Assembly: GCA_943788725.1 (NCBI GenBank)
Contig: CALSRJ010000003.1
Span: 248,001-312,000 of the forward strand
Origin: an uncultured Flavobacteriales bacterium
GTDB lineage: Bacteria > Bacteroidota > Bacteroidia > Flavobacteriales_G > Salibacteraceae
Direction: 5' to 3'
DNA length: 64,000 nucleotides
Every line of letters begins with the position of its first letter. The stretch's first letter is position 1. The translations under genes and the position numbers were made by a program. Shown here one piece after another: positions 1-64,000 of the stretch. The notes under the pieces are model-generated. The model was given only the letters and a program-made list of their open reading frames with translations, did not search any database and had not been told where the DNA came from.

Positions 1-351
1 GGAACCTACACGTGCACAGTAACGGACTTGAACGGCTGTAAAGGCTCGGATGATGCGAATACGAAAATCTGGCCTACGTCAGTAGAGGACGTTATCCGGG
101 ATGAAGGAGTAGCTGTTTATCCAAATCCAATAATAGATCAGTTTTTGCTGAAGTTTGCGAGTGTCGATCAGATGCCGAATCACATAGAAATGATCGATTT
201 ACAAGGTAGATCGGTAGCTGTTTTCTACCTCAATAACGCGGGCAAAGAGCATGCAATCAGCCTTCCAAGCGGCATCTCTAGCGGGTCATATGTTCTACGG
301 GTGCAACTCGAACATCAGATAAAAGACTTCCCCATTGTTGTTATTGAGTAA
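1..351 (+). CDS. T9SS type A sorting-domain protein, C-terminal fragment
   Basis: The reading frame is open from base 1, so this is the 3' end of a larger gene. The first residues (GTYTCTVTDLNGC) match the end of a SprB-type adhesin repeat, which usually closes with a 'Y-V-TDxNGC' pattern. A linker follows, then a type A T9SS C-terminal domain of about 75 residues starting at VAVYPNPIIDQF, with the DLQGR turn and the SGSYVLRV strand. Proteins with this tail are exported across the outer membrane and released or anchored at the cell surface. The function of the missing N-terminal part cannot be inferred. A hairpin terminator follows at 379-406. Confidence 0.85.
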   Translation, partial: GTYTCTVTDLNGCKGSDDANTKIWPTSVEDVIRDEGVAVYPNPIIDQFLLKFASVDQMPNHIEMIDLQGRSVAVFYLNNAGKEHAISLPSGISSGSYVLRVQLEHQIKDFPIVVIE

Positions 352-378
352 TCTTTTGATTGCTTCTATACAGCTCAT

Positions 379-406
379 AAAAAAGGCCGTTGTCGCGGTC
401 TTTTTT
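379..406 (+). terminator. Rho-independent terminator after the T9SS fragment
   Basis: An A-run leads into stem GGCCG (385-389), loop TTGTCG, and CGGTC (396-400), followed by six T. The A-run can pair with the T-run. It separates the upstream T9SS gene from the ribosomal protein promoter at 416-445. Confidence 0.75.
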
Positions 407-415
407 ATTTGCCAC

Positions 416-445
416 TTGTTTGATGATGTGGAGTTTGTATCTTTG
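416..445 (+). promoter_or_regulatory. Bacteroidota-type promoter of rpsF operon
   Basis: TTG at 416-418, exactly 19 bases, then TATCTTTG at 438-445. This is the Bacteroidota housekeeping sigma consensus (TTG-N19-TAnnTTTG). The bases right after the -7 box are CGCCCC, so a GC-rich start region is likely. The rrn promoter at 24837-24866 has the same -7 box and the same spacing. Confidence 0.85.
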
Positions 446-473
446 CGCCCCATTTTTAAAACGTTATAAGAAC

Positions 474-821
474 ATGTCAAATCGTTATGAGACTGTTTTC
501 ATTTTAACTCCCGTTTTGTCTGAGGACCAGGCAAAGGAAGCAGTCAAGAAATACACAGATTACCTCAAGAAGCAGGGCGCAAGCGTCACGCATCAAGAGA
601 ACTGGGGCCTTAAGAAATTGGCCTACCCTATCCAGAAGAAGTCCACTGGATTCTACCATCTGATTGAATTCGAAGCTGAGCCTGAGATTATCAGTCCACT
701 TGAAACGGAGTTTATCCGTGATGAGCGCATCATGCGTTTTCTAACCGTCCGGATGGATAAGCACCATGTTGCTTTTGCTGAAGGCAGGAGAAATAAGTCA
801 AAGAAAACCGCTAACGCTTAA
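474..821 (+). CDS. rpsF: 30S ribosomal protein S6
   Basis: This is a 115-residue S6 protein, which binds the S18 partner on the platform of the small subunit. It opens [19 protein letters not shown] and contains the typical [14 protein letters not shown] and [12 protein letters not shown] segments; the tail is basic ([11 protein letters not shown]). The frame is open upstream to 390, but S6 homology begins at the ATG at 474, 28 bases after the -7 box, so that start was chosen. It is first in the rpsF-rpsR-rplI operon, with 11 bp to rpsR. This gene order is widespread in bacteria. Confidence 0.97.
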
Positions 822-832
822 TACTAGAAAAG

Positions 833-1093
833 ATGGCTGATGACATTAGATATTTAACCCCGATTCAGATTGAGACCAAGAAAGAAAAGTATTGTTGGTT
901 CAAGAAGGCGGGCATCAAATACGTCGATTACAAAGACGGAGATTTTCTTCTTCGATTTGTGAACGAACAAGGAAAACTATTACCAAGAAGAATTACCGGC
1001 ACATCGGTAAAGTATCAACGAAAGGTTTCTCAAGCTGTTAAGCGATCACGTCACCTTGCTTTGATGCCTTACGTTACCGATATGTTGAAATAA
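833..1093 (+). CDS. rpsR: 30S ribosomal protein S18
   Basis: An 86-residue S18. The family core is visible: [30 protein letters not shown], then the RNA-binding stretch [22 protein letters not shown]. It assembles with S6 on the small subunit platform. The N-terminal leader ([21 protein letters not shown]) resembles the slightly extended Bacteroidota form and keeps a single cysteine. It lies between rpsF (11 bp upstream) and rplI (14 bp downstream) in one transcription unit driven by the 416-445 promoter. Confidence 0.97.
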
Positions 1094-1107
1094 TCATAGA
1101 CAGGATC

Positions 1108-1554
1108 ATGGAAGTAATTCTAAAGCAAGACGTAGAAAAACTAGGTTACAAGGATGACCTGGTTGAGGTGAAAGATGGTTACGGACGTAACTTTCTTATT
1201 CCACAAGGAGTTGCCATTCTAGCCACTTCTTCTGCCAAGAAGGTGCATGCAGAGACAGTTCGTCAGCGTGCCAAGCGGGTAGAAAAGGAGCGTGAATCAG
1301 CACAGAAACTGGCTGCAAAACTCAAAGGTATGTCGATCAGTGTCGGCGCCAAGGTAGGTGAGTCAGGTAAGATCTTTGGATCTGTCAACAACATTCAACT
1401 CGCAGAGGAGATGGCTAAGTTGGGCATTGAACTTGAGCGTAAGCACATCAAGATCACCGGTGATACCATCAAGTCTATCGGAACTTACGAAGCTGAAGTT
1501 ACCTTCCACAGAGATGTGGTTGAGACCATTTCATTCGAAGTAGTTGGAGAGTAA
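1108..1554 (+). CDS. rplI: 50S ribosomal protein L9
   Basis: A 148-residue L9 of normal length. It opens with MEVILKQDVEKLGYKDDLVEVKDGYGRNFLIPQG, the conserved N-terminal 23S-binding domain. A long charged helix follows (about residues 40-75, rich in K, R, E and A), then the C-terminal domain with GKIFGSVNNIQLAEEM. It is the last gene of the rpsF-rpsR-rplI operon and is followed directly by a strong hairpin terminator at 1579-1605. Confidence 0.97.
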   Translation: MEVILKQDVEKLGYKDDLVEVKDGYGRNFLIPQGVAILATSSAKKVHAETVRQRAKRVEKERESAQKLAAKLKGMSISVGAKVGESGKIFGSVNNIQLAEEMAKLGIELERKHIKITGDTIKSIGTYEAEVTFHRDVVETISFEVVGE

Positions 1555-1578
1555 TTGAAACTCGAAATACATAGAAAA

Positions 1579-1605
1579 GGGAAGTCCATGGGCTTCCCTT
1601 TTTTT
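1579..1605 (+). terminator. Rho-independent terminator of rpsF operon
   Basis: GGGAAGTCC / GGGCTTCCC form a near-perfect palindromic hairpin (1579-1598, one T-G wobble), followed by a run of seven T. It sits 24 bp after the rplI stop. Confidence 0.9.
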
Positions 1606-1666
1606 GTTTCTATCAAACAATCACCGTTCGCAAACCTTAATATTGTGGACACAAAAAATCACCAGC

Positions 1667-3934
1667 ATGATCTTTGATCTCGACATGATAAAAGCTGTGT
1701 ACGAGCGATATCCAGAACGGGTCGCGGCAGCAAGAAAAATGCTTGACAAACCTCTCACGCTCTCTGAGAAGATTCTGTACACCCACTTGTGGGGCGGGAA
1801 TCCCCAAGAGGTTTTTTCTCGTGGAAAGAGCTATGTAGACTTTGCACCAGATAGAGTGGCAATGCAGGACGCTACTGCCCAGATGGCTCTTCTTCAGTTT
1901 ATGCAAGCTGGAAAGGATAAGGTAGCTGTGCCATCTACAGTGCACGCCGACCACCTCATTCAAGCCCGTCTCGGCGCAGACAAGGATTTGCAAGAGTCTA
2001 TCAATAAAAACAACGAAGTATTTAACTTTCTATCCTCTGTCTCTAGTAAGTACGGCATTGGCTTCTGGAAGCCAGGCGCAGGGATCATTCACCAAGTGGT
2101 GCTAGAGAACTATGCATTTCCTGGTGGAATGATGATCGGAACCGACAGCCATACGGTGAATGCTGGCGGATTAGGAATGGTAGCCATCGGAGTGGGTGGA
2201 GCAGATGCAGTTGACGTGATGGCAGGTATGCCTTGGGAATTGAAATTCCCTAAGTTGATCGGAGTGAAGCTCACAGGAAAATTGAGTGGCTGGACGGCTC
2301 CTAAGGATGTGATACTTAAGGTTGCAGGGATACTGACCGTGAAAGGCGGAACGGGTTGTATTGTAGAATATTTTGGAGAGGGCGCTGAATCCATGTCTTG
2401 TACCGGAAAAGGTACCATCTGCAACATGGGTGCTGAAATTGGAGCCACCACATCCACATTTGGGTATGACGATAGTATGCGACGCTACCTAACCGCAACA
2501 GGGAGAGCGGATGTTGTTGCGCTTGCGGACCAAGTTGCAGAGCACTTGACGGGTGATGCTGAAGTATATGCGAATCCCGAGAAATATTTTGATCAAGTGA
2601 TTGAAATTGATCTCAATGCACTTGAACCTCACGTGAACGGTCCGTTCACGCCAGATCTTGCGACACCTGTGTCTAAGATGAAAGAAGTTTTGAAGACCAA
2701 AGATTGGCCTCAAACGATAGAGTGGGGATTGATTGGTTCATGTACCAATAGCTCTTACGAAGACCTTTCACGTGCTGCCTCTATTGCCAAGCAAGCGGTT
2801 GAAAAAGGCCTGAAACCAAAAGCCGAATTCGGAATCAATCCTGGATCTGAACAAGTTCGATACACCACAGAGCGCGATGGATTGCTCGGAATTTTCGAAA
2901 ACCTTGGCGCCAAGATCTTTACCAATGCTTGTGGTCCATGTATTGGCCAATGGGCTAGAACAGGAGCTGAAGACAAAAAGAAGAACAGCATCGTTCACTC
3001 GTTTAACAGAAACTTCTCGAAACGCGCAGACGGCAATCCAAACACCCATGCGTTCGTCACTTCGCCTGAGATGGTGGCTGCTATTGCAATTAGCGGACGA
3101 TTGGATTTTAATCCGATGACAGATTCTTTGATCAATGAAAATGGTGAAGAGGTAAGATTTGATTCACCTACAGGATTCGAACTGCCACCGCGTGGATTTG
3201 ATGTTGAGGATCCAGGATATCAAGCGCCAGCTGAGAATGGAGGCCAAATTGCCATTAACGTAAAAGAAGATAGCTCGCGTCTTCAGCTGCTTGAGCCTTT
3301 TTCTGCTTGGGATGGGAAGAACATCACCGGTGCAAAATTGCTGATCAAAGCCTTTGGAAAATGCACAACAGACCATATCTCTATGGCAGGACCATGGTTG
3401 AGGTATCGAGGACACTTGGATAACATTTCGAACAACCTGTTGATCGGCGCAGTGAATGCCTTTGGTGGTGGAACCAACGAAGTGGTTAACCAACTCACAG
3501 GTGAGAAAATGGAAGTTCCTGCATCAGCGCGGGCCTTCAAGAAGGCTGGAATTCCTTCGATTGTAGTAGGAGATCACAACTATGGTGAGGGTTCATCGCG
3601 CGAGCATGCTGCCATGGAACCGCGTCATCTAGGAGTAATTGCAGTAATTGTGAAGTCTTTTGCGCGCATCCATGAGACCAACCTTAAGAAGCAGGGCATG
3701 CTTGGGTTGACATTCGCGAACGAGGCTGATTACGACAAGATCCTAGAGAATGACACGTTCAATTTCATTGACTTGTCTTCATTTGCTCCAGATCGACAGC
3801 TCACCTTAGAGTTGGTGCATGCAGATGGAAGCAAAGAGGAAATCAAGCTGAATCATACATATAATGCGGCGCAGATTGCCTGGTTCAATGCCGGTAGCGC
3901 CCTGAACCTCATCAAGCAGCAATACGCATCCTAA
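1667..3934 (+). CDS. acnA: Aconitate hydratase
   Basis: Aconitase interconverts citrate and isocitrate in the TCA cycle using a [4Fe-4S] cluster. The 755-residue length and residue pattern match the mitochondrial-type enzyme common in Bacteroidota. The cluster cysteines are at about C359 (SCTNSSYED), C422 and C425 ([10 protein letters not shown]). Substrate-binding segments include [14 protein letters not shown] and the C-terminal [17 protein letters not shown]. The frame is open to 1604, but the ATG at 1667 ([19 protein letters not shown]) starts the recognisable protein. A weak -7-like TAATATTG lies at 1638-1645. No terminator was seen before hemE. The symbol could equally be written acn. 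Confidence 0.95.
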
Positions 3935-3981
3935 ATCAATAAATCTAGGCGGTTGATCACCTCAACGGCCATACTGTATCC

Positions 3982-5007
3982 GTGCAAAACGATTTGATCA
4001 TACGCGCCGCTCGAGGCGAAAAGACGGAAAGGAGTCCGGTCTGGGTGATGCGACAAGCAGGTCGAATTCTCCCAGAGTACCGCGCCGTTCGAGCAAGTCT
4101 TTCTGGGTTTAAGGAACTCGTTGAAACGCCAGACTTAGCAGCCGAAGTGACCGTGCAACCCGTTGATATTCTCGGGGTAGATGCGGCCATTATCTTCTCG
4201 GACATCTTAGTGATTCCGGAAGCGATGGGTCTGCCGTATGAAATGATCAAGGGCAAGGGCCCTCATTTTCCAAAGGTGATTGAACGCGCAAGTGATATTG
4301 ATGCCTTGCACGTTGCCGATGGAAGTGAACTGCAGTACGTCTATGATGCCATCCGCGAAACACGCAAGAGGCTAGATGGTCGCGTTCCTGTGATTGGATT
4401 TGCGGGCGCTCCTTTTACCATTCTTTGCTATATGATCGAAGGACAAGGCAGCAAGACCTTTTCCAATGCTCGAAGATGGCTGCACGCCTATCCCAATGAA
4501 GCGCACGCCTTGTTGGAGAAAATCACCGCCTCTACCATCGCATATTTGAAACTGCAAGTGGCGGCTGGGGTGTCCGTTTACCAAGTATTCGATTCTTGGG
4601 CTGGAGTCTTGAGTAAGTCGTTGTATCAGGAGTTTTGTATGCCTTATTTGGAGCGAATTGCACAAGAAGTGAATTCGGTACCGCGAACCATTTTCGCAAA
4701 AGGCGCGCAATTTGCAATGGAGGACCTCATGGCGTCTTCATACAATACGGTAGGGTTGGACTGGACGATGGATCCGATGCAAATTCGAGCTATGAATCCG
4801 AGTAAGGTTCTACAAGGAAATCTAGACCCGACGGTGCTTTACGCGGAGGATGAGGTCGTCGTTCAAAAGACTAATGAGATGTTAAGTTCATTCAGCGGCG
4901 GCGGGCACATTGCTAATTTGGGCCACGGTGTATATCCGGATACCGATTGGAGGAAAGTCAAGCTATTTATAGACACGATCAAAACAAGTAACAATACAAA
5001 TCAATGA
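3982..5007 (+). CDS. hemE: Uroporphyrinogen decarboxylase
   Basis: HemE removes four carboxyl groups from uroporphyrinogen III to give coproporphyrinogen III in heme synthesis. The 341-residue protein shows the family signature [15 protein letters not shown] near residue 21, the [16 protein letters not shown] core, and [10 protein letters not shown] followed by GHGVYPDTD near the C-terminus. The start is a GTG; no in-frame ATG lies close upstream. It begins 47 bp after acn. Its stop overlaps the next gene's start (ATGA at 5004-5007), suggesting translational coupling to the OmpA-family protein, although no functional link is evident. Confidence 0.95.
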
Positions 5008-6149
5008 ACATGAAGTCAATCATCTATTCCCTGGCGTTTCTTTTGGTTTCGATGAGCGCATTTGCGCAAGGAAACCTCGTGCCGAACTATGGCTTTGAGG
5101 ATCCTACAAAGAAGATCAAGGAAGCTGGCGCCATCGAACTCGCAGAGCCGTGGGAGTCACTTACCGATACTAAGCCTGACTTGTTTAACCCAAAGAGTAA
5201 AGGAGAAGATTGGGGTGTGCCTTCAAATGTGTATGGTGAAGCCGATCCAAATTCAGGTGAAGGATACGCTGGATTGGTGATGTATTCTTACAAGGATAGC
5301 GATCCACGGACCTACTTGCAGGTGAAGCTGTACTCTCCACTAGAAGAGGAGAAGGTGTATTGTGTGAAAATGCACGTAATGCTGGCGATGCTTGCGAAGT
5401 ATGCATGCAATAACCTTGGGATGTACGTGAGTGAAAAACCTGTCGACGAAGAAGCCCTCGAGGCAAATGCTATCACACCCCAGATTCAGCATACCCAAAA
5501 TCGTGTTTTCAACGAGCAATTTGCTTGGGAGCCGATTTGTCAGTCTTACATTGCGAAGGGAGGTGAACGCTACCTTACCATCGGAAACTTTGCACCTTCT
5601 AGTGAGACAGAAGAAGAAAAGATCAAGAAGCCAAAGGGCATTACCGGACAGCAGGCGCGTACTGCATATTACTACATTGATGATGTTTCGGTAATCAACA
5701 TGGCGGGACTGGATGAGTGCGATTGTGAAGTGGATGCCTCTGGAAGTGCTTTGAAGGTCCAGTACTCAAAAGAAGTGAGTTCTGATATGGAAGTAGACGT
5801 GACCGACGACATCCAAATGTCTCGTGTATACTTTGATGAAATGACTTCCGAAATCAACGAAGACAACATGGTCGCGGTAGCGAAAGTTGCGGCCCTTCTT
5901 AAAGATCATCCTAAATACAAGGTGAAAATTACAGGTCACACCGACCCTGTGGAAGAAGCGAAGGTGACGGGCGATGTTTCGCTTCAGCGCGCGCAATCTG
6001 TCAAGGATAAATTGGTGGAGCTTGGAGCTTATCCAAATAAGATTTTGGTGGTTGGTGTGCAGGACTTTGATCCTGCCACAGATGACGTCACTCCTGCGGG
6101 TCAGGCGCAAAACAGACGAGTAGTCTTTGAGGTGACCAGCAAGGAATAA
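5004..6149 (+). CDS. OmpA-family outer membrane protein
   Basis: A 381-residue secreted protein. A signal peptide ([20 protein letters not shown]) is followed by a beta-sandwich-like region beginning [11 protein letters not shown], typical of carbohydrate-binding-like modules. The C-terminal third is an OmpA-like peptidoglycan-binding domain (about residues 270-380) with [27 protein letters not shown] and the closing QNRRVVFEV; the Asp of GHTD and the Arg of LQRAQ that bind diaminopimelate are present. It probably sits in the periplasm or outer membrane and anchors to the wall. Start is ATG 5004 (ATGA overlap with hemE) or ATG 5010. A terminator follows at 6175. Confidence 0.88.
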
Positions 6150-6174
6150 TGTAAACTCGAATTTATTGAAGATT

Positions 6175-6203
6175 AAAGCCCCGATGTATTCGGGGCTTTT
6201 TAT
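6175..6203 (+). terminator. Rho-independent terminator after OmpA-family gene
   Basis: AAAGCCCCGA / TCGGGGCTTT perfect 10-bp stem with a 5-base loop, ending in a T-run. The stem core is the same GCCCCGA as in the terminator at 21326-21355. Confidence 0.92.
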
Positions 6204-6217
6204 TTTCGCTACCCTCC

Positions 6218-7525
6218 ATGATCAAGCGAAATAATCCTACTACGGTCCGAGCATGGGCCTTTTATGACTGGGCGAATTCCGTTTACCCCTTGGTCATCAC
6301 GACGTCTATTTTTCCGATTTTTTATGAAGCAAAGACTTCCTCTGCATTGGCAGATGGAACCGTCTACGAAAAGGTCCGATTCTTTGGAATGGACTTCATC
6401 AATACTGAATTGTACAGTTACGTCCTTTCCTTGTCGTTTCTGATCGTTAGTTTTCTCTCACCCATCCTTTCTGGTATTGCGGATTACTCTGGTAGAAAAA
6501 AGAGCTTCCTGAAATTATTCTGCTACCTAGGCGCTTCAGGTTGCGCGTTACTTTTCTTCTTCGACCCGGCCTATTTGGAACTGTCTATGGTCTTCGTATT
6601 GATGGCAAGTGTTGGGTTTTGGGGAAGCCTTGTCTTCTACAATGCCTTTCTTCCAGAGATAGCTGAACCTAAGTTGCACGACCGAGTGAGCGCGCAGGGA
6701 TTCGCCTATGGATACTTGGGCAGTGCCCTCCTCCTCATTGCCTTGCTGATCTTGATTCAAACGGAAACCATGCCAGCGCGTTTTGCATTTCCTTTGGTGG
6801 CCATTTGGTGGGCTGGCTTTGCACAAGTCACCTATTACTACCTCCCAGATAACGTATACGACAGAAAGCCGGTTCAGCGACACATGTTTTCCAAAGGCTT
6901 CCAAGAACTGCGAAGTGTATGGAGTGATTTGTCAACTCAGTTTAACCTTAAAGCATTCCTGCGGTCGTTCTTCGTTTACAGCATGGGCGTACAGACCGTT
7001 ATGCTTATGGCTGTGCTCTTCGCTAAGAAGGAGGTTGAATGGGGTGATCAAGATGACGCTGGCCTCATAGTGAGTATTCTTATCATTCAATTCGTCGCCA
7101 TTCTCGGCGCCTATCTGTTTGCTCAGATGAGCAAGCGTATTGGAAACATCAAAGTATTGGCCACTGCTTTGGTGATTTGGGTTGGGGTTTGTTTTAGCGC
7201 TTACTTCATAAGCACACCGGTTCAATTTTACCTCCTTGCTGCCGTTGTAGGACTGGTTATGGGGGGTATCCAAGCCCTGTCGCGTTCTACCTACTCTAAG
7301 CTCATCCCAGAAACACTAGACCATGCCTCCTACTTCAGTTTTTATGATGTCGTGGAGAAGCTCGGTATCGTGATTGGTACCCTTCTTTTTGGATTGATCG
7401 AAGGAGCGACTTCAAGCATGCGGAATTCGGCATTGGCCTTATTGGTGTTCTTTTTAGTAGGATTGATTTTACTTCTCTTCGTGAAAAAGGACGAAAGGAT
7501 CGCACCTTTGCCCAGGAAGCGTTGA
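6218..7525 (+). CDS. UMF1-family (Atg22-like) MFS transporter
   Basis: A 435-residue inner-membrane protein with about 12 hydrophobic segments. The opening NNPTTVRAWAFYDWANSVYPLVI is characteristic of the UMF1/Atg22 branch of the major facilitator superfamily, where 'WAFYDWANS' is the best-known signature. Other MFS marks are GIADYSGRKKSFLK after the second helix pair and GGIQALSRSTYSKLIPE later on. Fungal Atg22 exports amino acids from the vacuole; the bacterial substrate is not known. The ATG at 6218 follows the terminator at 6175-6203. A 12-bp gap leads to lhgO. Confidence 0.88.
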   Translation: MIKRNNPTTVRAWAFYDWANSVYPLVITTSIFPIFYEAKTSSALADGTVYEKVRFFGMDFINTELYSYVLSLSFLIVSFLSPILSGIADYSGRKKSFLKLFCYLGASGCALLFFFDPAYLELSMVFVLMASVGFWGSLVFYNAFLPEIAEPKLHDRVSAQGFAYGYLGSALLLIALLILIQTETMPARFAFPLVAIWWAGFAQVTYYYLPDNVYDRKPVQRHMFSKGFQELRSVWSDLSTQFNLKAFLRSFFVYSMGVQTVMLMAVLFAKKEVEWGDQDDAGLIVSILIIQFVAILGAYLFAQMSKRIGNIKVLATALVIWVGVCFSAYFISTPVQFYLLAAVVGLVMGGIQALSRSTYSKLIPETLDHASYFSFYDVVEKLGIVIGTLLFGLIEGATSSMRNSALALLVFFLVGLILLLFVKKDERIAPLPRKR

Positions 7526-7537
7526 CCTTAAAACAAA

Positions 7538-8761
7538 GTGACTTTGATAGCATCATTTGATATAGCCGTAGTAGGAGGGGGAATTGTAGGCGTGGCGACT
7601 GCGTATAAGCTACAGCTCGCTTATCCAGATCGTACCATAGCGGTGATCGAAAAGGAAAAACGCCTTGCGGATCATCAAACGGGCAACAACTCAGGCGTCA
7701 TTCATTCAGGCATTTACTACAAGCCGGGCTCCTATAAAGCTCGACTGTGTGTAAATGGTCGACGTGAATTGGTGCGGTTTGCACAGGATTATAATGTGTC
7801 GCATGATATATGCGGAAAGGTGGTGGTGGCTGCCGAACGCAATGAATTGAAGCAATTGGATGCTATATATCAGCGTGCCTTAGATAATGAGGTGGAAGAT
7901 GTACGGCGGATCAATGCGGAGGAGATTAAAGACCTAGAGCCTTATTGTGCTGGAATCGCTGGCATGCAGGTGGGATGCACAGGCATCATTGATTACAGAG
8001 CCATGACAGAACAAATGGCCGCCCTGCTTGATGGAATGCAAGAAGGCAGTCGGATTTTTCTAGATCATGAGGTAGTGGACGTCACTAAAGTTGGCGAGCG
8101 CACGCGACTCAAGACGAAGCGTGGTGAAATAGAAGCGAAGTATGTAGTCTTTTGCGGTGGCTTGCAAGCGGATCGACTTGCCATGAAGGCGAAGGTGGAT
8201 CTCGACATGCGCGTTTTAGGGTTCAGGGGCGATTATTATGTGCTCTCAGAAGAGGGAAGACACAAAGTCAAGAACCTGATTTATCCTGTTCCTAATCCAG
8301 AATTTCCATTCCTAGGCGTGCATTTTACGCGGATGGTGGATGGTGAAGTAGAATGCGGACCGAACGCAGTGTTTGTCTTCAAACGCGAAGGATACAACAA
8401 AACGGACTTTAACCTGAAAGATACTGCGGACGCCCTGGCTTATCCTGGTACTTGGAAGTTTTTCGCCAAGCATTGGAGGTATGGAATCGAAGAATACCGA
8501 CGTGCCTTTTCGAAGCAGCTCTTTCTCAAAACACTTCAGAAGTTGATTCCTTCGCTAGAAATGAATGATTTGTCTGAAGAGCGGGCGGGAGTTCGCGCGA
8601 TGGCGCTTGGAGATGACGGAACGATGATCGATGACTTCAAGATTGAGTACAAGGATAATTGCATCCATGTATTGAACGCACCCAGTCCTGCGGCAACGGC
8701 GTGCTTGGCAATTGGTGAAGAGGTCAGGAAAATGGCGTCTGATTATTTTAGGCTGGACTAG
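7538..8761 (+). CDS. lhgO: L-2-hydroxyglutarate oxidase
   Basis: An FAD-dependent oxidoreductase of the DAO superfamily, 407 residues. The N-terminal dinucleotide-binding motif reads DIAVVGGGIVGVATAYKL, followed by the LhgO-type segment NNSGVIHSGIYYKPGS. The C-terminus has SPAATACLAIGEEV. The enzyme oxidises L-2-hydroxyglutarate to 2-oxoglutarate, a metabolite repair reaction; in E. coli electrons go to the quinone pool. The start is GTG 7538 or TTG 7544; no ATG is available. It may be co-transcribed with the UMF1 transporter. Its stop overlaps the stop of the convergent hypothetical gene by 4 bp (CTAG). Confidence 0.9.
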   Translation: MTLIASFDIAVVGGGIVGVATAYKLQLAYPDRTIAVIEKEKRLADHQTGNNSGVIHSGIYYKPGSYKARLCVNGRRELVRFAQDYNVSHDICGKVVVAAERNELKQLDAIYQRALDNEVEDVRRINAEEIKDLEPYCAGIAGMQVGCTGIIDYRAMTEQMAALLDGMQEGSRIFLDHEVVDVTKVGERTRLKTKRGEIEAKYVVFCGGLQADRLAMKAKVDLDMRVLGFRGDYYVLSEEGRHKVKNLIYPVPNPEFPFLGVHFTRMVDGEVECGPNAVFVFKREGYNKTDFNLKDTADALAYPGTWKFFAKHWRYGIEEYRRAFSKQLFLKTLQKLIPSLEMNDLSEERAGVRAMALGDDGTMIDDFKIEYKDNCIHVLNAPSPAATACLAIGEEVRKMASDYFRLD

Positions 8762-9303
8762 TCTTCAACTACCCGATACTTGTCGCGCACTTCATCCCAA
8801 TCAAAAATGAATTGGCTGATGATCTCGTCTAATCGCTTTAGGAAAATCGGGTTGGGCGTGTTCATGTTTCGGAAGTAGTCCGTCTGAAACTGGTTGAGAT
8901 CATACTTGAAGAAAACTCCTTTCGACATGGCGTAGCGCGTATTCTTCGAGGGGTGGTTGATCCGACTCATCCAGGATTGATACTTGGCAATCGTTTCCTT
9001 TAGGACCATAGGGTCTACGCTAAGCGCAACCGCTAATTTTCGATAGATCTTTTCGGTGATGCGTACGTCCTTTACCGACTCGAAGTGATTACTCAACAAT
9101 TTCATGTTTCCGGCAATGATGACGAGGAGGAACCTGTCGGAGTCCGACTTGTCTAATTTGGGGCGCGAAAGAAATTCGGGGTCGTTGTTGACGATTTCCG
9201 CAACATCGGCGAAGCCTTCTTCAACAAGTCGTAAGATTGAGTTCGCAAAGAAATTTGCAAGTTGATCTTCAGTAAGCTTTTTCTTCCTTAGTATGGTAAA
9301 CAT
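8758..9303 (-). CDS. Conserved hypothetical protein, helical
   Basis: A 181-residue soluble protein with no signal peptide or membrane segment and no recognised catalytic motif. It is rich in charged helices (KLTEDQLANFFANSILRLVEEG at the start, KRLDEIISQFIFDWDEV at the end). I recognise it only as the kind of single-copy hypothetical found in Bacteroidota. It converges on lhgO with a 4-bp stop-to-stop overlap and has a 221-bp upstream region before ppk1. Coding is supported by codon usage like its neighbours, a clean ATG and a normal amino-acid mix. Confidence 0.75.
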   Translation of the reverse strand: MFTILRKKKLTEDQLANFFANSILRLVEEGFADVAEIVNNDPEFLSRPKLDKSDSDRFLLVIIAGNMKLLSNHFESVKDVRITEKIYRKLAVALSVDPMVLKETIAKYQSWMSRINHPSKNTRYAMSKGVFFKYDLNQFQTDYFRNMNTPNPIFLKRLDEIISQFIFDWDEVRDKYRVVED

Positions 9304-9524
9304 CAGTTCCTATCAATGATTTGGACAATGATGAATCCAAAGGTATGCCCATAAATAGGGGGCTTTCAGGTGGGGTGTCCATTCCTTATCAACAGAGTTT
9401 TCAACGATTGAATGAGTCCCGATGTTACCGCAAACTGTATTCTTTGTGAAGGTCTTGTGAAGTCTTCCTTGTCTATGCTATGACAACGGTACTGTGCGTT
9501 GTACCTTAGCTGAAGAATCTGAAT
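9304..9524. other. Divergent intergenic region upstream of ppk1
   Basis: This 221-bp region separates the minus-strand hypothetical gene from ppk1 and must hold both promoters. A weak -7-like TACCTTAG lies at 9502-9509. One isolated TTATCAACA at 9386-9394 resembles a DnaA box but has no companions. No clear operator or hairpin was seen. Confidence 0.4.
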
Positions 9525-11591
9525 ATGGCGAATAAAGACCACACTATAAACCGGGAGATCAGTTGGCTGGCGTTTAATGACCGGGTACTAAACGAGGCAG
9601 CGGACCCTTCTGTTCCGTTATTGGAACGCCTGAGGTTTCTCGGCATATTCTCCAATAACAGGGATGAGTTCTTCCGCGTTCGGGTGGCTTCGGTTAAACG
9701 ATGGGCGGCACTCAACGAGAAGATTGAAGAGACCGACGACGATCCGAGAGACATTCTTGCTCAGATTCAGCGAACTACAATTGGTCAGCAGAAGAAGTAC
9801 GAACAGATATACCAAGATGTTCTCGGCGAGCTGCAGATCAGAAATGTGTTCATCATCAATGAGAAAGAGCTAAACGTCGGCCAAAAAGCATGGGTTGAAC
9901 ACTATTACAATGAGAAGGTAGATCCTGTGGTCTCGCCTATCATGCTGGATCAAGTAAAGCGCTTTCCGGATTTGAGAGATAAAGCCATTTACCTAGCGGC
10001 ATTGCTTTCGATTACCAAGGGAAAGAAGAAAGCGGATCAGTACGCCCTGGTTGAGGTTCCTTCTACGTTGCCGAGGTTTGTTCTCTTGCCTGAAGAAGAC
10101 GGCAAGAAGTTCATCATCATGTTGGATGACATCTTACGCCACAACCTGATGTCAGTATTCGAAGTCTTCAAACCGACGGCGGTTGATGCCTACACCTTCA
10201 AGATTACACGGGATGCGGAGCTAGATCTCGACAATGACATTTCGAAGAGCTTTCTGGAAAAGATGAAGAAGAGCCTCAGGCAGCGACGCAGGGGAGCCCC
10301 GGTTCGTTTTGTCTTCGATGCTACAATGCCTCGAGAAATGCAGCGCTACCTGACAAAAAAGATGTCCCTCACCACGGACGAAGATGCTTTCATTCCAGGC
10401 GGGCGGTATCACAATTTGAAAGACTTGATGGACTTCCCGAAGGTGGGGCTGAAGAAGGCGTATTACGAGCATTTGCCGCCAAGTCCGCATCCGCATTTTG
10501 AGAAGTACGACTCGTATTTCACGGCGATTAAGAAGAAGGACGTGCTCTTGCATTACCCTTATCAAAGTTTCAATCATGTGATTGAATTTGTGAAGGAAGC
10601 AGCCCTTGATCCATATGTGAAATCCATTCGTATATGCCTCTACCGAGTGGCAAATAGAAGCAAGATTGTGAATGCGCTGATCAATGCTTCCCGAAACGGC
10701 AAAAAGGTGATCGTCGTATTTGAACTGCAAGCGCGGTTTGATGAAGAGAACAATATCTATTGGTCCAACATTCTAGAGGATGAAGGGGTCAAGGTCTTTT
10801 TCGGCTTTCCTGGAATGAAGGTTCATGGCAAAATCATGCTGATTACCCGAAAGGAAAATGGACAAAGTGTCTACTATGCGAAGGTGGGGACTGGTAATTT
10901 TCACGAGGGTACGGCTTCGCTTTACGGCGACTTTTCTCTGCTCACCGCTAAGAAGGAGATCACCTCAGAGGTCCACAAAGTGTTTGACCTTTTCGAAAAT
11001 GCTATTTGGCCGAATTACCGATTCAAGGAACTGGTTCTCTCACCTTTTTACCTCCGCAATCGACTCGTTCGACTCATCAATCGAGAGATCAGGAACGCTA
11101 AATCGGGAAAGGATGCTTATATCATGCTGAAGCTCAATAGTTTGGTGGATAAAAACCTCATCTTGAAGTTGTACCAAGCTAGCAGGGCAGGAGTGCGGGT
11201 GCGGTTAATCATTCGCGGTATATGCTCTCTGGTGCCAGGGGTAGAGGGAATGAGTGAGAACATTGAAGTGGTGAGTATCATTGACCGCTTTCTCGAACAT
11301 GCGAGGTGCTACATTTTTTGCAATAGTGGCGATCCGCTTTATTTCATTAGCAGCGCAGATTGGATGGTGAGAAACCTAGATCGTCGCATCGAGGTGACGT
11401 GTCCTATCCACGATCCGTCGATCAAAAAGGAATTGGATGATATTCTAAATATTCAGTTTGCGGATAATGTTAAAGCCCGTCGTCTTCAACCCGATGGTCA
11501 TTATAAGGTTGTCAAAGAGCATAAGAAAAAGGATATTCGTTCCCAGTACGAACTGTACAATTACTACAAGCAAAAGAGCAAGACAGGATGA
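9525..11591 (+). CDS. ppk1: Polyphosphate kinase 1
   Basis: PPK1 reversibly makes inorganic polyphosphate from ATP. The 688-residue protein has the full family layout: N-terminal helical domain (INREISWLAFNDRVLNEA), head domain, and two phospholipase-D-like C-terminal domains. The autophosphorylated histidine is H434 in KVHGKIMLITRKEN, and the second catalytic histidine is H592 in FLEHARCYIF, nearly the same numbers as in the E. coli enzyme (H435, H592). The motifs KVGTGNFHEGTASLYGD and SSADWMVRNLDRRIEV are intact. It heads an operon: its stop overlaps the ppx start by 4 bp (ATGA), so synthesis and degradation enzymes are translationally coupled. Confidence 0.96.
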   Translation: MANKDHTINREISWLAFNDRVLNEAADPSVPLLERLRFLGIFSNNRDEFFRVRVASVKRWAALNEKIEETDDDPRDILAQIQRTTIGQQKKYEQIYQDVLGELQIRNVFIINEKELNVGQKAWVEHYYNEKVDPVVSPIMLDQVKRFPDLRDKAIYLAALLSITKGKKKADQYALVEVPSTLPRFVLLPEEDGKKFIIMLDDILRHNLMSVFEVFKPTAVDAYTFKITRDAELDLDNDISKSFLEKMKKSLRQRRRGAPVRFVFDATMPREMQRYLTKKMSLTTDEDAFIPGGRYHNLKDLMDFPKVGLKKAYYEHLPPSPHPHFEKYDSYFTAIKKKDVLLHYPYQSFNHVIEFVKEAALDPYVKSIRICLYRVANRSKIVNALINASRNGKKVIVVFELQARFDEENNIYWSNILEDEGVKVFFGFPGMKVHGKIMLITRKENGQSVYYAKVGTGNFHEGTASLYGDFSLLTAKKEITSEVHKVFDLFENAIWPNYRFKELVLSPFYLRNRLVRLINREIRNAKSGKDAYIMLKLNSLVDKNLILKLYQASRAGVRVRLIIRGICSLVPGVEGMSENIEVVSIIDRFLEHARCYIFCNSGDPLYFISSADWMVRNLDRRIEVTCPIHDPSIKKELDDILNIQFADNVKARRLQPDGHYKVVKEHKKKDIRSQYELYNYYKQKSKTG

Positions 11592-12493
11592 GAGCTTACC
11601 AATTCGCAGCCATAGATATCGGATCTAATGCTGTGAGACTCTTGGTCAGCAATGTCTTTGAGAACGGCGCCAAGGTAACCTTCAAGAAACAGTCGCTCGT
11701 TCGTATTCCGATTCGTTTAGGTGCGGATGCATTTTTAAATCACCACTTACCCAAAGAAAAGGTCGAAGATTTCGTGCACGCTATGCATGCGTTCAATCAT
11801 TTGCTCAAGGTCTATCGACCGCAGAAACTACGCGCCATTGCAACATCCGCTTTTCGGGAAGCATCCAATGGGCTTGAAGTGGTAGATCGTGTTTTTGTAG
11901 AAACAGGCATCAGGATTGAGATCGTCACCGGAAAGGAAGAAGCCGAAGTGGTGTACGCCAACGGGCTACGCGAGAATATGGATGAGAACAAAACCTACTT
12001 GTACATGGACGTAGGTGGAGGTAGCACGGAATTGACCCTTTTTAATAACCACGAAGCCGTCACATCCCGGTCGTTCAACATTGGCTCCATCAGACTATTG
12101 ATGGGCATGGTGAAGGATGAAGAATGGGATGAGATGAAGGGTTGGGTAAAGGAGATCAGCCAAAAAGTGAACAAGGAGATTGCGCTCATCGGATCAGGCG
12201 GAAACATCAACAAGTATTGTAAACTTCTCATGAAAGATTACGGGGAGGCGCTGGCGTACGATGAGATCCACACCTTGTACAAGCGTTTAAAAGGAATGAG
12301 CACCGAAGATCGGATTCAGGAATTGTGCCTCAATCCAGACAGGGCTGACGTCATCGTTCCGGCCGGTAAAATCTTCACGTCTATCATGCGATGGAGCGGG
12401 GCTGATTTTGCATTTGTACCTAAAATTGGAGTCTCTGACGGTGTGATCAAGATGTTGTTCAAGGAGCATCAGCTTGAGAATGCTTTTCTGTAA
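11588..12493 (+). CDS. ppx: Exopolyphosphatase / Ppx-GppA family phosphatase
   Basis: A 301-residue Ppx/GppA protein with the ASKHA fold: phosphate-1 motif FAAIDIGSNAVRLLVS at the N-terminus, and phosphate-2 motif YLYMDVGGGSTELTLF near residue 140. It lacks the extra C-terminal HD-like domains of E. coli Ppx, so it is a short form. It should release phosphate from polyphosphate, or hydrolyse pppGpp; the ATGA overlap with ppk1 favours the polyphosphate role. An 8-bp gap leads to the receiver-like gene, so all three are probably one transcript. Confidence 0.92.
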   Translation: MRAYQFAAIDIGSNAVRLLVSNVFENGAKVTFKKQSLVRIPIRLGADAFLNHHLPKEKVEDFVHAMHAFNHLLKVYRPQKLRAIATSAFREASNGLEVVDRVFVETGIRIEIVTGKEEAEVVYANGLRENMDENKTYLYMDVGGGSTELTLFNNHEAVTSRSFNIGSIRLLMGMVKDEEWDEMKGWVKEISQKVNKEIALIGSGGNINKYCKLLMKDYGEALAYDEIHTLYKRLKGMSTEDRIQELCLNPDRADVIVPAGKIFTSIMRWSGADFAFVPKIGVSDGVIKMLFKEHQLENAFL

Positions 12494-12501
12494 CTGAGGC
12501 A

Positions 12502-12993
12502 ATGGCGAGAAGAGTGCATATTACAGTTGCAGGAAGCAATGAGGCCGAAATGCTACTGCTCGCCAAATACATGGGCGATAATAATGCACGAGCAGAAATT
12601 ACGGTAACCACTACCACTGCTGAAACCTTGCGGGTGTTAAAAGTTCAACGCAGCAGAATTTTGGTGATTGCATTGGATGAAATGATGGACATGGATATTG
12701 GGGACGTGATCAAGGGGCTAGGAGCTCTTCGTCCTCAATTGAGGATTGTTGCCTTACTCCAGTCTAGAGCGGTTGACCAGCGTTCTTTATTGAAAGATTT
12801 ACGCGTTGATAGGGTAATTGACAGCAATCAGCCGAACCACTATGAGGCGGTACAATCCATTGTGCAGGAGTTAGATGAGCTATTGCCACAAGACGTTCGT
12901 GACGAGAGAGGCGGATTAACTTTGAGTGCTTGGGTTGGATTGATTGCCTTGGTATTGCTGGTATTGCTGGCAGTGAGCTTTTTATTGCTTTGA
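12502..12993 (+). CDS. Tail-anchored degenerate receiver-domain protein
   Basis: A 163-residue protein I do not know by name. Residues 4-130 look like a response-regulator receiver fold. The third strand ILVIALDEMMDMD keeps a candidate Asp, but the acidic pair after strand 1 is missing (TVAGSNEAE) and the usual Lys of strand 5 is replaced (VIDSNQPNH). Residues 139-163 form one hydrophobic helix at the extreme C-terminus (WVGLIALVLLVLLAVSFLLL), so it is probably tail-anchored in the inner membrane with the domain in the cytoplasm. It follows ppx by 8 bp, which suggests a role in polyphosphate control; that is inference. Confidence 0.75.
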   Translation: MARRVHITVAGSNEAEMLLLAKYMGDNNARAEITVTTTTAETLRVLKVQRSRILVIALDEMMDMDIGDVIKGLGALRPQLRIVALLQSRAVDQRSLLKDLRVDRVIDSNQPNHYEAVQSIVQELDELLPQDVRDERGGLTLSAWVGLIALVLLVLLAVSFLLL

Positions 12994-12995
12994 CG

Positions 12996-13655
12996 TCAAT
13001 TTCCGAAGGGATCTATCTCCTTGTTTCGAATGCGACTTGCTCCTTCATCATCTCTGAACAACTTGGTAAGGTCGTATCCGATGCCTATGCAAGGGCGTGC
13101 ATAAAAAGGAAAGAAAGAGGGGTGGTTATCTGCATTTGCAATGACCAATTTGGATGACATGGCCACGTCAAAATTGAAGACCAATCCCTCAACCGTATAA
13201 AATTGAGCACCAAGGTGCAGGCTCAGTCCTTTTACATTTTGATCGTACAATTGGTTTCCAATGGATGGACTGTAATAGTTGGCAATCCACCCATACCCAA
13301 TTCCAATTCTTGGAAAGAGCGCTTCGCTGCCTACATTAATGTAATAGCGGAGCCCAAAATGATAATTAACCGAAGGCTTGATGGTCACCGTATCATAGGT
13401 TCTCTTAGTGGCATAGCCCAAGGCCCCAAAACCGGCAAAATGCCCAATCCCACCTTCTAAATTCCCGCCAAATCCTCCGTAAAGCAGGCCAAAGCCGGCG
13501 TTTATATTGGTGTAAAAATTAGGACTTCCTGCAGCTGCTTCATTGGAAGATTGACCCAGGGCACCAATAGGTATTGTACCTAAAAACAGTAGCAACAGCC
13601 GCCATTGGCAGGCCTTGTGTTTAACTCCTGTAAATCCGTTCAACCAGGTGCGCAT
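12996..13655 (-). CDS. Outer membrane beta-barrel protein
   Basis: A 219-residue predicted outer-membrane protein. The only in-frame ATG (13655) gives a signal peptide with an unusually long n-region ending LLLLFLGTIPIGALGQ. The rest is alternating strands rich in Gly, Tyr and aromatic residues (NFYTNINAGFGLLYGGFGG, YHFGLRYYINVG, RIGIGYGWIANYY), as in small 8-stranded barrels. The start lies 35 bp inside the 3' end of the acyl-CoA synthetase gene, so translation is probably coupled; a later TTG start is possible. It ends 2 bp from the end of the convergent receiver-like gene. Confidence 0.75.
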   Translation of the reverse strand: MRTWLNGFTGVKHKACQWRLLLLFLGTIPIGALGQSSNEAAAGSPNFYTNINAGFGLLYGGFGGNLEGGIGHFAGFGALGYATKRTYDTVTIKPSVNYHFGLRYYINVGSEALFPRIGIGYGWIANYYSPSIGNQLYDQNVKGLSLHLGAQFYTVEGLVFNFDVAMSSKLVIANADNHPSFFPFYARPCIGIGYDLTKLFRDDEGASRIRNKEIDPFGN

Positions 13656-15384
13656 ACTTTTTCATGATGATCTTACGCTTCAATTTTAGCGATGGCGTAA
13701 GTTCTTCCGTTTCGATTGTCCACGCTTTCTCGCAAAGCTCGATTTTCTTCACTTGTTCGAACTTTCCAAATTGCTGGTTCATTTCGTCGATGTCTTGCTG
13801 AATGCGAGCCTTCAATTTGCCATCAGTTGACATCATATCGATCGTATTACAAACCTTGCTGTGACGCTTGCACCATTCTTTGCAAAATTCAAAATCAGGA
13901 ACAACGAGTGCTGCAGGGTGCTTTTCGTTTTCACCGATCACCATGATTTGATCAATGAAGCGGGACGCTTTGTAGACGTTCTCCATCGGCTGTGGTGCAA
14001 TGTATTTACCACCCGATGTTTTGAAGATTTCCTTCTTTCGGTCCGTAATCTTCACATACTCACCGTCCACGAGGACGCCGATGTCTCCTGTATGAAACCA
14101 TCCGCCTTCCGACATCACCTCCTTGGTGAGGTCATCTCGTTTGTAATAGCCCATCATAACGTTCGGACCCTTGATCAGGATTTCACCGTCTTCCGCGATC
14201 TTGATTTCTACATTGGATAGTGTTCTTCCAGTGGTGCCGATCATGAATCCCTTATTGTCAAAGCAGTTCACCGAAGCAACGGGTGAGGTTTCGGTAAGCC
14301 CATAACCTTCTAAAACCGGAATTTGAGCAGCGTTAAAGATGCGAGCAAGGCGAGGCTGTAATGCTGCGCTGCCACTGGCAACCGCCTTTACATTGCCGCC
14401 GAGGGCTTCACGCCATTTGCTGAAAATGAGTTTGTTGGCAATCTTAAGTTGAAGCTCATAAAAGGCTCCGTTTTGGCCATAAGGCTCCCATCGTTCGCCC
14501 AGTGATACCGCCCAAAAGAACAAGCTTTTCTTGATTCCTGTGAGCTCTGATCCTTTGGCCATGATCTTATCGAATACTTTTTCGAGGAGCCTTGGAACCG
14601 CCGTGAAAACCTGAGGCTGCACCTCGCGTATGTTCTCACCAATCGTATCCATGGATTCAGCGTAGTAAATGGAAACCCCGGTGAACATGAAGAGGTACAA
14701 GACCATGCGCTCGTAGATGTGGCAAAGCGGAAGGAAACTCACAGCTTTGGAGTACTCATCTACTGGAAGGCGCTCGCGTGATCCGTGCACGTTAGAAACA
14801 ATGTTGTTGTGAGAAAGCATCACCCCCTTTGGGTTTCCAGTGGTGCCACTCGTGTAGATTAAAGTGGCAAGATCTTCCGGTTTTACAGCAGCTTTTCTTT
14901 TTTCCACCTCATCTGTGGGGGTGCTCTCACCGCGTTTCTTGAAGGTGTCGAAATGCTCAATTCCTTCCAGGTGCTCGAAGGAGACAATGTGCGTAAGCGA
15001 AGGAACCGTGTCTTTGACCTCATTGATTTTGGCCAGAAGGTCTGCAGAACTCACGAAGCATATCTTCACCTCTGCATCGTCGAAAATGAATTTGTAGTCG
15101 CTAGACGATATGGTAGGATAAATAGGTACACTGATGGCGCCAGCCATTAATATGCCCATATCAGTAATGTTCCATTCGGGACGGTTGTTAGAGATCATAG
15201 CTACCTTGTCTCCAGGGCCAATCCCCATGCTGACCAGCGCCTTCGCCACCATCATGCCTTGATCGATGAATGACTTCGTTGATGTTGTAACCCATTTGCC
15301 GTCTCGTTTTGCCGCTAAAGAATCTTCCTTTGGATACTTTGAGAGTTGGTAATAGGGGATGTCGAAGAGCCTTGAAACTTCCAT
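13621..15384 (-). CDS. fadD: Long-chain acyl-CoA synthetase (AMP-forming)
   Basis: A 587-residue member of the adenylate-forming family that activates fatty acids with ATP and CoA. Motifs are complete: P-loop LIYTSGTTGNPKGVMLSHNN, the A5 motif GYGLTETSP, GGWFHTGDIG and ITDRKKEIFKTSGGKYIAP. Length and the C-terminal region fit the FadD15/ACSL-type proteins common in Bacteroidota. Chain-length preference cannot be read from sequence. It lies 55 bp after the CAP-domain gene and overlaps the downstream barrel gene by 35 bp, so it may be part of a five-gene minus-strand unit. Confidence 0.92.
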   Translation of the reverse strand: MEVSRLFDIPYYQLSKYPKEDSLAAKRDGKWVTTSTKSFIDQGMMVAKALVSMGIGPGDKVAMISNNRPEWNITDMGILMAGAISVPIYPTISSSDYKFIFDDAEVKICFVSSADLLAKINEVKDTVPSLTHIVSFEHLEGIEHFDTFKKRGESTPTDEVEKRKAAVKPEDLATLIYTSGTTGNPKGVMLSHNNIVSNVHGSRERLPVDEYSKAVSFLPLCHIYERMVLYLFMFTGVSIYYAESMDTIGENIREVQPQVFTAVPRLLEKVFDKIMAKGSELTGIKKSLFFWAVSLGERWEPYGQNGAFYELQLKIANKLIFSKWREALGGNVKAVASGSAALQPRLARIFNAAQIPVLEGYGLTETSPVASVNCFDNKGFMIGTTGRTLSNVEIKIAEDGEILIKGPNVMMGYYKRDDLTKEVMSEGGWFHTGDIGVLVDGEYVKITDRKKEIFKTSGGKYIAPQPMENVYKASRFIDQIMVIGENEKHPAALVVPDFEFCKEWCKRHSKVCNTIDMMSTDGKLKARIQQDIDEMNQQFGKFEQVKKIELCEKAWTIETEELTPSLKLKRKIIMKKYAHLVERIYRS

Positions 15385-15439
15385 AGGATAATTATTGGTT
15401 CGTTCTCAAATTTAAGGCACGGAGAGTTGTAGGCAAGTT

Positions 15440-16090
15440 TTATTTCTTTTTCGTTCCAAAATCTTGGACGCAGTTGAATCTCCATCTGCGGTGAGCTTCG
15501 ATTGCGACGCCTACTAGTTCCATTTCTGCATCAAGGATGTTCCTTCGATGCCCTAGATTTGGCACATCTCGATCGATGAGTAGGTCGATCACCGCGTCCG
15601 CCCCTTTTTCATTGCCATAATTGCAATTTTCATTGATAGCGGCAAACTTGACTTCAAGCGGCTCAATGCGATTGCGGAATGCAGTTCCCGACGAAGAGTT
15701 GTGTCCTGTTCGCCCCGATTCACCCATGTCTTTCGCATGCTGTCGAGCAAAAGATGTCAGCTGTTCGTTGGGTTGAAGGATACCCATGCCGTCTGTCGAC
15801 TCCAATTCTTGTATTAATCCTCGTACTTCCTTGTCTCGCTTTATATCATGTGCCTTAAGGTAGTCGAGGAGAAAGGTTTCTGAGAAGAGCTTAGGATTAA
15901 TGCGCACCAAGTTCATATAATAGATGGCTTCTTTCTCTTCTGCATTCATGTACGCTACCGACTTGGCTGAATTGGCATACGCCAAAGTCGAGTCAGGCCA
16001 TAGTTTGAACAGGTCATCCTGTGCCATACCTATGTTTGAAAACAGGCTGAACCCAAGAAAGAGGAAAAGGTATTTGATGTTACTGCTCAT
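15440..16090 (-). CDS. Secreted CAP-domain protein
   Basis: A 216-residue protein with signal peptide (YLFLFLGFSLFSNIGMAQ) and a CAP/SCP (PR-1-like) domain. Visible family features are YYMNLVRINPKLF at the start of the fold, the His in FARQHAKDMGESGRTGHNS, the Glu in INENCNYG and the signature LGHRRNILD. CAP proteins are extracytoplasmic; bacterial members have no agreed function, with lipid binding or protease-like roles suggested. Its start overlaps the amidohydrolase stop by 11 bp. Confidence 0.85.
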   Translation of the reverse strand: MSSNIKYLFLFLGFSLFSNIGMAQDDLFKLWPDSTLAYANSAKSVAYMNAEEKEAIYYMNLVRINPKLFSETFLLDYLKAHDIKRDKEVRGLIQELESTDGMGILQPNEQLTSFARQHAKDMGESGRTGHNSSSGTAFRNRIEPLEVKFAAINENCNYGNEKGADAVIDLLIDRDVPNLGHRRNILDAEMELVGVAIEAHRRWRFNCVQDFGTKKK

Positions 16091-17705
16091 GCACTAATTC
16101 TCCATTTAACCAAGTCTTCAGTACTGCTGTACTTAAGATGGCTTCAGCATCACACTGAAGCAAATCCCTGTCCAAAAGAACCAAGTCTGCAAACTTTCCA
16201 AGTTCGATGCTGCCCCTTGATTCGTCTTCAAAATTAGCAATGGCTGGCCAAATGGTAATTCCGCGTAAGGCTTCTTCTCTGGTCAAGGCCTCTTCCGGAT
16301 TGAATCCCCCTTCCGGAAAGCCCTCTCGGTCCGTACGCACAGTTGCGGCGAAGAATGTCGCAATGGGAGAAATATCTTCCACAGGAAAGTCTGTGCCTAG
16401 GGGAATCAATCCATTTTGAAGCATCAAACTCTTTAAGGCATATGCGTGATGAATGCGTTGCTTTCCCAATCGATCTTCGGCCCAATACATATCTGACGTG
16501 GCATGCGTGGGTTGCATAGAAGGGAGTATGTTGAAAGCTCCGAACTTTGTTCGATCTTCTGGGTGCACCACTTGTGCGTGTTCAATCCTCCACCTGCGAT
16601 CGTTGGTTCCGCCCAGCACCTCTCCCATCGCGTCGAGGGTAAATCGGTTTGCTCCGTCGCCAATGCAATGTACATTCAATTGGAAGCCTGCTCCGAAACA
16701 CGCATTGGCCCATTGAGAAATGGAATCTTTGGGAGAGATCATCAGGCCCGTGTTGGAGGTGTCATCCGAATAGGGTTCCAGTAATTTGGCACCCCTCGAA
16801 CCTAGGGCTCCGTCAGCGTACACTTTGATCGATTTAGCCGTTAATCGTTCTGTCTTTTTAGCGAGCTTTCCCATTCCATCCATCAGCTCTGGGGCGGCTG
16901 AATACATGGCGTAGACTCTAATCTTTAAGTCTTCTTGATGCAAGCTGTCGAGAAGTTGAACATCTTCCACGCTAAGTCCACCAGCACAAACGGAAGTGAG
17001 TCCCGCTGCGAAGCAATTCGCTTGCGCGGTTAAAAGCGCAGTGGATTTGAATTGAGCATCAGGTTTCGGAACAACCGCCTTCACCAAGCGCATGGCTTCA
17101 TCGATGAGCACTCCTGTAGGCTTTCCATTGGAAAGCAAAACCTTACCTCCGTCAATCTGCGTCTCCTCGCTTATTTGCGCCAGGTCGAGCACATTATCAC
17201 TGACCAAGTACGCATGTCCATCTACGCGCTTGAGAGCGATGAAGTGATCAGGAAAGAGTTGTTGAAGCGTGTCGTTTGTCGGAAATGCGTGATCTTCCCA
17301 ATCGTTTTGATCCCATCCTCGGCCCATGATCCATTTTGAGTCCACACTTTCAGAGTAGGACTTGATCCGGTCGACTACCTCGTCAAAGCTTTTCGTGCCA
17401 ATCAGGTTGAGTCGCTGATTTTCTATGGCGTAACCAAGGATATGCGAATGTGCATCGATGAAGCCGGGGTAAATAAAACCATGTCGAGCGTCCATTACCT
17501 CTGTTGCCGTATACGCATTTAGAATTTCATGCTCAGCGCCCACTGCAATGATCTTCCCATCTTTTACGGCGACAGCTTCGGCCAAAGAAAATGCGTCATC
17601 TACTGTATAAATGGTAGCATTGTGAATGATCAAGTCGGCCTCCTTCAGTTCGTTGCAACCAAGGGTGATCATGAGAAAACTGAGAAAAAGAAGGTTTCGC
17701 ATCAT
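16080..17705 (-). CDS. Amidohydrolase family lipoprotein (YtcJ-like)
   Basis: A 541-residue metal-dependent amidohydrolase. The start chosen (17705, or 17702) gives MRNLLFLSFLMITLGC, a lipoprotein signal with lipobox ITLGC; the frame continues upstream but only within the preceding gene. The Amidohydro_3 pattern is clear: ADLIIHNATIYTVDDAF, GFIYPGFIDAHSHILGY (first metal ligands), IYADGALGSRG-type segment KVYADGALGSRGAKLL, HCIGDGAN and the closing ELGKFADLVLLDRD. Substrate is unknown. It overlaps the upstream membrane protein by ATGA and the CAP gene by 11 bp. Periplasmic or outer-membrane location is inferred from the lipobox. Confidence 0.88.
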   Translation of the reverse strand: MMRNLLFLSFLMITLGCNELKEADLIIHNATIYTVDDAFSLAEAVAVKDGKIIAVGAEHEILNAYTATEVMDARHGFIYPGFIDAHSHILGYAIENQRLNLIGTKSFDEVVDRIKSYSESVDSKWIMGRGWDQNDWEDHAFPTNDTLQQLFPDHFIALKRVDGHAYLVSDNVLDLAQISEETQIDGGKVLLSNGKPTGVLIDEAMRLVKAVVPKPDAQFKSTALLTAQANCFAAGLTSVCAGGLSVEDVQLLDSLHQEDLKIRVYAMYSAAPELMDGMGKLAKKTERLTAKSIKVYADGALGSRGAKLLEPYSDDTSNTGLMISPKDSISQWANACFGAGFQLNVHCIGDGANRFTLDAMGEVLGGTNDRRWRIEHAQVVHPEDRTKFGAFNILPSMQPTHATSDMYWAEDRLGKQRIHHAYALKSLMLQNGLIPLGTDFPVEDISPIATFFAATVRTDREGFPEGGFNPEEALTREEALRGITIWPAIANFEDESRGSIELGKFADLVLLDRDLLQCDAEAILSTAVLKTWLNGELVHEQ

Positions 17706-18976
17706 GGTACGTCGATTTGTTCTTTGTGGTGCCAGAGGCTCCGAATATAGGGGGAAAGTGAGATGATTAGGACCACGAGAGCCGGAGCGCGGTATCTCAT
17801 GATAGCTCCGAAAACAGGTGTAACCCATCCGGTTAGTACAAGCAGCGGGATGGTGAAAAGCAGCACCCACCAAAGGGATAGTGACTTGTCTCTTTTGCGA
17901 TACCATCCGAGAAATGCTGCGACAGCCATCGTCCATAACAGAATGTTTTCGAGCAGCAAAAGAACTTCTGGGGTTGAGTTAACTTCCATAGGAAGAGGTC
18001 GCAGGAGGCATGTGAAAAGCGCTGTTGGAATCCCCAAGACCAACGCAAGGTAATCGGGTGAAAGTTGCACCATTTCAAAAGCGCTTCCGGATGCTATCTC
18101 ATTTACATGATTGATGAAGTCATGCTGTTTTTGAGCAATGGAGGCAGGAATGTCGAAGCCAGCTGCATAGGCACTCGCAATGCCAACAGTTATCAAGACA
18201 CCCCAAAACAGGGTCATAGCCCAGTAGTTCCAGTTTCGTTTTTGACGCATCCATTCGGAAAGCAAGGCCGGAAGTAGGAAGGCGAGGAAATACAGTTTCA
18301 AGTTGAGCAAGATCAAGGATGCGATCAATACCGAAGGGAAGGCTTCTTTTAATGTAGAGGCGCGCATTCCTTTAAGCGCCGCGCCGATACCTAGCATGAG
18401 CACTGCTTCTTTCAGTCCTCCCGACAACCAAAGAAGGCTGGCAGGAAAAAGAACGGCCATGGTGAGTGCCCAATTCCGATCCTGGCTTTTGAATAGGAGA
18501 GCATCGACGCACCATTTTAAACCGACAAAGCTCAGAAAGGTGAAGATTACATTGTGTACCTCATAAAAGCCGAAACTGACCAGAGCAAAGGTTGCGTTGA
18601 GTCGAATCATGAAGTGATTGTCGTTGTACAGACCTGCGTCAAACGGTTTGATCCACGCATTCATCACTTCGAAATAGGATGTTCGAAGAGTAGGGTCTTC
18701 CAGCCCGAGTCCGAACACGATGCGAAAAAAGTCGGAAGGATGGGCAAAGAGCGCTTCGCGAAGGATCATGCCGTCATCAAAGAAGCGGTAAATGTCGGCG
18801 GTGCTTCTGTCTGTATAATAATAGGTGAAGAGTGCCTGCAATAAGAAGGCTGCAAATACTTTCACCGAGAACAATACCACGATTAAAGTGCGCGGATAGG
18901 CTTTGGAGGAGCGCAATAAAACATAGAGCAGGAAGGCGAACCAGACCGCCCCGAGTAGTATTCCTTCGATTTGCAC
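17702..18976 (-). CDS. Polytopic membrane protein, possible GT-C/EpsG-like
   Basis: A 424-residue integral membrane protein with about 10-11 hydrophobic segments. It starts at a GTG (GTG CAA ATC). After the second or third helix comes an acidic loop, YYYTDRSTADIYRFFDDG, and later VLFPASLLWLSGGLKEAVLM and LNLKLYFLAFLLPALLSEWM. The same order of features occurs in the protein at 56991-58322, so the two look like distant paralogues. The topology resembles polymerases and transferases of surface glycan pathways, but no diagnostic motif was recognised. It couples by ATGA to the amidohydrolase. Confidence 0.75.
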   Translation of the reverse strand: MQIEGILLGAVWFAFLLYVLLRSSKAYPRTLIVVLFSVKVFAAFLLQALFTYYYTDRSTADIYRFFDDGMILREALFAHPSDFFRIVFGLGLEDPTLRTSYFEVMNAWIKPFDAGLYNDNHFMIRLNATFALVSFGFYEVHNVIFTFLSFVGLKWCVDALLFKSQDRNWALTMAVLFPASLLWLSGGLKEAVLMLGIGAALKGMRASTLKEAFPSVLIASLILLNLKLYFLAFLLPALLSEWMRQKRNWNYWAMTLFWGVLITVGIASAYAAGFDIPASIAQKQHDFINHVNEIASGSAFEMVQLSPDYLALVLGIPTALFTCLLRPLPMEVNSTPEVLLLLENILLWTMAVAAFLGWYRKRDKSLSLWWVLLFTIPLLVLTGWVTPVFGAIMRYRAPALVVLIISLSPYIRSLWHHKEQIDVP

Positions 18977-19041
18977 ACCCCAAAGTAAATCTTCTTAATA
19001 AGAATTCATCGATTGCCGACCGTTCACCACATATGAAAATT

Positions 19042-19049
19042 TAATTTTG
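19042..19049 (+). promoter_or_regulatory. Likely -7 element of purL promoter
   Basis: TAATTTTG fits TAnnTTTG and is followed at once by GCGCTC, as in the rpsF and rrn promoters. It lies 17 bp before the purL ATG. No good TTG sits 19 bases upstream, so the -33 element is weak. Confidence 0.5.
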
Positions 19050-19066
19050 GCGCTCAATTGAAAACC

Positions 19067-21295
19067 ATGAGTCAACCGACAGAGTACAATCCAAAAGAGA
19101 CTGCAGAGAAACTCGGCTTACTGCCGGAGGAATACGATAAGGTCGTTGAATATCTTGGGCGCACACCCAATTTCACCGAACTGTCCATCTACTCTGTCAT
19201 GTGGTCAGAGCACTGCTCGTATAAGAATAGTATCATCTGGCTTAAAACCTTGCCCAAGTCGGGTCCAGCAATCTTGGCAGAAGCTGGAGAAGAGAATGCT
19301 GGGCTTGTTGATATTGGAGACGGCTTGGCGTGTGCGTTTAAGATTGAGTCGCACAACCACCCTTCCGCCATCGAACCCTATCAAGGAGCGGCCACGGGAG
19401 TAGGGGGTATCAACCGAGACATCTTCACCATGGGTGCCCGACCTGTAGCACAATTGAATAGCCTCCGTTTTGGAGATCCTGAATCAGAGCGTACCAAGTG
19501 GTTGCTCAAAGGAGTGGTAAAGGGAATTGGTGATTACGGAAACAGCTTTGGTATTCCCGTGCTGGGCGGAGAAGTCTTTTTTGATGCATCATACAATCAG
19601 AATCCTCTGGTGAATGCGATGTCAGTAGGCATTATGAAATCCGACCGCATGATATCGGCAACCTCTCATGGAGTTGGAAATCCGGTCTTCATTGTTGGAT
19701 CGAGCACAGGAAAGGATGGAATTCATGGTGCGACCTTCGCATCAGGCGATTTAACGGACGATAGCGCAGATGATCTGCCATCGGTTCAGGTAGGCGATCC
19801 ATTTCAAGAGAAACTCTTATTGGAGGCCTCGCTGGAGCTCGCTGAAACGGATTGCATTGTTGGTATGCAAGACATGGGGGCTGCTGGCATCACGTGCTCA
19901 ACTTCTGAGATGTCGGAAAAAGGGGGATGTGGAATGGACATTCATTTGGACCGCGTTCCCACTCGGCAAGAGAATATGCTTCCCTTCGAGATCCTGCTGA
20001 GCGAATCGCAGGAGCGCATGCTCGTCGTCGTGAAAAAAGGCCGGGAAGACGAGGTCTTGAAAATCTTTGATAAGTGGGATTTGAATTGTGTTGAAATTGG
20101 AACCGTGACTGAAGGTCCAAGTCTCCGCTATTTTATGGACGGTGAGATGGTGGCAGAAGTGCCTGCAGACTCTCTTGTTCTAGGTGGCGGCGCCCCGGTG
20201 TATGAAAGAGAATATAAAGAGCCCGCATACTACGCGAAGGCACAGGCGTTCGATCCGTCTACTTTGTCCGAGCCGTCGGACCTTAAGGAAGTTGCTAGGT
20301 CGTTAATCGGGCATGTTAACATTGCCTCTAAACGATGGGTAACAGAGCAATACGACTCCATGGTAGGTACGATCAATATGTCGACCAATCGTCCGAGCGA
20401 TGCAGGCATTGTGAATGTCAAGGGCACGGATAAAGCCATTGCTGTTACGGTAGATTGTAATGCGCGTTATGTATTCGCTGACCCAGAGGTTGGATGTTCG
20501 ATCGCGGTAGCGGAAGCGGCGAGAAATATCGTTTGCTCTGGAGCAAAACCTGCCGCCATCACGAATTGCTTGAATTTTGGTAATCCGTACAACCCGGAGG
20601 CGTATTGGCAGTTTGTCGGTGCCATCAAGGGCATGAGCACGGCGTGCAAAAAGTTCAATACACCAGTTACGGGAGGAAATGTCAGTTTCTACAATCAGTC
20701 GACCATTGAAGGCAAGACAGTCCCTGTACTACCTACTCCTACCATTGGAATGATTGGAATCGTGGAGTCGAAGGAGCATGTAACTCCACTGAGTATTGGC
20801 GCTGCAGGACAAAAATTGATCCTTCTCGGAAAGCACAGCGACGATATGTCTAGTTCCCAGTATTTGATTCACTGGCACAAGCAGGAGTTATCGCGGACTC
20901 CATCATTTGATCTGGAGTATGAGTATACCCTTCAGGAGGTTTTGTACGACCTGATTACCAAAGGGTCGATCAAGGCTGCACACGACGTTTCTGACGGAGG
21001 TCTTTTCACCACCCTGCTTGAAATGAGTTTGCCTTTGGGTATCGGGGTTGACGTTGAAGTTTCAGGCGGACGATTGGATGGCTTGTTGTTCGGAGAGGCG
21101 CAGTCTAGGGTGGTCCTTGCTGTGGAGGCTTCTGAGGCTAACAAAGTAATGAAGCAAGTGAAGGCAGCTGGAATGGACGCAGAGCTGTTAGGCAGCGCTG
21201 TAGGTAAGGACATTGTCATTAACGGGTCGTCCTACGGGTCTGTAGCTTCTTTGGGAGAGATATTCAATGGTGCACTGCACAAGATGATGAGCTAG
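19067..21295 (+). CDS. purL: Phosphoribosylformylglycinamidine synthase subunit PurL
   Basis: PurL converts formylglycinamide ribonucleotide to the amidine in purine synthesis, using ammonia from a separate glutaminase (PurQ). The 742-residue length is that of the small, subunit-type PurL. Motifs: [48 protein letters not shown], and [12 protein letters not shown] near the C-terminus. ATG 19067 ([17 protein letters not shown]) was preferred to the in-frame TTG at 19058. No purQ or purS lies nearby. It ends at a bidirectional terminator. Confidence 0.96.
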
Positions 21296-21325
21296 AAGGA
21301 ATACACTCCTGGCCATTGCCATAAA

Positions 21326-21355
21326 AAAAAGCCCCGATTTGAGTCGGGGCTTTTT
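21326..21355. terminator. Bidirectional terminator between purL and PKD gene
   Basis: AAAAAGCCCCGA / TCGGGGCTTTTT, a perfect 12-bp stem with a 6-base loop, with A-run on one side and T-run on the other. It can stop transcripts from both convergent genes. It is the only clear terminator among the nine convergent junctions here. Confidence 0.93.
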
Positions 21356-21377
21356 GTTTTATCATCCATCAGATCTA

Positions 21378-23948
21378 TCAGTGGCTTAGCAAGAACTTTC
21401 GCGTTCCGGTGTACTCACCCATTCTGATTTCAAGAAGGTACGGTCCGCTGGCAAGGTCGCCTACGTACCAAGTCTTCCTTGCGTATGCATCGGTAGATGC
21501 AAAGGTTTTTATGGCTCTGCCCGTAAAGTCCTTCAAGGTAACCTCAAGAGATCCAAATTCAGCGATGTCTGCCTCGATGTTGATGTAGTCGTTGGCTGGG
21601 TTAGGGTAGATAGCGATGTTGTCCATGTAGGCTTCAGGAAGGCCTAAGACATTGATGACGACCTCTTCGCAGGTTGTATCAGAACCACAAACGTTGGATA
21701 CGTACTGGCAAACTTCAAATGTTCCTACCCGAGGGAAGTAATGTATTGGATTACTAAGGGTGCTCAAAGTTGAGTCTGAGAAGGTCCATCGATATTCATC
21801 GGCGTTGTAGCTTGAATCAATGAATTGAACAGCTGACAGCACTTGGTCATATCCGAATCCGCCTGTTGGGGCCACCGGTACGTTCAGTGTTTGACTGCTT
21901 TCACAATTGGTGGTCCAGCCATCAACGTATATGGACAATGTCACATCAAAGGGGCCGGGCTCTTGGAAGATGTGAAGTGCGTTGACTTGGTTACTCAATC
22001 CGGTACTATCACCAAAATCCCAAACGAATGCATCCAAAATGGAGTTATAGAAGACTCTTGAGTTGTAAATCTCACTGCGGGTAATCCGAGAAGACAGATC
22101 GTCGAATTCAACGAGCTTGTCGCCGTTCTCATCAAACTGCAAGCACTCAAATGGGTATTCAAAGTTTGCGTCTAGGTTGTATTCAATCAAAGGTTCAATG
22201 ATCACGTCCATGTCACATGCGGCGCCATTGCAATTGAATGCGAACACAGATCCCGGAGTATACCATATAGTATCACCGCTTGACGATGCAATCTTGGCAA
22301 CGGCTAAGAGGTCTCCATCGCCATCACCTGACGCCCAGTCTGTGGTGCTGATGAGCACGGGAACCGCTCCATCGTATTCAATGGTGAGGATAAAGTCGTC
22401 ACCGTTCTTAATATTGATGGCCTTATTAAAGATGGCAGTATACCGAACCGAGTCGCTGTAGTTGGAGTCGACGCTGATCTTATTGATGTGCACGCGTGAT
22501 TCTGCTAAGGGTCCAGCTGCGGTATCCGGAACATTGGCTCCAGATCGATCGTAAATGCGACAGATCACTTCATAACTGTCTTTGAACAGGCCTTCGTGGT
22601 TGGCGTAAAAGGTGAAGCCATGTACAATCATTGATTGAGGAGCGTCGAAGCGCTGGCCAAGACCAATTCGCTTTTGGCCGGAGCCTTGTCCTTGCAACCT
22701 GAGTTGGCGAACGTTGGTTCCTCTTGCAGCAGTGTAGCGCACACTGTCTTTGCCGCAATTGAGTGCGGTATTGGTAGCCACGGCCACATTTTCACAATGG
22801 GTTACTTCACCGCATGAAGTCATCATCGTTTGACACACCCAATACGTTCCTGGCTTCGCGTATTTATGTTTTGGATCTTCGTTGGAGCTGAAGTTTCCAT
22901 CGCCAAAAGTGTACTGAATGTTGCTGAACAAACCTTGGGTTTTATTCTTAAACGTAACTTCCAAGTTGTTTGTAGTATAGCTGAAGTCCTGCGCGGGCTT
23001 CTCTTTGATGATCTGCGTTACAGTACTCAAGCAAACTTGCTGCGTCCATGAAAGGATTTTGGTTGTTAAAGTTGCAGCGTAAGGACCATTGGTCGGATAG
23101 AAATGCGCTGGATTGACGATAGGAAAAACCGTTGAGCCATCTCCGTAGTTCCAAGTTTGTCCATCAGGAAATCCGAAAAAGGCGTAACGATTGTACATTC
23201 TATGATCTGCGATGATCGCTTCATTAAAAAAGTGAACCGTATCTCCCAATTCATCGAAGAGGCATTCAGGGTCGGTGTAGAAACTCGCATTCATATCGTA
23301 TCGAACGATGGGCTCGAAAAAGAAGTCGGAGTCAAAAGGAACACCTGCGGGAGCAAATACATCAGACTTGACCCATCCACTCGCTTGGAATGCGCCACTA
23401 AGCCACTCCTCAAGGCCATCGCCCCCGCCACCGGTCTCATCGTACTCATTGTGCATCAATGAAAAATCAGGCTTGTTAGGTTGGGTTCGAATGACAACCG
23501 TGTAAGGTTGATCCACGTTGATCGTGAAATCATCCACCACATAGGCGTAGTAATTCCAGATGGTGTACAAGGGTACTCCGTTCATATTGGTGTCTACCGT
23601 GTCCACCACCCAAATCAATACACTGTCGGTCGCTAGAATGTTGTTACCTGGGAGGCTATCTCCTGTGGCGTTGCGAATTTCTACCGTGAGGTACATCGAG
23701 TCTCCACCTGTAGTGTCCGTCTTAAATCCATAGAATCGGATACCGTCTATAGATATCTCTTGAGGGGCCTCATAATACTGGTAAAGCGCGCTGGTGAAGG
23801 TTGGGTCAAAGCTGGTAGTATCATACCCACTGGCTTTGCCTTGAACAAATTGCACGGTATCTTGAGCGCAAACAGCTCGTTGGGCCAGCACGTTTGAAGA
23901 GATCAGAAATGCAGCTATTAGTAGCGTAAATAGTCTAGTCATATACAT
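21378..23948 (-). CDS. PKD-repeat T9SS type A secreted protein
   Basis: An 856-residue surface or secreted protein. A signal peptide (FTLLIAAFLISSNVLAQ) precedes two copies of a beta-sandwich unit (about residues 30-215 and 400-590) that share an 'I..GF.FY' strand and a '.W.SGDGDGDLLA'-like loop, each followed by PKD domains (TWNYGDGSTVFPIVNPAHFY, QYTFGDGNFSSNEDPKHKY, AFVWDFGDSTGLSNQ, EYRWTFSDSTLS). It ends in a type A sorting domain: IAIYPNPANDYINIE, KDFTGRAI, ASGPYLLEIRMGE, TRKFLLSH. Start is ATG 23948 or 23942. Likely a structural or adhesive protein; no enzyme domain was seen. Confidence 0.88.
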   Translation of the reverse strand: MYMTRLFTLLIAAFLISSNVLAQRAVCAQDTVQFVQGKASGYDTTSFDPTFTSALYQYYEAPQEISIDGIRFYGFKTDTTGGDSMYLTVEIRNATGDSLPGNNILATDSVLIWVVDTVDTNMNGVPLYTIWNYYAYVVDDFTINVDQPYTVVIRTQPNKPDFSLMHNEYDETGGGGDGLEEWLSGAFQASGWVKSDVFAPAGVPFDSDFFFEPIVRYDMNASFYTDPECLFDELGDTVHFFNEAIIADHRMYNRYAFFGFPDGQTWNYGDGSTVFPIVNPAHFYPTNGPYAATLTTKILSWTQQVCLSTVTQIIKEKPAQDFSYTTNNLEVTFKNKTQGLFSNIQYTFGDGNFSSNEDPKHKYAKPGTYWVCQTMMTSCGEVTHCENVAVATNTALNCGKDSVRYTAARGTNVRQLRLQGQGSGQKRIGLGQRFDAPQSMIVHGFTFYANHEGLFKDSYEVICRIYDRSGANVPDTAAGPLAESRVHINKISVDSNYSDSVRYTAIFNKAINIKNGDDFILTIEYDGAVPVLISTTDWASGDGDGDLLAVAKIASSSGDTIWYTPGSVFAFNCNGAACDMDVIIEPLIEYNLDANFEYPFECLQFDENGDKLVEFDDLSSRITRSEIYNSRVFYNSILDAFVWDFGDSTGLSNQVNALHIFQEPGPFDVTLSIYVDGWTTNCESSQTLNVPVAPTGGFGYDQVLSAVQFIDSSYNADEYRWTFSDSTLSTLSNPIHYFPRVGTFEVCQYVSNVCGSDTTCEEVVINVLGLPEAYMDNIAIYPNPANDYINIEADIAEFGSLEVTLKDFTGRAIKTFASTDAYARKTWYVGDLASGPYLLEIRMGEYTGTRKFLLSH

Positions 23949-24064
23949 TATATACGTTGAGTCAATTTAGTAGACGTTCCTTATAGTGGAATAGTTGACC
24001 TATAAAGTCCGTAAAATTAAAGATTATTGTAATCGCTCAGTTCGGCGAATCTAACAATGGCATT

Positions 24065-24754
24065 ATGGCGGTATTGATAACGGGTACATCGAGGGGGATT
24101 GGAAAGGCATTATTGGAGGCTTATCGAGCTTCAGGAAGGCGGACAATTACCATCAGCAGAGGAGAGGGTATTAGGGTAGATCGAGACGGTCAACATATAT
24201 ACATACGTTTTGCATGGGATGATTTCACATCCTTGGCAGAGGCGCTCCACGAATTATCCGAGGCAGAGGGGTTTAAAATTGAATCGGTCATCAACAATGC
24301 AGGAGTATTGATCAAGGATTTGATCAGCGATGTGAGTTATGCTGACTTTGAGGAACAGATGCGTGTGAACGTGTGGTACGCGCTCGAGCTATTTCGTGCG
24401 CTTTATAATAAGAAGCTCTTAGCGCCCAACGCTCACATTCTGAACCTGGGGAGTATGGGAGGCGTGCAAGGCTCGATGAAGTTCCCTGGCTTGTTCGCAT
24501 ACTCGGCCAGTAAAGCCGCTTTGGTAGGGCTTACAGAGTCATTGGATGCTGAATATGGGGGTGAGGGCCTCGCGTTCAACTGTTTAGCCTTAGGGGCGGT
24601 AAATACAGAGATGCTAAAAGAGGCCTTTCCGGGCTATATTTCAGAGGTCGATCCTGAAAATATGGCGAAATTCATTCAAAGGGTAGCGGATGAATTCGGG
24701 GGTGTAATGAGCGGAAAGCTCATACAGGCCTCAAAATCCAATCCTGACGCCTAA
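24065..24754 (+). CDS. Short-chain dehydrogenase/reductase
   Basis: A 229-residue classical SDR. The NAD(P)-binding motif TGTSRGIG is at residues 6-13, the structural NNAG at 77-80, and the catalytic Ser130 (LNLGSMGG), Tyr146 and Lys150 (AYSASK) are all present. It is somewhat shorter than the usual 250 residues, with a shortened C-terminal substrate lid, so it may act on a small substrate. It is divergent from the PKD gene and lies just upstream of the rrn operon promoter. Substrate unknown. Confidence 0.9.
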   Translation: MAVLITGTSRGIGKALLEAYRASGRRTITISRGEGIRVDRDGQHIYIRFAWDDFTSLAEALHELSEAEGFKIESVINNAGVLIKDLISDVSYADFEEQMRVNVWYALELFRALYNKKLLAPNAHILNLGSMGGVQGSMKFPGLFAYSASKAALVGLTESLDAEYGGEGLAFNCLALGAVNTEMLKEAFPGYISEVDPENMAKFIQRVADEFGGVMSGKLIQASKSNPDA

Positions 24755-24762
24755 ATTTATAC

Positions 24763-24796
24763 GACTGTTATTCAGTTGATTAACCATCAAACAGTC
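24763..24796. repeat. Interrupted inverted repeat upstream of rrn promoter
   Basis: Outer arms GACTGT / ACAGTC enclose inner arms TTGAT / ATCAA with a bulge on the left side. There is no T-run, so it is a poor intrinsic terminator. It lies between the SDR stop and the rrn -33 element. Confidence 0.45.
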
Positions 24797-24836
24797 AAAT
24801 AAGTCCATATTTCTTCATCTTTTTTCCCGCTAGGGC

Positions 24837-24866
24837 TTGCAGCAATGAAATATGGATTTATCTTTG
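24837..24866 (+). promoter_or_regulatory. rRNA operon promoter
   Basis: TTG at 24837-24839, exactly 19 bases, TATCTTTG at 24859-24866, then GCGCTCCC. This is a perfect match to the Bacteroidota consensus and nearly copies the rpsF promoter. A T-rich tract at 24808-24826 lies just upstream of the -33 box. Confidence 0.88.
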
Positions 24867-24887
24867 CGCTCCCTTTTGAAAGAAAGG

Positions 24888-24900
24888 ATGTTCTTTGAAA
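24888..24900 (+). promoter_or_regulatory. boxA-like antitermination site in 16S leader
   Basis: ATGTTCTTTGAAA, similar to the rRNA boxA core (consensus TGCTCTTTA). The same 13 bases occur at 26841-26853 before 23S. In other bacteria NusB-S10 bind this RNA to protect rRNA transcripts from Rho. Confidence 0.65.
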
Positions 24901-24930
24901 GAATTGAAAAGATAGAAGCTAACATGTATC
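24901..24930 (+). repeat. 16S processing stem, 5' arm
   Basis: Contains TGAAAAGATAGAAGCTAAC, the exact reverse complement of bases in 26509-26537 after 16S. With flanks the two arms form about 29 pairs, with one bulge and one G-U pair. It is the expected RNase III substrate that loops out 16S. Confidence 0.85.
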
Positions 24931-24969
24931 CATAGGGATCTTTGATCTGATTGTTATATTAATTTTATA

Positions 24970-26492
<1,523 letters not shown>

Positions 26493-26508
26493 TTAGAGAA
26501 ATACAATC

Positions 26509-26537
26509 GATACGTGTTAGCTTCTATCTTTTCATTC
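26509..26537 (+). repeat. 16S processing stem, 3' arm
   Basis: Pairs with 24901-24930. The core GTTAGCTTCTATCTTTTCA is the exact complement of the 5' arm, and the arms extend outward to GATAC / GTATC. Confidence 0.85.
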
Positions 26538-26608
26538 TTAATTATTAGAAAACCTGAGTTGTGTCCCGAATCCCGTTTTTGGGGTACAGTAGGGCTCGGA
26601 CTCAAGTT

Positions 26609-26682
26609 AGTCCCGTAGCTCAGCTGGTTAGAGCGCTACACTGATAATGTAGAGGTCGGCAGTTCAAGTCTGCCCGGGACTA
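26609..26682 (+). tRNA. trnI: tRNA-Ile (GAT)
   Basis: A 74-base cloverleaf in the 16S-23S spacer. Acceptor arms AGTCCCG / CGGGACT pair fully; the anticodon arm is CTACA-CTGATAA-TGTAG with anticodon GAT; the T arm has GTTCAAGTC. The CCA end is not encoded. Confidence 0.97.
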
Positions 26683-26686
26683 CGGT

Positions 26687-26763
<77 letters not shown>

Positions 26764-26840
26764 CACTGGTTTTCTAAGTTGTTGGAATAGTTAAAAGATG
26801 GTGCAATTCCATCACCAACACTGTTCGCAATAGTGCGAAT

Positions 26841-26853
26841 ATGTTCTTTGAAA
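26841..26853 (+). promoter_or_regulatory. boxA-like antitermination site before 23S
   Basis: ATGTTCTTTGAAA, identical to 24888-24900. It lies just before the 23S processing arm. Confidence 0.65.
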
Positions 26854-26869
26854 TCTTGAATAATATAGA
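26851..26869 (+). repeat. 23S processing stem, 5' arm
   Basis: AAATCTTGAATAATATAGA, 19 bases, exactly complementary to 29688-29706 after 23S. The boxA-like site overlaps its first bases. Confidence 0.85.
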
Positions 26870-26870
26870 G

Positions 26871-29684
<2,814 letters not shown>

Positions 29685-29687
29685 AAT

Positions 29688-29706
29688 TCTATATTATTCA
29701 AGATTT
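29688..29706 (+). repeat. 23S processing stem, 3' arm
   Basis: TCTATATTATTCAAGATTT, a perfect 19-bp complement of 26851-26869. Confidence 0.85.
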
Positions 29707-29725
29707 TTATAATATTCACGATTTT

Positions 29726-29836
<111 letters not shown>

Positions 29837-29837
29837 T

Positions 29838-29875
29838 TTAAAAAGCCTTGCATGCAAATGCGAGGCTTTTTTTTT
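29838..29875 (+). terminator. Rho-independent terminator of rrn operon
   Basis: AAAAGCCTTGCAT / ATGCGAGGCTTTT hairpin (one G-T pair) with a GCAA-type loop and nine T following. It closes the rrn transcript right after 5S. Confidence 0.92.
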
Positions 29876-29890
29876 GATTGCTTTGTACCG

Positions 29891-31627
29891 ATGTTCAAAA
29901 GGACAATCTTCCCTTTCTTGATCCTCCCTTTCCTTCCCTTCTTCGGGATGGGTCAGTCATTGCCGTTTAATCAATACGGCAACGAAATATGGCTGGGAGA
30001 TTCCATCAATGGATTGCCTGCCCCAAACAGGTTCGGATTCAATTACCGACCCGATAATAACCTTCCCCCCAAGCTAAAACTGACGCTCCCGATCAATTCG
30101 GGCGATTCCAATACCTATTCAAGGATGCTATATCGCATCACGAATGCACAGAATCAATCTTTGGGAGCCCGTGTTTACAGACCACTGGGCGAAGGGGAGT
30201 TGATCGACTTAAACCTGCAGCGTATATCAAACAATGGGTGGATGGTGCAGTCTGAATCCAGGTTCACCTACGCCGATGTGCAATTACTGCTCGACGTCAT
30301 TGATGAGAAGCTAAGTATCGATGTGAGTGGAAATGCCATTATCCTTGACCGTGATCAGAATGGAGGACTCCGGTCAGACTCCTATGACGTCGCCACCGAC
30401 GGTGGAGCCTTTGGAGCATTGGCGAATGATGTTTTCCTCACCAATGCATTCAATCGTTCTACCGATTACAAAGGACGAATGGCCCTGAAGTATTCCCTGA
30501 ACAATCGACTTGGATTTTCGGCTATCGGTCAACTGAAAAAACAACGTTATCTCTACGATGATGATGCCGGCGATCAACCCTACTACGATGCCTTTCGAGG
30601 CGATACAAGCAATGTGGCTGTTCGTGATTCTAACAAGGATTTCATTTGGGCAACTGGAGGAAGCGCTAGCTATCTCATCACAAACGATTCACTCAAAAGG
30701 CAAACCATTGAAGTCACGTTGATGCACAACGCAATCCGATATGGATCAATGGGACCAACTCAATTTACAACCAACACTGCGCTTCATGCTGCATTTGAAT
30801 CGATTGGGCTTCGAAATACGATCCGACTACTAGGTAAGTCTGGAATTGCCGGTTACAACGAAGGAGACTTCCAAGTGAAAGCGTCTTGGAATAGACATCT
30901 CAAGGATGCGACCAACGCGGATACATCGACAAGCGGAGAATGGCACCTCCTACTGAAAATGAATGCCCAACGGTATGCCCCCTATGCTGTGCATACGCGT
31001 TATCAATCCCATTTCTTGAGCTGGAGTTCAAGCCTTGCGAAAAGCAATGCCATCGATTTGGATGGTGGAATTGAACACCAAGGAGCGCGAGGGAAGCTAG
31101 GGTTGAACTTAAGCGCTGATTACCGGGAAAATTTCGTGTTCTTAAACGACCTACTAGAAGTGGAGCAATCAAATAGCGCGATCGCGGTAGCGGGTGCTGA
31201 ATTGATGGGCGATTATTCCATTCAAAGGTTTGAATTGTCCGGAATTGCGCGTTATCAGGTGAATGTTTTTGATGCGGTCTATGACCTGCCCATGTTTTCG
31301 GCGGCGGGAGAATTGTCGTATTCATTCCCCATATTCAACAAGGCTATTTATCTGAAAACAGGAACGGGCGTTTCCTACTTTACCGACTATAGAGCTCGAG
31401 CATATGCCCCGTTTATGGACATGTATTACCTACAACGATCTGAACGTTACGGAAACTACCTTCAGGTTGACCCATTCGTCCAAGCCAGCATTCAGTCTGT
31501 GGACGTAAGCTTTCGCTTTCTAAATGCTACCTATGGCATGTTGGGGATTGAGCCTGTGGTTGGGCCAGGGTATCCTAGCGTGCCTCGTTACTTTGAGGTG
31601 CGGATCGACTGGACCTTCAAAAACTAG
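29891..31627 (+). CDS. Putative outer membrane porin (Porin_10-like)
   Basis: A 578-residue predicted beta-barrel. The signal peptide is MFKRTIFPFLILPFLPFFGMGQ; the frame is open further upstream into 5S and the terminator, so ATG 29891 is the sensible start. After a polar N-terminal region, strands alternate through the whole length (SFLSWSSSLAKSNAIDLDGG, YSIQRFELSGIARYQVNV, GELSYSFPIFNKAIYLKTG) and it ends YFEVRIDWTFKN, an aromatic final strand as expected for BAM insertion. It resembles the 'putative porin' family of Bacteroidota. It ends with a 4-bp overlap (CTAG) with the convergent gene. Substrate unknown. Confidence 0.8.
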   Translation: MFKRTIFPFLILPFLPFFGMGQSLPFNQYGNEIWLGDSINGLPAPNRFGFNYRPDNNLPPKLKLTLPINSGDSNTYSRMLYRITNAQNQSLGARVYRPLGEGELIDLNLQRISNNGWMVQSESRFTYADVQLLLDVIDEKLSIDVSGNAIILDRDQNGGLRSDSYDVATDGGAFGALANDVFLTNAFNRSTDYKGRMALKYSLNNRLGFSAIGQLKKQRYLYDDDAGDQPYYDAFRGDTSNVAVRDSNKDFIWATGGSASYLITNDSLKRQTIEVTLMHNAIRYGSMGPTQFTTNTALHAAFESIGLRNTIRLLGKSGIAGYNEGDFQVKASWNRHLKDATNADTSTSGEWHLLLKMNAQRYAPYAVHTRYQSHFLSWSSSLAKSNAIDLDGGIEHQGARGKLGLNLSADYRENFVFLNDLLEVEQSNSAIAVAGAELMGDYSIQRFELSGIARYQVNVFDAVYDLPMFSAAGELSYSFPIFNKAIYLKTGTGVSYFTDYRARAYAPFMDMYYLQRSERYGNYLQVDPFVQASIQSVDVSFRFLNATYGMLGIEPVVGPGYPSVPRYFEVRIDWTFKN

Positions 31628-32889
31628 GTTTTCTGCTTCTTTTTCTTGGCCGCTGGGAACAATACGTTGTTCAGGATGAGGCGGTAACCAGGAGAATTGG
31701 GGTGCAAACTCAAATCAGTAGGAGGATCACCCACAAAGTGCTGGTAATCCTCTGGATCATGCCCACCGTAGAACGTCCATTGTCCTTTTCCAAATTCACC
31801 GTGTATGTACTTAGCAACGTCGAACCCTTTGTTCTCAGCCAATACTAGGACATCAGGCTTTATGTATTGCTTCTTGTACGAGGTGGTCTGCCCCATGAAT
31901 CCTTTGACGATCGATTGATGGTTCTGACAAAGCATCGTCGGTACCGGATCCCATTTTGCTGAGAAGTCGAATAACGTGAAGAAATCTTCTGTCGGTTTTA
32001 CCTTGGTATGAATGTCAGTGGCGTCTATTTCGGAGAATTCATAAATCATGGGATTCATGATCAAGTTGTAATTCTCAAAAGCAAATGAACGATCAAACTC
32101 GATCTTCTTCTGCGCCATTGGATCTGCAGGATCTCCATCAAACATCCGTTCGCATATGTCTACGTTCTCTGCGGCCAAGGCAATATCGTAGGAGTCAGTT
32201 CCAGAACACATAGAGAACAAAAATCCACCCCCCGAAGTATATTCCTTGATGCGCAGGGACACGGCTAGTTTTAGTTCAGAAACTTTTGTAAAGCCAAGCC
32301 TTGCTGCAGTCTCTTCAAATTCAGCTACTTGGTCTTGGTACCACTTGTGGTTGCGGTACGACCCATAGAACCGGCCGTATTGACCCGTGAAGTCCTCGTG
32401 GTGAAGGTGAAGCCAATCATAGAGGTGGAGATTTCCATCGATGATTTCATCGTCATAAATGACCTCATAAGGAATTTCGGCGTAGGTCAACACAAGCGTT
32501 ACGGCATCATCCCATGGCTGTGCGCTCTTAGGTGAATACACCGCGATCTTAGGAGCTTTCTCAAGCTTCACAGCGTCCATGTTTACCTCTGGGTTCGAAA
32601 TCTCCAACAGCATCCCAGCTGCTTTGGAATCAGGAATGTTTTCAAAAGATATGCCTCGGATGACCAATTCCTTTTCTACCTCAGGGTAGTGGTCGATTAA
32701 GAAACTGCCACCGCGGAAGTTGAGCAACCACTGCACTTCAACGTCGCGTTCAAGCGTCCAGTAAGCCAAACCATATGCCTTCAAGTGATTTGCCTGCGAC
32801 TCGTCCATAGGGATGAGGATCTTCTTAGCGAATACCTGCCCGACGATTAGAAAGCAAAGCAGTAGAAGACTAAAATGGCGGCTCATCAT
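31624..32889 (-). CDS. Secreted protein of the family often labelled 'asparagine synthetase B'
   Basis: About 421 residues with signal peptide MSRHFSLLLLCFLIVGQVFA; the mature part opens KKILIPMDESQANHLKAYGLAYW. I recall Bacteroidota homologues carrying the database label asparagine synthetase B, but the PP-loop and class II amidotransferase features of AsnB are absent, and AsnB would be cytoplasmic. The centre has GGGFLFSMCSGTDSYDIALA, which looks like a nucleophile-elbow of a class I glutaminase or ThuA-like fold, preceded by HLYDWLHLHHEDFTGQYGRF. The start (32889 or 32886) overlaps dnaB by about 20 bp. Function is open. Confidence 0.75.
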   Translation of the reverse strand: MMSRHFSLLLLCFLIVGQVFAKKILIPMDESQANHLKAYGLAYWTLERDVEVQWLLNFRGGSFLIDHYPEVEKELVIRGISFENIPDSKAAGMLLEISNPEVNMDAVKLEKAPKIAVYSPKSAQPWDDAVTLVLTYAEIPYEVIYDDEIIDGNLHLYDWLHLHHEDFTGQYGRFYGSYRNHKWYQDQVAEFEETAARLGFTKVSELKLAVSLRIKEYTSGGGFLFSMCSGTDSYDIALAAENVDICERMFDGDPADPMAQKKIEFDRSFAFENYNLIMNPMIYEFSEIDATDIHTKVKPTEDFFTLFDFSAKWDPVPTMLCQNHQSIVKGFMGQTTSYKKQYIKPDVLVLAENKGFDVAKYIHGEFGKGQWTFYGGHDPEDYQHFVGDPPTDLSLHPNSPGYRLILNNVLFPAAKKKKQKT

Positions 32890-34396
32890 CGTCATCTTCG
32901 GCCTTATCCCAATTCTCAGATTTGAGTATTTGTCTTCCATATTGATCGTCGACTTGCACGTCGCTTTCCGATGTAATTCCAAATGCCTGTTGTTCCCAAT
33001 TTACAAACTTCGCTAGGTGGTTCTCGAATTTCACCTTGACATCATCCGTAGCACCATTCCTGTGCTTGGCGATGATCAATTCTCCTAAACCTTGCGTGCT
33101 ATTGCCTTCCTCATCTTGAAGGATACCGTAGTACTCAGGTCGGTAAATGAACATAACCATGTCCGCATCCTGCTCAATCGCACCCGATTCCCTCAGGTCA
33201 CTCAATTGAGGTCGCTTATCACCACCTCGGGTTTCTACTGCACGGCTCAATTGACTTAACGCAAGCACCGGGACACTTAGTTCTTTAGCGATTCCCTTAA
33301 TCGCCCTGGAAATAGTACTGATCTCTTGTTCACGGTTTCCTTTTGAGTCGCCAGACCCGCTCATCAACTGCAGGTAATCGATGATCACCAATTGGATGTC
33401 TTTTTCGGCCTTGAGACGTCTGCACTGAGCACGCAATTCAAAGACGGATAAACCTGGTGTATCGTTGATGTAGATCGGTGCATTGGTCAATTTGCCGATG
33501 CGTGAGTTCAATTGCTCCCACTCATACGGTTCCAAGGTGCCTTTCTTCAACTTCTCGGCAGGGATCTGTGTTTCCGATGCAATGAGTCGATTGACCAGTT
33601 GAAGGGAAGACATTTCAAGTGAAAATACGGCCACACCTCTCTTAAAGTCAACGGCTGCATTCCGAGCCAGGGAGAGCACAAAAGCTGTTTTACCCATACC
33701 TGGCCGGGCCGCAATGACCACCATGTCTGATGGCTGAAATCCTCCCGTCAAACGATCCAAGTCTCGAAACCCGGATGGTACGCCACTCGTGCCGTCTTGC
33801 TTGCTGATCTCCTCCAGCTTCTTAACCGCTTTGTGGAGTAACTTACCCATGTCCTCATAAGACTTGCGAATGTTGCCTTCTGCAACCTCGAAGAGCCTTC
33901 CTTCCGCTGAATCCAGAAGGTCGAAAACGTCAATGGTTTCGTCGTATGCATCCTTGATCGTATCGCTCGAGATTTTGATGAGTTCGCGCTGGATGTGTTT
34001 CTGGGAAATGATCCGGGCATGCGATTCAACGTGGGCGCTAGATGCCACCCTGTTCGTGAGCTGGGAAATGTAAAAAGCACCACCTACAACATCAAGGTTT
34101 CCTTGTTTCTTCAGCTCTTGCGTAACCGTCAAGATATCAATGGGCTCAGAGCGTTCAAACAACTCCAAGATGGCCTTAAAAATCAACTGGTGTGATTCCT
34201 TGTAGAAACTCTCCTTTTTCAGGATGTCGATCACATCCGTTAAAGCCTCTTTGTCTAACAGCAACGCTCCCAACACAGCCTCCTCAAGGTCAACAGCTTG
34301 AGGTTGTAATTTACCATATTCGGGACTCTCTAATTGGTTCCTTACCACACTTAATCCACTCTTTTTACTGCTTGTTGCTGACTTTGGCTCTTCCAT
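32870..34396 (-). CDS. dnaB: Replicative DNA helicase DnaB
   Basis: The hexameric fork helicase, 508 residues. The N-terminal helical domain starts around residue 30 (PQAVDLEEAVLGALLLDKEA). The RecA-like domain has Walker A MVVIAARPGMGKTAFVLSLA, Walker B LVIIDYLQLMSG, QLSRAVETRGGDKRPQLSDL and IEQDADMVMFIYRPEYY. No intein is present. The acidic tail ends DDDDEPPF, which overlaps the start of the downstream secreted protein gene. A short N-terminal tail rich in Ser and Lys precedes the conserved domain. Confidence 0.96.
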   Translation of the reverse strand: MEEPKSATSSKKSGLSVVRNQLESPEYGKLQPQAVDLEEAVLGALLLDKEALTDVIDILKKESFYKESHQLIFKAILELFERSEPIDILTVTQELKKQGNLDVVGGAFYISQLTNRVASSAHVESHARIISQKHIQRELIKISSDTIKDAYDETIDVFDLLDSAEGRLFEVAEGNIRKSYEDMGKLLHKAVKKLEEISKQDGTSGVPSGFRDLDRLTGGFQPSDMVVIAARPGMGKTAFVLSLARNAAVDFKRGVAVFSLEMSSLQLVNRLIASETQIPAEKLKKGTLEPYEWEQLNSRIGKLTNAPIYINDTPGLSVFELRAQCRRLKAEKDIQLVIIDYLQLMSGSGDSKGNREQEISTISRAIKGIAKELSVPVLALSQLSRAVETRGGDKRPQLSDLRESGAIEQDADMVMFIYRPEYYGILQDEEGNSTQGLGELIIAKHRNGATDDVKVKFENHLAKFVNWEQQAFGITSESDVQVDDQYGRQILKSENWDKAEDDDDEPPF

Positions 34397-34544
34397 GATT
34401 CAAAGGTAGGAATAGGAAGAGGCGTTCCTTTGATCTGACGGGTTAAACTTTTACAGCCGGAGCGGAAGGTTAACGCGCGAGGCTTTCGCCCATTCTAGCT
34501 GCGATGAAAAGGCGAATAAAACTTCTGAACGTTCTATCAACACA

Positions 34545-34991
34545 TCATTTCAACGGTTCTTGATAAACCATTCTTAGATGCGGAATCCCATCTTCCAAGT
34601 ACATGCTTCCAATCGCTTCAAAACCCAATGAACGGTAGAAGTCGCAGAGATAAACTTGAGCTGACATCTCGATGGATCTATTCGCATCGGTTGAGGTACA
34701 GTGAGCGATGGCTTGCTCTACCATTCGTTTTCCTAGCCCAGTGTTTCGTTGCGACCCTTTCACTACGATTCGACCGATGTGCCAAGCGGTGCTTTGAATG
34801 ATCCGTAAGTAGGCGATCAATTCGTCTCCTTCTTTGCGCATCAGATGAGTGGCTTCCAGGTCTTTTGGATCGGGATCGAGATAGACGCATTGTTGCTCTA
34901 CTACAAACACTTCTGAGCGCAAGGCCATGATTTGATGCCAGTCTTCTGAAGGAATCTGGTCAATGGAAGAAAGGAATGATTTTTCGGACAT
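34545..34991 (-). CDS. elaA: ElaA-family GNAT N-acetyltransferase
   Basis: A 148-residue acetyltransferase. The ElaA-type opening is clear (LRSEVFVVEQQCVYLDPDPKDLEATHLM), followed by the acetyl-CoA-binding strand and loop IGRIVVKGSQRNTGLGKRMVEQAI (R-x-x-G-x-G/A type) and C-terminal FYRSLGFEAIGSMYLEDGIPHLRM. The frame is open to 35105, but ATG 34991 begins the family homology and avoids overlap with the divergent SRPBCC gene. The substrate of ElaA proteins is not established. Confidence 0.88.
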   Translation of the reverse strand: MSEKSFLSSIDQIPSEDWHQIMALRSEVFVVEQQCVYLDPDPKDLEATHLMRKEGDELIAYLRIIQSTAWHIGRIVVKGSQRNTGLGKRMVEQAIAHCTSTDANRSIEMSAQVYLCDFYRSLGFEAIGSMYLEDGIPHLRMVYQEPLK

Positions 34992-35026
34992 ACAGAACCT
35001 AGTCGGTGGTTGGTTGTTTCTATGGC

Positions 35027-35512
35027 ATGAAGGTATATCGTTTGTCATCAACCCAAAAGCTTCCCATATCAATGGACCAAGCATGGGAGTATTTTTCAAC
35101 CCCAAGTAATCTTCAGGAAATCACGCCGAAAGACTTGAAATTCAAGATATTGACTGATATCGGTAAGGAGAAAATGTACGCTGGTCAGATCATCAATTAT
35201 ATTGTCACTCCACTTTTTGGTATTCCTATGCGATGGACGACAGAGATCACCCACGTAGAAGAGGGAAAGTATTTCGTGGACGAGCAGCGCTTCGGGCCAT
35301 ACAGTTTTTGGCATCACAAGCATTTTTTCACCCCCATTGAGGGCGGTGTTTTGGCTACTGACGTCGTTGATTATGCTTTGCCGCTTGGGATTTTAGGAAG
35401 GTTGGCACATGCGATTTTCGTGAAGGCGCAGCTGAAACACATCTTTATGTTTAGAGAAAAGAAGCTCGAGGATATGTTCGGCAGCTTTGAGAAAGATTCA
35501 GCGAATCGATAG
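35027..35512 (+). CDS. SRPBCC-fold ligand-binding protein
   Basis: A 161-residue START/Bet v1-like (SRPBCC) protein: MKVYRLSSTQKLPISMDQAWEYFSTPSNLQEITPKDLKF is the typical start, followed by MRWTTEITHVEEGKYFVDEQRFGPYSFWHHKHFF, and a C-terminal long helix FVKAQLKHIFMFREKKLEDMF. Such proteins bind hydrophobic ligands; this subgroup is often next to cell-division-inhibitor-like epimerases, which is not the case here. ATG 35027 was preferred to the upstream GTG at 35006. Its 3' end overlaps the convergent helicase gene by 15 bp. Confidence 0.85.
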   Translation: MKVYRLSSTQKLPISMDQAWEYFSTPSNLQEITPKDLKFKILTDIGKEKMYAGQIINYIVTPLFGIPMRWTTEITHVEEGKYFVDEQRFGPYSFWHHKHFFTPIEGGVLATDVVDYALPLGILGRLAHAIFVKAQLKHIFMFREKKLEDMFGSFEKDSANR

Positions 35513-38026
35513 TACCCGTTTCTCTTCGTCCCATTCTGGCCATGCAAATAGATCTTGGAGGAGGTTTTCCTTCTTCGGTCCAATCGAGAATATTTCGAGT
35601 TGTCGTTCTGCACGGGTAAAGGCGACATAGAGCACATTCAATAAGTCAAGGTTAGAGCGCTCATCTTCCTCGTCTGGAAGCTGAGCGTAATGAGATTCCC
35701 TCAGCTGACTCAGCTTCAATCGCACATTTCCCAATGCGTAAGGTTCTTGGATCTCCACCCACCCGTACTCCTTGGTGTTCTTTCTTTTCGTAACCTCAGG
35801 CATGAATACTGCTACTACTGGAAATTCTAAACCCTTCGACTTGTGGATGGTCATTACGCTGATCGCATGCCCATTGTTGGCCAGTTGAATGCTCTCCTGT
35901 TCTGCTTTTTTTGCCCAGAATTCTAGGAACCCCTCCTTCAGGTAGCCTCCTGAGGTTTCATACCTCAAGCAAAGGTCTAGGAACTTCGAGACGAAAGCGT
36001 TTTCCAGTGGAATGCCTAATATCTTGCAAACCGCCATGGCCCTTTGAAAGGTCTCGCCGTGCTGGACTTCAGGAATGGAAAAGTCAAATCCCATGACCTT
36101 TGCCGTCTGCGAAAAGGTCCATTTACCTTGTTTCACTTGCTTGGCCCTAGCATGCGCCGCTGGAATGTTGGCGTGTTGGTTCAGTCTTGAAAGCCAAAGC
36201 TGTGTGACAAACGGGTCCTTATTCCATTGTAAACCTTGTAAAGAAGTGATGATAAGTTGCACCAATGGATTGTTCTTTAGGAGCAAGCTCTCTTGACTCA
36301 CCACGCTAAATCCGGCTTCGAGCAACATCGACGCGAAGGAGGCGGCGTCTGCATTGGTTCTGAACAGACTGCAAATATCCCCTGGGGCAATACCGTCTTT
36401 GTCGACCATTTTTCGCACCCGATCCAACATCTTTAGCATCAATGCATCCTTGTTCATTTTCGGATCTTCCGCTATCCACCAATTGACTTCGCCTGCCTGT
36501 TGTTGCACAGGATGTTGCTCAAGCGCGCTATAGGTTTCTCGGTGTGCTTCAGAGAGCATGGATCGATGGGCGTGATCAAAGAAGCGGTTGTTGAAATCGA
36601 CTACTTGCTTTGAGGACCGGAAGTTTCGATCCAATACAATTTCCTTGAACATCGATTCTAGTAGACCCGATGAAGGGTGGTCTACTTTGGGGAGGTTCAC
36701 AAATTGCTCGGGATCACTGTTACGCCATCGGTAGATGGATTGTTTTGCATCGCCGACGATCAAAGAAGTATTCCCTTCTGACAAGCTGTTTTCCACCAGA
36801 GGAAGGAGGTTTTTCCATTGTAAAACGGAAGTGTCCTGAAACTCATCGATCAGGATGTGGCTGAACTGAGTCCCAAGGCGCTCAAACAAAAAGAAGGTTT
36901 GCTCCTCCTGCAGCTGGTCTGAAATGAGTGTGTTGAATTCGCTGAGTAGACGAATGTTGTCTTCTTCGCGGATCCATTCAAATATGCCCTCCAGTGCACT
37001 GTAAAATCCGAGCGCATACACTTCTTGCCGCAATGCATTGATCAGTTGTAGGTGATGGTACACAGGCATCAAAGACAGCGTGTCGTCGTAGCATTGTTTC
37101 AACTCCTCTTTGACGTCTTCAATCGAGGGATTCTTGGTGCCGCTCATCCATTTGTCTTCTTGAATGGTAGCAAGCACATAACTGGTCGGTGGAACCTTGC
37201 TAAGATCTCCATTGGCAATGCGCCTGAAGTAGGTATGAATGCCTTGAGCACCACGGTATACGTCTTTGGCGTCTATGGATCTGTCTTTGAAAATGCCCAT
37301 GGCCCGTTGGGAGGGAGCAATGAATTCCTCGGTCAATACTTTCGCATCTCTATCCAGTTGCTCTTTTAATTCGAAAACAGCCTGGGGCTTCCACGATTTA
37401 AACGTCGATCGAGCAAAGTAGAATTCATCCGAAAGCAAGGATTGGCAGGCGTTTTCAATCACGTCGTCTGCGTTATTCGAACGGTCTTCGGCCAATCGAG
37501 TGCGCAACATTTGAAGAATCAGAGAGGTCAAATCTTCATCGTTCCCGATCTTTTCGAAGAGCAGGTCGGCCGCCCTGTCTATGAACATCGAACGGTCTAT
37601 TTGGATTTCAAAATCGGGGGCAAGGCTGAGGTCGCTTGCGAAGGAGCGAACCAAGCGGGCAAAGAACTTATCGATCGTTACGATGTTGAATTCACCATAT
37701 TGATGAAGAATTTGATGCAGGCGTTGACCACTTCGTTCCCTGATTTCTTCCGAAGTGAGCCCGGTATCTGTTTTCAGCGCATCCAGCATGAACTGGGCGT
37801 CGCCTCTCTTTCGGGTTTCATGCCCAGCGAGAATGGAGAGGTAGGTGATGATACGATCCTTCATCTCCGCGGCCGCTTTCACCGTAAAGGTGATGGCCAG
37901 AATACGCTTGAAATAGTGGGGGTCTTTAGTCGTTAAGATGAGGGACAGATAAACCTTGGCAAGGTTGAAGGTCTTTCCTGAGCCGGCCGAACTTTTATAA
38001 ACGAGAAAGGGTTGCGGAAAATCCAT
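35498..38026 (-). CDS. UvrD/RecB-like superfamily 1 helicase, no nuclease domain
   Basis: An 842-residue SF1A helicase. Motif I is LVYKSSAGSGKTFNLAKVYL, motif Ia ILAITFTVKAAAEMKDRI, motif II ILIDEFQDTSVLQWKNLLPL, motif III LIVGDAKQSIYRWRNSDPEQ, motif V VMTIHKSKGLEFPVV and motif VI LYVAFTRAERQLEIF. The order and 'ASAGSGKT'-like start fit the AddA/RecB-type proteins of Bacteroidota, which usually continue about 200 residues with a PD-(D/E)XK nuclease. Here the protein stops about 35 residues after motif VI, and no AddB-like gene is adjacent. It should unwind DNA in break repair; nuclease activity would need a partner. Confidence 0.88.
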   Translation of the reverse strand: MDFPQPFLVYKSSAGSGKTFNLAKVYLSLILTTKDPHYFKRILAITFTVKAAAEMKDRIITYLSILAGHETRKRGDAQFMLDALKTDTGLTSEEIRERSGQRLHQILHQYGEFNIVTIDKFFARLVRSFASDLSLAPDFEIQIDRSMFIDRAADLLFEKIGNDEDLTSLILQMLRTRLAEDRSNNADDVIENACQSLLSDEFYFARSTFKSWKPQAVFELKEQLDRDAKVLTEEFIAPSQRAMGIFKDRSIDAKDVYRGAQGIHTYFRRIANGDLSKVPPTSYVLATIQEDKWMSGTKNPSIEDVKEELKQCYDDTLSLMPVYHHLQLINALRQEVYALGFYSALEGIFEWIREEDNIRLLSEFNTLISDQLQEEQTFFLFERLGTQFSHILIDEFQDTSVLQWKNLLPLVENSLSEGNTSLIVGDAKQSIYRWRNSDPEQFVNLPKVDHPSSGLLESMFKEIVLDRNFRSSKQVVDFNNRFFDHAHRSMLSEAHRETYSALEQHPVQQQAGEVNWWIAEDPKMNKDALMLKMLDRVRKMVDKDGIAPGDICSLFRTNADAASFASMLLEAGFSVVSQESLLLKNNPLVQLIITSLQGLQWNKDPFVTQLWLSRLNQHANIPAAHARAKQVKQGKWTFSQTAKVMGFDFSIPEVQHGETFQRAMAVCKILGIPLENAFVSKFLDLCLRYETSGGYLKEGFLEFWAKKAEQESIQLANNGHAISVMTIHKSKGLEFPVVAVFMPEVTKRKNTKEYGWVEIQEPYALGNVRLKLSQLRESHYAQLPDEEDERSNLDLLNVLYVAFTRAERQLEIFSIGPKKENLLQDLFAWPEWDEEKRVLSIR

Positions 38027-38073
38027 TTGCTAAAATTCAACTTAATTCTACGATTTTCGTCTTATAATCTAGT

Positions 38074-40377
38074 ATGATGCGTTTTAGAACATTACTTCTT
38101 TTTTGTTTGCTAGTCTTAATGGCTCCGCGAATTTTATCTCAGCACATTAAGAGCTTTGAACATCACGTTCCAGGTGAACTCATTGTAATGATTCACCCAA
38201 AGGTGGACGTGGACGCATGGTGCGATGAATTTCACGAAATAGGAATTACATCCATGCAGGCTGGTCAGCGCTTGTCGGCATCGATGAATTTATGGAAGGT
38301 TCACTTCGACCCAGCCCAAATGTCGGACGAGGCAGCTCTTTTGCAGGCGGAGCGAATGGCCTCAACCCAGGTTGTTCAGTTGAATCACACCAACCTGGTC
38401 CAGCGCAATGTCCCCGATGATGCTCTTTTTGAGGATCAATGGGCGTTGAACAACGACGGGACCAATGGCGGTTCGGGAACAGCGGATGTGGATGCTTTGC
38501 CGGCATGGGATTTAACAACGGGCGGAACCAATGCACTGGGCGATTCGATTGTTGTTGCAGTAATCGACGGTGGGTTTACCATTGATCATGAGGACCTTGA
38601 GGCAAACATTTTTGTCAATAGAGACGAGATTCCAGGTAACGGTATTGATGATGATGCCAATGGGTACATCGATGACGTGAATGGATGGAATGCCTATACC
38701 AATTCAGGAACCCCTTCCTTCAGTAATCACGGTACGCATGTAGCCGGAACAATCGGTGCGGTAGGTAACAATGGAATCGGGGTGGTAGGCGTCAATTGGA
38801 ACGTGAAGGTGATGCCGATTTCGGGTTCCTCTTCCTTGGAGGCGACAGTGATTGCAGCGTACTCCTATGTATTAGACATGCGTAAAATGTACAATGAGAC
38901 TGCCGGTGATAAAGGTGCGTACGTCGTTTCTACCAATGCTTCGTTTGGTGTTGATTATGGTGACCCTGCTGACTATCCTCTTTGGTGTGCTATGTACGAT
39001 TCATTGGGGTTAGCTGGAATTTTAAGCGCAGGAGCTACGGCAAATTTGAATGTCAATATTGACGTGGTAAATGACGTGCCAACGGCCTGTGGCAGTAATT
39101 TCCTTCTCAGCGTGACCAATACGACGAGTTCGGACATCAAGAATCCCGGAGCTGCGTATGGGGCTACTACGATTGACCTCGGTGCACCAGGTACAGGTAT
39201 TCTCTCCACAACGAGTAATGGATATGGTAATCTAACAGGAACTTCTATGGCTACACCTCACGTGGCTGGGGCTGTTGGCCTCATGCATAGTGCTGTATGT
39301 GTAGACATCCTGCAGGCTTATGCTGGAAACCCTGGTGGTCTGGCGATATACATTCGAACAAAACTATTGAGTGAAGGGGTGGACGAGCTCCAGAGCCTTG
39401 CATCGATTACAGTGTCAGGTGGAAGACTGAATCTATTCAAAGCGGTGAAGAGTGTCATTGACACATGCGTATCGATTGCCTTTGAAGCTGATCCCTCAAC
39501 TTGTGGCAATTGCGATGGGTCGCTAACCGCTACGGTAATTGGAGGTGAGGCGCCATATCAATATGCATGGTCCACGAATGACACTTCCAATTCGATTTCT
39601 GGATTGTGCGCTGGCACCTATACGTTGACCGTCGTAGATGCCCTCTCAGATACATTGATCGGTCAAGGCGTTGTTTCGGATTCTTCCGGGCCAGTAGTTT
39701 CATTGAGCAAAGCCGACGTCACTTGCAATGGTGGCTCAGACGGAAGTGCAACGTTGACGGGAGCTTCCACCTACCTCTGGTCAGATGGAAGTACCAACAG
39801 CGTCAGGAACGATCTTCCGGCTGGGCAGTATTTCGTGACGGCTACCAATGCTAGTTCCTGCTCTACGGTAGTAGAGGTAGATATACATCAACCGGATGTG
39901 TTGATGTTCTCCTTCGTCAGTACCGTGCCAACACCTTATACCGGAAGCAATGGCGTGGTTTCTGGGACGGCAAGTGGGGGTGTGCCTCCTTACAATTATG
40001 CCTGGAATACAGGAGCTCAAGATTCTTTGCTCGCCGGGGTGGAAGTTGGAGACTACCAAGTGACAGTAACAGATGCCAATGGCTGCCAGGCAAGCTTTGA
40101 TTACTATTTGGGGTACCCAACGGGTCTCGAAAGGAATAGTGCGGATCGGGTTAGACTTTACCCAAATCCAAGCGATGGATCTGTGTATATATCGGGATTG
40201 GATGGGGAAGAGGTGACCGTGGTCGTTTGTGATATCATGGGTAGGGCGCTACTGAGCCAATACCCGCAAACTGACCTGAAGTCCATTGACCTTTCCTCTC
40301 TTCAATCGGGCAATTACCTGGTTCATTTGCTGACCAATACAGAGAGAATCGTGAGAAAGGTTCAAGTCCTTCGATGA
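38074..40377 (+). CDS. T9SS-secreted subtilisin-like serine protease
   Basis: A 767-residue exported protease. Signal peptide FRTLLLFCLLVLMAPRILSQ; an inhibitor-like prodomain to about residue 105; then an S8 domain with catalytic Asp165 (VVAVIDGGFTIDHEDL), His222 (NHGTHVAGTIG) and Ser391 (GTSMATPHVAGAVGLM). From about residue 469 come three SprB-like repeats (CGNCDGSLTATVIGGEAPYQ; CNGGSDGSATLTG; GVVSGTASGGVPPYNYAW), then a type A sorting domain (VRLYPNPSDGSVYISG, CDIMGRALL, SGNYLVHLLTN, RKVQVLR). It should act outside the cell. Its stop overlaps the next gene's ATG (ATGA). Confidence 0.93.
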   Translation: MMRFRTLLLFCLLVLMAPRILSQHIKSFEHHVPGELIVMIHPKVDVDAWCDEFHEIGITSMQAGQRLSASMNLWKVHFDPAQMSDEAALLQAERMASTQVVQLNHTNLVQRNVPDDALFEDQWALNNDGTNGGSGTADVDALPAWDLTTGGTNALGDSIVVAVIDGGFTIDHEDLEANIFVNRDEIPGNGIDDDANGYIDDVNGWNAYTNSGTPSFSNHGTHVAGTIGAVGNNGIGVVGVNWNVKVMPISGSSSLEATVIAAYSYVLDMRKMYNETAGDKGAYVVSTNASFGVDYGDPADYPLWCAMYDSLGLAGILSAGATANLNVNIDVVNDVPTACGSNFLLSVTNTTSSDIKNPGAAYGATTIDLGAPGTGILSTTSNGYGNLTGTSMATPHVAGAVGLMHSAVCVDILQAYAGNPGGLAIYIRTKLLSEGVDELQSLASITVSGGRLNLFKAVKSVIDTCVSIAFEADPSTCGNCDGSLTATVIGGEAPYQYAWSTNDTSNSISGLCAGTYTLTVVDALSDTLIGQGVVSDSSGPVVSLSKADVTCNGGSDGSATLTGASTYLWSDGSTNSVRNDLPAGQYFVTATNASSCSTVVEVDIHQPDVLMFSFVSTVPTPYTGSNGVVSGTASGGVPPYNYAWNTGAQDSLLAGVEVGDYQVTVTDANGCQASFDYYLGYPTGLERNSADRVRLYPNPSDGSVYISGLDGEEVTVVVCDIMGRALLSQYPQTDLKSIDLSSLQSGNYLVHLLTNTERIVRKVQVLR

Positions 40378-41450
40378 GAAGGTGGGTTGCCATACTGAGT
40401 CTGTTTGTGCTTTTGTTGGTGCTTTGGCGCTGCGCGAAGGACGTCGGCATTTCGGATGCAAGTCTGACCGACTCGAATCAAGGGCCAACACCATACCACT
40501 TGGAAATCCCGCCTGGATTTCCGGATTATTTCTTGGAGAATGAAAATCGACTGACAGAAGAAGGCGTCGCGTTGGGAAAGAAGTTGTTTTTTGACCCCAT
40601 CCTTTCCAGGAATCAAGATATTTCTTGTTCATCCTGTCATTTGCAATCGAGCTCCTTCTCTGATCCACGCGTGAAAAGCATAGGCACAACCGGAGAGGAA
40701 ACTGCGTTTCATTCGATGCCTATTTTCAACTTGGCTTGGATGAATGAATTCTTTTGGAATGGAAGAGCTAAGTCGCGCGAGGCACAGGCCCTCCAGCCGG
40801 TTACGAACCCAGTGGAGATGAACATGACCTGGCCGGAGGTGGAGATACGCCTCCAGAGCCATCCAGAATACCCCACCTTGTTTGATGCGGCCTTTGGCAC
40901 TGATGAGATTGATTCTTTATTGGTTGTACAAGCCATGGTACAATATGAGATGACGCTGATCAGCTCAAATTCGAGGTTTGATCGAGCACTGCGAGGGGAA
41001 ATAGCGCTTACTGAACAAGAGCAGATCGGTCAGATTATCTTTAACAGTGAACAGGCGGACTGTTTTCATTGCCATGGTGGGGTCTTGACCACGGACAATT
41101 CTTTCCATAACAATGGGCTGGATGATGACGCGAACTTGCCTTTGGGGTTGATGGAAGTAACTGGCAAGGAAGAGGATTTGGGTAAGTTTAAGACGCCTAC
41201 ATTGAGGAACCTGGTTTTCACAGCTCCGTATATGCATGATGGACGTTTCCAGACATTGGAAGAGGTGATTGATTTCTATTCTGAAGGGGTACACGACAAC
41301 CGAAACGTGGATGTGTTGATGGAATTCGCGTACAAGGGTGGGGTAGAAATGAATTCGGAAGAGAAAGAAGCGCTGATTGCATTTCTTCATACGATGACCG
41401 ACTCCTCCTTCATCGAGGACAAGACGCTGGTTCCAGCGCTTGAAGACTAG
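40374..41450 (+). CDS. Di-heme cytochrome c peroxidase / MauG-family lipoprotein
   Basis: A 358-residue exported hemoprotein. The N-terminus (AILSLFVLLLVLWRC) carries a likely lipobox ending at C20. Two heme c motifs are present: CSSCH at 95-99 and CFHCH at 240-244. Typical family segments are GVALGKKLFFDPILSRNQ, NPVEMNMTWPEVEIRL, FKTPTLRNLVFTAPYMHDGRF and TLEEVIDFYSEG. It may reduce peroxide or oxidise a protein or small substrate as MauG relatives do. The ATGA overlap with the secreted protease gene couples their translation; the reason is not obvious. It stops 3 bp before the convergent flavoprotein. Confidence 0.92.
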   Translation: MRRWVAILSLFVLLLVLWRCAKDVGISDASLTDSNQGPTPYHLEIPPGFPDYFLENENRLTEEGVALGKKLFFDPILSRNQDISCSSCHLQSSSFSDPRVKSIGTTGEETAFHSMPIFNLAWMNEFFWNGRAKSREAQALQPVTNPVEMNMTWPEVEIRLQSHPEYPTLFDAAFGTDEIDSLLVVQAMVQYEMTLISSNSRFDRALRGEIALTEQEQIGQIIFNSEQADCFHCHGGVLTTDNSFHNNGLDDDANLPLGLMEVTGKEEDLGKFKTPTLRNLVFTAPYMHDGRFQTLEEVIDFYSEGVHDNRNVDVLMEFAYKGGVEMNSEEKEALIAFLHTMTDSSFIEDKTLVPALED

Positions 41451-41453
41451 AGC

Positions 41454-42965
41454 CTATAGCTCCTGAAGAGCTTCTATGTGCTCAGCCTTTCTTCTGTAGC
41501 ACTGCATAGCATCCTTAAACACCGCCGATTTGAAGATGGATTTATTCAAGAGCATGCGTACACATTCTTGAATTCCTTCGATGATAGAAGGATGGGGATG
41601 CACGAGGTCAGCGAGCACTTCGATGGACTCATCCATCTTGATTAACAATCCAATGGCCTGAATGGCGCTTGAGGCGTGTTCTCCGATGGCACGCATTCCA
41701 AGAATCCTCATCTTTTCGTCATCTGTCACAATGATTTTGAAGAATCCTTGCGTCTTTCGCATGGCAATGGCTCTAGCAATGCAGCTATAGTCAATCTTCA
41801 CCACCTTGATGGCGAGACCTCTCTCAACGCATTGTTGCTCGTTGAGTCCAACTGCCGCCACTTCCGGGTTGAGAAACATGATTGTACAAATGTTGTCGTA
41901 AGAAACGGTATCGTCATGTTCGTAACCTACAATTCGTTCGACCGCATGACGCGCCTCAATCTCTCCCATGTTTACGAGCGCGATGTGTCCTGAGACGTCA
42001 CCCACTGCGTATATGTTCGGAACGTTGGTTTGGGTGTCACTGTCTGTGATGTAATTACGGTCACTTACAGTAACGCCTGCTTTTTCTAAACAGAGATGTT
42101 CAGTATTGGGGATCCTACCTACTGATAGAAGCGCCTTTTCAACACGAATCACCTCGTTTCTCCCATCCGGATAAGACAATTCATATTCGACTTCTCCATC
42201 CACAATTTCCATGCGCAGCAGTTTAGCTGTACTGTGGATAGTGGCGCCTTTTTCGTTCAGGTTGTCGCTGACCATTTTTGCGATGTCCTCATCCTCGAAA
42301 GGAAGAATGCGGTCAGCTCGATCAATCAGGTAGACATCGGTTTTGCCGAAATTGGAAAAAATAGTCGCATACTCACAACCGATCACGCCGGCACCTAAAA
42401 TCACTAAGCTTTTGGGATAGTCATCCATGTGATGTATACCGTCCGAAGTCATGATGATCTTCTCGTCTACTTCAATGTCCGGTAGTTTTCGAGGTCGACT
42501 GCCCGTGGCAATAATCGTATAATCAGCATGAATGATTTCTTCGCCTTTCTTGTTGACGATTTTAATTTCTGTCGACGACTCAAAGGTTGCCGAACCTCTT
42601 GCGTATCGGAAGCGCACCGTGGAGGTTTCTTCCTGAAGTAGTTTGATATGAGCGGAATACTGTTGCTTTCTGTCGAAGATGGCCTCCCGCACCGTTTGTT
42701 GTACATCGTCCCATTCCAGATCGAAAAGCTTGCGCCCTTGGGCAGAAAGCATTTCGTTGATGGACGCTACACGGGAAGATACTTCCCAAGTCGTTTTAGA
42801 AGTGAGCGCACCATCGTAGATCGCGGCGCCGCCAACCTTCCCTTTTTCAATGAGGATCACCTTCTTCCCGAAGTCAATCGCTCGCATCGCAGCAGCGTAT
42901 CCCGAAGGGCCGCCACCGATTACACAGATATCGTAATGTTCCAATGGGTTGTTTTGTACAATCAC
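41454..42965 (-). CDS. Lpd/SthA-like flavoprotein lacking redox cysteines
   Basis: A 503-residue pyridine nucleotide-disulfide oxidoreductase family member. FAD motif YDICVIGGGPSGYAAAMRAI; NAD(P) motif SLVILGAGVIGCEYATIFSN; second FAD motif TNVPNIYAVGDVSG; C-terminal dimer domain with VHPHPSIIEGIQE in the place of the catalytic HPT..E. The redox site, normally GGTCLNVGCIPSK, reads GGAAIYDGALTSK, with Ala48 and Ala53 replacing both cysteines. It therefore cannot do lipoamide-type disulfide chemistry and may be a transhydrogenase (SthA-like), a diaphorase or a sensor. No 2-oxoacid dehydrogenase genes are nearby. Confidence 0.88.
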   Translation of the reverse strand: MIVQNNPLEHYDICVIGGGPSGYAAAMRAIDFGKKVILIEKGKVGGAAIYDGALTSKTTWEVSSRVASINEMLSAQGRKLFDLEWDDVQQTVREAIFDRKQQYSAHIKLLQEETSTVRFRYARGSATFESSTEIKIVNKKGEEIIHADYTIIATGSRPRKLPDIEVDEKIIMTSDGIHHMDDYPKSLVILGAGVIGCEYATIFSNFGKTDVYLIDRADRILPFEDEDIAKMVSDNLNEKGATIHSTAKLLRMEIVDGEVEYELSYPDGRNEVIRVEKALLSVGRIPNTEHLCLEKAGVTVSDRNYITDSDTQTNVPNIYAVGDVSGHIALVNMGEIEARHAVERIVGYEHDDTVSYDNICTIMFLNPEVAAVGLNEQQCVERGLAIKVVKIDYSCIARAIAMRKTQGFFKIIVTDDEKMRILGMRAIGEHASSAIQAIGLLIKMDESIEVLADLVHPHPSIIEGIQECVRMLLNKSIFKSAVFKDAMQCYRRKAEHIEALQEL

Positions 42966-43104
42966 TAAGGTATGGAAAATTATACTCCACGCGCCAGGTC
43001 GTAATATATCAAAGGCAACGCATGAGGTCTAGAAAGAGTCTATATAGATACCCTTTCCCAGACTTTCTCAGAATACTTTCCATTGGCCCTAAAAATCAGA
43101 GGTT

Positions 43105-46100
43105 ATGGAAAACTTAACTAGTCGCACCATCAGGTCGGGGACAGCCGAAACTCCTTTATTTTCGTGGAACGAGGCCTGTTTTCTTATCCGGAGGATCCTG
43201 ATCATTTTTTTTATGCTTTTGCTCGCGGGTATTGCGCGCAGCCAATGCAACGTTTATGACGGGCAAGGCAATTCAGTGAACAACCCTGTTTGGGTCAGTT
43301 GTTCGGGGGGTGCTTATACGCTCTACGTTCAATCTCCGAACAATTTTGGGTACACCATCATCAATTGGGGAGATGGAACCGCAAACACTGTTGTGAATTC
43401 GATCATTCCTCCCGCGTACGTTTCGCATACCTATGCTGCGGCCATCGCGAATTATACAGTGACCATTACTGACACTACGAATAATTGTGTCGCTACGGGA
43501 CTGGTCGTTATGGAGAAGCCGGTGAATGCGTCTATACAGATTCCGATAGGTGGAGTTACCCAGACATGCGCTCCCAATGACCTCATCTTCTTAAACAGTA
43601 GCACCGATGTTTCTCAGAATACGACATTTACCTGGGATTTTGGTGATGGATCTCCCATTTTGACGTTCGGTTCAGCGAATGCGGGTGAGACAATAACGCA
43701 CACCTATCTTCAAGGTACGGTGGATTGCGTAACCGAAGTTATCCTCACTGCAGAGAACTACTGCAGCTTTGGGAATCCGACAGAGGCTTCGTTTAATCCT
43801 ATTCAGATTTATGACTTGGATGATGCTCAGATTACGGCGAGTAATGTGCTGTTGTGCTACCCTGATACGGTGGTGCATTTTGCAAATACCACCGCAAAGA
43901 ATTGCGTCCCCCAAGGAAACACAGCTCAACGCTTCGAATATTGGAATTTTGGAAATTATTGGGGCACGGGACAAGATTCCATCTTCGAATGGACGCCGTT
44001 CGATCCGCCAGCCAAACCTGGGTACGATATAGCCTATCCTGGCATTGGGGTGCACACGGTCATGATGGCTGACAGCAATATGTGTGGACGCGACACAGCT
44101 TTTATTACTATCCAAATCGTAGAAGCGCCGATAGCCGGATTGACAGCGAGTGCTGACAGTGCTTGCACGGGAACGCCCATCACATTCACAAATACAAGTA
44201 CCGGCGGGAATCAAACCTTGATTAACTATGGTGATGGCGGTGGATTTTTAGCCATTGGAGCGACTTCCAGTCACTCTTACGGAACCGCTGGTAACTATAC
44301 CGTCACCCTCGTCACGAATATTGTTGGAGGAACCCAGTCTTGTGATGATACCGTCACCATTGACGTTGAAGTGCTGCCCAGTCCAACGGCTTCTGCTAGC
44401 TTATCTCCGGCCTCTGGCTGTGATTCGTTGCAGGCTGTCTTCATCAACTCATCTTTTGGCGGCAGCATTTATTATTGGGATTTCGGAAATGGAGATACCA
44501 GCACCCTTCAGAACCCACCTCCGATTATGTACACCAACGAAGGGCCTACGCAAGTAATATTGGTAGTTACAAGCAACAACGGGTGCAGTGCTTCCGACAC
44601 GGCTATCATTGAAGTGTTCGATACACCACTGGTGAATTTCGGACTTCAAAATTTTTGTGAGGATGCCCTGGCCAGCTTTGTCGATTCCACCACAGTGGGA
44701 TACGGCGGTCCAGTGAATTCCTGGCTTTGGAGTTTTGGCGATACTGCCAATACCACCTCAACCTTGCAGAATCCTTCTTTCATATACGTCGATTCGGGAA
44801 CCTATACCATCACCCTTATCGCCGCAACCGCATATTGTCAGGACTCGGTTAGCCAGACCATCGTTGTTGAGGCAAAGCCGAATGCAGGTTTTACACCGTC
44901 GGATACGGTGGCTTGCTCGCCATTCACAGTCGCTTTTACGAATACTTCTGTAGGAGCAGTGTCCTATGCATGGTCCTTTGGTGACGGCAATACTAGTGCG
45001 GCTGTTTCTCCGAGCCATACGTTCATACACAGCGCATTGACCGATACAACTTTTGTAGTGCGAATGATTGCGCAAAGTGCCTTTGGGTGTGTCGATACGG
45101 TGTATGACACCATCACTGTTTTGGGAAATCCAGCTGCTTCTTTCTCCTCTGATGCCGTGCTGGATTGTGCCCCCCTCGAGGTTAATTTTTCAGATAGCTC
45201 AGCCGGCGCTGTTTCCTGGCTTTGGGATTTTGGAGATTTTACAGGAAGTACGCTGCAAAACCCGTCTAAGATCTTTGAAAACCAAACCCTCTTCATCACG
45301 AATTATACGGTGAAATTATTCGTAACCGCTCCCAATGGTTGCGTAGACAGTGTTGAACAGACAATCACGGTATATCCAGAGCCACTTTTTAATTTTCAGA
45401 TTGTCCCTGACTCTGGTTGCAGTCCGTTGGTTGTGCAATTTCCAGTGGCCGTGGGGGCGGTGCTTTACAATTGGGATTTTGGTGATGGCAACACGGCCAC
45501 GGGACCTAACCCGCCCCATACTTATTACAATAACACGACGAACAGTCAGATTTTCACGGCGCAGCTAATCGCTACATCGCCATTTGGATGCCTTGATACC
45601 GTTCAAGGGGATGTGAAAGTCTTTCCAAACCCAACGGCGAGTATTACCCCGCTGACCCAAGCAGGGTGCGAACCGTACACGGCGAGTTTTGTAAATGCCT
45701 CTACAGGAGGAACCACATATACATGGGATTATGACAATGGTCAAACCCAAACGACGAACAATATCTCTGTGAGCTCCACCTACGCGAATGGGACGAACGA
45801 CACTTTGTTTTTCCAACCCATGCTTATCGCGACGTCGAACGATGGCTGTATTGACACTGCCTACTCCGAGGTCGCTGTTTATCGCAGGATCGACGCTTCC
45901 TTTAGTGTTCCTTCACCTGCTTGCCATCCTTACAATGCGAATTTTACAGACCAATCCGTCAATGTCGTGAATTGGAGCTGGGATTTTGATAATGGCCAGT
46001 TTTCTACCCAACAGAACCCGAACCTTTTCTTCCTCAACACATCCAATACGGCCGACACCTTCGATGTGAACCTTGAAGTGCAGAATTTGGAGCAATGCGC

Positions 46101-47697
46101 GGATGATACGACGGTTCAATTGGTGGTCTTCCCCAAACCTTCGGCCATCTATACGATCAACAACACACCCGCATGTCATGAGGAGGAAGTCCAATTCACG
46201 AATTCAAGCACTCAGAACGCTATCAATCAATGGCGTTTTGGAAATGGCTTACCCTACATCGATAATGATCCTGTCATCGATACGTCGGTTTTAAATTTCA
46301 CGACTAATCCCATCACTTTTTCGATTCAGTTGATCGTTGAAAACGATTATGGGTGCACCGATACGACAGAACAATCCATGCAAGTATTCCCATGGGTGGA
46401 CGCGAAATTTGCTTCTATAGATGAGGGATGTTCGCCCTTCGACGTGGAGTTTACCAACTTGAGCAGCGGCGGAAATCTTTATGAATGGCAATTCGGCGAC
46501 GGTCAAGTTTCTTTTCTAGATGAACCGGAACACACCTTTGTCAACAACGATACCATGGATGTGATATACACGGTGGTTCTCTCCGTCACCTCTCCTTATG
46601 GTTGTACAGATCAAGACAGTTTTGACATCCTTGTGCATCCGACTCCTAAACCGCAGTTTACGGTAAATCCAGCGGCTCAGACGTATCCAAACGCAACCGT
46701 AAGTTACACCAACTTGACCAACGACGGACCTTGGAGCTACGAGTGGAAGTTCGGCGACGGAACTGATACGGTAGGTGAAAACCCGACGGATCATCTCTAT
46801 CCTACCTGGGGCGCATATCGAGTTACGCTTACCGCTTCCTCTCCCTATTGTGAGGACACAATCAGTCGAATTGTGCTCATCGAGCCACCGCTACCCGTTG
46901 CTGAATTCGATACGCTGGTAGATGAATGCGCGCCCATTGCCATTCAATTCTTTAGCAAGTCTGAATATGCAGAAACCTTCCTATGGGAATTTGGTGATGG
47001 CGCTACCAGTACAGCTGAAAATCCATTGTACACGTATCAATTCCCGGGTGTTTACACCGTTAAACTGACTGTTTTAGGGCCTGGCGGACAAATTGATTCG
47101 AAAGAAATTCTGAATGCTATCCGAGTGAACCCTGAACCATTAGCCAACTTTGTACATACACCAGACGAGGTGAACATTCCATTGGAGCCGGTGACCTTCA
47201 TCAATTATTCTCAATATGCGGATGGCTATTTGTGGAATTTTGGAGATGGTAACACATCCGAGGACGTTAGCCCACAGCATCAATATGGGGAGTCGGGCGA
47301 ATTTTATCCCTGGCTGGTGGCGTACACCAATCTTGGGTGCTCAGATACAGCTTATAGTGAGGTACCTGTGCGCGCTATTGAAACGGGTGTCCTGGAAGTT
47401 CCGAATGCCTTTACGCCGAATCCTAATGGGCCCAGTGATGAAATGTATGATCCAAGGGCATTCGACAACGAAATCTTCTTTCCTATCTTTAGTGGGGTCT
47501 CCTCCTCAAATTTCACCTTGAGCATTTTTAATCGATGGGGTGAATTGCTTTTTGAAACGCATGATGTGAATCAAGGGTGGAACGGTTATTACCGAAATGC
47601 CATGTGCGTGCAGGATGTCTATGTGTGGAAGGTGAGGGGAGAGTATGCGAATGGAGAGCGTTTTACCAAAGTGGGAGATGTTACCCTGATTCAATAA
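43105..47697 (+). CDS. Giant PKD-repeat protein with T9SS type B (gliding-associated) C-terminal domain
   Basis: A 1,530-residue surface protein. The N-terminus has a long basic lead before the hydrophobic core RRILIIFFMLLLAGIARSQ, so the true start may be inside. About 14-16 PKD-type repeats of 80-100 residues follow, recognisable by WDFGDG-like turns (TFTWDFGDGSPIL, YAWSFGDGNTS, YNWDFGDGNTA, FLWEFGDGATS, YLWNFGDGNTS). Some are degenerate (YDNGQ, DFDNGQ, WRFGNG). The last 90 residues are a CHU_C / type B sorting domain: VPNAFTPNPNGPSDE, FNRWGELLFETHD, QGWNGYYRNAMCVQDVYVWK. It heads a three-gene unit with a PorE-like and a PorP/SprF gene. Likely a filamentous adhesin or motility-related protein. 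Confidence 0.92.
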   Translation: MENLTSRTIRSGTAETPLFSWNEACFLIRRILIIFFMLLLAGIARSQCNVYDGQGNSVNNPVWVSCSGGAYTLYVQSPNNFGYTIINWGDGTANTVVNSIIPPAYVSHTYAAAIANYTVTITDTTNNCVATGLVVMEKPVNASIQIPIGGVTQTCAPNDLIFLNSSTDVSQNTTFTWDFGDGSPILTFGSANAGETITHTYLQGTVDCVTEVILTAENYCSFGNPTEASFNPIQIYDLDDAQITASNVLLCYPDTVVHFANTTAKNCVPQGNTAQRFEYWNFGNYWGTGQDSIFEWTPFDPPAKPGYDIAYPGIGVHTVMMADSNMCGRDTAFITIQIVEAPIAGLTASADSACTGTPITFTNTSTGGNQTLINYGDGGGFLAIGATSSHSYGTAGNYTVTLVTNIVGGTQSCDDTVTIDVEVLPSPTASASLSPASGCDSLQAVFINSSFGGSIYYWDFGNGDTSTLQNPPPIMYTNEGPTQVILVVTSNNGCSASDTAIIEVFDTPLVNFGLQNFCEDALASFVDSTTVGYGGPVNSWLWSFGDTANTTSTLQNPSFIYVDSGTYTITLIAATAYCQDSVSQTIVVEAKPNAGFTPSDTVACSPFTVAFTNTSVGAVSYAWSFGDGNTSAAVSPSHTFIHSALTDTTFVVRMIAQSAFGCVDTVYDTITVLGNPAASFSSDAVLDCAPLEVNFSDSSAGAVSWLWDFGDFTGSTLQNPSKIFENQTLFITNYTVKLFVTAPNGCVDSVEQTITVYPEPLFNFQIVPDSGCSPLVVQFPVAVGAVLYNWDFGDGNTATGPNPPHTYYNNTTNSQIFTAQLIATSPFGCLDTVQGDVKVFPNPTASITPLTQAGCEPYTASFVNASTGGTTYTWDYDNGQTQTTNNISVSSTYANGTNDTLFFQPMLIATSNDGCIDTAYSEVAVYRRIDASFSVPSPACHPYNANFTDQSVNVVNWSWDFDNGQFSTQQNPNLFFLNTSNTADTFDVNLEVQNLEQCADDTTVQLVVFPKPSAIYTINNTPACHEEEVQFTNSSTQNAINQWRFGNGLPYIDNDPVIDTSVLNFTTNPITFSIQLIVENDYGCTDTTEQSMQVFPWVDAKFASIDEGCSPFDVEFTNLSSGGNLYEWQFGDGQVSFLDEPEHTFVNNDTMDVIYTVVLSVTSPYGCTDQDSFDILVHPTPKPQFTVNPAAQTYPNATVSYTNLTNDGPWSYEWKFGDGTDTVGENPTDHLYPTWGAYRVTLTASSPYCEDTISRIVLIEPPLPVAEFDTLVDECAPIAIQFFSKSEYAETFLWEFGDGATSTAENPLYTYQFPGVYTVKLTVLGPGGQIDSKEILNAIRVNPEPLANFVHTPDEVNIPLEPVTFINYSQYADGYLWNFGDGNTSEDVSPQHQYGESGEFYPWLVAYTNLGCSDTAYSEVPVRAIETGVLEVPNAFTPNPNGPSDEMYDPRAFDNEIFFPIFSGVSSSNFTLSIFNRWGELLFETHDVNQGWNGYYRNAMCVQDVYVWKVRGEYANGERFTKVGDVTLIQ

Positions 47698-47698
47698 A

Positions 47699-49255
47699 AT
47701 GGTAGAGTGCTTCAAGAAAATACTACTCATTGGATCATGCTTTGCTTGTTCAGGATTGCTTTTCGGACAGCGCTTGTCAACAGACGAGCAGGGGATTGTG
47801 GAAGAGGCTCGTGCTTCCTTTGAAATTGGCGATTTCCTCACCGTGCGTAGGCTTTTGGAACCGCACGTGACCGACTTCAATGCAGACCCTGAATTGATGT
47901 ATTTCTACGGGGGAGCGTCCTTTTATCTGCGTGAATTCCATACCGAGGCATTTCCATTTTTACGCGTCGCATATGAGTTAGGCGAAAGCAGGGCGCTGTA
48001 TATTTATGTCACGTCGTTGCTCGAGCGCTATCGCATTGCTGAAGCTCAAGATCTCTTAGAGAATTCTGGGGCGCTTGACCTCCCTGAAGGCAGGGAGTTA
48101 TACGCGCAAGTGCAGGTAGCCAAACGCGCCATGGCTGATCCGGTCCCCTCGGTTGTGGAACCGATGCCATCTGCCATCAATACCCCCTTTACAGAGCACT
48201 CGCCTTTGATCGCCGATGACGACTCTACACTTTATTTCACATCGCGGAAGCCCATGGATAAAAATGCCATCACCGACATGCTCGGGCGTTACGATGAGAA
48301 CATCTACCGCTCCATTAGAACAAAAGATGGATGGTCAATAGCTGAACCATTGGAAGGTGAGATCAACGACATTCTCAATGATGCTGCCGTAGCCTTGCTT
48401 GGCGATGAGGAGCGCATGGTCATTTTTAAAACAGCGCGAGACATGGAGTCTTCTGATTTGTGGCTGTTTGGATTGAACCGCAGTGGCAAATGGAAGAAAG
48501 AAATCAAGCTGAGTCCTTCGATCAATTCGAAATGGATTGAAAATGGACTTACGGTGAATACAAATGGTGACCTCTTCATTGTCGCAAGCGATCGCCCTGG
48601 AGGGTATGGCGGTATGGACCTGTACCGGATCGTTCGTTTCGGGAATGGCGAACACAGCGAACCCCGCAATTTGGGTCCATTGGTCAATACCCAATACGAT
48701 GAGATTGCCCCCACATTGTTGCTTGACGACAGAACGCTGTTCTTCTCTAGGAATGGTAGTGAGAGCATGGGCGGATTTGACGTATTCCGCACGAATTATT
48801 TGGGCGATACCACTTTTACCGATGTGGTCAATTTGGGGTACCCCATCAACTCAACACGCGACGATCTGCATATCTCTGTATCGCCGCTAACACGAAGGGC
48901 GTACCTGACCCGTAGTAAGGAGGATCAACCTGCTGATTTTGATATTTACTCGGCCAACTTGCCAGGTTTCAACCTCCTTGCTACGGTGTATAAATTCAAA
49001 CTGACCACAACAGCCGACCTCGCGCTGACAGATGCCGAAGTCAGTTTGTTTACCTCGGATTTTTCTGAGATACAGGGTATGTACACGGTAAATGAACGCG
49101 GCGAATTCATTGTGGTGCTTCTTCCGGGAGAAAGTGGGGTCCTAGGTATTGACCTACCCGGAGCGCATAGCGAGGAGATTGAGCTCTTCTACCAAGACTC
49201 CGATACCATTGTGGAGGAATTCCAAATCATTTCCTTAAGTCCGAATGAGCCGTGA
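47699..49255 (+). CDS. PorE-like protein (TPR, PD40 propeller, CRD) lacking OmpA domain
   Basis: A 518-residue exported protein (signal LIGSCFACSGLLFGQ). Residues 25-150 look like TPR-type helices (EARASFEIGDFLTVRRLLEP, AYELGESRALYIYVTSLLER). Residues 160-425 carry PD40/WD40-like propeller blades (EHSPLIADDDSTLYFTSRKP, NGDLFIVASDRPGGYGGMDLY, EIAPTLLLDDRTLFFSRNGS). The C-terminal 90 residues resemble a carboxypeptidase-regulatory beta-sandwich (ALTDAEVSLFTSDFSE). This is the order found in PorE of the T9SS, but the OmpA peptidoglycan-binding domain is missing. One base separates it from the PKD gene and it overlaps the PorP/SprF gene by GTGA. Confidence 0.82.
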   Translation: MVECFKKILLIGSCFACSGLLFGQRLSTDEQGIVEEARASFEIGDFLTVRRLLEPHVTDFNADPELMYFYGGASFYLREFHTEAFPFLRVAYELGESRALYIYVTSLLERYRIAEAQDLLENSGALDLPEGRELYAQVQVAKRAMADPVPSVVEPMPSAINTPFTEHSPLIADDDSTLYFTSRKPMDKNAITDMLGRYDENIYRSIRTKDGWSIAEPLEGEINDILNDAAVALLGDEERMVIFKTARDMESSDLWLFGLNRSGKWKKEIKLSPSINSKWIENGLTVNTNGDLFIVASDRPGGYGGMDLYRIVRFGNGEHSEPRNLGPLVNTQYDEIAPTLLLDDRTLFFSRNGSESMGGFDVFRTNYLGDTTFTDVVNLGYPINSTRDDLHISVSPLTRRAYLTRSKEDQPADFDIYSANLPGFNLLATVYKFKLTTTADLALTDAEVSLFTSDFSEIQGMYTVNERGEFIVVLLPGESGVLGIDLPGAHSEEIELFYQDSDTIVEEFQIISLSPNEP

Positions 49256-50253
49256 AATGGGGATTAACGATAGCGTTTTTCGCCACCATTGGAGTGGCTT
49301 GGGCTCAGGACCCTCAGTTTTCTCAGTTCTATAGTGCTCCGTTGTACATGAATCCCGGATTTGCCGGAAACACTATCCAAGCGCGGGCTGTGATCAACTA
49401 TCGAAACCAATGGCCCGCCATGCCCGGGAAATTTGTTTCCTATGCGGCCTCCTTTGATTACAACATAGAAGAATTGAACAGTGGTTTGGCCCTTTCATTT
49501 CTCCAAGACCGAGCAGGTACAGCTGCGTTGCGCTATTCGAACATTGCGTTGCAGTACTCCTACACCCTTCGGCTTTCACGTTATTTAGCCATAAAACCAG
49601 GGATTAGCTTTTCGTATTCATTCCGTGACGTCAATCGCTCTGCGCTGATTTTTGGTGATCAATTGATCTACGACAATCCTACATCTCAGTCATCCACGCG
49701 ATTCGACTATGAGCCAGTCCGATATCCGGACCTTGGTGCGGGTTCCATCTTGTATTCTAAGAATTGGTGGGCGGGAATGGCCTTCCATCACATCAACAGA
49801 CCTAATCAATCCTTGATTGCCCAAGAGAGTAGGTTGCCGATTCGGTTTTCAGTGCACGGCGGATACAATGTGGTGATGAAGAAGGATGTCAAGAAAAGGG
49901 ATGTTTCAAGTTTGACATTTGTCGCGCATTACAAAGCTCAAGGAAAGTGGGATCAGCTCGATATGGGAGCGTATTTCAAGTACCGAATTATTACTACCGG
50001 GCTTTACTACCGGGGTCTTCCTCTAGTGAAGACGAATGGCTACCAACAACCGAATCACGATGCCTTAACGGCGCTGATTGGATTTGAGTACAAGGACCTT
50101 GCCTTTGGCTATTCCTATGATCTGACCCTTTCAAAACTCATCACGAATTCAGGCGGCGCGCATGAGATTTCAATCATCTATGAGATGGCCAATGATCGAA
50201 AGAAGAGGAGGAGAAGAAGAAGCAGGTTCTTCATTCCATGCGCGAAGTTCTAG
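49252..50253 (+). CDS. PorP/SprF-family T9SS outer membrane protein
   Basis: A 333-residue outer membrane protein starting at GTG 49252 (GTGA overlap). Signal peptide GLTIAFFATIGVAWAQ; the family opening DPQFSQFYSAPLYMNPGFAG is unmistakable, followed by NYRNQWPAMPGKFVSYAASFDY and GLALSFLQDRAG. The barrel continues to HEISIIYEMAN, then a basic tail (RKKRRRRRSRF). In Flavobacterium johnsoniae, proteins with type B sorting domains need a cognate PorP/SprF-like partner encoded next to them; here the giant PKD protein is the obvious client. It ends 1 bp from the convergent rluD; a weak hairpin with GCGAAG / CTTCGC (50242-50272) and four T overlaps both 3' ends. Confidence 0.94.
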   Translation: MKWGLTIAFFATIGVAWAQDPQFSQFYSAPLYMNPGFAGNTIQARAVINYRNQWPAMPGKFVSYAASFDYNIEELNSGLALSFLQDRAGTAALRYSNIALQYSYTLRLSRYLAIKPGISFSYSFRDVNRSALIFGDQLIYDNPTSQSSTRFDYEPVRYPDLGAGSILYSKNWWAGMAFHHINRPNQSLIAQESRLPIRFSVHGGYNVVMKKDVKKRDVSSLTFVAHYKAQGKWDQLDMGAYFKYRIITTGLYYRGLPLVKTNGYQQPNHDALTALIGFEYKDLAFGYSYDLTLSKLITNSGGAHEISIIYEMANDRKKRRRRRSRFFIPCAKF

Positions 50254-50254
50254 G

Positions 50255-51301
50255 TCAATCGGTTCCCTTCGCTTTTACGTAGACTTTCCATTTTTCAATG
50301 ACTTGAACCATGTCTTCGGGCAATGGACATTCAAATTCCATCCATTCATTGGTCACTGGATGCGTGAATCCCAGGGTCTTTGCATGAAGGGCCTGACGTG
50401 GAAGGATTTGAAGACAGTTGTCAATGAATTGGCGGTACTTGCTAAACGTAGTGCCTTTCAGAATTTTGTCGCCTCCATAGCGTACGTCACCGAACAAGGT
50501 GTGATTGATGTACTTCATGTGCGCTCTGATCTGATGCGTTCTTCCCGTATCTAACTTACACCTCACTAAGGTCACGTAACCAAATCGTTCGAGCACTTCA
50601 TAGTGCGTGACGGCATGTTTTCCTTCTTCCCCATCTGGGTATACCGTCATTTGCTTTCGGTCGCCGTGTGACCTTCCTATATTGCCGGTGATGGTTCCTT
50701 TGTCATCTTCAATGTTTCCCCAGGCAATGGCATAGTAGTAGCGCTGGGTGGTTCTATTGAAAAATTGCGCTGCGAGGTTAGAAAGCACATCTTCCTTTTT
50801 GGCAATCACCAGCAAACCGGTGGTGTCTTTGTCTATGCGATGCACCAGGCCGGGGTAGGCCACATCACTTTTTTCATTCTTGGGCAGGTAGCCAAAATGA
50901 TGCAGTAAAGCATTCACTAGGGTGCCCGTATAGTTTCCATGTCCGGGATGAACGACGAAACCGGCTGGTTTGTTGACGACCACTAGGTAATCGTCTTCGT
51001 AAACGATGTCCAAAGGAATGTCCTCCGGCAGCAGCTTCAGCTCGTGTTTTGGATGTGAGAATACCAGTGAAATATCATCTTCTGGTTTGACTTTATAATT
51101 CTGCTTTACAGATTGGCCGTTCACAACCACGTTGCCATTTTTGGCGGCGGCCGAAATCTTGCTTCTCGAAATATGCGGAATGCGATCGATCAGGAACTTG
51201 TCGATCCGCAGAGGTGCTTGTCCTGGGTCTGCTGTGACTTGAAAATGCTCGAAACTCTCGTCTCCATCTTGATCTTCAATCAGGTCTTCTTCGTCTTTCA
51301 T
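50255..51301 (-). CDS. rluD: 23S rRNA pseudouridine synthase RluD family
   Basis: A 348-residue RluA/RluD-family enzyme. An S4 RNA-binding domain lies at about residues 28-85 (LRIDKFLIDRIPHISRSKISAAAKNG), and the catalytic domain has Asp157 in PGLVHRIDKDTTGLLVIAKK. Other family segments: VVVNKPAGFVVHPGHGN, RCKLDTGRTHQIRAHMKYI, RQALHAKTLGFTHP. It should make pseudouridines in helix 69 of 23S rRNA. The ATG at 51301 overlaps the TGA of the upstream T9SS gene (ATGA at 51298-51301), but only if that gene's frameshift is corrected. Confidence 0.94.
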   Translation of the reverse strand: MKDEEDLIEDQDGDESFEHFQVTADPGQAPLRIDKFLIDRIPHISRSKISAAAKNGNVVVNGQSVKQNYKVKPEDDISLVFSHPKHELKLLPEDIPLDIVYEDDYLVVVNKPAGFVVHPGHGNYTGTLVNALLHHFGYLPKNEKSDVAYPGLVHRIDKDTTGLLVIAKKEDVLSNLAAQFFNRTTQRYYYAIAWGNIEDDKGTITGNIGRSHGDRKQMTVYPDGEEGKHAVTHYEVLERFGYVTLVRCKLDTGRTHQIRAHMKYINHTLFGDVRYGGDKILKGTTFSKYRQFIDNCLQILPRQALHAKTLGFTHPVTNEWMEFECPLPEDMVQVIEKWKVYVKAKGTD

Positions 51302-53497
51302 CTTTGAATGATCAATTTTTGAGTGTGAACAGCTTCATGCTCATCGACTGCTCGAATGAGATAAATGCCATTTACTAGCCCGCTAAGATCAAAGGCGACC
51401 TGGTTTCCATTTTGTTGTTTGATCATTCTACCTGAAAGGTCGTGGAGGGTGACCCTTTGAAGTGTTTTTTTCGCTGCTGATCTGAACCCACTGACTTGCT
51501 GGGTTCGGGAAGACTACCATGCGATTCTTTTGAGGTGATGTCTCATCCGAAGACAGTAAGTTGTCTTTACTAAAGCTCGGACGCACCATGAGCGCCCCAT
51601 TGAAATTACTCTCAAACCACGTCTCGCCTATGCGGTAATGGGTGTGATTCGACGCGTTGTTGTTTACGTCAAATCCGATGTAGATTTTTTTCGATTCCTG
51701 TTGCCGAAAGCCGACGAAGAAATCACCTTGCACGTATACAGGGTCGTCCAGATCTAATCGGAAGAATTCGTTTGCTGATGTGTATTGAGGGTCAACCCAC
51801 TGCAAGCCTTCATAGATAGGGGGTGAGTCAAGGTCATCCCAGACCATGATTCGGATTGGAAGCTCTTCGTTATCGTTGTGCAGGATTTGAGGGAAGTTAA
51901 ACATCACTGCTCTGAGCGAGTCCCCAATAGGTGTGTTGAATCCATAGGCCAGGTCTAATCCTGCACCGGTCAGCCCATAGGCTTTTTCTGCAGTTCCGTC
52001 GTCGTAGGCATAGTAGTCTCTGAGGCGTTGCGTGTTGACATTCGTGTCATTGATGTAATACGTGTTCTCTTGCCCAACTGAAGTGTAGCGTGAGCGAATC
52101 TGAAAGTCTGCATACGCTGTTCCCAGGTCAGGGAATAGAGGGCTATCTGAGATGGGGAAGATTGTTGTTAGTCGTGTCCTCGGGTCTACCGCTGGTGCAG
52201 CAGTTATTTCACCGGCTACAATGTTGCCAGACGGGTCGATGATTTCGTATTGCAATCCGATGAGAATTACGGTTTCCGTTCCTAAATTGACAACGGTAAA
52301 AGATGCGTCATCTGCTTCAAATGCTGCAGGGTTGGTGAGGTAATGGCTGTAAGGAACGCTGTGATAAGGCATGAGCATGCTCTGTATGCCTTGAACGAAC
52401 GCCGCATCGCGAATGATTGAGTCGTCCGCGAGCGTATCTCGGTTTTTACCAACACGCACATAATCCACATGCCATTGATCAAAATTACCAGAGAGCGTAG
52501 CGTAGTTCATGAATCGAAAACGGAAGCCAGATTGCAGATACTTGCGGCCATCAATGGGAATGAATACTTGATCGGTCCAATTGGAATCCTCTTCTGCTGG
52601 AGCGGTGAGCCGGTAAGTGGATCGCCAGGTTGAATCAACAACATCGAAAAATTCGACTACGAGCGAATCCTCTTCATCTGGATAATTGCCATGTCCTCCC
52701 GCCTGGTAGAAAAAACTCAGGTACACATTCTCCATATTGGAATCCAGTCGAATCGGTTTCGAAGTCAGCACATCCGCAAGTCCGAAGGACGTGGCAGAGC
52801 TGATATCATAGGGGTAGCCGTCGGCTTTGGTTCCGTCGAATGTAGCAACCCCCTGGGTCAGAGGGGTCTTGGCAAATCTGTTGTTGATGAAGGGGATCGA
52901 ACGCAAGGAGTCAAAGCTATCAATCGGCCAGGTCCACAGGGTGTTGTCGTCTGCAACCTTGAAAAAGGTATCGGGCTCGTTGATGATGCTTCGCTCGGCC
53001 AATAGTGTGTCAAACGTCACCAATCCGGTTCCCTGATCAAATTCTGTGATGACATTGGTCCAGCCTGTATCTTGCCCTACGGGTTTGCCGTTTTGATAGA
53101 ACGTAATAAAAAGCGTAGGGTTAGATTGGGGGATCAGCTGACCACTTACGAGTTTGAGGATTGAGTAGGTTGTATCAGTCATGTAATCCAATGCCATCGG
53201 ATTAGCGCCGTTGACAGAGAAATCGTAGTTGATCTTCAGAGATACGTTCGGGTCGTCAAAATTAGCGTCGTACTCCTTAATGCGATACGTAGAAAAGTCA
53301 TCAAAGAAGGGAAGCTCAAGCGTGTCGATCACGTAGATGAACGGATGCTTTAAGACGTCGATTCGGCTCGTCGATTGAACAGATGATTGATCGTCGAAGG
53401 CTCCGCCGATGCGCCTAAGGTCGGTGAGTGTCTCTTGCGAAGTAGCGAACTGAGCAGCAAAAATGCCTGCCAATAATATGAGGAGATGCTTCACCAT
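51298..53497 (-). CDS. T9SS type A secreted protein, frameshifted near the 3' end
   Basis: As it stands, translation from 53497 gives 689 residues and ends at 51428. The protein has a signal peptide (KHLLILLAGIFAAQFATSQ) and large beta-rich extracellular regions (VYLSFFYQAGGHGNYPDEED, FRFRFMNYATLSGNFDQWHVDYVRVGKN). The sorting domain begins normally (MVVFPNPASQWVQISSEK) and breaks at a run of seven A (51465-51471, T7 on the plus strand). Dropping one A restores TLQRVTLHDLSGRMIKQQNG, then LSGLVNGIYLIRA and TQKLIIQR, stopping at 51298 with an ATGA overlap with rluD. Corrected length is 732 residues. It is either an assembly error, phase variation or early decay. Confidence 0.9.
51465..51471 (-). 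other. Homopolymer frameshift site
   Basis: Seven A on the coding strand, between codons for SSEK and the rest of the T9SS sorting domain. Removing one A joins the two reading frames. Confidence 0.85.
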
Positions 53498-54312
53498 TAA
53501 TTATTGATCTGTGCTTTGATGGAATCAATGTTTACCCCAGGGAGCAACGTTAAATCTTCGGAGAGGTAAACATCGATCGACGAGCCCATCATGATTCGAT
53601 CATTTGGGTTCGGGTCTGGGAGTTGCCGGTAAATTCTTGCCGCGGCAGAATCGGCAGCATCTTCGCAATCAATGTAAATCGTCGCGCCAACGTTGAGTCC
53701 AGCGCGGTTGATGAGTTGCTGTGCTTCATCGACTGTTAGGCCGTACAACATGGGTATAGAAATCTTTTCTCCCGTAGCTCCTTCCCCCACCAGTAAATCG
53801 ACCTTTAAGCCTTTGTTGATAGGTGTTCCAGGCTCGATGACTCTGTTGTCGATCAGCACTCCGATAACGCAATCGGTACAGTCACTGGGTCTGTTGATGA
53901 TCTCACCGACCTCGATGCCGTATGAACTCAACTTTGCCAAAGCCAGAGATAGCGTTTGTTCTTCGATGTTGGGGAGCTTGACCATCGGGGAGCTATAACG
54001 GGAGATGGTCAGATATATTTTTCGGTTTTCTTTTACGATAGCATCTGCTTTTGGTTCTTGGTCGACGATCTGCCCACCTCGCGTATTGGGTAGGTATAGG
54101 GAGTCGACTACGATACCCTCTAAGGTGTATTCTTTCAATACCGCCTCGGCTTCTACAATGTCGTAGCCTTCCAATGTGGGAACGGCCACAAGGCTATCTT
54201 GTTTTGTGTAGTGCTGTAAATAATAGTAAGCACCAGCAATAGCCGCAACTACCGCTACAACCGCAAGCGCGGAATGAAGAATGAATCGTTTCGAGAAAAT
54301 GTCCTTGAGCAT
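53497..54312 (-). CDS. PASTA-domain membrane protein
   Basis: A 271-residue protein with a short cytoplasmic N-terminus (MLKDIFSKRFILH), one membrane helix (SALAVVAVVAAIAGAYYYL), and three PASTA domains outside (VAVPTLEGYDIVEAEAVLKE; VKLPNIEEQTLSLALAKLSS; ISIPMLYGLTVDEAQQLINR). There is no kinase domain. PASTA domains bind muropeptides or beta-lactams in other phyla, so a peptidoglycan-sensing or scaffold role is plausible. The frame is open to 54396, but 54312 gives the right topology. The stop overlaps the next start (TAATG). Confidence 0.9.
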   Translation of the reverse strand: MLKDIFSKRFILHSALAVVAVVAAIAGAYYYLQHYTKQDSLVAVPTLEGYDIVEAEAVLKEYTLEGIVVDSLYLPNTRGGQIVDQEPKADAIVKENRKIYLTISRYSSPMVKLPNIEEQTLSLALAKLSSYGIEVGEIINRPSDCTDCVIGVLIDNRVIEPGTPINKGLKVDLLVGEGATGEKISIPMLYGLTVDEAQQLINRAGLNVGATIYIDCEDAADSAAARIYRQLPDPNPNDRIMMGSSIDVYLSEDLTLLPGVNIDSIKAQINN

Positions 54313-54402
54313 TGGAAGTTCAAATATACTTGCTCTGAGATAGAGAAGTTCCTCTTGAGCACGAAAGAATTGCACCGATTTTAGCACATTTGCCACCTAA
54401 AG

Positions 54403-55344
54403 ATGGAAGAAATGAAGAATCAAAGGGTAGTGGTGACAGGAGGGGCTGGTTTCATCGGTTCACATTTGGTTGCGCAACTGGTAGAAGCAGGCAATGATGT
54501 CGTGGTGATAGATACACTTCTCCGTGGGAATAAAATCCCGCAGGAGATATTCAAGAAGGTGGAGTTTCACAAAGTGGACGTCTGTGATCGTGACAAGGTG
54601 AAGGCTATTTCTAAAGGAGCGAACGTCATCTTTCATTTCGCGGCAATTCTTGGTGTGGACATCGTAGCTGACAATCCTATTGAGACGATGGAGACAGAGG
54701 TAAACGGCATGCAGAGTGTTGCAGGAGCAGCAATTGAAAACCAAATTGACCGAATCGTATATGCGTCAACCAGTGGAGTCTACGGGCACCTTGCCCTTGA
54801 AAAAAGTGTAGATGAAGAAATCTTGGTAGACCCAAGGACCAGCTATGCCATGGCTAAGCGTTACAATGAAATTTACCTTGCTTCACTTTTCGAAGAGAAA
54901 GGCATCAACTCAATTGCGATACGCTTTTTCAATGTATACGGTCTTCGCCAAGACAACAGAATGGTGATTCCTCGCTTCTACGAGCAGGCGATGTCCAACG
55001 AACCGATTACAGTTTTCGGTACTGGCGAGCAAACCAGGGACTTCACTTACGTGGATGATGCGGTCAAGGCATCCATTCTATTGGCCAACCGAGTCAAAGG
55101 TTTCGAGATCTTCAATGTTGCCAATGAGCGTGAGTCTACCATTGGCGAATTGGCAGAAAAGATCAAAAAAATGACAGGTTCTACTTCCGAGATTAAGTTC
55201 ATCGATGCCCCTAAAAAGCGCTACGATTACGAGGTGGGTAGAAGATTCGGAAGTTCAGCAAAACTGATCAATCACATTGATTACAAGCCAAACACACAAC
55301 TCGACGAAGGGCTGGATGTGATTTATGCGTCGCTTCTGAACTAA
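54403..55344 (+). CDS. NAD-dependent sugar epimerase/dehydratase
   Basis: A 313-residue extended SDR. The NAD motif VVVTGGAGFIGSHLVAQL is at the N-terminus, FHFAAILGVDIVADNP follows, and the catalytic Tyr148-x3-Lys152 occurs in TSYAMAKRYNE; later AIRFFNVYGLRQDNRMVIPRF and TRDFTYVDDAVKA. It acts on a nucleotide-activated sugar, probably UDP-linked (UDP-glucose 4-epimerase or UDP-glucuronate decarboxylase-like); the exact reaction cannot be told. Start is ATG 54403 or 54412. It is divergent from the PASTA operon and lies 84 bp before ddl. Confidence 0.88.
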   Translation: MEEMKNQRVVVTGGAGFIGSHLVAQLVEAGNDVVVIDTLLRGNKIPQEIFKKVEFHKVDVCDRDKVKAISKGANVIFHFAAILGVDIVADNPIETMETEVNGMQSVAGAAIENQIDRIVYASTSGVYGHLALEKSVDEEILVDPRTSYAMAKRYNEIYLASLFEEKGINSIAIRFFNVYGLRQDNRMVIPRFYEQAMSNEPITVFGTGEQTRDFTYVDDAVKASILLANRVKGFEIFNVANERESTIGELAEKIKKMTGSTSEIKFIDAPKKRYDYEVGRRFGSSAKLINHIDYKPNTQLDEGLDVIYASLLN

Positions 55345-55400
55345 CACTTCTTGTGTTGAAAATCTCCCGATGCAGGCAGCTACCGAGCTGGGCTTCGGTC

Positions 55401-55408
55401 TACATTTG
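55401..55408 (+). promoter_or_regulatory. Possible -7 element upstream of ddl
   Basis: TACATTTG fits TAnnTTTG, 20 bp before the TTG start of ddl. No TTG sits at the right -33 distance. Confidence 0.35.
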
Positions 55409-55428
55409 ATCGAACCGAAAGATCCAAC

Positions 55429-56418
55429 TTGGCAAAGAAGAACATCGCGATCGTTTATGGCGGATTCTCCGCCGAGCGGGTCATCTCTGAGAAGAGCGCC
55501 CAGCTCGTTCAGCGTCATTTACCCAAGCATAAATACAATGCATTCTTAGTGGACATCGCTAGGGATGGCTGGTTCGTAGATCACCAAGAACAGAGAATAC
55601 CTGTTGACAAGACTGATTTTTCTTTTGAGTTTAAGGGAGCACCGTTAGTATTTGACGGGGTGTTCAATGCAATCCATGGAACGCCTGGAGAGGATGGGAA
55701 ACTCCAAGGATATTTCGACGTTATGGGAATTCCTTATAACAATTGCGGCGTCATGGCATCTGCTGTTTCATTCAGCAAAGCAGCATGTAATATTTACCTG
55801 GGAGCTCTAGGTATCAAGGTTGCCCGTTCGCGTCTCATCCGATTAGGAGCTGTGTACAATGCAGATGAGATCATTGATGAACTCGGTTTGCCCTGTTTCA
55901 TCAAACCCACAGATGGCGGTTCGAGTATCGGTATAACCAAGGTCAAGGAACGCAGTCAATTTGACGCGGCCGTAGTAAGCGCCCAAGCTGAGCAGACCGA
56001 TGCTTTGGTGGAATCATTTCTGGAGGGTACTGAGGTGAGTTGCGGATGCATTAGCATCCAAGGTACGCCCAAGGCTTTGGCAGTTACCGAGATTGTCCCT
56101 GCCAACGAATTCTTTGACTTTGAATCGAAGTACACCAATGCCAAGACGCAAGAAATCACCCCTGCGAGGATCGATGCCAAGGTTTACGAAGAGGTGATGC
56201 GAACCACCGAAAAGATTTATAGCATGCTCAACGGAAAAGGAATGATCCGCATCGACTTCATGGTGGGTAAGAACGGCGTCTACCTCATTGAGCCAAATAC
56301 TACTCCGGGATTGAGCGAAGCGAGCATCCTTCCGCAACAGGCGGTCTATTGTGGATATGATTTAGACAGCTTCTTTGACTTGTCATTGACGGAGATGTTC
56401 AGGGAGCATTCAGCGTGA
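55429..56418 (+). CDS. ddl: D-alanine--D-alanine ligase
   Basis: An ATP-grasp ligase making the D-Ala-D-Ala end of peptidoglycan precursors. 329 residues starting at TTG 55429 (MAKKNIAIVYGGFSAERVIS). Motifs: FNAIHGTPGEDGKLQGYFDVMGIPY near residue 80, ATP-binding CFIKPTDGGSSIGITKV, and the magnesium/substrate region IRIDFMVGKNGVYLIEPNTTPGLSEASILPQQA. The Tyr/Phe specificity position was not assigned. It is close to the PASTA gene, a neighbourhood I have seen in other Bacteroidota. It converges with rdgB (9-bp overlap). Confidence 0.94.
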   Translation: MAKKNIAIVYGGFSAERVISEKSAQLVQRHLPKHKYNAFLVDIARDGWFVDHQEQRIPVDKTDFSFEFKGAPLVFDGVFNAIHGTPGEDGKLQGYFDVMGIPYNNCGVMASAVSFSKAACNIYLGALGIKVARSRLIRLGAVYNADEIIDELGLPCFIKPTDGGSSIGITKVKERSQFDAAVVSAQAEQTDALVESFLEGTEVSCGCISIQGTPKALAVTEIVPANEFFDFESKYTNAKTQEITPARIDAKVYEEVMRTTEKIYSMLNGKGMIRIDFMVGKNGVYLIEPNTTPGLSEASILPQQAVYCGYDLDSFFDLSLTEMFREHSA

Positions 56419-56991
56419 GCTGAGAAAGAGAATCAATTTTTCTACTGCCTGAGCTCGATGACTGATGCTATTCTTTTCTGCCAACGTCATTTCAGCAAAC
56501 GTCCTTTTCTGCCCTTCGGGCAAAAAAATGGGGTCATAACCGAATCCATCTGTCCCTTTGAATTGCTCAATAATGCTTCCATTTACAGCGCCCTCAAAAC
56601 TGTAGTGTTCTCCATCTAAAATGAGGTGAATCACCGTACGAAAACGAGCGTGTCGGTTTGCCACCCCTTCCAGCTCCGCTAGTACCTTTTTATTGTTGTC
56701 ATCGAACGTACATCCAGGTCCTACATAGCGCGCAGAGTATACGCCAGGAGCTCCATTCAGCGCATCAATTTCTAACCCTGAATCATCGGCAAACACATTT
56801 TGTCCGAAGAGATCATAAATGAACTCTGCTTTGATGCGCGCATTTTCCTCGAGTGTTTCACCAGGTTCTGCAATCTCTCCATCAAAGCCTCTGTCACGCA
56901 TCGAAATCACTTTGATATGCCCAGGCGATTTGTCGTTCAACTCCTCGATTTTGTGAGCGTTTCCGGAGGCGAAGATGAGTTCCATGGTCAT
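56410..56991 (-). CDS. rdgB: Non-canonical purine NTP pyrophosphatase (RdgB/HAM1)
   Basis: A 193-residue house-cleaning enzyme that hydrolyses ITP, dITP and XTP to monophosphates. It opens with LIFASGNAHKIEEL (substrate-binding SGNxHK), has the catalytic metal-binding ADDSGLEIDALNGAPGVYSARY (Asp69/70), GFGYDPIFLPEGQKRTFAEM and the C-terminal KNSISHRAQAVEKL. All family motifs are intact. Start is ATG 56991, overlapping the upstream gene's stop (TAATG), or ATG 56985. Confidence 0.95.
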   Translation of the reverse strand: MTMELIFASGNAHKIEELNDKSPGHIKVISMRDRGFDGEIAEPGETLEENARIKAEFIYDLFGQNVFADDSGLEIDALNGAPGVYSARYVGPGCTFDDNNKKVLAELEGVANRHARFRTVIHLILDGEHYSFEGAVNGSIIEQFKGTDGFGYDPIFLPEGQKRTFAEMTLAEKNSISHRAQAVEKLILFLSSR

Positions 56992-58322
56992 TAGTTTTCG
57001 ATGGTGTGGCGGCTCGGATTGCTCAATAGCTTTTGAATAACCAGCAAGTAGAAGACCAAAAAGGGAAGTAATGGAATTTTAAAGCGCACCATAGCGCCGT
57101 AATTCGGCGTTGTAAACCCGATGGAAAAGGCAAAGAGTAAGGTAAACACAAGACAAAAGGACAAAATGGGAGAATCCAACATGATTGTGGCCAAACGTCT
57201 GAATTTAAAGTCAAAGAGGATGCGAAGGGTAAGGTAGATGAGGATAGTGTTCTCCAGAGCGCTGAAAAGCATGACGATGTTGCGCACGTCAAAAATGGTC
57301 GGGGAGTATAGGCCATAGAACGTAGCAATTGGAAATTTCGACAATACGCCGACAAATGATCGGTCGACTTCACCTATGTCGAATGAATTGCCGCCGTAGT
57401 AATCTCTCTTCAAGTCTTCTTGGGTGATCAATGCCTTTTCCAGGATCTGATCAGCCGAATAATCGCCGAGCAGATCATTGAATTGCTGGAATGCAAAAAT
57501 GAAGAGCAGAGAACTGATGATGGCGATGAAAGGAATCGTGAAGCGGCGCACGAAGTTGCTTTTCACCTTAGCGATCGGGGCACTCATCAACCAGAGAAAT
57601 ATGCCCGGTAAAAGGGCAATGAAGATGTAAGGCTTAATCGCCATTATGAGGTAAAGCGCAATTCCTGAACCGATCACTCGACCGATCTTTACTTCACGCT
57701 TGATCACCGTGAAATAAAACCCATAGATCAAATATGCGGCAGATGTAAAGGTGACCGTATCCTTTGATATTCCTGTGCCCCAGAAAAGTACACTGGGAAT
57801 GAAGAGCGCTGCAATAGCCGCGATTCGCTTATTGTCGAAGGCATCCTTGAATACTTCATACAGCTTCCACGGACCGATGAAACTCAAGGCGCAAAGAACG
57901 AGTGTGGCGGGTAGGTACCTATTGAGGCTGATGAGCAAGATAGGTGAGATGACCCTGGAAACCGTAAATGTTTGATTATCAACATATATGTATTTGAGCG
58001 GATAACCGGTATTCTGATCAAAGAGGGCGTAATTCTCTTTAGAGTAGGCAGAAAACAATGCTTCGATGGCCTCTAGTGGTCTGTCGAACATGAGAGAAAT
58101 AAAGGGCTTCGCCGTAAGGTAGTATGCAATGGTGTCACCGCCTCCGTAGTAGAAGAGGTAAATGCTGGCAAATAACAAGGCGCCAGCGATCCGCGCAGAA
58201 AGAGCCCACATGAATAAGGTGCGTTCATCCTTCGGAGCGATTACATAGGCGACTCCCATGATCAATGCCAAGTAAATAGGCATGATCAATAATTCCCATA
58301 ACTGAAAGATGTCGCTATTCAC
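56991..58322 (-). CDS. Polytopic membrane protein, paralogue of the 17702-18976 product
   Basis: A 443-residue integral membrane protein with 10-11 hydrophobic segments. Features in order: an acidic/Gly loop FYYGGGDTIAYYLTAKPF, a segment YIYVDNQTFTVSRVISPI, IAALFIPSVLFWGTGISKDTV, AIKPYIFIALLPGIFLWLM, and a polar loop DQILEKALITQEDLKRDYYG. The protein at 17702-18976 has equivalents (YYYTDRSTADIYRFF; LFPASLLWLSGGLKEAV; LKLYFLAFLLPALLSEWM). A surface-glycan polymerase or transferase role is possible, and sugar-nucleotide genes flank it (54403, 58401), but no motif proves it. Stop overlaps rdgB (TAATG). Confidence 0.75.
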   Translation of the reverse strand: MNSDIFQLWELLIMPIYLALIMGVAYVIAPKDERTLFMWALSARIAGALLFASIYLFYYGGGDTIAYYLTAKPFISLMFDRPLEAIEALFSAYSKENYALFDQNTGYPLKYIYVDNQTFTVSRVISPILLISLNRYLPATLVLCALSFIGPWKLYEVFKDAFDNKRIAAIAALFIPSVLFWGTGISKDTVTFTSAAYLIYGFYFTVIKREVKIGRVIGSGIALYLIMAIKPYIFIALLPGIFLWLMSAPIAKVKSNFVRRFTIPFIAIISSLLFIFAFQQFNDLLGDYSADQILEKALITQEDLKRDYYGGNSFDIGEVDRSFVGVLSKFPIATFYGLYSPTIFDVRNIVMLFSALENTILIYLTLRILFDFKFRRLATIMLDSPILSFCLVFTLLFAFSIGFTTPNYGAMVRFKIPLLPFLVFYLLVIQKLLSNPSRHTIEN

Positions 58323-58375
58323 AACAGGGTGTTGGCTTTTGATGCGAAGAATTCAAAGGTGATGAAAATACGGGG

Positions 58376-58383
58376 TACATTTG
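58376..58383 (+). promoter_or_regulatory. Possible -7 element upstream of galE
   Basis: TACATTTG fits TAnnTTTG, 17 bp before the galE ATG. The -33 position lacks TTG. Confidence 0.4.
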
Positions 58384-58400
58384 CCCGACAACCCTGAGGA

Positions 58401-59453
58401 ATGAAGATCGTTGTTACCGGAGGAGCAGGCTATATTGGGTCGCATACTATTATAGGTATCTTGGAACGCACGGATCATGAGGTCGTTTCCATCGATAATT
58501 TTTCGAATTCAAACGAGGATACATTTGATCGGATTGAGGAGATCACGGGGAGGCGTGTCAAGAACTACAACATTGACCTGACCGCCTACAAAACGCTAAA
58601 AGAGGAGTTCTTCGCGAAAGAGAATGACATCGATGGTATTATCCATTTTGCCGCTTTAAAAGCCGTAGGCGAATCCGTAGAAAAACCAGTCAAATACTAC
58701 CAGAACAATCTCAATGGGCTTATCAATCTGCTCAAGTGCGTTCAAAAGTTTGACGTTCCTAGTTTTATTTTCTCTTCGTCTTGCACAGTTTATGGAAACG
58801 TAAAAGTGCAGCCGGTTACAGAGAATACACCCACCCAAACGCCGGAGTCTCCCTACGGGTATACGAAGCTTGTTGGAGAGAAAATCCTGTCTGATTTCTC
58901 TAAGACGAAGGCTGCTTTTCACGCCCTTTCTCTTCGATACTTCAACCCGGTTGGAGCACATATGTCTGGCCTGAATGGTGAGCTTCCAAAGGGACGACCC
59001 AATAACTTGGTGCCAGTTGTCACGCAATCCGCCAGCGGGTGGATCGATGACCTTTGTGTGCACGGCGATGACTATGAAACACGGGATGGAACGCCCATTC
59101 GCGATTATATTCATGTAAGTGACATTGCCCACGCGCACGTTTTGGCCCTGGAATACCTTCAAGCAGGAAAGGCTGCGACCAACTATGATGTTTTCAATTT
59201 GGGTTCAGGTACTGGCGTCACGGTCTTGGAAGTAATCCAAGCCTTTGAGGAGGTGAGCGAAATGAAGTTGAACTATACCGTCGGCCCGAGAAGGGAGGGG
59301 GATGTAGAGATTATCTATGCCAATAATCAGAAAGCAAAAGATCTGCTCCAATGGGAGATCAAGCACTCCATTGAGGATGCCATGCGCTCAGCATGGAAAT
59401 GGCAGCAGTACCTTAATGTGGTCAGGAATGGTGATACGGTTCACCTCGGATGA
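58401..59453 (+). CDS. galE: UDP-glucose 4-epimerase
   Basis: Interconverts UDP-glucose and UDP-galactose, supplying galactose to glycans. 350 residues: KIVVTGGAGYIGSHTI (NAD motif), FAALKAVGESVEKPVKYYQNN, catalytic Ser127 in SSSCTVYGN, Tyr152 and Lys156 in PYGYTKLVGE, and LRYFNPVGAHMSG, all as in E. coli GalE. It is divergent from the membrane protein at 56991. Its last 32 bp overlap the 3' end of rlmH on the other strand. Confidence 0.95.
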   Translation: MKIVVTGGAGYIGSHTIIGILERTDHEVVSIDNFSNSNEDTFDRIEEITGRRVKNYNIDLTAYKTLKEEFFAKENDIDGIIHFAALKAVGESVEKPVKYYQNNLNGLINLLKCVQKFDVPSFIFSSSCTVYGNVKVQPVTENTPTQTPESPYGYTKLVGEKILSDFSKTKAAFHALSLRYFNPVGAHMSGLNGELPKGRPNNLVPVVTQSASGWIDDLCVHGDDYETRDGTPIRDYIHVSDIAHAHVLALEYLQAGKAATNYDVFNLGSGTGVTVLEVIQAFEEVSEMKLNYTVGPRREGDVEIIYANNQKAKDLLQWEIKHSIEDAMRSAWKWQQYLNVVRNGDTVHLG

Positions 59454-59895
59454 TCGAGAAGGCCCGATAGAGTTGTTCGGCTAAAATCATGCGCACCATC
59501 TGATGATTGAATGTCAATGCAGAAAGTGAAAGCTTGCGGTTTGCTCGCTTGTACAACTCCTCTGAGAATCCATAGGCACCGCCGATTACAAATACCAAGT
59601 CTCCTTGTTCATAGAGCTGGAATTGTTCAATCATTGCCGCGAAGCCTTCGGATGTTAAGCCTTTACCTTTCTCATCCAGAAGAATGACCGTGTCTCTCGC
59701 GTCGATGACTTGTAGAAAAGCTTCCCCCTCTTTGCGCTTGAGTTGTTCCTGATCCGTACGATCCACCTTCCTCACATCCGGCAGCTCTGTCCATGCTAGC
59801 TTTGTATAATGCTTGAGGCGATTGAGGTATTCATCAATGCCCGATTGCACAAAGTCAATGTTCGTTTTTCCTATGGAAATGACACGAATCGCCAT
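59422..59895 (-). CDS. rlmH: 23S rRNA (pseudouridine-1915-N3)-methyltransferase RlmH
   Basis: A 157-residue SPOUT methyltransferase for the pseudouridine at 1915 in helix 69, the product of RluD. It opens AIRVISIGKTNIDFVQSGIDEYLNRLKHY; the AdoMet-binding knot region has VILLDEKGKGLTSEGFA, LVFVIGGAYGFSEELYKRAN and SLSALTFNHQMVRMILAEQLYRAFSIIRGEPYHH, matching the family end-to-end. The neighbouring rluD at 50255 acts on the same helix but is 8 kb away. Its 3' end overlaps galE by 32 bp. Confidence 0.95.
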   Translation of the reverse strand: MAIRVISIGKTNIDFVQSGIDEYLNRLKHYTKLAWTELPDVRKVDRTDQEQLKRKEGEAFLQVIDARDTVILLDEKGKGLTSEGFAAMIEQFQLYEQGDLVFVIGGAYGFSEELYKRANRKLSLSALTFNHQMVRMILAEQLYRAFSIIRGEPYHHS

Positions 59896-59903
59896 GGTTC
59901 AGA

Positions 59904-59911
59904 TATCTTTG
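59904..59911 (+). promoter_or_regulatory. -7 element upstream of DUF4783 gene
   Basis: TATCTTTG, identical to the rpsF and rrn -7 boxes, 27 bp before the ATG at 59939. The -33 region would lie inside the 5' end of rlmH and lacks a clear TTG. Confidence 0.5.
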
Positions 59912-59938
59912 GTAGTGATTCAGCAAATATCGATTCTT

Positions 59939-60319
59939 ATGAGATACCTCGCTTTGATCACGACCACCCTTCTGTTTAGCCTTTCCCTTCAGGCTCAAAA
60001 TTTCGAGGGCATTTCAGATGCCTTTTCTGATGGAAATGCTAGGGCTTTGGGAAGGCTTCTGGACGCATCCGTTGAGTACAGCTTAAATGGAGATATGTCA
60101 ACCATAGGAAGGAGCGAGGCTGAGAATAAGATGCGCAGTTTTTTTATGGACAATGAGCCCAGAAATTTTGAGATTGTCCACAAAGGGGTTTCACAGAGCG
60201 ACGTCCACTATTGCATCGGGCAGTTGGTTTCTAGCGGTGGTCCGTATCGCGTTACCCTTTACCTACATAAATCCATCGATACATATCTAATTCAAAGCAT
60301 AGAGATTGAAAATGACTGA
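59939..60319 (+). CDS. DUF4783 family secreted protein
   Basis: A 126-residue exported protein with signal peptide MRYLALITTTLLFSLSLQAQ. The mature part (NFEGISDAFSDGNARALGRLLDASVEYSLNGDMSTIGRSEAENKM) matches the DUF4783 proteins of Bacteroidota, which have an NTF2-like look (short helix, cone-shaped sheet). No active-site residues are evident. The frame is open upstream into rlmH, but ATG 59939 starts the signal peptide. It overlaps nadC by 8 bp (ATGACTGA), as is usual for this family next to nadC in related genomes as far as I recall. Confidence 0.85.
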   Translation: MRYLALITTTLLFSLSLQAQNFEGISDAFSDGNARALGRLLDASVEYSLNGDMSTIGRSEAENKMRSFFMDNEPRNFEIVHKGVSQSDVHYCIGQLVSSGGPYRVTLYLHKSIDTYLIQSIEIEND

Positions 60320-61166
60320 AGCAATGGCTTTTTCCCTCGATCGATTTGTGAAAGAGGCACTGGAAGAGGACATTCAAAGCGGAGATCACACGACGTTGTC
60401 ATGCATCTCAGTGGATGAGATCGGCAGTGCAGAGCTCATCGTAAAAGAAGACGGTATACTAGCTGGAGTGCAGATTGCAGAGCGCATTTTCCATCAATTT
60501 GATCCTACACTGGAAATTGAACACTTGATCGCGGATGGCACCTATGTGACCGTTGGGCAGCGCGCGTTCAAAGTCCATGGAAAAGTCCGGAGCATGCTCA
60601 CCACCGAACGGCTCGTATTGAACCTAATGCAGCGAATGTCTGGAATAGCTACTACCACTTCTGCATATGTAAAGCGCATAGAACACACGAAGGCGAAAGT
60701 CTTGGATACGCGTAAAACTACTCCTGGACTTCGTTGGTTTGAAAAAGAAGCCGTGAAGATTGGCGGCGGGGTGAATCATCGCTTTGGTTTGTACGACATG
60801 ATCCTGATCAAAGACAACCATGTGGATGGTGCTGGGTCGATAACCGGAGCGCTGAATCGGGTACACGATTACCTGACCTACAAGAACCTTGACCTGCGTA
60901 TAGAAGTGGAAGTGCGCAACTTTGAAGAGATCAGCGAGGCTCTAAGGCACGGCGGCTTAGATCGTATTATGCTGGATAATTTCAGTGTAGAAGAAACGAA
61001 AACCGCTGTTGAACAGATCCAAGGAAAATTGGAGGTCGAATCTTCTGGAGGAATCACACTTGACACCATTCAGGGGTATGCGGAAACTGGCGTGGACTTC
61101 ATTTCCGTAGGGGCGCTTACGCACTCTGTAAAGTCTCTTGACCTCAGCCTAAAAATCATTACCTGA
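60312..61166 (+). CDS. nadC: Nicotinate-nucleotide diphosphorylase (carboxylating)
   Basis: Quinolinate phosphoribosyltransferase of NAD synthesis, 284 residues. Key segments: DHTTLSCISVDEIGSAELIVKEDG, TERLVLNLMQRMSGIATTT, VLDTRKTTPGLRWFEKEAVKIGGGVNHR (basic substrate-binding residues), GLYDMILIKDNHV, RIEVEVRNFEEI, DRIMLDNFS and VESSGGI. ATG 60312 was preferred to an in-frame TTG at 60306; it gives an 8-bp overlap with the DUF4783 gene. The stop overlaps the start of the peptidase gene (TGATG). Confidence 0.95.
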   Translation: MTEAMAFSLDRFVKEALEEDIQSGDHTTLSCISVDEIGSAELIVKEDGILAGVQIAERIFHQFDPTLEIEHLIADGTYVTVGQRAFKVHGKVRSMLTTERLVLNLMQRMSGIATTTSAYVKRIEHTKAKVLDTRKTTPGLRWFEKEAVKIGGGVNHRFGLYDMILIKDNHVDGAGSITGALNRVHDYLTYKNLDLRIEVEVRNFEEISEALRHGGLDRIMLDNFSVEETKTAVEQIQGKLEVESSGGITLDTIQGYAETGVDFISVGALTHSVKSLDLSLKIIT

Positions 61167-64000
61167 TGTACTACAGGATATTATTACTTCTTTTCGCCTT
61201 GCCGATGATGTCTATGGCGCAGTTCAATGCATTGGCAAAACCGAATACGTTTTCTTCGGATGATAATCCATACTACTGGAAGAACAAGATGCCGCATGCC
61301 GGTTATTGGCAGCAGGATGTGCACTACACTATTAAAGCAGCGTTAGACGATAAGAAGGATCGAATCAATGGCACCCTTCGACTCGTTTATACAAACAACA
61401 GTCCTGATGCCCTCGATAAATTGGTTTTTCACCTCTACCAAAATGCATTTGATTCGGGGTCCTACGCCTCTGATTTTCATCAACAGTATCCCAGTAAAAA
61501 GGACACGCTGTTTCAAAAAATCACGGTAGATGAAGTGACGGTGAATGCGATATCTGCAGCGGTTGAACAAGACAATACCATCCTGTTTGTCAAGCCCTCC
61601 ACTCCGGTATTGTCCGGTGAGAGCGTGACCATTGAATGTTCATTTTCTACCCAGTTTGGTCCGATCAATGGAAGGATGAAGATGTACAATGCATGGGGAT
61701 ACAACCACTACAATGTCGTGCATTGGTATCCGCGCATCTCAGTGTACGATAGAAAGTTTGGATGGACTACAGACCAACACCTCGGCCATGAATTCTATGG
61801 CGATTTTGGAGCATTTGACGTGGAATTGACCTTGCCGGAGCAATACGTGCTCGATGGTACGGGTTATCTCACCAATAGAAATGAGGTCCTACCAGCTGAT
61901 CTGATGGATAAACTGAAGATTGAAAATTTCAAGGACAAACCATGGAACGAGTCGCCTTCACAGGTGATTGCCCCTTCCGAAAGAACCAAAACGTGGAAGT
62001 TTCACGCGGAGAATGTGCATGATTTTGCGTGGACGGCTGACCCAACCTATCGAATAGGGTCTGCAGAAATCGAGCTTGAAAGTGGTCATAAGGTGACCTG
62101 CTATGCATTGGCCCAAGAGCCACATGCGTCGGGCTGGCAAAATGCGGCCGAGTATACCGCCAAGGTGATTGGCTTGTATTCAAAGGACATTGGAGAATAC
62201 GCCTACCACAAGATGATCGTTGCAGATGCGCGCGATGGGATGGAATATCCGATGCTCACCTTAGACGGTGGAAAGGACCCAAGCTATAGAGGTCTGCTCG
62301 CCCATGAGGTAGGACACAACTGGTTTTTCGGTATGGTTGGAAACAACGAAACGTATCGGGCTTCGCTGGATGAAGGCTTCACGCAGTTCCTGACTTCGTG
62401 GGCCATGGTCAATTTGGAAGGAGACAGCGCTCAAGTGGGTAGTCCCTTGTTCGGATGGGATAAAGCCTTCAAAGAAATGCGCTCAAACCGCGACTTGAAT
62501 GTGCATTATGGCTACTATTTCTCTGCGATCATGCGTGGTGAAAGCCCAGCTCTGAATACCCATTCTGATATGTTCGAAGGGGGGCGGGGCTATGGTCAGG
62601 TGTATTCGAAGACGGGTACCATGCTTTACAACCTGCAATATGTATTGGGCGATGAGCTGTTCCTAGCCGCCTTGCAACATTATTTCTCCCAGTGGAAGTT
62701 CTGTCATCCCTATTTCGAAGATTTTAGGGCATCCATCATCAACTACACCAAGGTAGACCTCAACTGGTTTTTCGATCAATGGCTGGAGTCTGAGGAGATG
62801 ATTGATTATAAGCTAACCTCCTTGCGTTCTGCGGGTGAAGGAAAGTATACTATCTCGCTTGAACGCAAAGGCATGCAAATGCCCTTAGACATTCAATTGA
62901 CGGATGCCGAAGGCAATGTTCATGATTATCATATTCCCAATACCTACTTCGTCAAAGAAACAGAGGCTACGGTTTTGCCGAAATGGTATGGGTGGGGCAA
63001 ATTCAATGATCGATATGAAACGGTTATTGAGCTGGATGCCGTGGTTGAGCGAGCAGAGATTGACCCCACAAAGCGATTGGCAGATGTGTACCAGCTCGAC
63101 AATTCTACGGCTACCGCGCTCAGCGTTGAATTGAATGACTTTCAGTGGGAGTACCCTACCCATGAGTATGCCATCGAATGGAACCCCATGCTCTGGTACA
63201 ATGGCTACGATGGATTAAAGCTGGGGGTGCAAGTGAGCGGTGATTATTGGAGTGTTTACCACCGCTTGGATCTGAAGATTTGGATCAATTCAGGGTTTGG
63301 GCAGCAGTTGGATGCGATCACCACTGAGGATCGTTTTCAGTTCAATCGGTTCAACTACGCCTTTTCCTACTCAGATCCTTTGCGAGAAATGGGTCGAGGT
63401 TTAAGCTATACCTGGAAGTCAAAGTGGATGGAAGGCCTGTTTGCGAATGAATTCTATTTCACCAAGCAATTTGACAACAACAAAACGGCTGTGAATTTTG
63501 GTGTCGGAGGTCTTTACCGACCATTTGATACAGACTTGAACTATTTACATTACCCCGAATTTTGGAACGCGGATCGATGGAACAACTTTACGAAGTTCAC
63601 GCTGCGTCACACCTATCGCTACCAACGAGGAAGCGAAGGCACCATCCGAGGGGAGGTGCGCAGTCCTTTTCTCGGGTCGGATTACAACTATTCTTACGTG
63701 AACCTAGAGGTCGTCAATGATAACCGATTGGCTTTTCTCAATGTTCGTACACGTGTATTTGGTCAATTTGGTCTTGGGGATGATTGGGCGCCGGAGTCGC
63801 AATTGTTTGCTGCGGGTGCAAACCCTGAGCATATGATGGATCAAGCGCTTACTCGCTCTGCAGGATTTGTTCCAACGAGTTTGTATGGTTTTGGTGGCAA
63901 CACGGGAAATTATCAAGTGGGAGGTGGTTTGGGACTTCGAGGGTACAACAACTACCTCATGCCTTCTTTCAATGGAGACAGCCTGATGCGATTTGGAAAT
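61166..64000 (+). CDS. M1-family metallopeptidase, 3' end outside window
   Basis: An open frame from ATG 61166 to the window edge, 945 codons so far. A signal peptide (YRILLLLFALPMMSMAQ) precedes an M1 aminopeptidase-like N-terminal sheet (YWQQDVHYTIKAALDDKKDR) and the catalytic domain: His380-Glu381-x2-His384 in LLAHEVGHNWFFGMVGNNE, and Glu403 in SLDEGFTQF, giving the exact HExxH-x18-E zinc site. After about residue 560 the sequence becomes barrel- or sandwich-like and aromatic (SLRYTWK-like strands, LRHTYRYQRGSEGT), so a surface or outer-membrane domain may follow. Its start overlaps the nadC stop. Confidence 0.92.
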   Translation, partial: MYYRILLLLFALPMMSMAQFNALAKPNTFSSDDNPYYWKNKMPHAGYWQQDVHYTIKAALDDKKDRINGTLRLVYTNNSPDALDKLVFHLYQNAFDSGSYASDFHQQYPSKKDTLFQKITVDEVTVNAISAAVEQDNTILFVKPSTPVLSGESVTIECSFSTQFGPINGRMKMYNAWGYNHYNVVHWYPRISVYDRKFGWTTDQHLGHEFYGDFGAFDVELTLPEQYVLDGTGYLTNRNEVLPADLMDKLKIENFKDKPWNESPSQVIAPSERTKTWKFHAENVHDFAWTADPTYRIGSAEIELESGHKVTCYALAQEPHASGWQNAAEYTAKVIGLYSKDIGEYAYHKMIVADARDGMEYPMLTLDGGKDPSYRGLLAHEVGHNWFFGMVGNNETYRASLDEGFTQFLTSWAMVNLEGDSAQVGSPLFGWDKAFKEMRSNRDLNVHYGYYFSAIMRGESPALNTHSDMFEGGRGYGQVYSKTGTMLYNLQYVLGDELFLAALQHYFSQWKFCHPYFEDFRASIINYTKVDLNWFFDQWLESEEMIDYKLTSLRSAGEGKYTISLERKGMQMPLDIQLTDAEGNVHDYHIPNTYFVKETEATVLPKWYGWGKFNDRYETVIELDAVVERAEIDPTKRLADVYQLDNSTATALSVELNDFQWEYPTHEYAIEWNPMLWYNGYDGLKLGVQVSGDYWSVYHRLDLKIWINSGFGQQLDAITTEDRFQFNRFNYAFSYSDPLREMGRGLSYTWKSKWMEGLFANEFYFTKQFDNNKTAVNFGVGGLYRPFDTDLNYLHYPEFWNADRWNNFTKFTLRHTYRYQRGSEGTIRGEVRSPFLGSDYNYSYVNLEVVNDNRLAFLNVRTRVFGQFGLGDDWAPESQLFAAGANPEHMMDQALTRSAGFVPTSLYGFGGNTGNYQVGGGLGLRGYNNYLMPSFNGDSLMRFGN

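Follow-up and report, generated by a model that had tools for sequence, protein, structure and literature searches.

A compact gene triad for a type B surface protein

The window, by which we mean the whole 64,000-nucleotide stretch of DNA analysed here, carries three closely packed genes that encode a predicted T9SS substrate, a PorE-like protein and a PorP/SprF carrier. The features of this locus are as follows.

43105..47697, + strand: type B T9SS substrate, a PKD-repeat surface protein of 1530 aa (Pfam PKD_4, 1.7e-103; CHU_C, 30.9 bits)
47699..49255, + strand: PorE-like periplasmic protein without OmpA, 518 aa, with a signal peptide, TPR-like helices, a PD40 propeller and a CRD-like end (PD40; partial NF052230 match; hhalign to OmpA-bearing PorE)
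49252..50253, + strand: PorP/SprF outer-membrane carrier, 333 aa, with a basic periplasmic tail ending RSRFFIPCAKF (PorP_SprF, TIGR03519, tail signature)
50221..50250, + strand: codons for the PorP C-terminal tail SRFFIPCAKF, including the class-conserved cysteine (cysteine in 59/62 class carriers)

The TAA stop codon of the substrate gene is separated by one base from the ATG at 47699, and the GTG that begins the PorP gene overlaps the TGA of the PorE-like gene at 49252-49255. These junctions and reading frames can be read directly in the sequence, and so the packing described in an earlier, sequence-only reading of this DNA (one base between the first two genes, a GTGA shared by the last two) stands. 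Because the second and third genes overlap, there is no room between them for a remnant of an OmpA domain, and loss of OmpA to a neighbouring open reading frame was ruled out on the same grounds.

The substrate contains 12 PKD_4 stretches, followed at residues ~1431-1512 by a CHU_C domain that exceeds the Pfam cut-off of 27 bits. This location, C-terminal to the PKD repeats, is the one expected for a type B sorting domain, although the corresponding NCBIfam model TIGR04131 scores 28.8, under its cut-off of 35. The protein ends in GDVTLIQ. It had been called a giant adhesin, and it is indeed large, but the term is relative since other type B proteins of the window's genome reach about 2,000-4,000 aa. 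Assignment of the carrier is secure for both models applied, with PorP_SprF (PF11751) matching at 3.1e-58 (197.9 bits, cut-off 22.3) and TIGR03519 at 222.5 bits (cut-off 90.55).

The middle protein was evaluated by several routes. It matches positions 137-466 of the 648-position PorE model NF052230 with 128.7 bits, which misses by far the full-length cut-off of 600 bits. When a profile built from 58 members of the class described below was compared by hhalign with a 685-residue profile of OmpA-bearing PorE from the window's own genome, residues 2-518 aligned with positions 4-541 (probability 100, E 3e-108), with TPR, PD40 propeller and CRD regions following one another in the order known from PorE. 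The P. gingivalis protein is laid out as TPR (residues 25-149), propeller (167-435), CRD (441-527) and OmpA (534-668) (PMC7192894), and thus the 518-residue protein stops at the boundary between CRD and OmpA. This agrees with the previous description of a PorE body that ends short of the OmpA domain. Among eight class members, Pfam finds PD40 in all eight and TPR and CarboxypepD_reg in some; in the window's protein PD40 is matched and TPR is not. No OmpA match was obtained for the window protein or for any of 61 class members. Because both this domain and a full-length score are missing, we classify the protein as a PorE homologue rather than as PorE.

A lipobox-like IGSC is present in the window protein, but the corresponding residues are IGTC in a relative with 91% identity, and 58 of the 61 class members lack any lipobox pattern (pattern searches in both cases). 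The only cysteines of the window's PorE-like protein (residues 4, 14 and 17) all fall within the signal peptide, which rules out this protein as a disulfide partner for the PorP tail. About 60 genes from at least 17 families encode proteins that are all close to 513-553 aa and stop at one common position, excluding a frameshifted or truncated PorE, and 54 columns are invariant in an alignment of eight class sequences. Structure prediction for the middle protein from two sequences reached a pLDDT of 36.5 with no usable fold, and phmmer against PDB chains returned chance matches alone (Polycystin-2, E 0.06).

Distribution and loss of the OmpA-less arrangement

We counted 110 PorE-like genes across all loci examined. 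Every one of the 61 that lie directly upstream of a PorP gene lacks OmpA, and a CHU_C gene precedes 59 of them, yielding the order substrate-PorE-PorP. In contrast, OmpA is present in 16 of the 19 PorE-like genes located directly downstream of PorP, the three exceptions being a frameshifted gene (L001), a gene that runs off the end of its contig, and a 412-aa protein (L131) with a short, possibly degenerate OmpA end. The most common PorE-PorP junction in the upstream class is a 4-bp overlap. Since the identical three-gene order is kept in about 60 loci, a chance arrangement can be excluded. A few class members carry an in-frame stop. Nine OmpA-less members of the same PorE clade have no adjacent PorP, in one case solely through a frameshift. 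With 61 genes directly before PorP against these nine, the proposed tight association of the OmpA-less gene with PorP and with a type B substrate is upheld, and the contrary prospect that the gene would be found mostly away from PorP is not borne out.

The best relatives of the middle protein in 60 related genomes are again OmpA-less and about 520 aa long, as are those in 296 genomes of the taxonomic class. Thirty loci were recovered from the latter search, of which 27 carry CHU_C, short PorE and PorP genes in order (the PorE frame is interrupted in two). At the remaining three loci, the gene caller took the wrong strand (L064), a frameshift is present (L071), or PorP is missing at a contig edge (L065). 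A search of viral contigs for further relatives found none. Overall, the class is seen in at least 17 Bacteroidota families (f1, f3, f7, f9, f10, f17, f22, f25, f26, f31, f32, f33, f35, f38, f42, f53 and f56 in our search numbering). Most upstream-PorE loci were found with an OmpA-less query, and therefore their number is uninformative with regard to frequency. Among 90 PorP genes sampled regardless of PorE, a PorE gene lies upstream in two and downstream in 20, indicating that the upstream class is a minority.

The window's genome contains 12 PorP/SprF genes, and the order substrate-PorE-PorP occurs there in the window triad only. Six other PorP genes precede a PorE-like gene, giving the order substrate-PorP-PorE; OmpA was found in four of these PorE-like genes, the domain at L007 being degenerate. 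Of the remaining two, one (L009) runs off the contig, and the other (L001 5146-8882; G000:C1), a PorE gene with OmpA beside PorP, is distributed over three overlapping ORFs with OmpA in the last, reflecting either gene decay or an error in sequencing. Elsewhere in this genome, another OmpA-less PorE-like protein (527 aa; L012 7728-9311, G000:C1:79727-81310) is encoded after a CHU_C gene, with two small ORFs in between, and has no PorP neighbour. Tandem PorE homologues are found at L014 (6653-13607), L167, L172, L174 and L179, where the first lacks OmpA and the second has it where complete. These tandem genes come after a ~440-aa gene (at L014, a 2-oxoacid dehydrogenase E2 subunit), with no PorP nearby.

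Comparisons within the genus exposed repeated loss. The site matching window positions 42965-50255 was located in seven congeners (L188-L194, in G001, G004, G005, G011, G007, G012 and G002, respectively), and between the same two flanking genes some congeners carry the triad and others only its remnants. In G001, an intact substrate gene (1523 aa) and an intact carrier gene (334 aa) lie 6 bp apart and the middle gene is absent. Scraps of the substrate gene start and the carrier gene end are left in G002, G004 and G005, scraps of the carrier alone in G007 and G011, and nothing in G012; the part that tends to remain is the end of the carrier gene. From these sequence remnants we conclude that the module is probably ancestral in the genus and dispensable, and the gene content of G001 implies that loss of the middle gene need not entail loss of the other two, although these are draft genomes in which single cases need care.

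Signatures of the carrier and substrate

One feature overlooked in the sequence-only reading is a cysteine in the tail of the carrier, which is found in 59 of 62 class carriers (57 within the last 15 residues and two more ahead of an extension) but in only one of the 20 whose PorE gene lies downstream. That single case is the carrier at L007, whose PorE partner has a degenerate OmpA domain with a binding motif that lacks its customary Asp. The ending PC-x-KF is shared by 47 of the 62 class carriers. A periplasmic C-terminal cysteine is a trait of the SprF kind, and the window carrier has a single one (PCAKF). Substrates of the class are likewise distinctive: 50 of 59 have a G[DE]-x-x-L-x-R-like (GDVTLLR-like) ending, compared with none of 16 and one of 35 in the other arrangements.

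On the PorP tree, class carriers form one clade together with three carriers that have no adjacent PorE (SH-aLRT 98). The sister of this clade is a lineage found beside gldJ (SH-aLRT 98 for the join), and the main PorP partners of OmpA-bearing proteins are placed elsewhere. Class PorE bodies also cluster, with weaker support (83) and together with some unlinked OmpA-less genes. The tail cysteine is present in 14 of 14 members of the gldJ-adjacent lineage, and it may therefore be ancestral rather than tied to the absence of OmpA. When the association between tail cysteine and PorE type is tested with correction for phylogeny, the PorP tree offers only two to four independent pairs, and the test has no power. 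In the window's genome, the PorP gene beside gldJ (L003, G000:C2:283563-284591), which is near porU and porV, encodes a CPxF-like tail; similar loci are L099, L103, L105, L107 and L114, and none has a type B or PorE neighbour.

Within the class, distances among the substrate CTD, PorE and PorP are correlated (Mantel r 0.56-0.68, p 0.0005), a correlation to which shared host descent also contributes. Co-variation of all three proteins is therefore present.

A possible surface-protein mount without wall fixation

The three protein families are already known, as is the concept of a complex of substrate, PorP and PorE. In P. gingivalis, a PorE-PorP-client complex has been published in which PorP binds its type B client (PG1035) directly, without PorE, and PorE binds PorP (PMC9143113). 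The PorE protein of that system is a lipoprotein needed for T9SS function (PMC9143113, PMC7192894), and its C-terminal OmpA domain binds peptidoglycan (PMC7192894). The window shares with this system the type B substrate, the PorP barrel and the TPR, propeller and CRD regions of PorE (PMC9143113, PMC7192894), but its middle protein has no OmpA and, by pattern search, no conserved lipobox, and the gene resides between those for substrate and carrier. Published triads from F. johnsoniae also unite a type B substrate with a PorP/SprF protein and a PorE homologue (PMC12618676), a precedent that the earlier account of this locus had missed. Triads of the Fjoh_3952-Fjoh_3951-Fjoh_3950 type likewise bring together a substrate, an SprF-like shuttle and a PorE homologue; however, the PorE homologue gene is downstream of the shuttle gene (PMC12618676). 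Moreover, F. johnsoniae PorE homologues have been reported to match more than 95% of PorE length and to conserve the peptidoglycan-binding residues (PMC7192894). The SprB-SprF pair resembles the window in that a PorP/SprF carrier whose periplasmic tail has a conserved cysteine holds a type B adhesin without any wall-binding partner (PMC12635249). The SprF tail is Cys-x-Cys, and no PorE-like gene lies next to that of SprF, whereas the window carrier has one cysteine and an OmpA-less PorE-like gene. The open-access literature that was searched yielded no account of an OmpA-less class with PorE before PorP.

Type B substrates partnered with PorE have been proposed to be static, and those without PorE to be mobile (PMC9143113, PMC12618676). 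The recurring triad has the appearance of a second kind of mount for surface proteins, without wall fixation. On balance, we favor the hypothesis that the three genes encode a T9SS surface-display module with an unanchored periplasmic PorE-like companion under a carrier that is probably laterally mobile. The PKD protein would be exported by the T9SS via its type B domain and would remain attached, in the outer membrane, to a PorP/SprF barrel of its own. By analogy with P. gingivalis PorE, the companion would dock under the barrel through its TPR, propeller and CRD body. Lacking OmpA and a conserved lipobox, it would not tether the complex to peptidoglycan and, on its own, would not fasten it to the membrane either. 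If the companion provides no tie to the wall, then the carrier is probably free to move laterally, and the surface protein would be mobile or freely diffusing.

More tentatively, the carrier may be connected to the GldK track through its tail cysteine, in the manner reported for SprF, whose tail cysteine is bonded to Cys343 of GldK and couples the adhesin to a moving track (PMC12635249). GldK of the window's genome retains the cysteine of a GCFLANF motif (Cys331), which aligns with GCFLGNF of P. gingivalis PorK; judging from spacing, Cys331 would correspond to F. johnsoniae Cys343. This resemblance suggests, without proving, a disulfide to the track like that of SprF. Perhaps Bacteroidota use two PorE-PorP mounts, a static one (OmpA present, PorE after PorP, no tail cysteine) and a mobile one (OmpA absent, PorE before PorP, cysteine to the GldK track), a generalization that we regard as speculative and somewhat unlikely in its entirety. 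The presence of GldJ was rejected as a discriminator of genomes with the class, because it is found in all 47 such genomes searched but also in 17 of 19 without the class.

The function of the middle protein might be quite different. It had been read as a dedicated adaptor between PorP and its client, a role made doubtful by the direct binding of client to PorP in P. gingivalis (PMC9143113) and by the loss of the middle gene in G001. A related possibility is that the protein serves mainly in assembly or loading, helping the barrel collect its client from SprA/Sov, with no part in anchoring or mobility. TPR and propeller domains are protein-binding scaffolds, the gene lies between those for client and carrier so that all are made together, coupling is tight (most often a 4-bp overlap), and the three proteins co-vary, all of which would suit such a factor. 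Yet the PorP-PG1035 complex forms without PorE and SprB-SprF functions without a PorE-like gene alongside (PMC9143113), G001 keeps an intact substrate and carrier, and three more carriers of the clade have no adjacent PorE, leaving us to view a pure loading role as unlikely, though it is the alternative we take most seriously.

Less probable still is that short PorE binds a separately encoded OmpA-domain protein, and that the mount is as static as in the OmpA-bearing class. The window's genome has many genes for OmpA-domain proteins that are not part of PorP operons, and OmpA-less and OmpA-bearing PorE-like genes occur in tandem at other loci. In the flanks that we inspected, however, the class triads have no neighbouring OmpA gene, and the separate carrier clade with its tail and substrate signatures argues for a different destination. 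We give hardly any credence to the notion that the middle gene is no more than a functionless PorE remnant, degraded and truncated. Repeated loss of the triad inside the genus and the in-frame stops in a few members would fit decay, but the constant length and end point across so many families and the 54 invariant columns speak against it, and this conservation has already largely refuted the idea.

The class bears on a question of T9SS research, namely which type B surface proteins are fixed to the wall and which move, and it does so as a natural experiment, in that its carriers have a PorE partner with all PorE domains but the wall anchor. A rule combining gene order, OmpA, carrier tail and substrate ending predicts fixed or moving behavior for many proteins. 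If the generalization to two mounts holds, the proteins on the mobile mount would be a widespread, previously overlooked class of track-propelled surface proteins in addition to SprB. At one locus (L041 1728-17397, G047), an OmpA-less triad is co-directional with two further genes in the order substrate-PorE-PorP-porU-porV.
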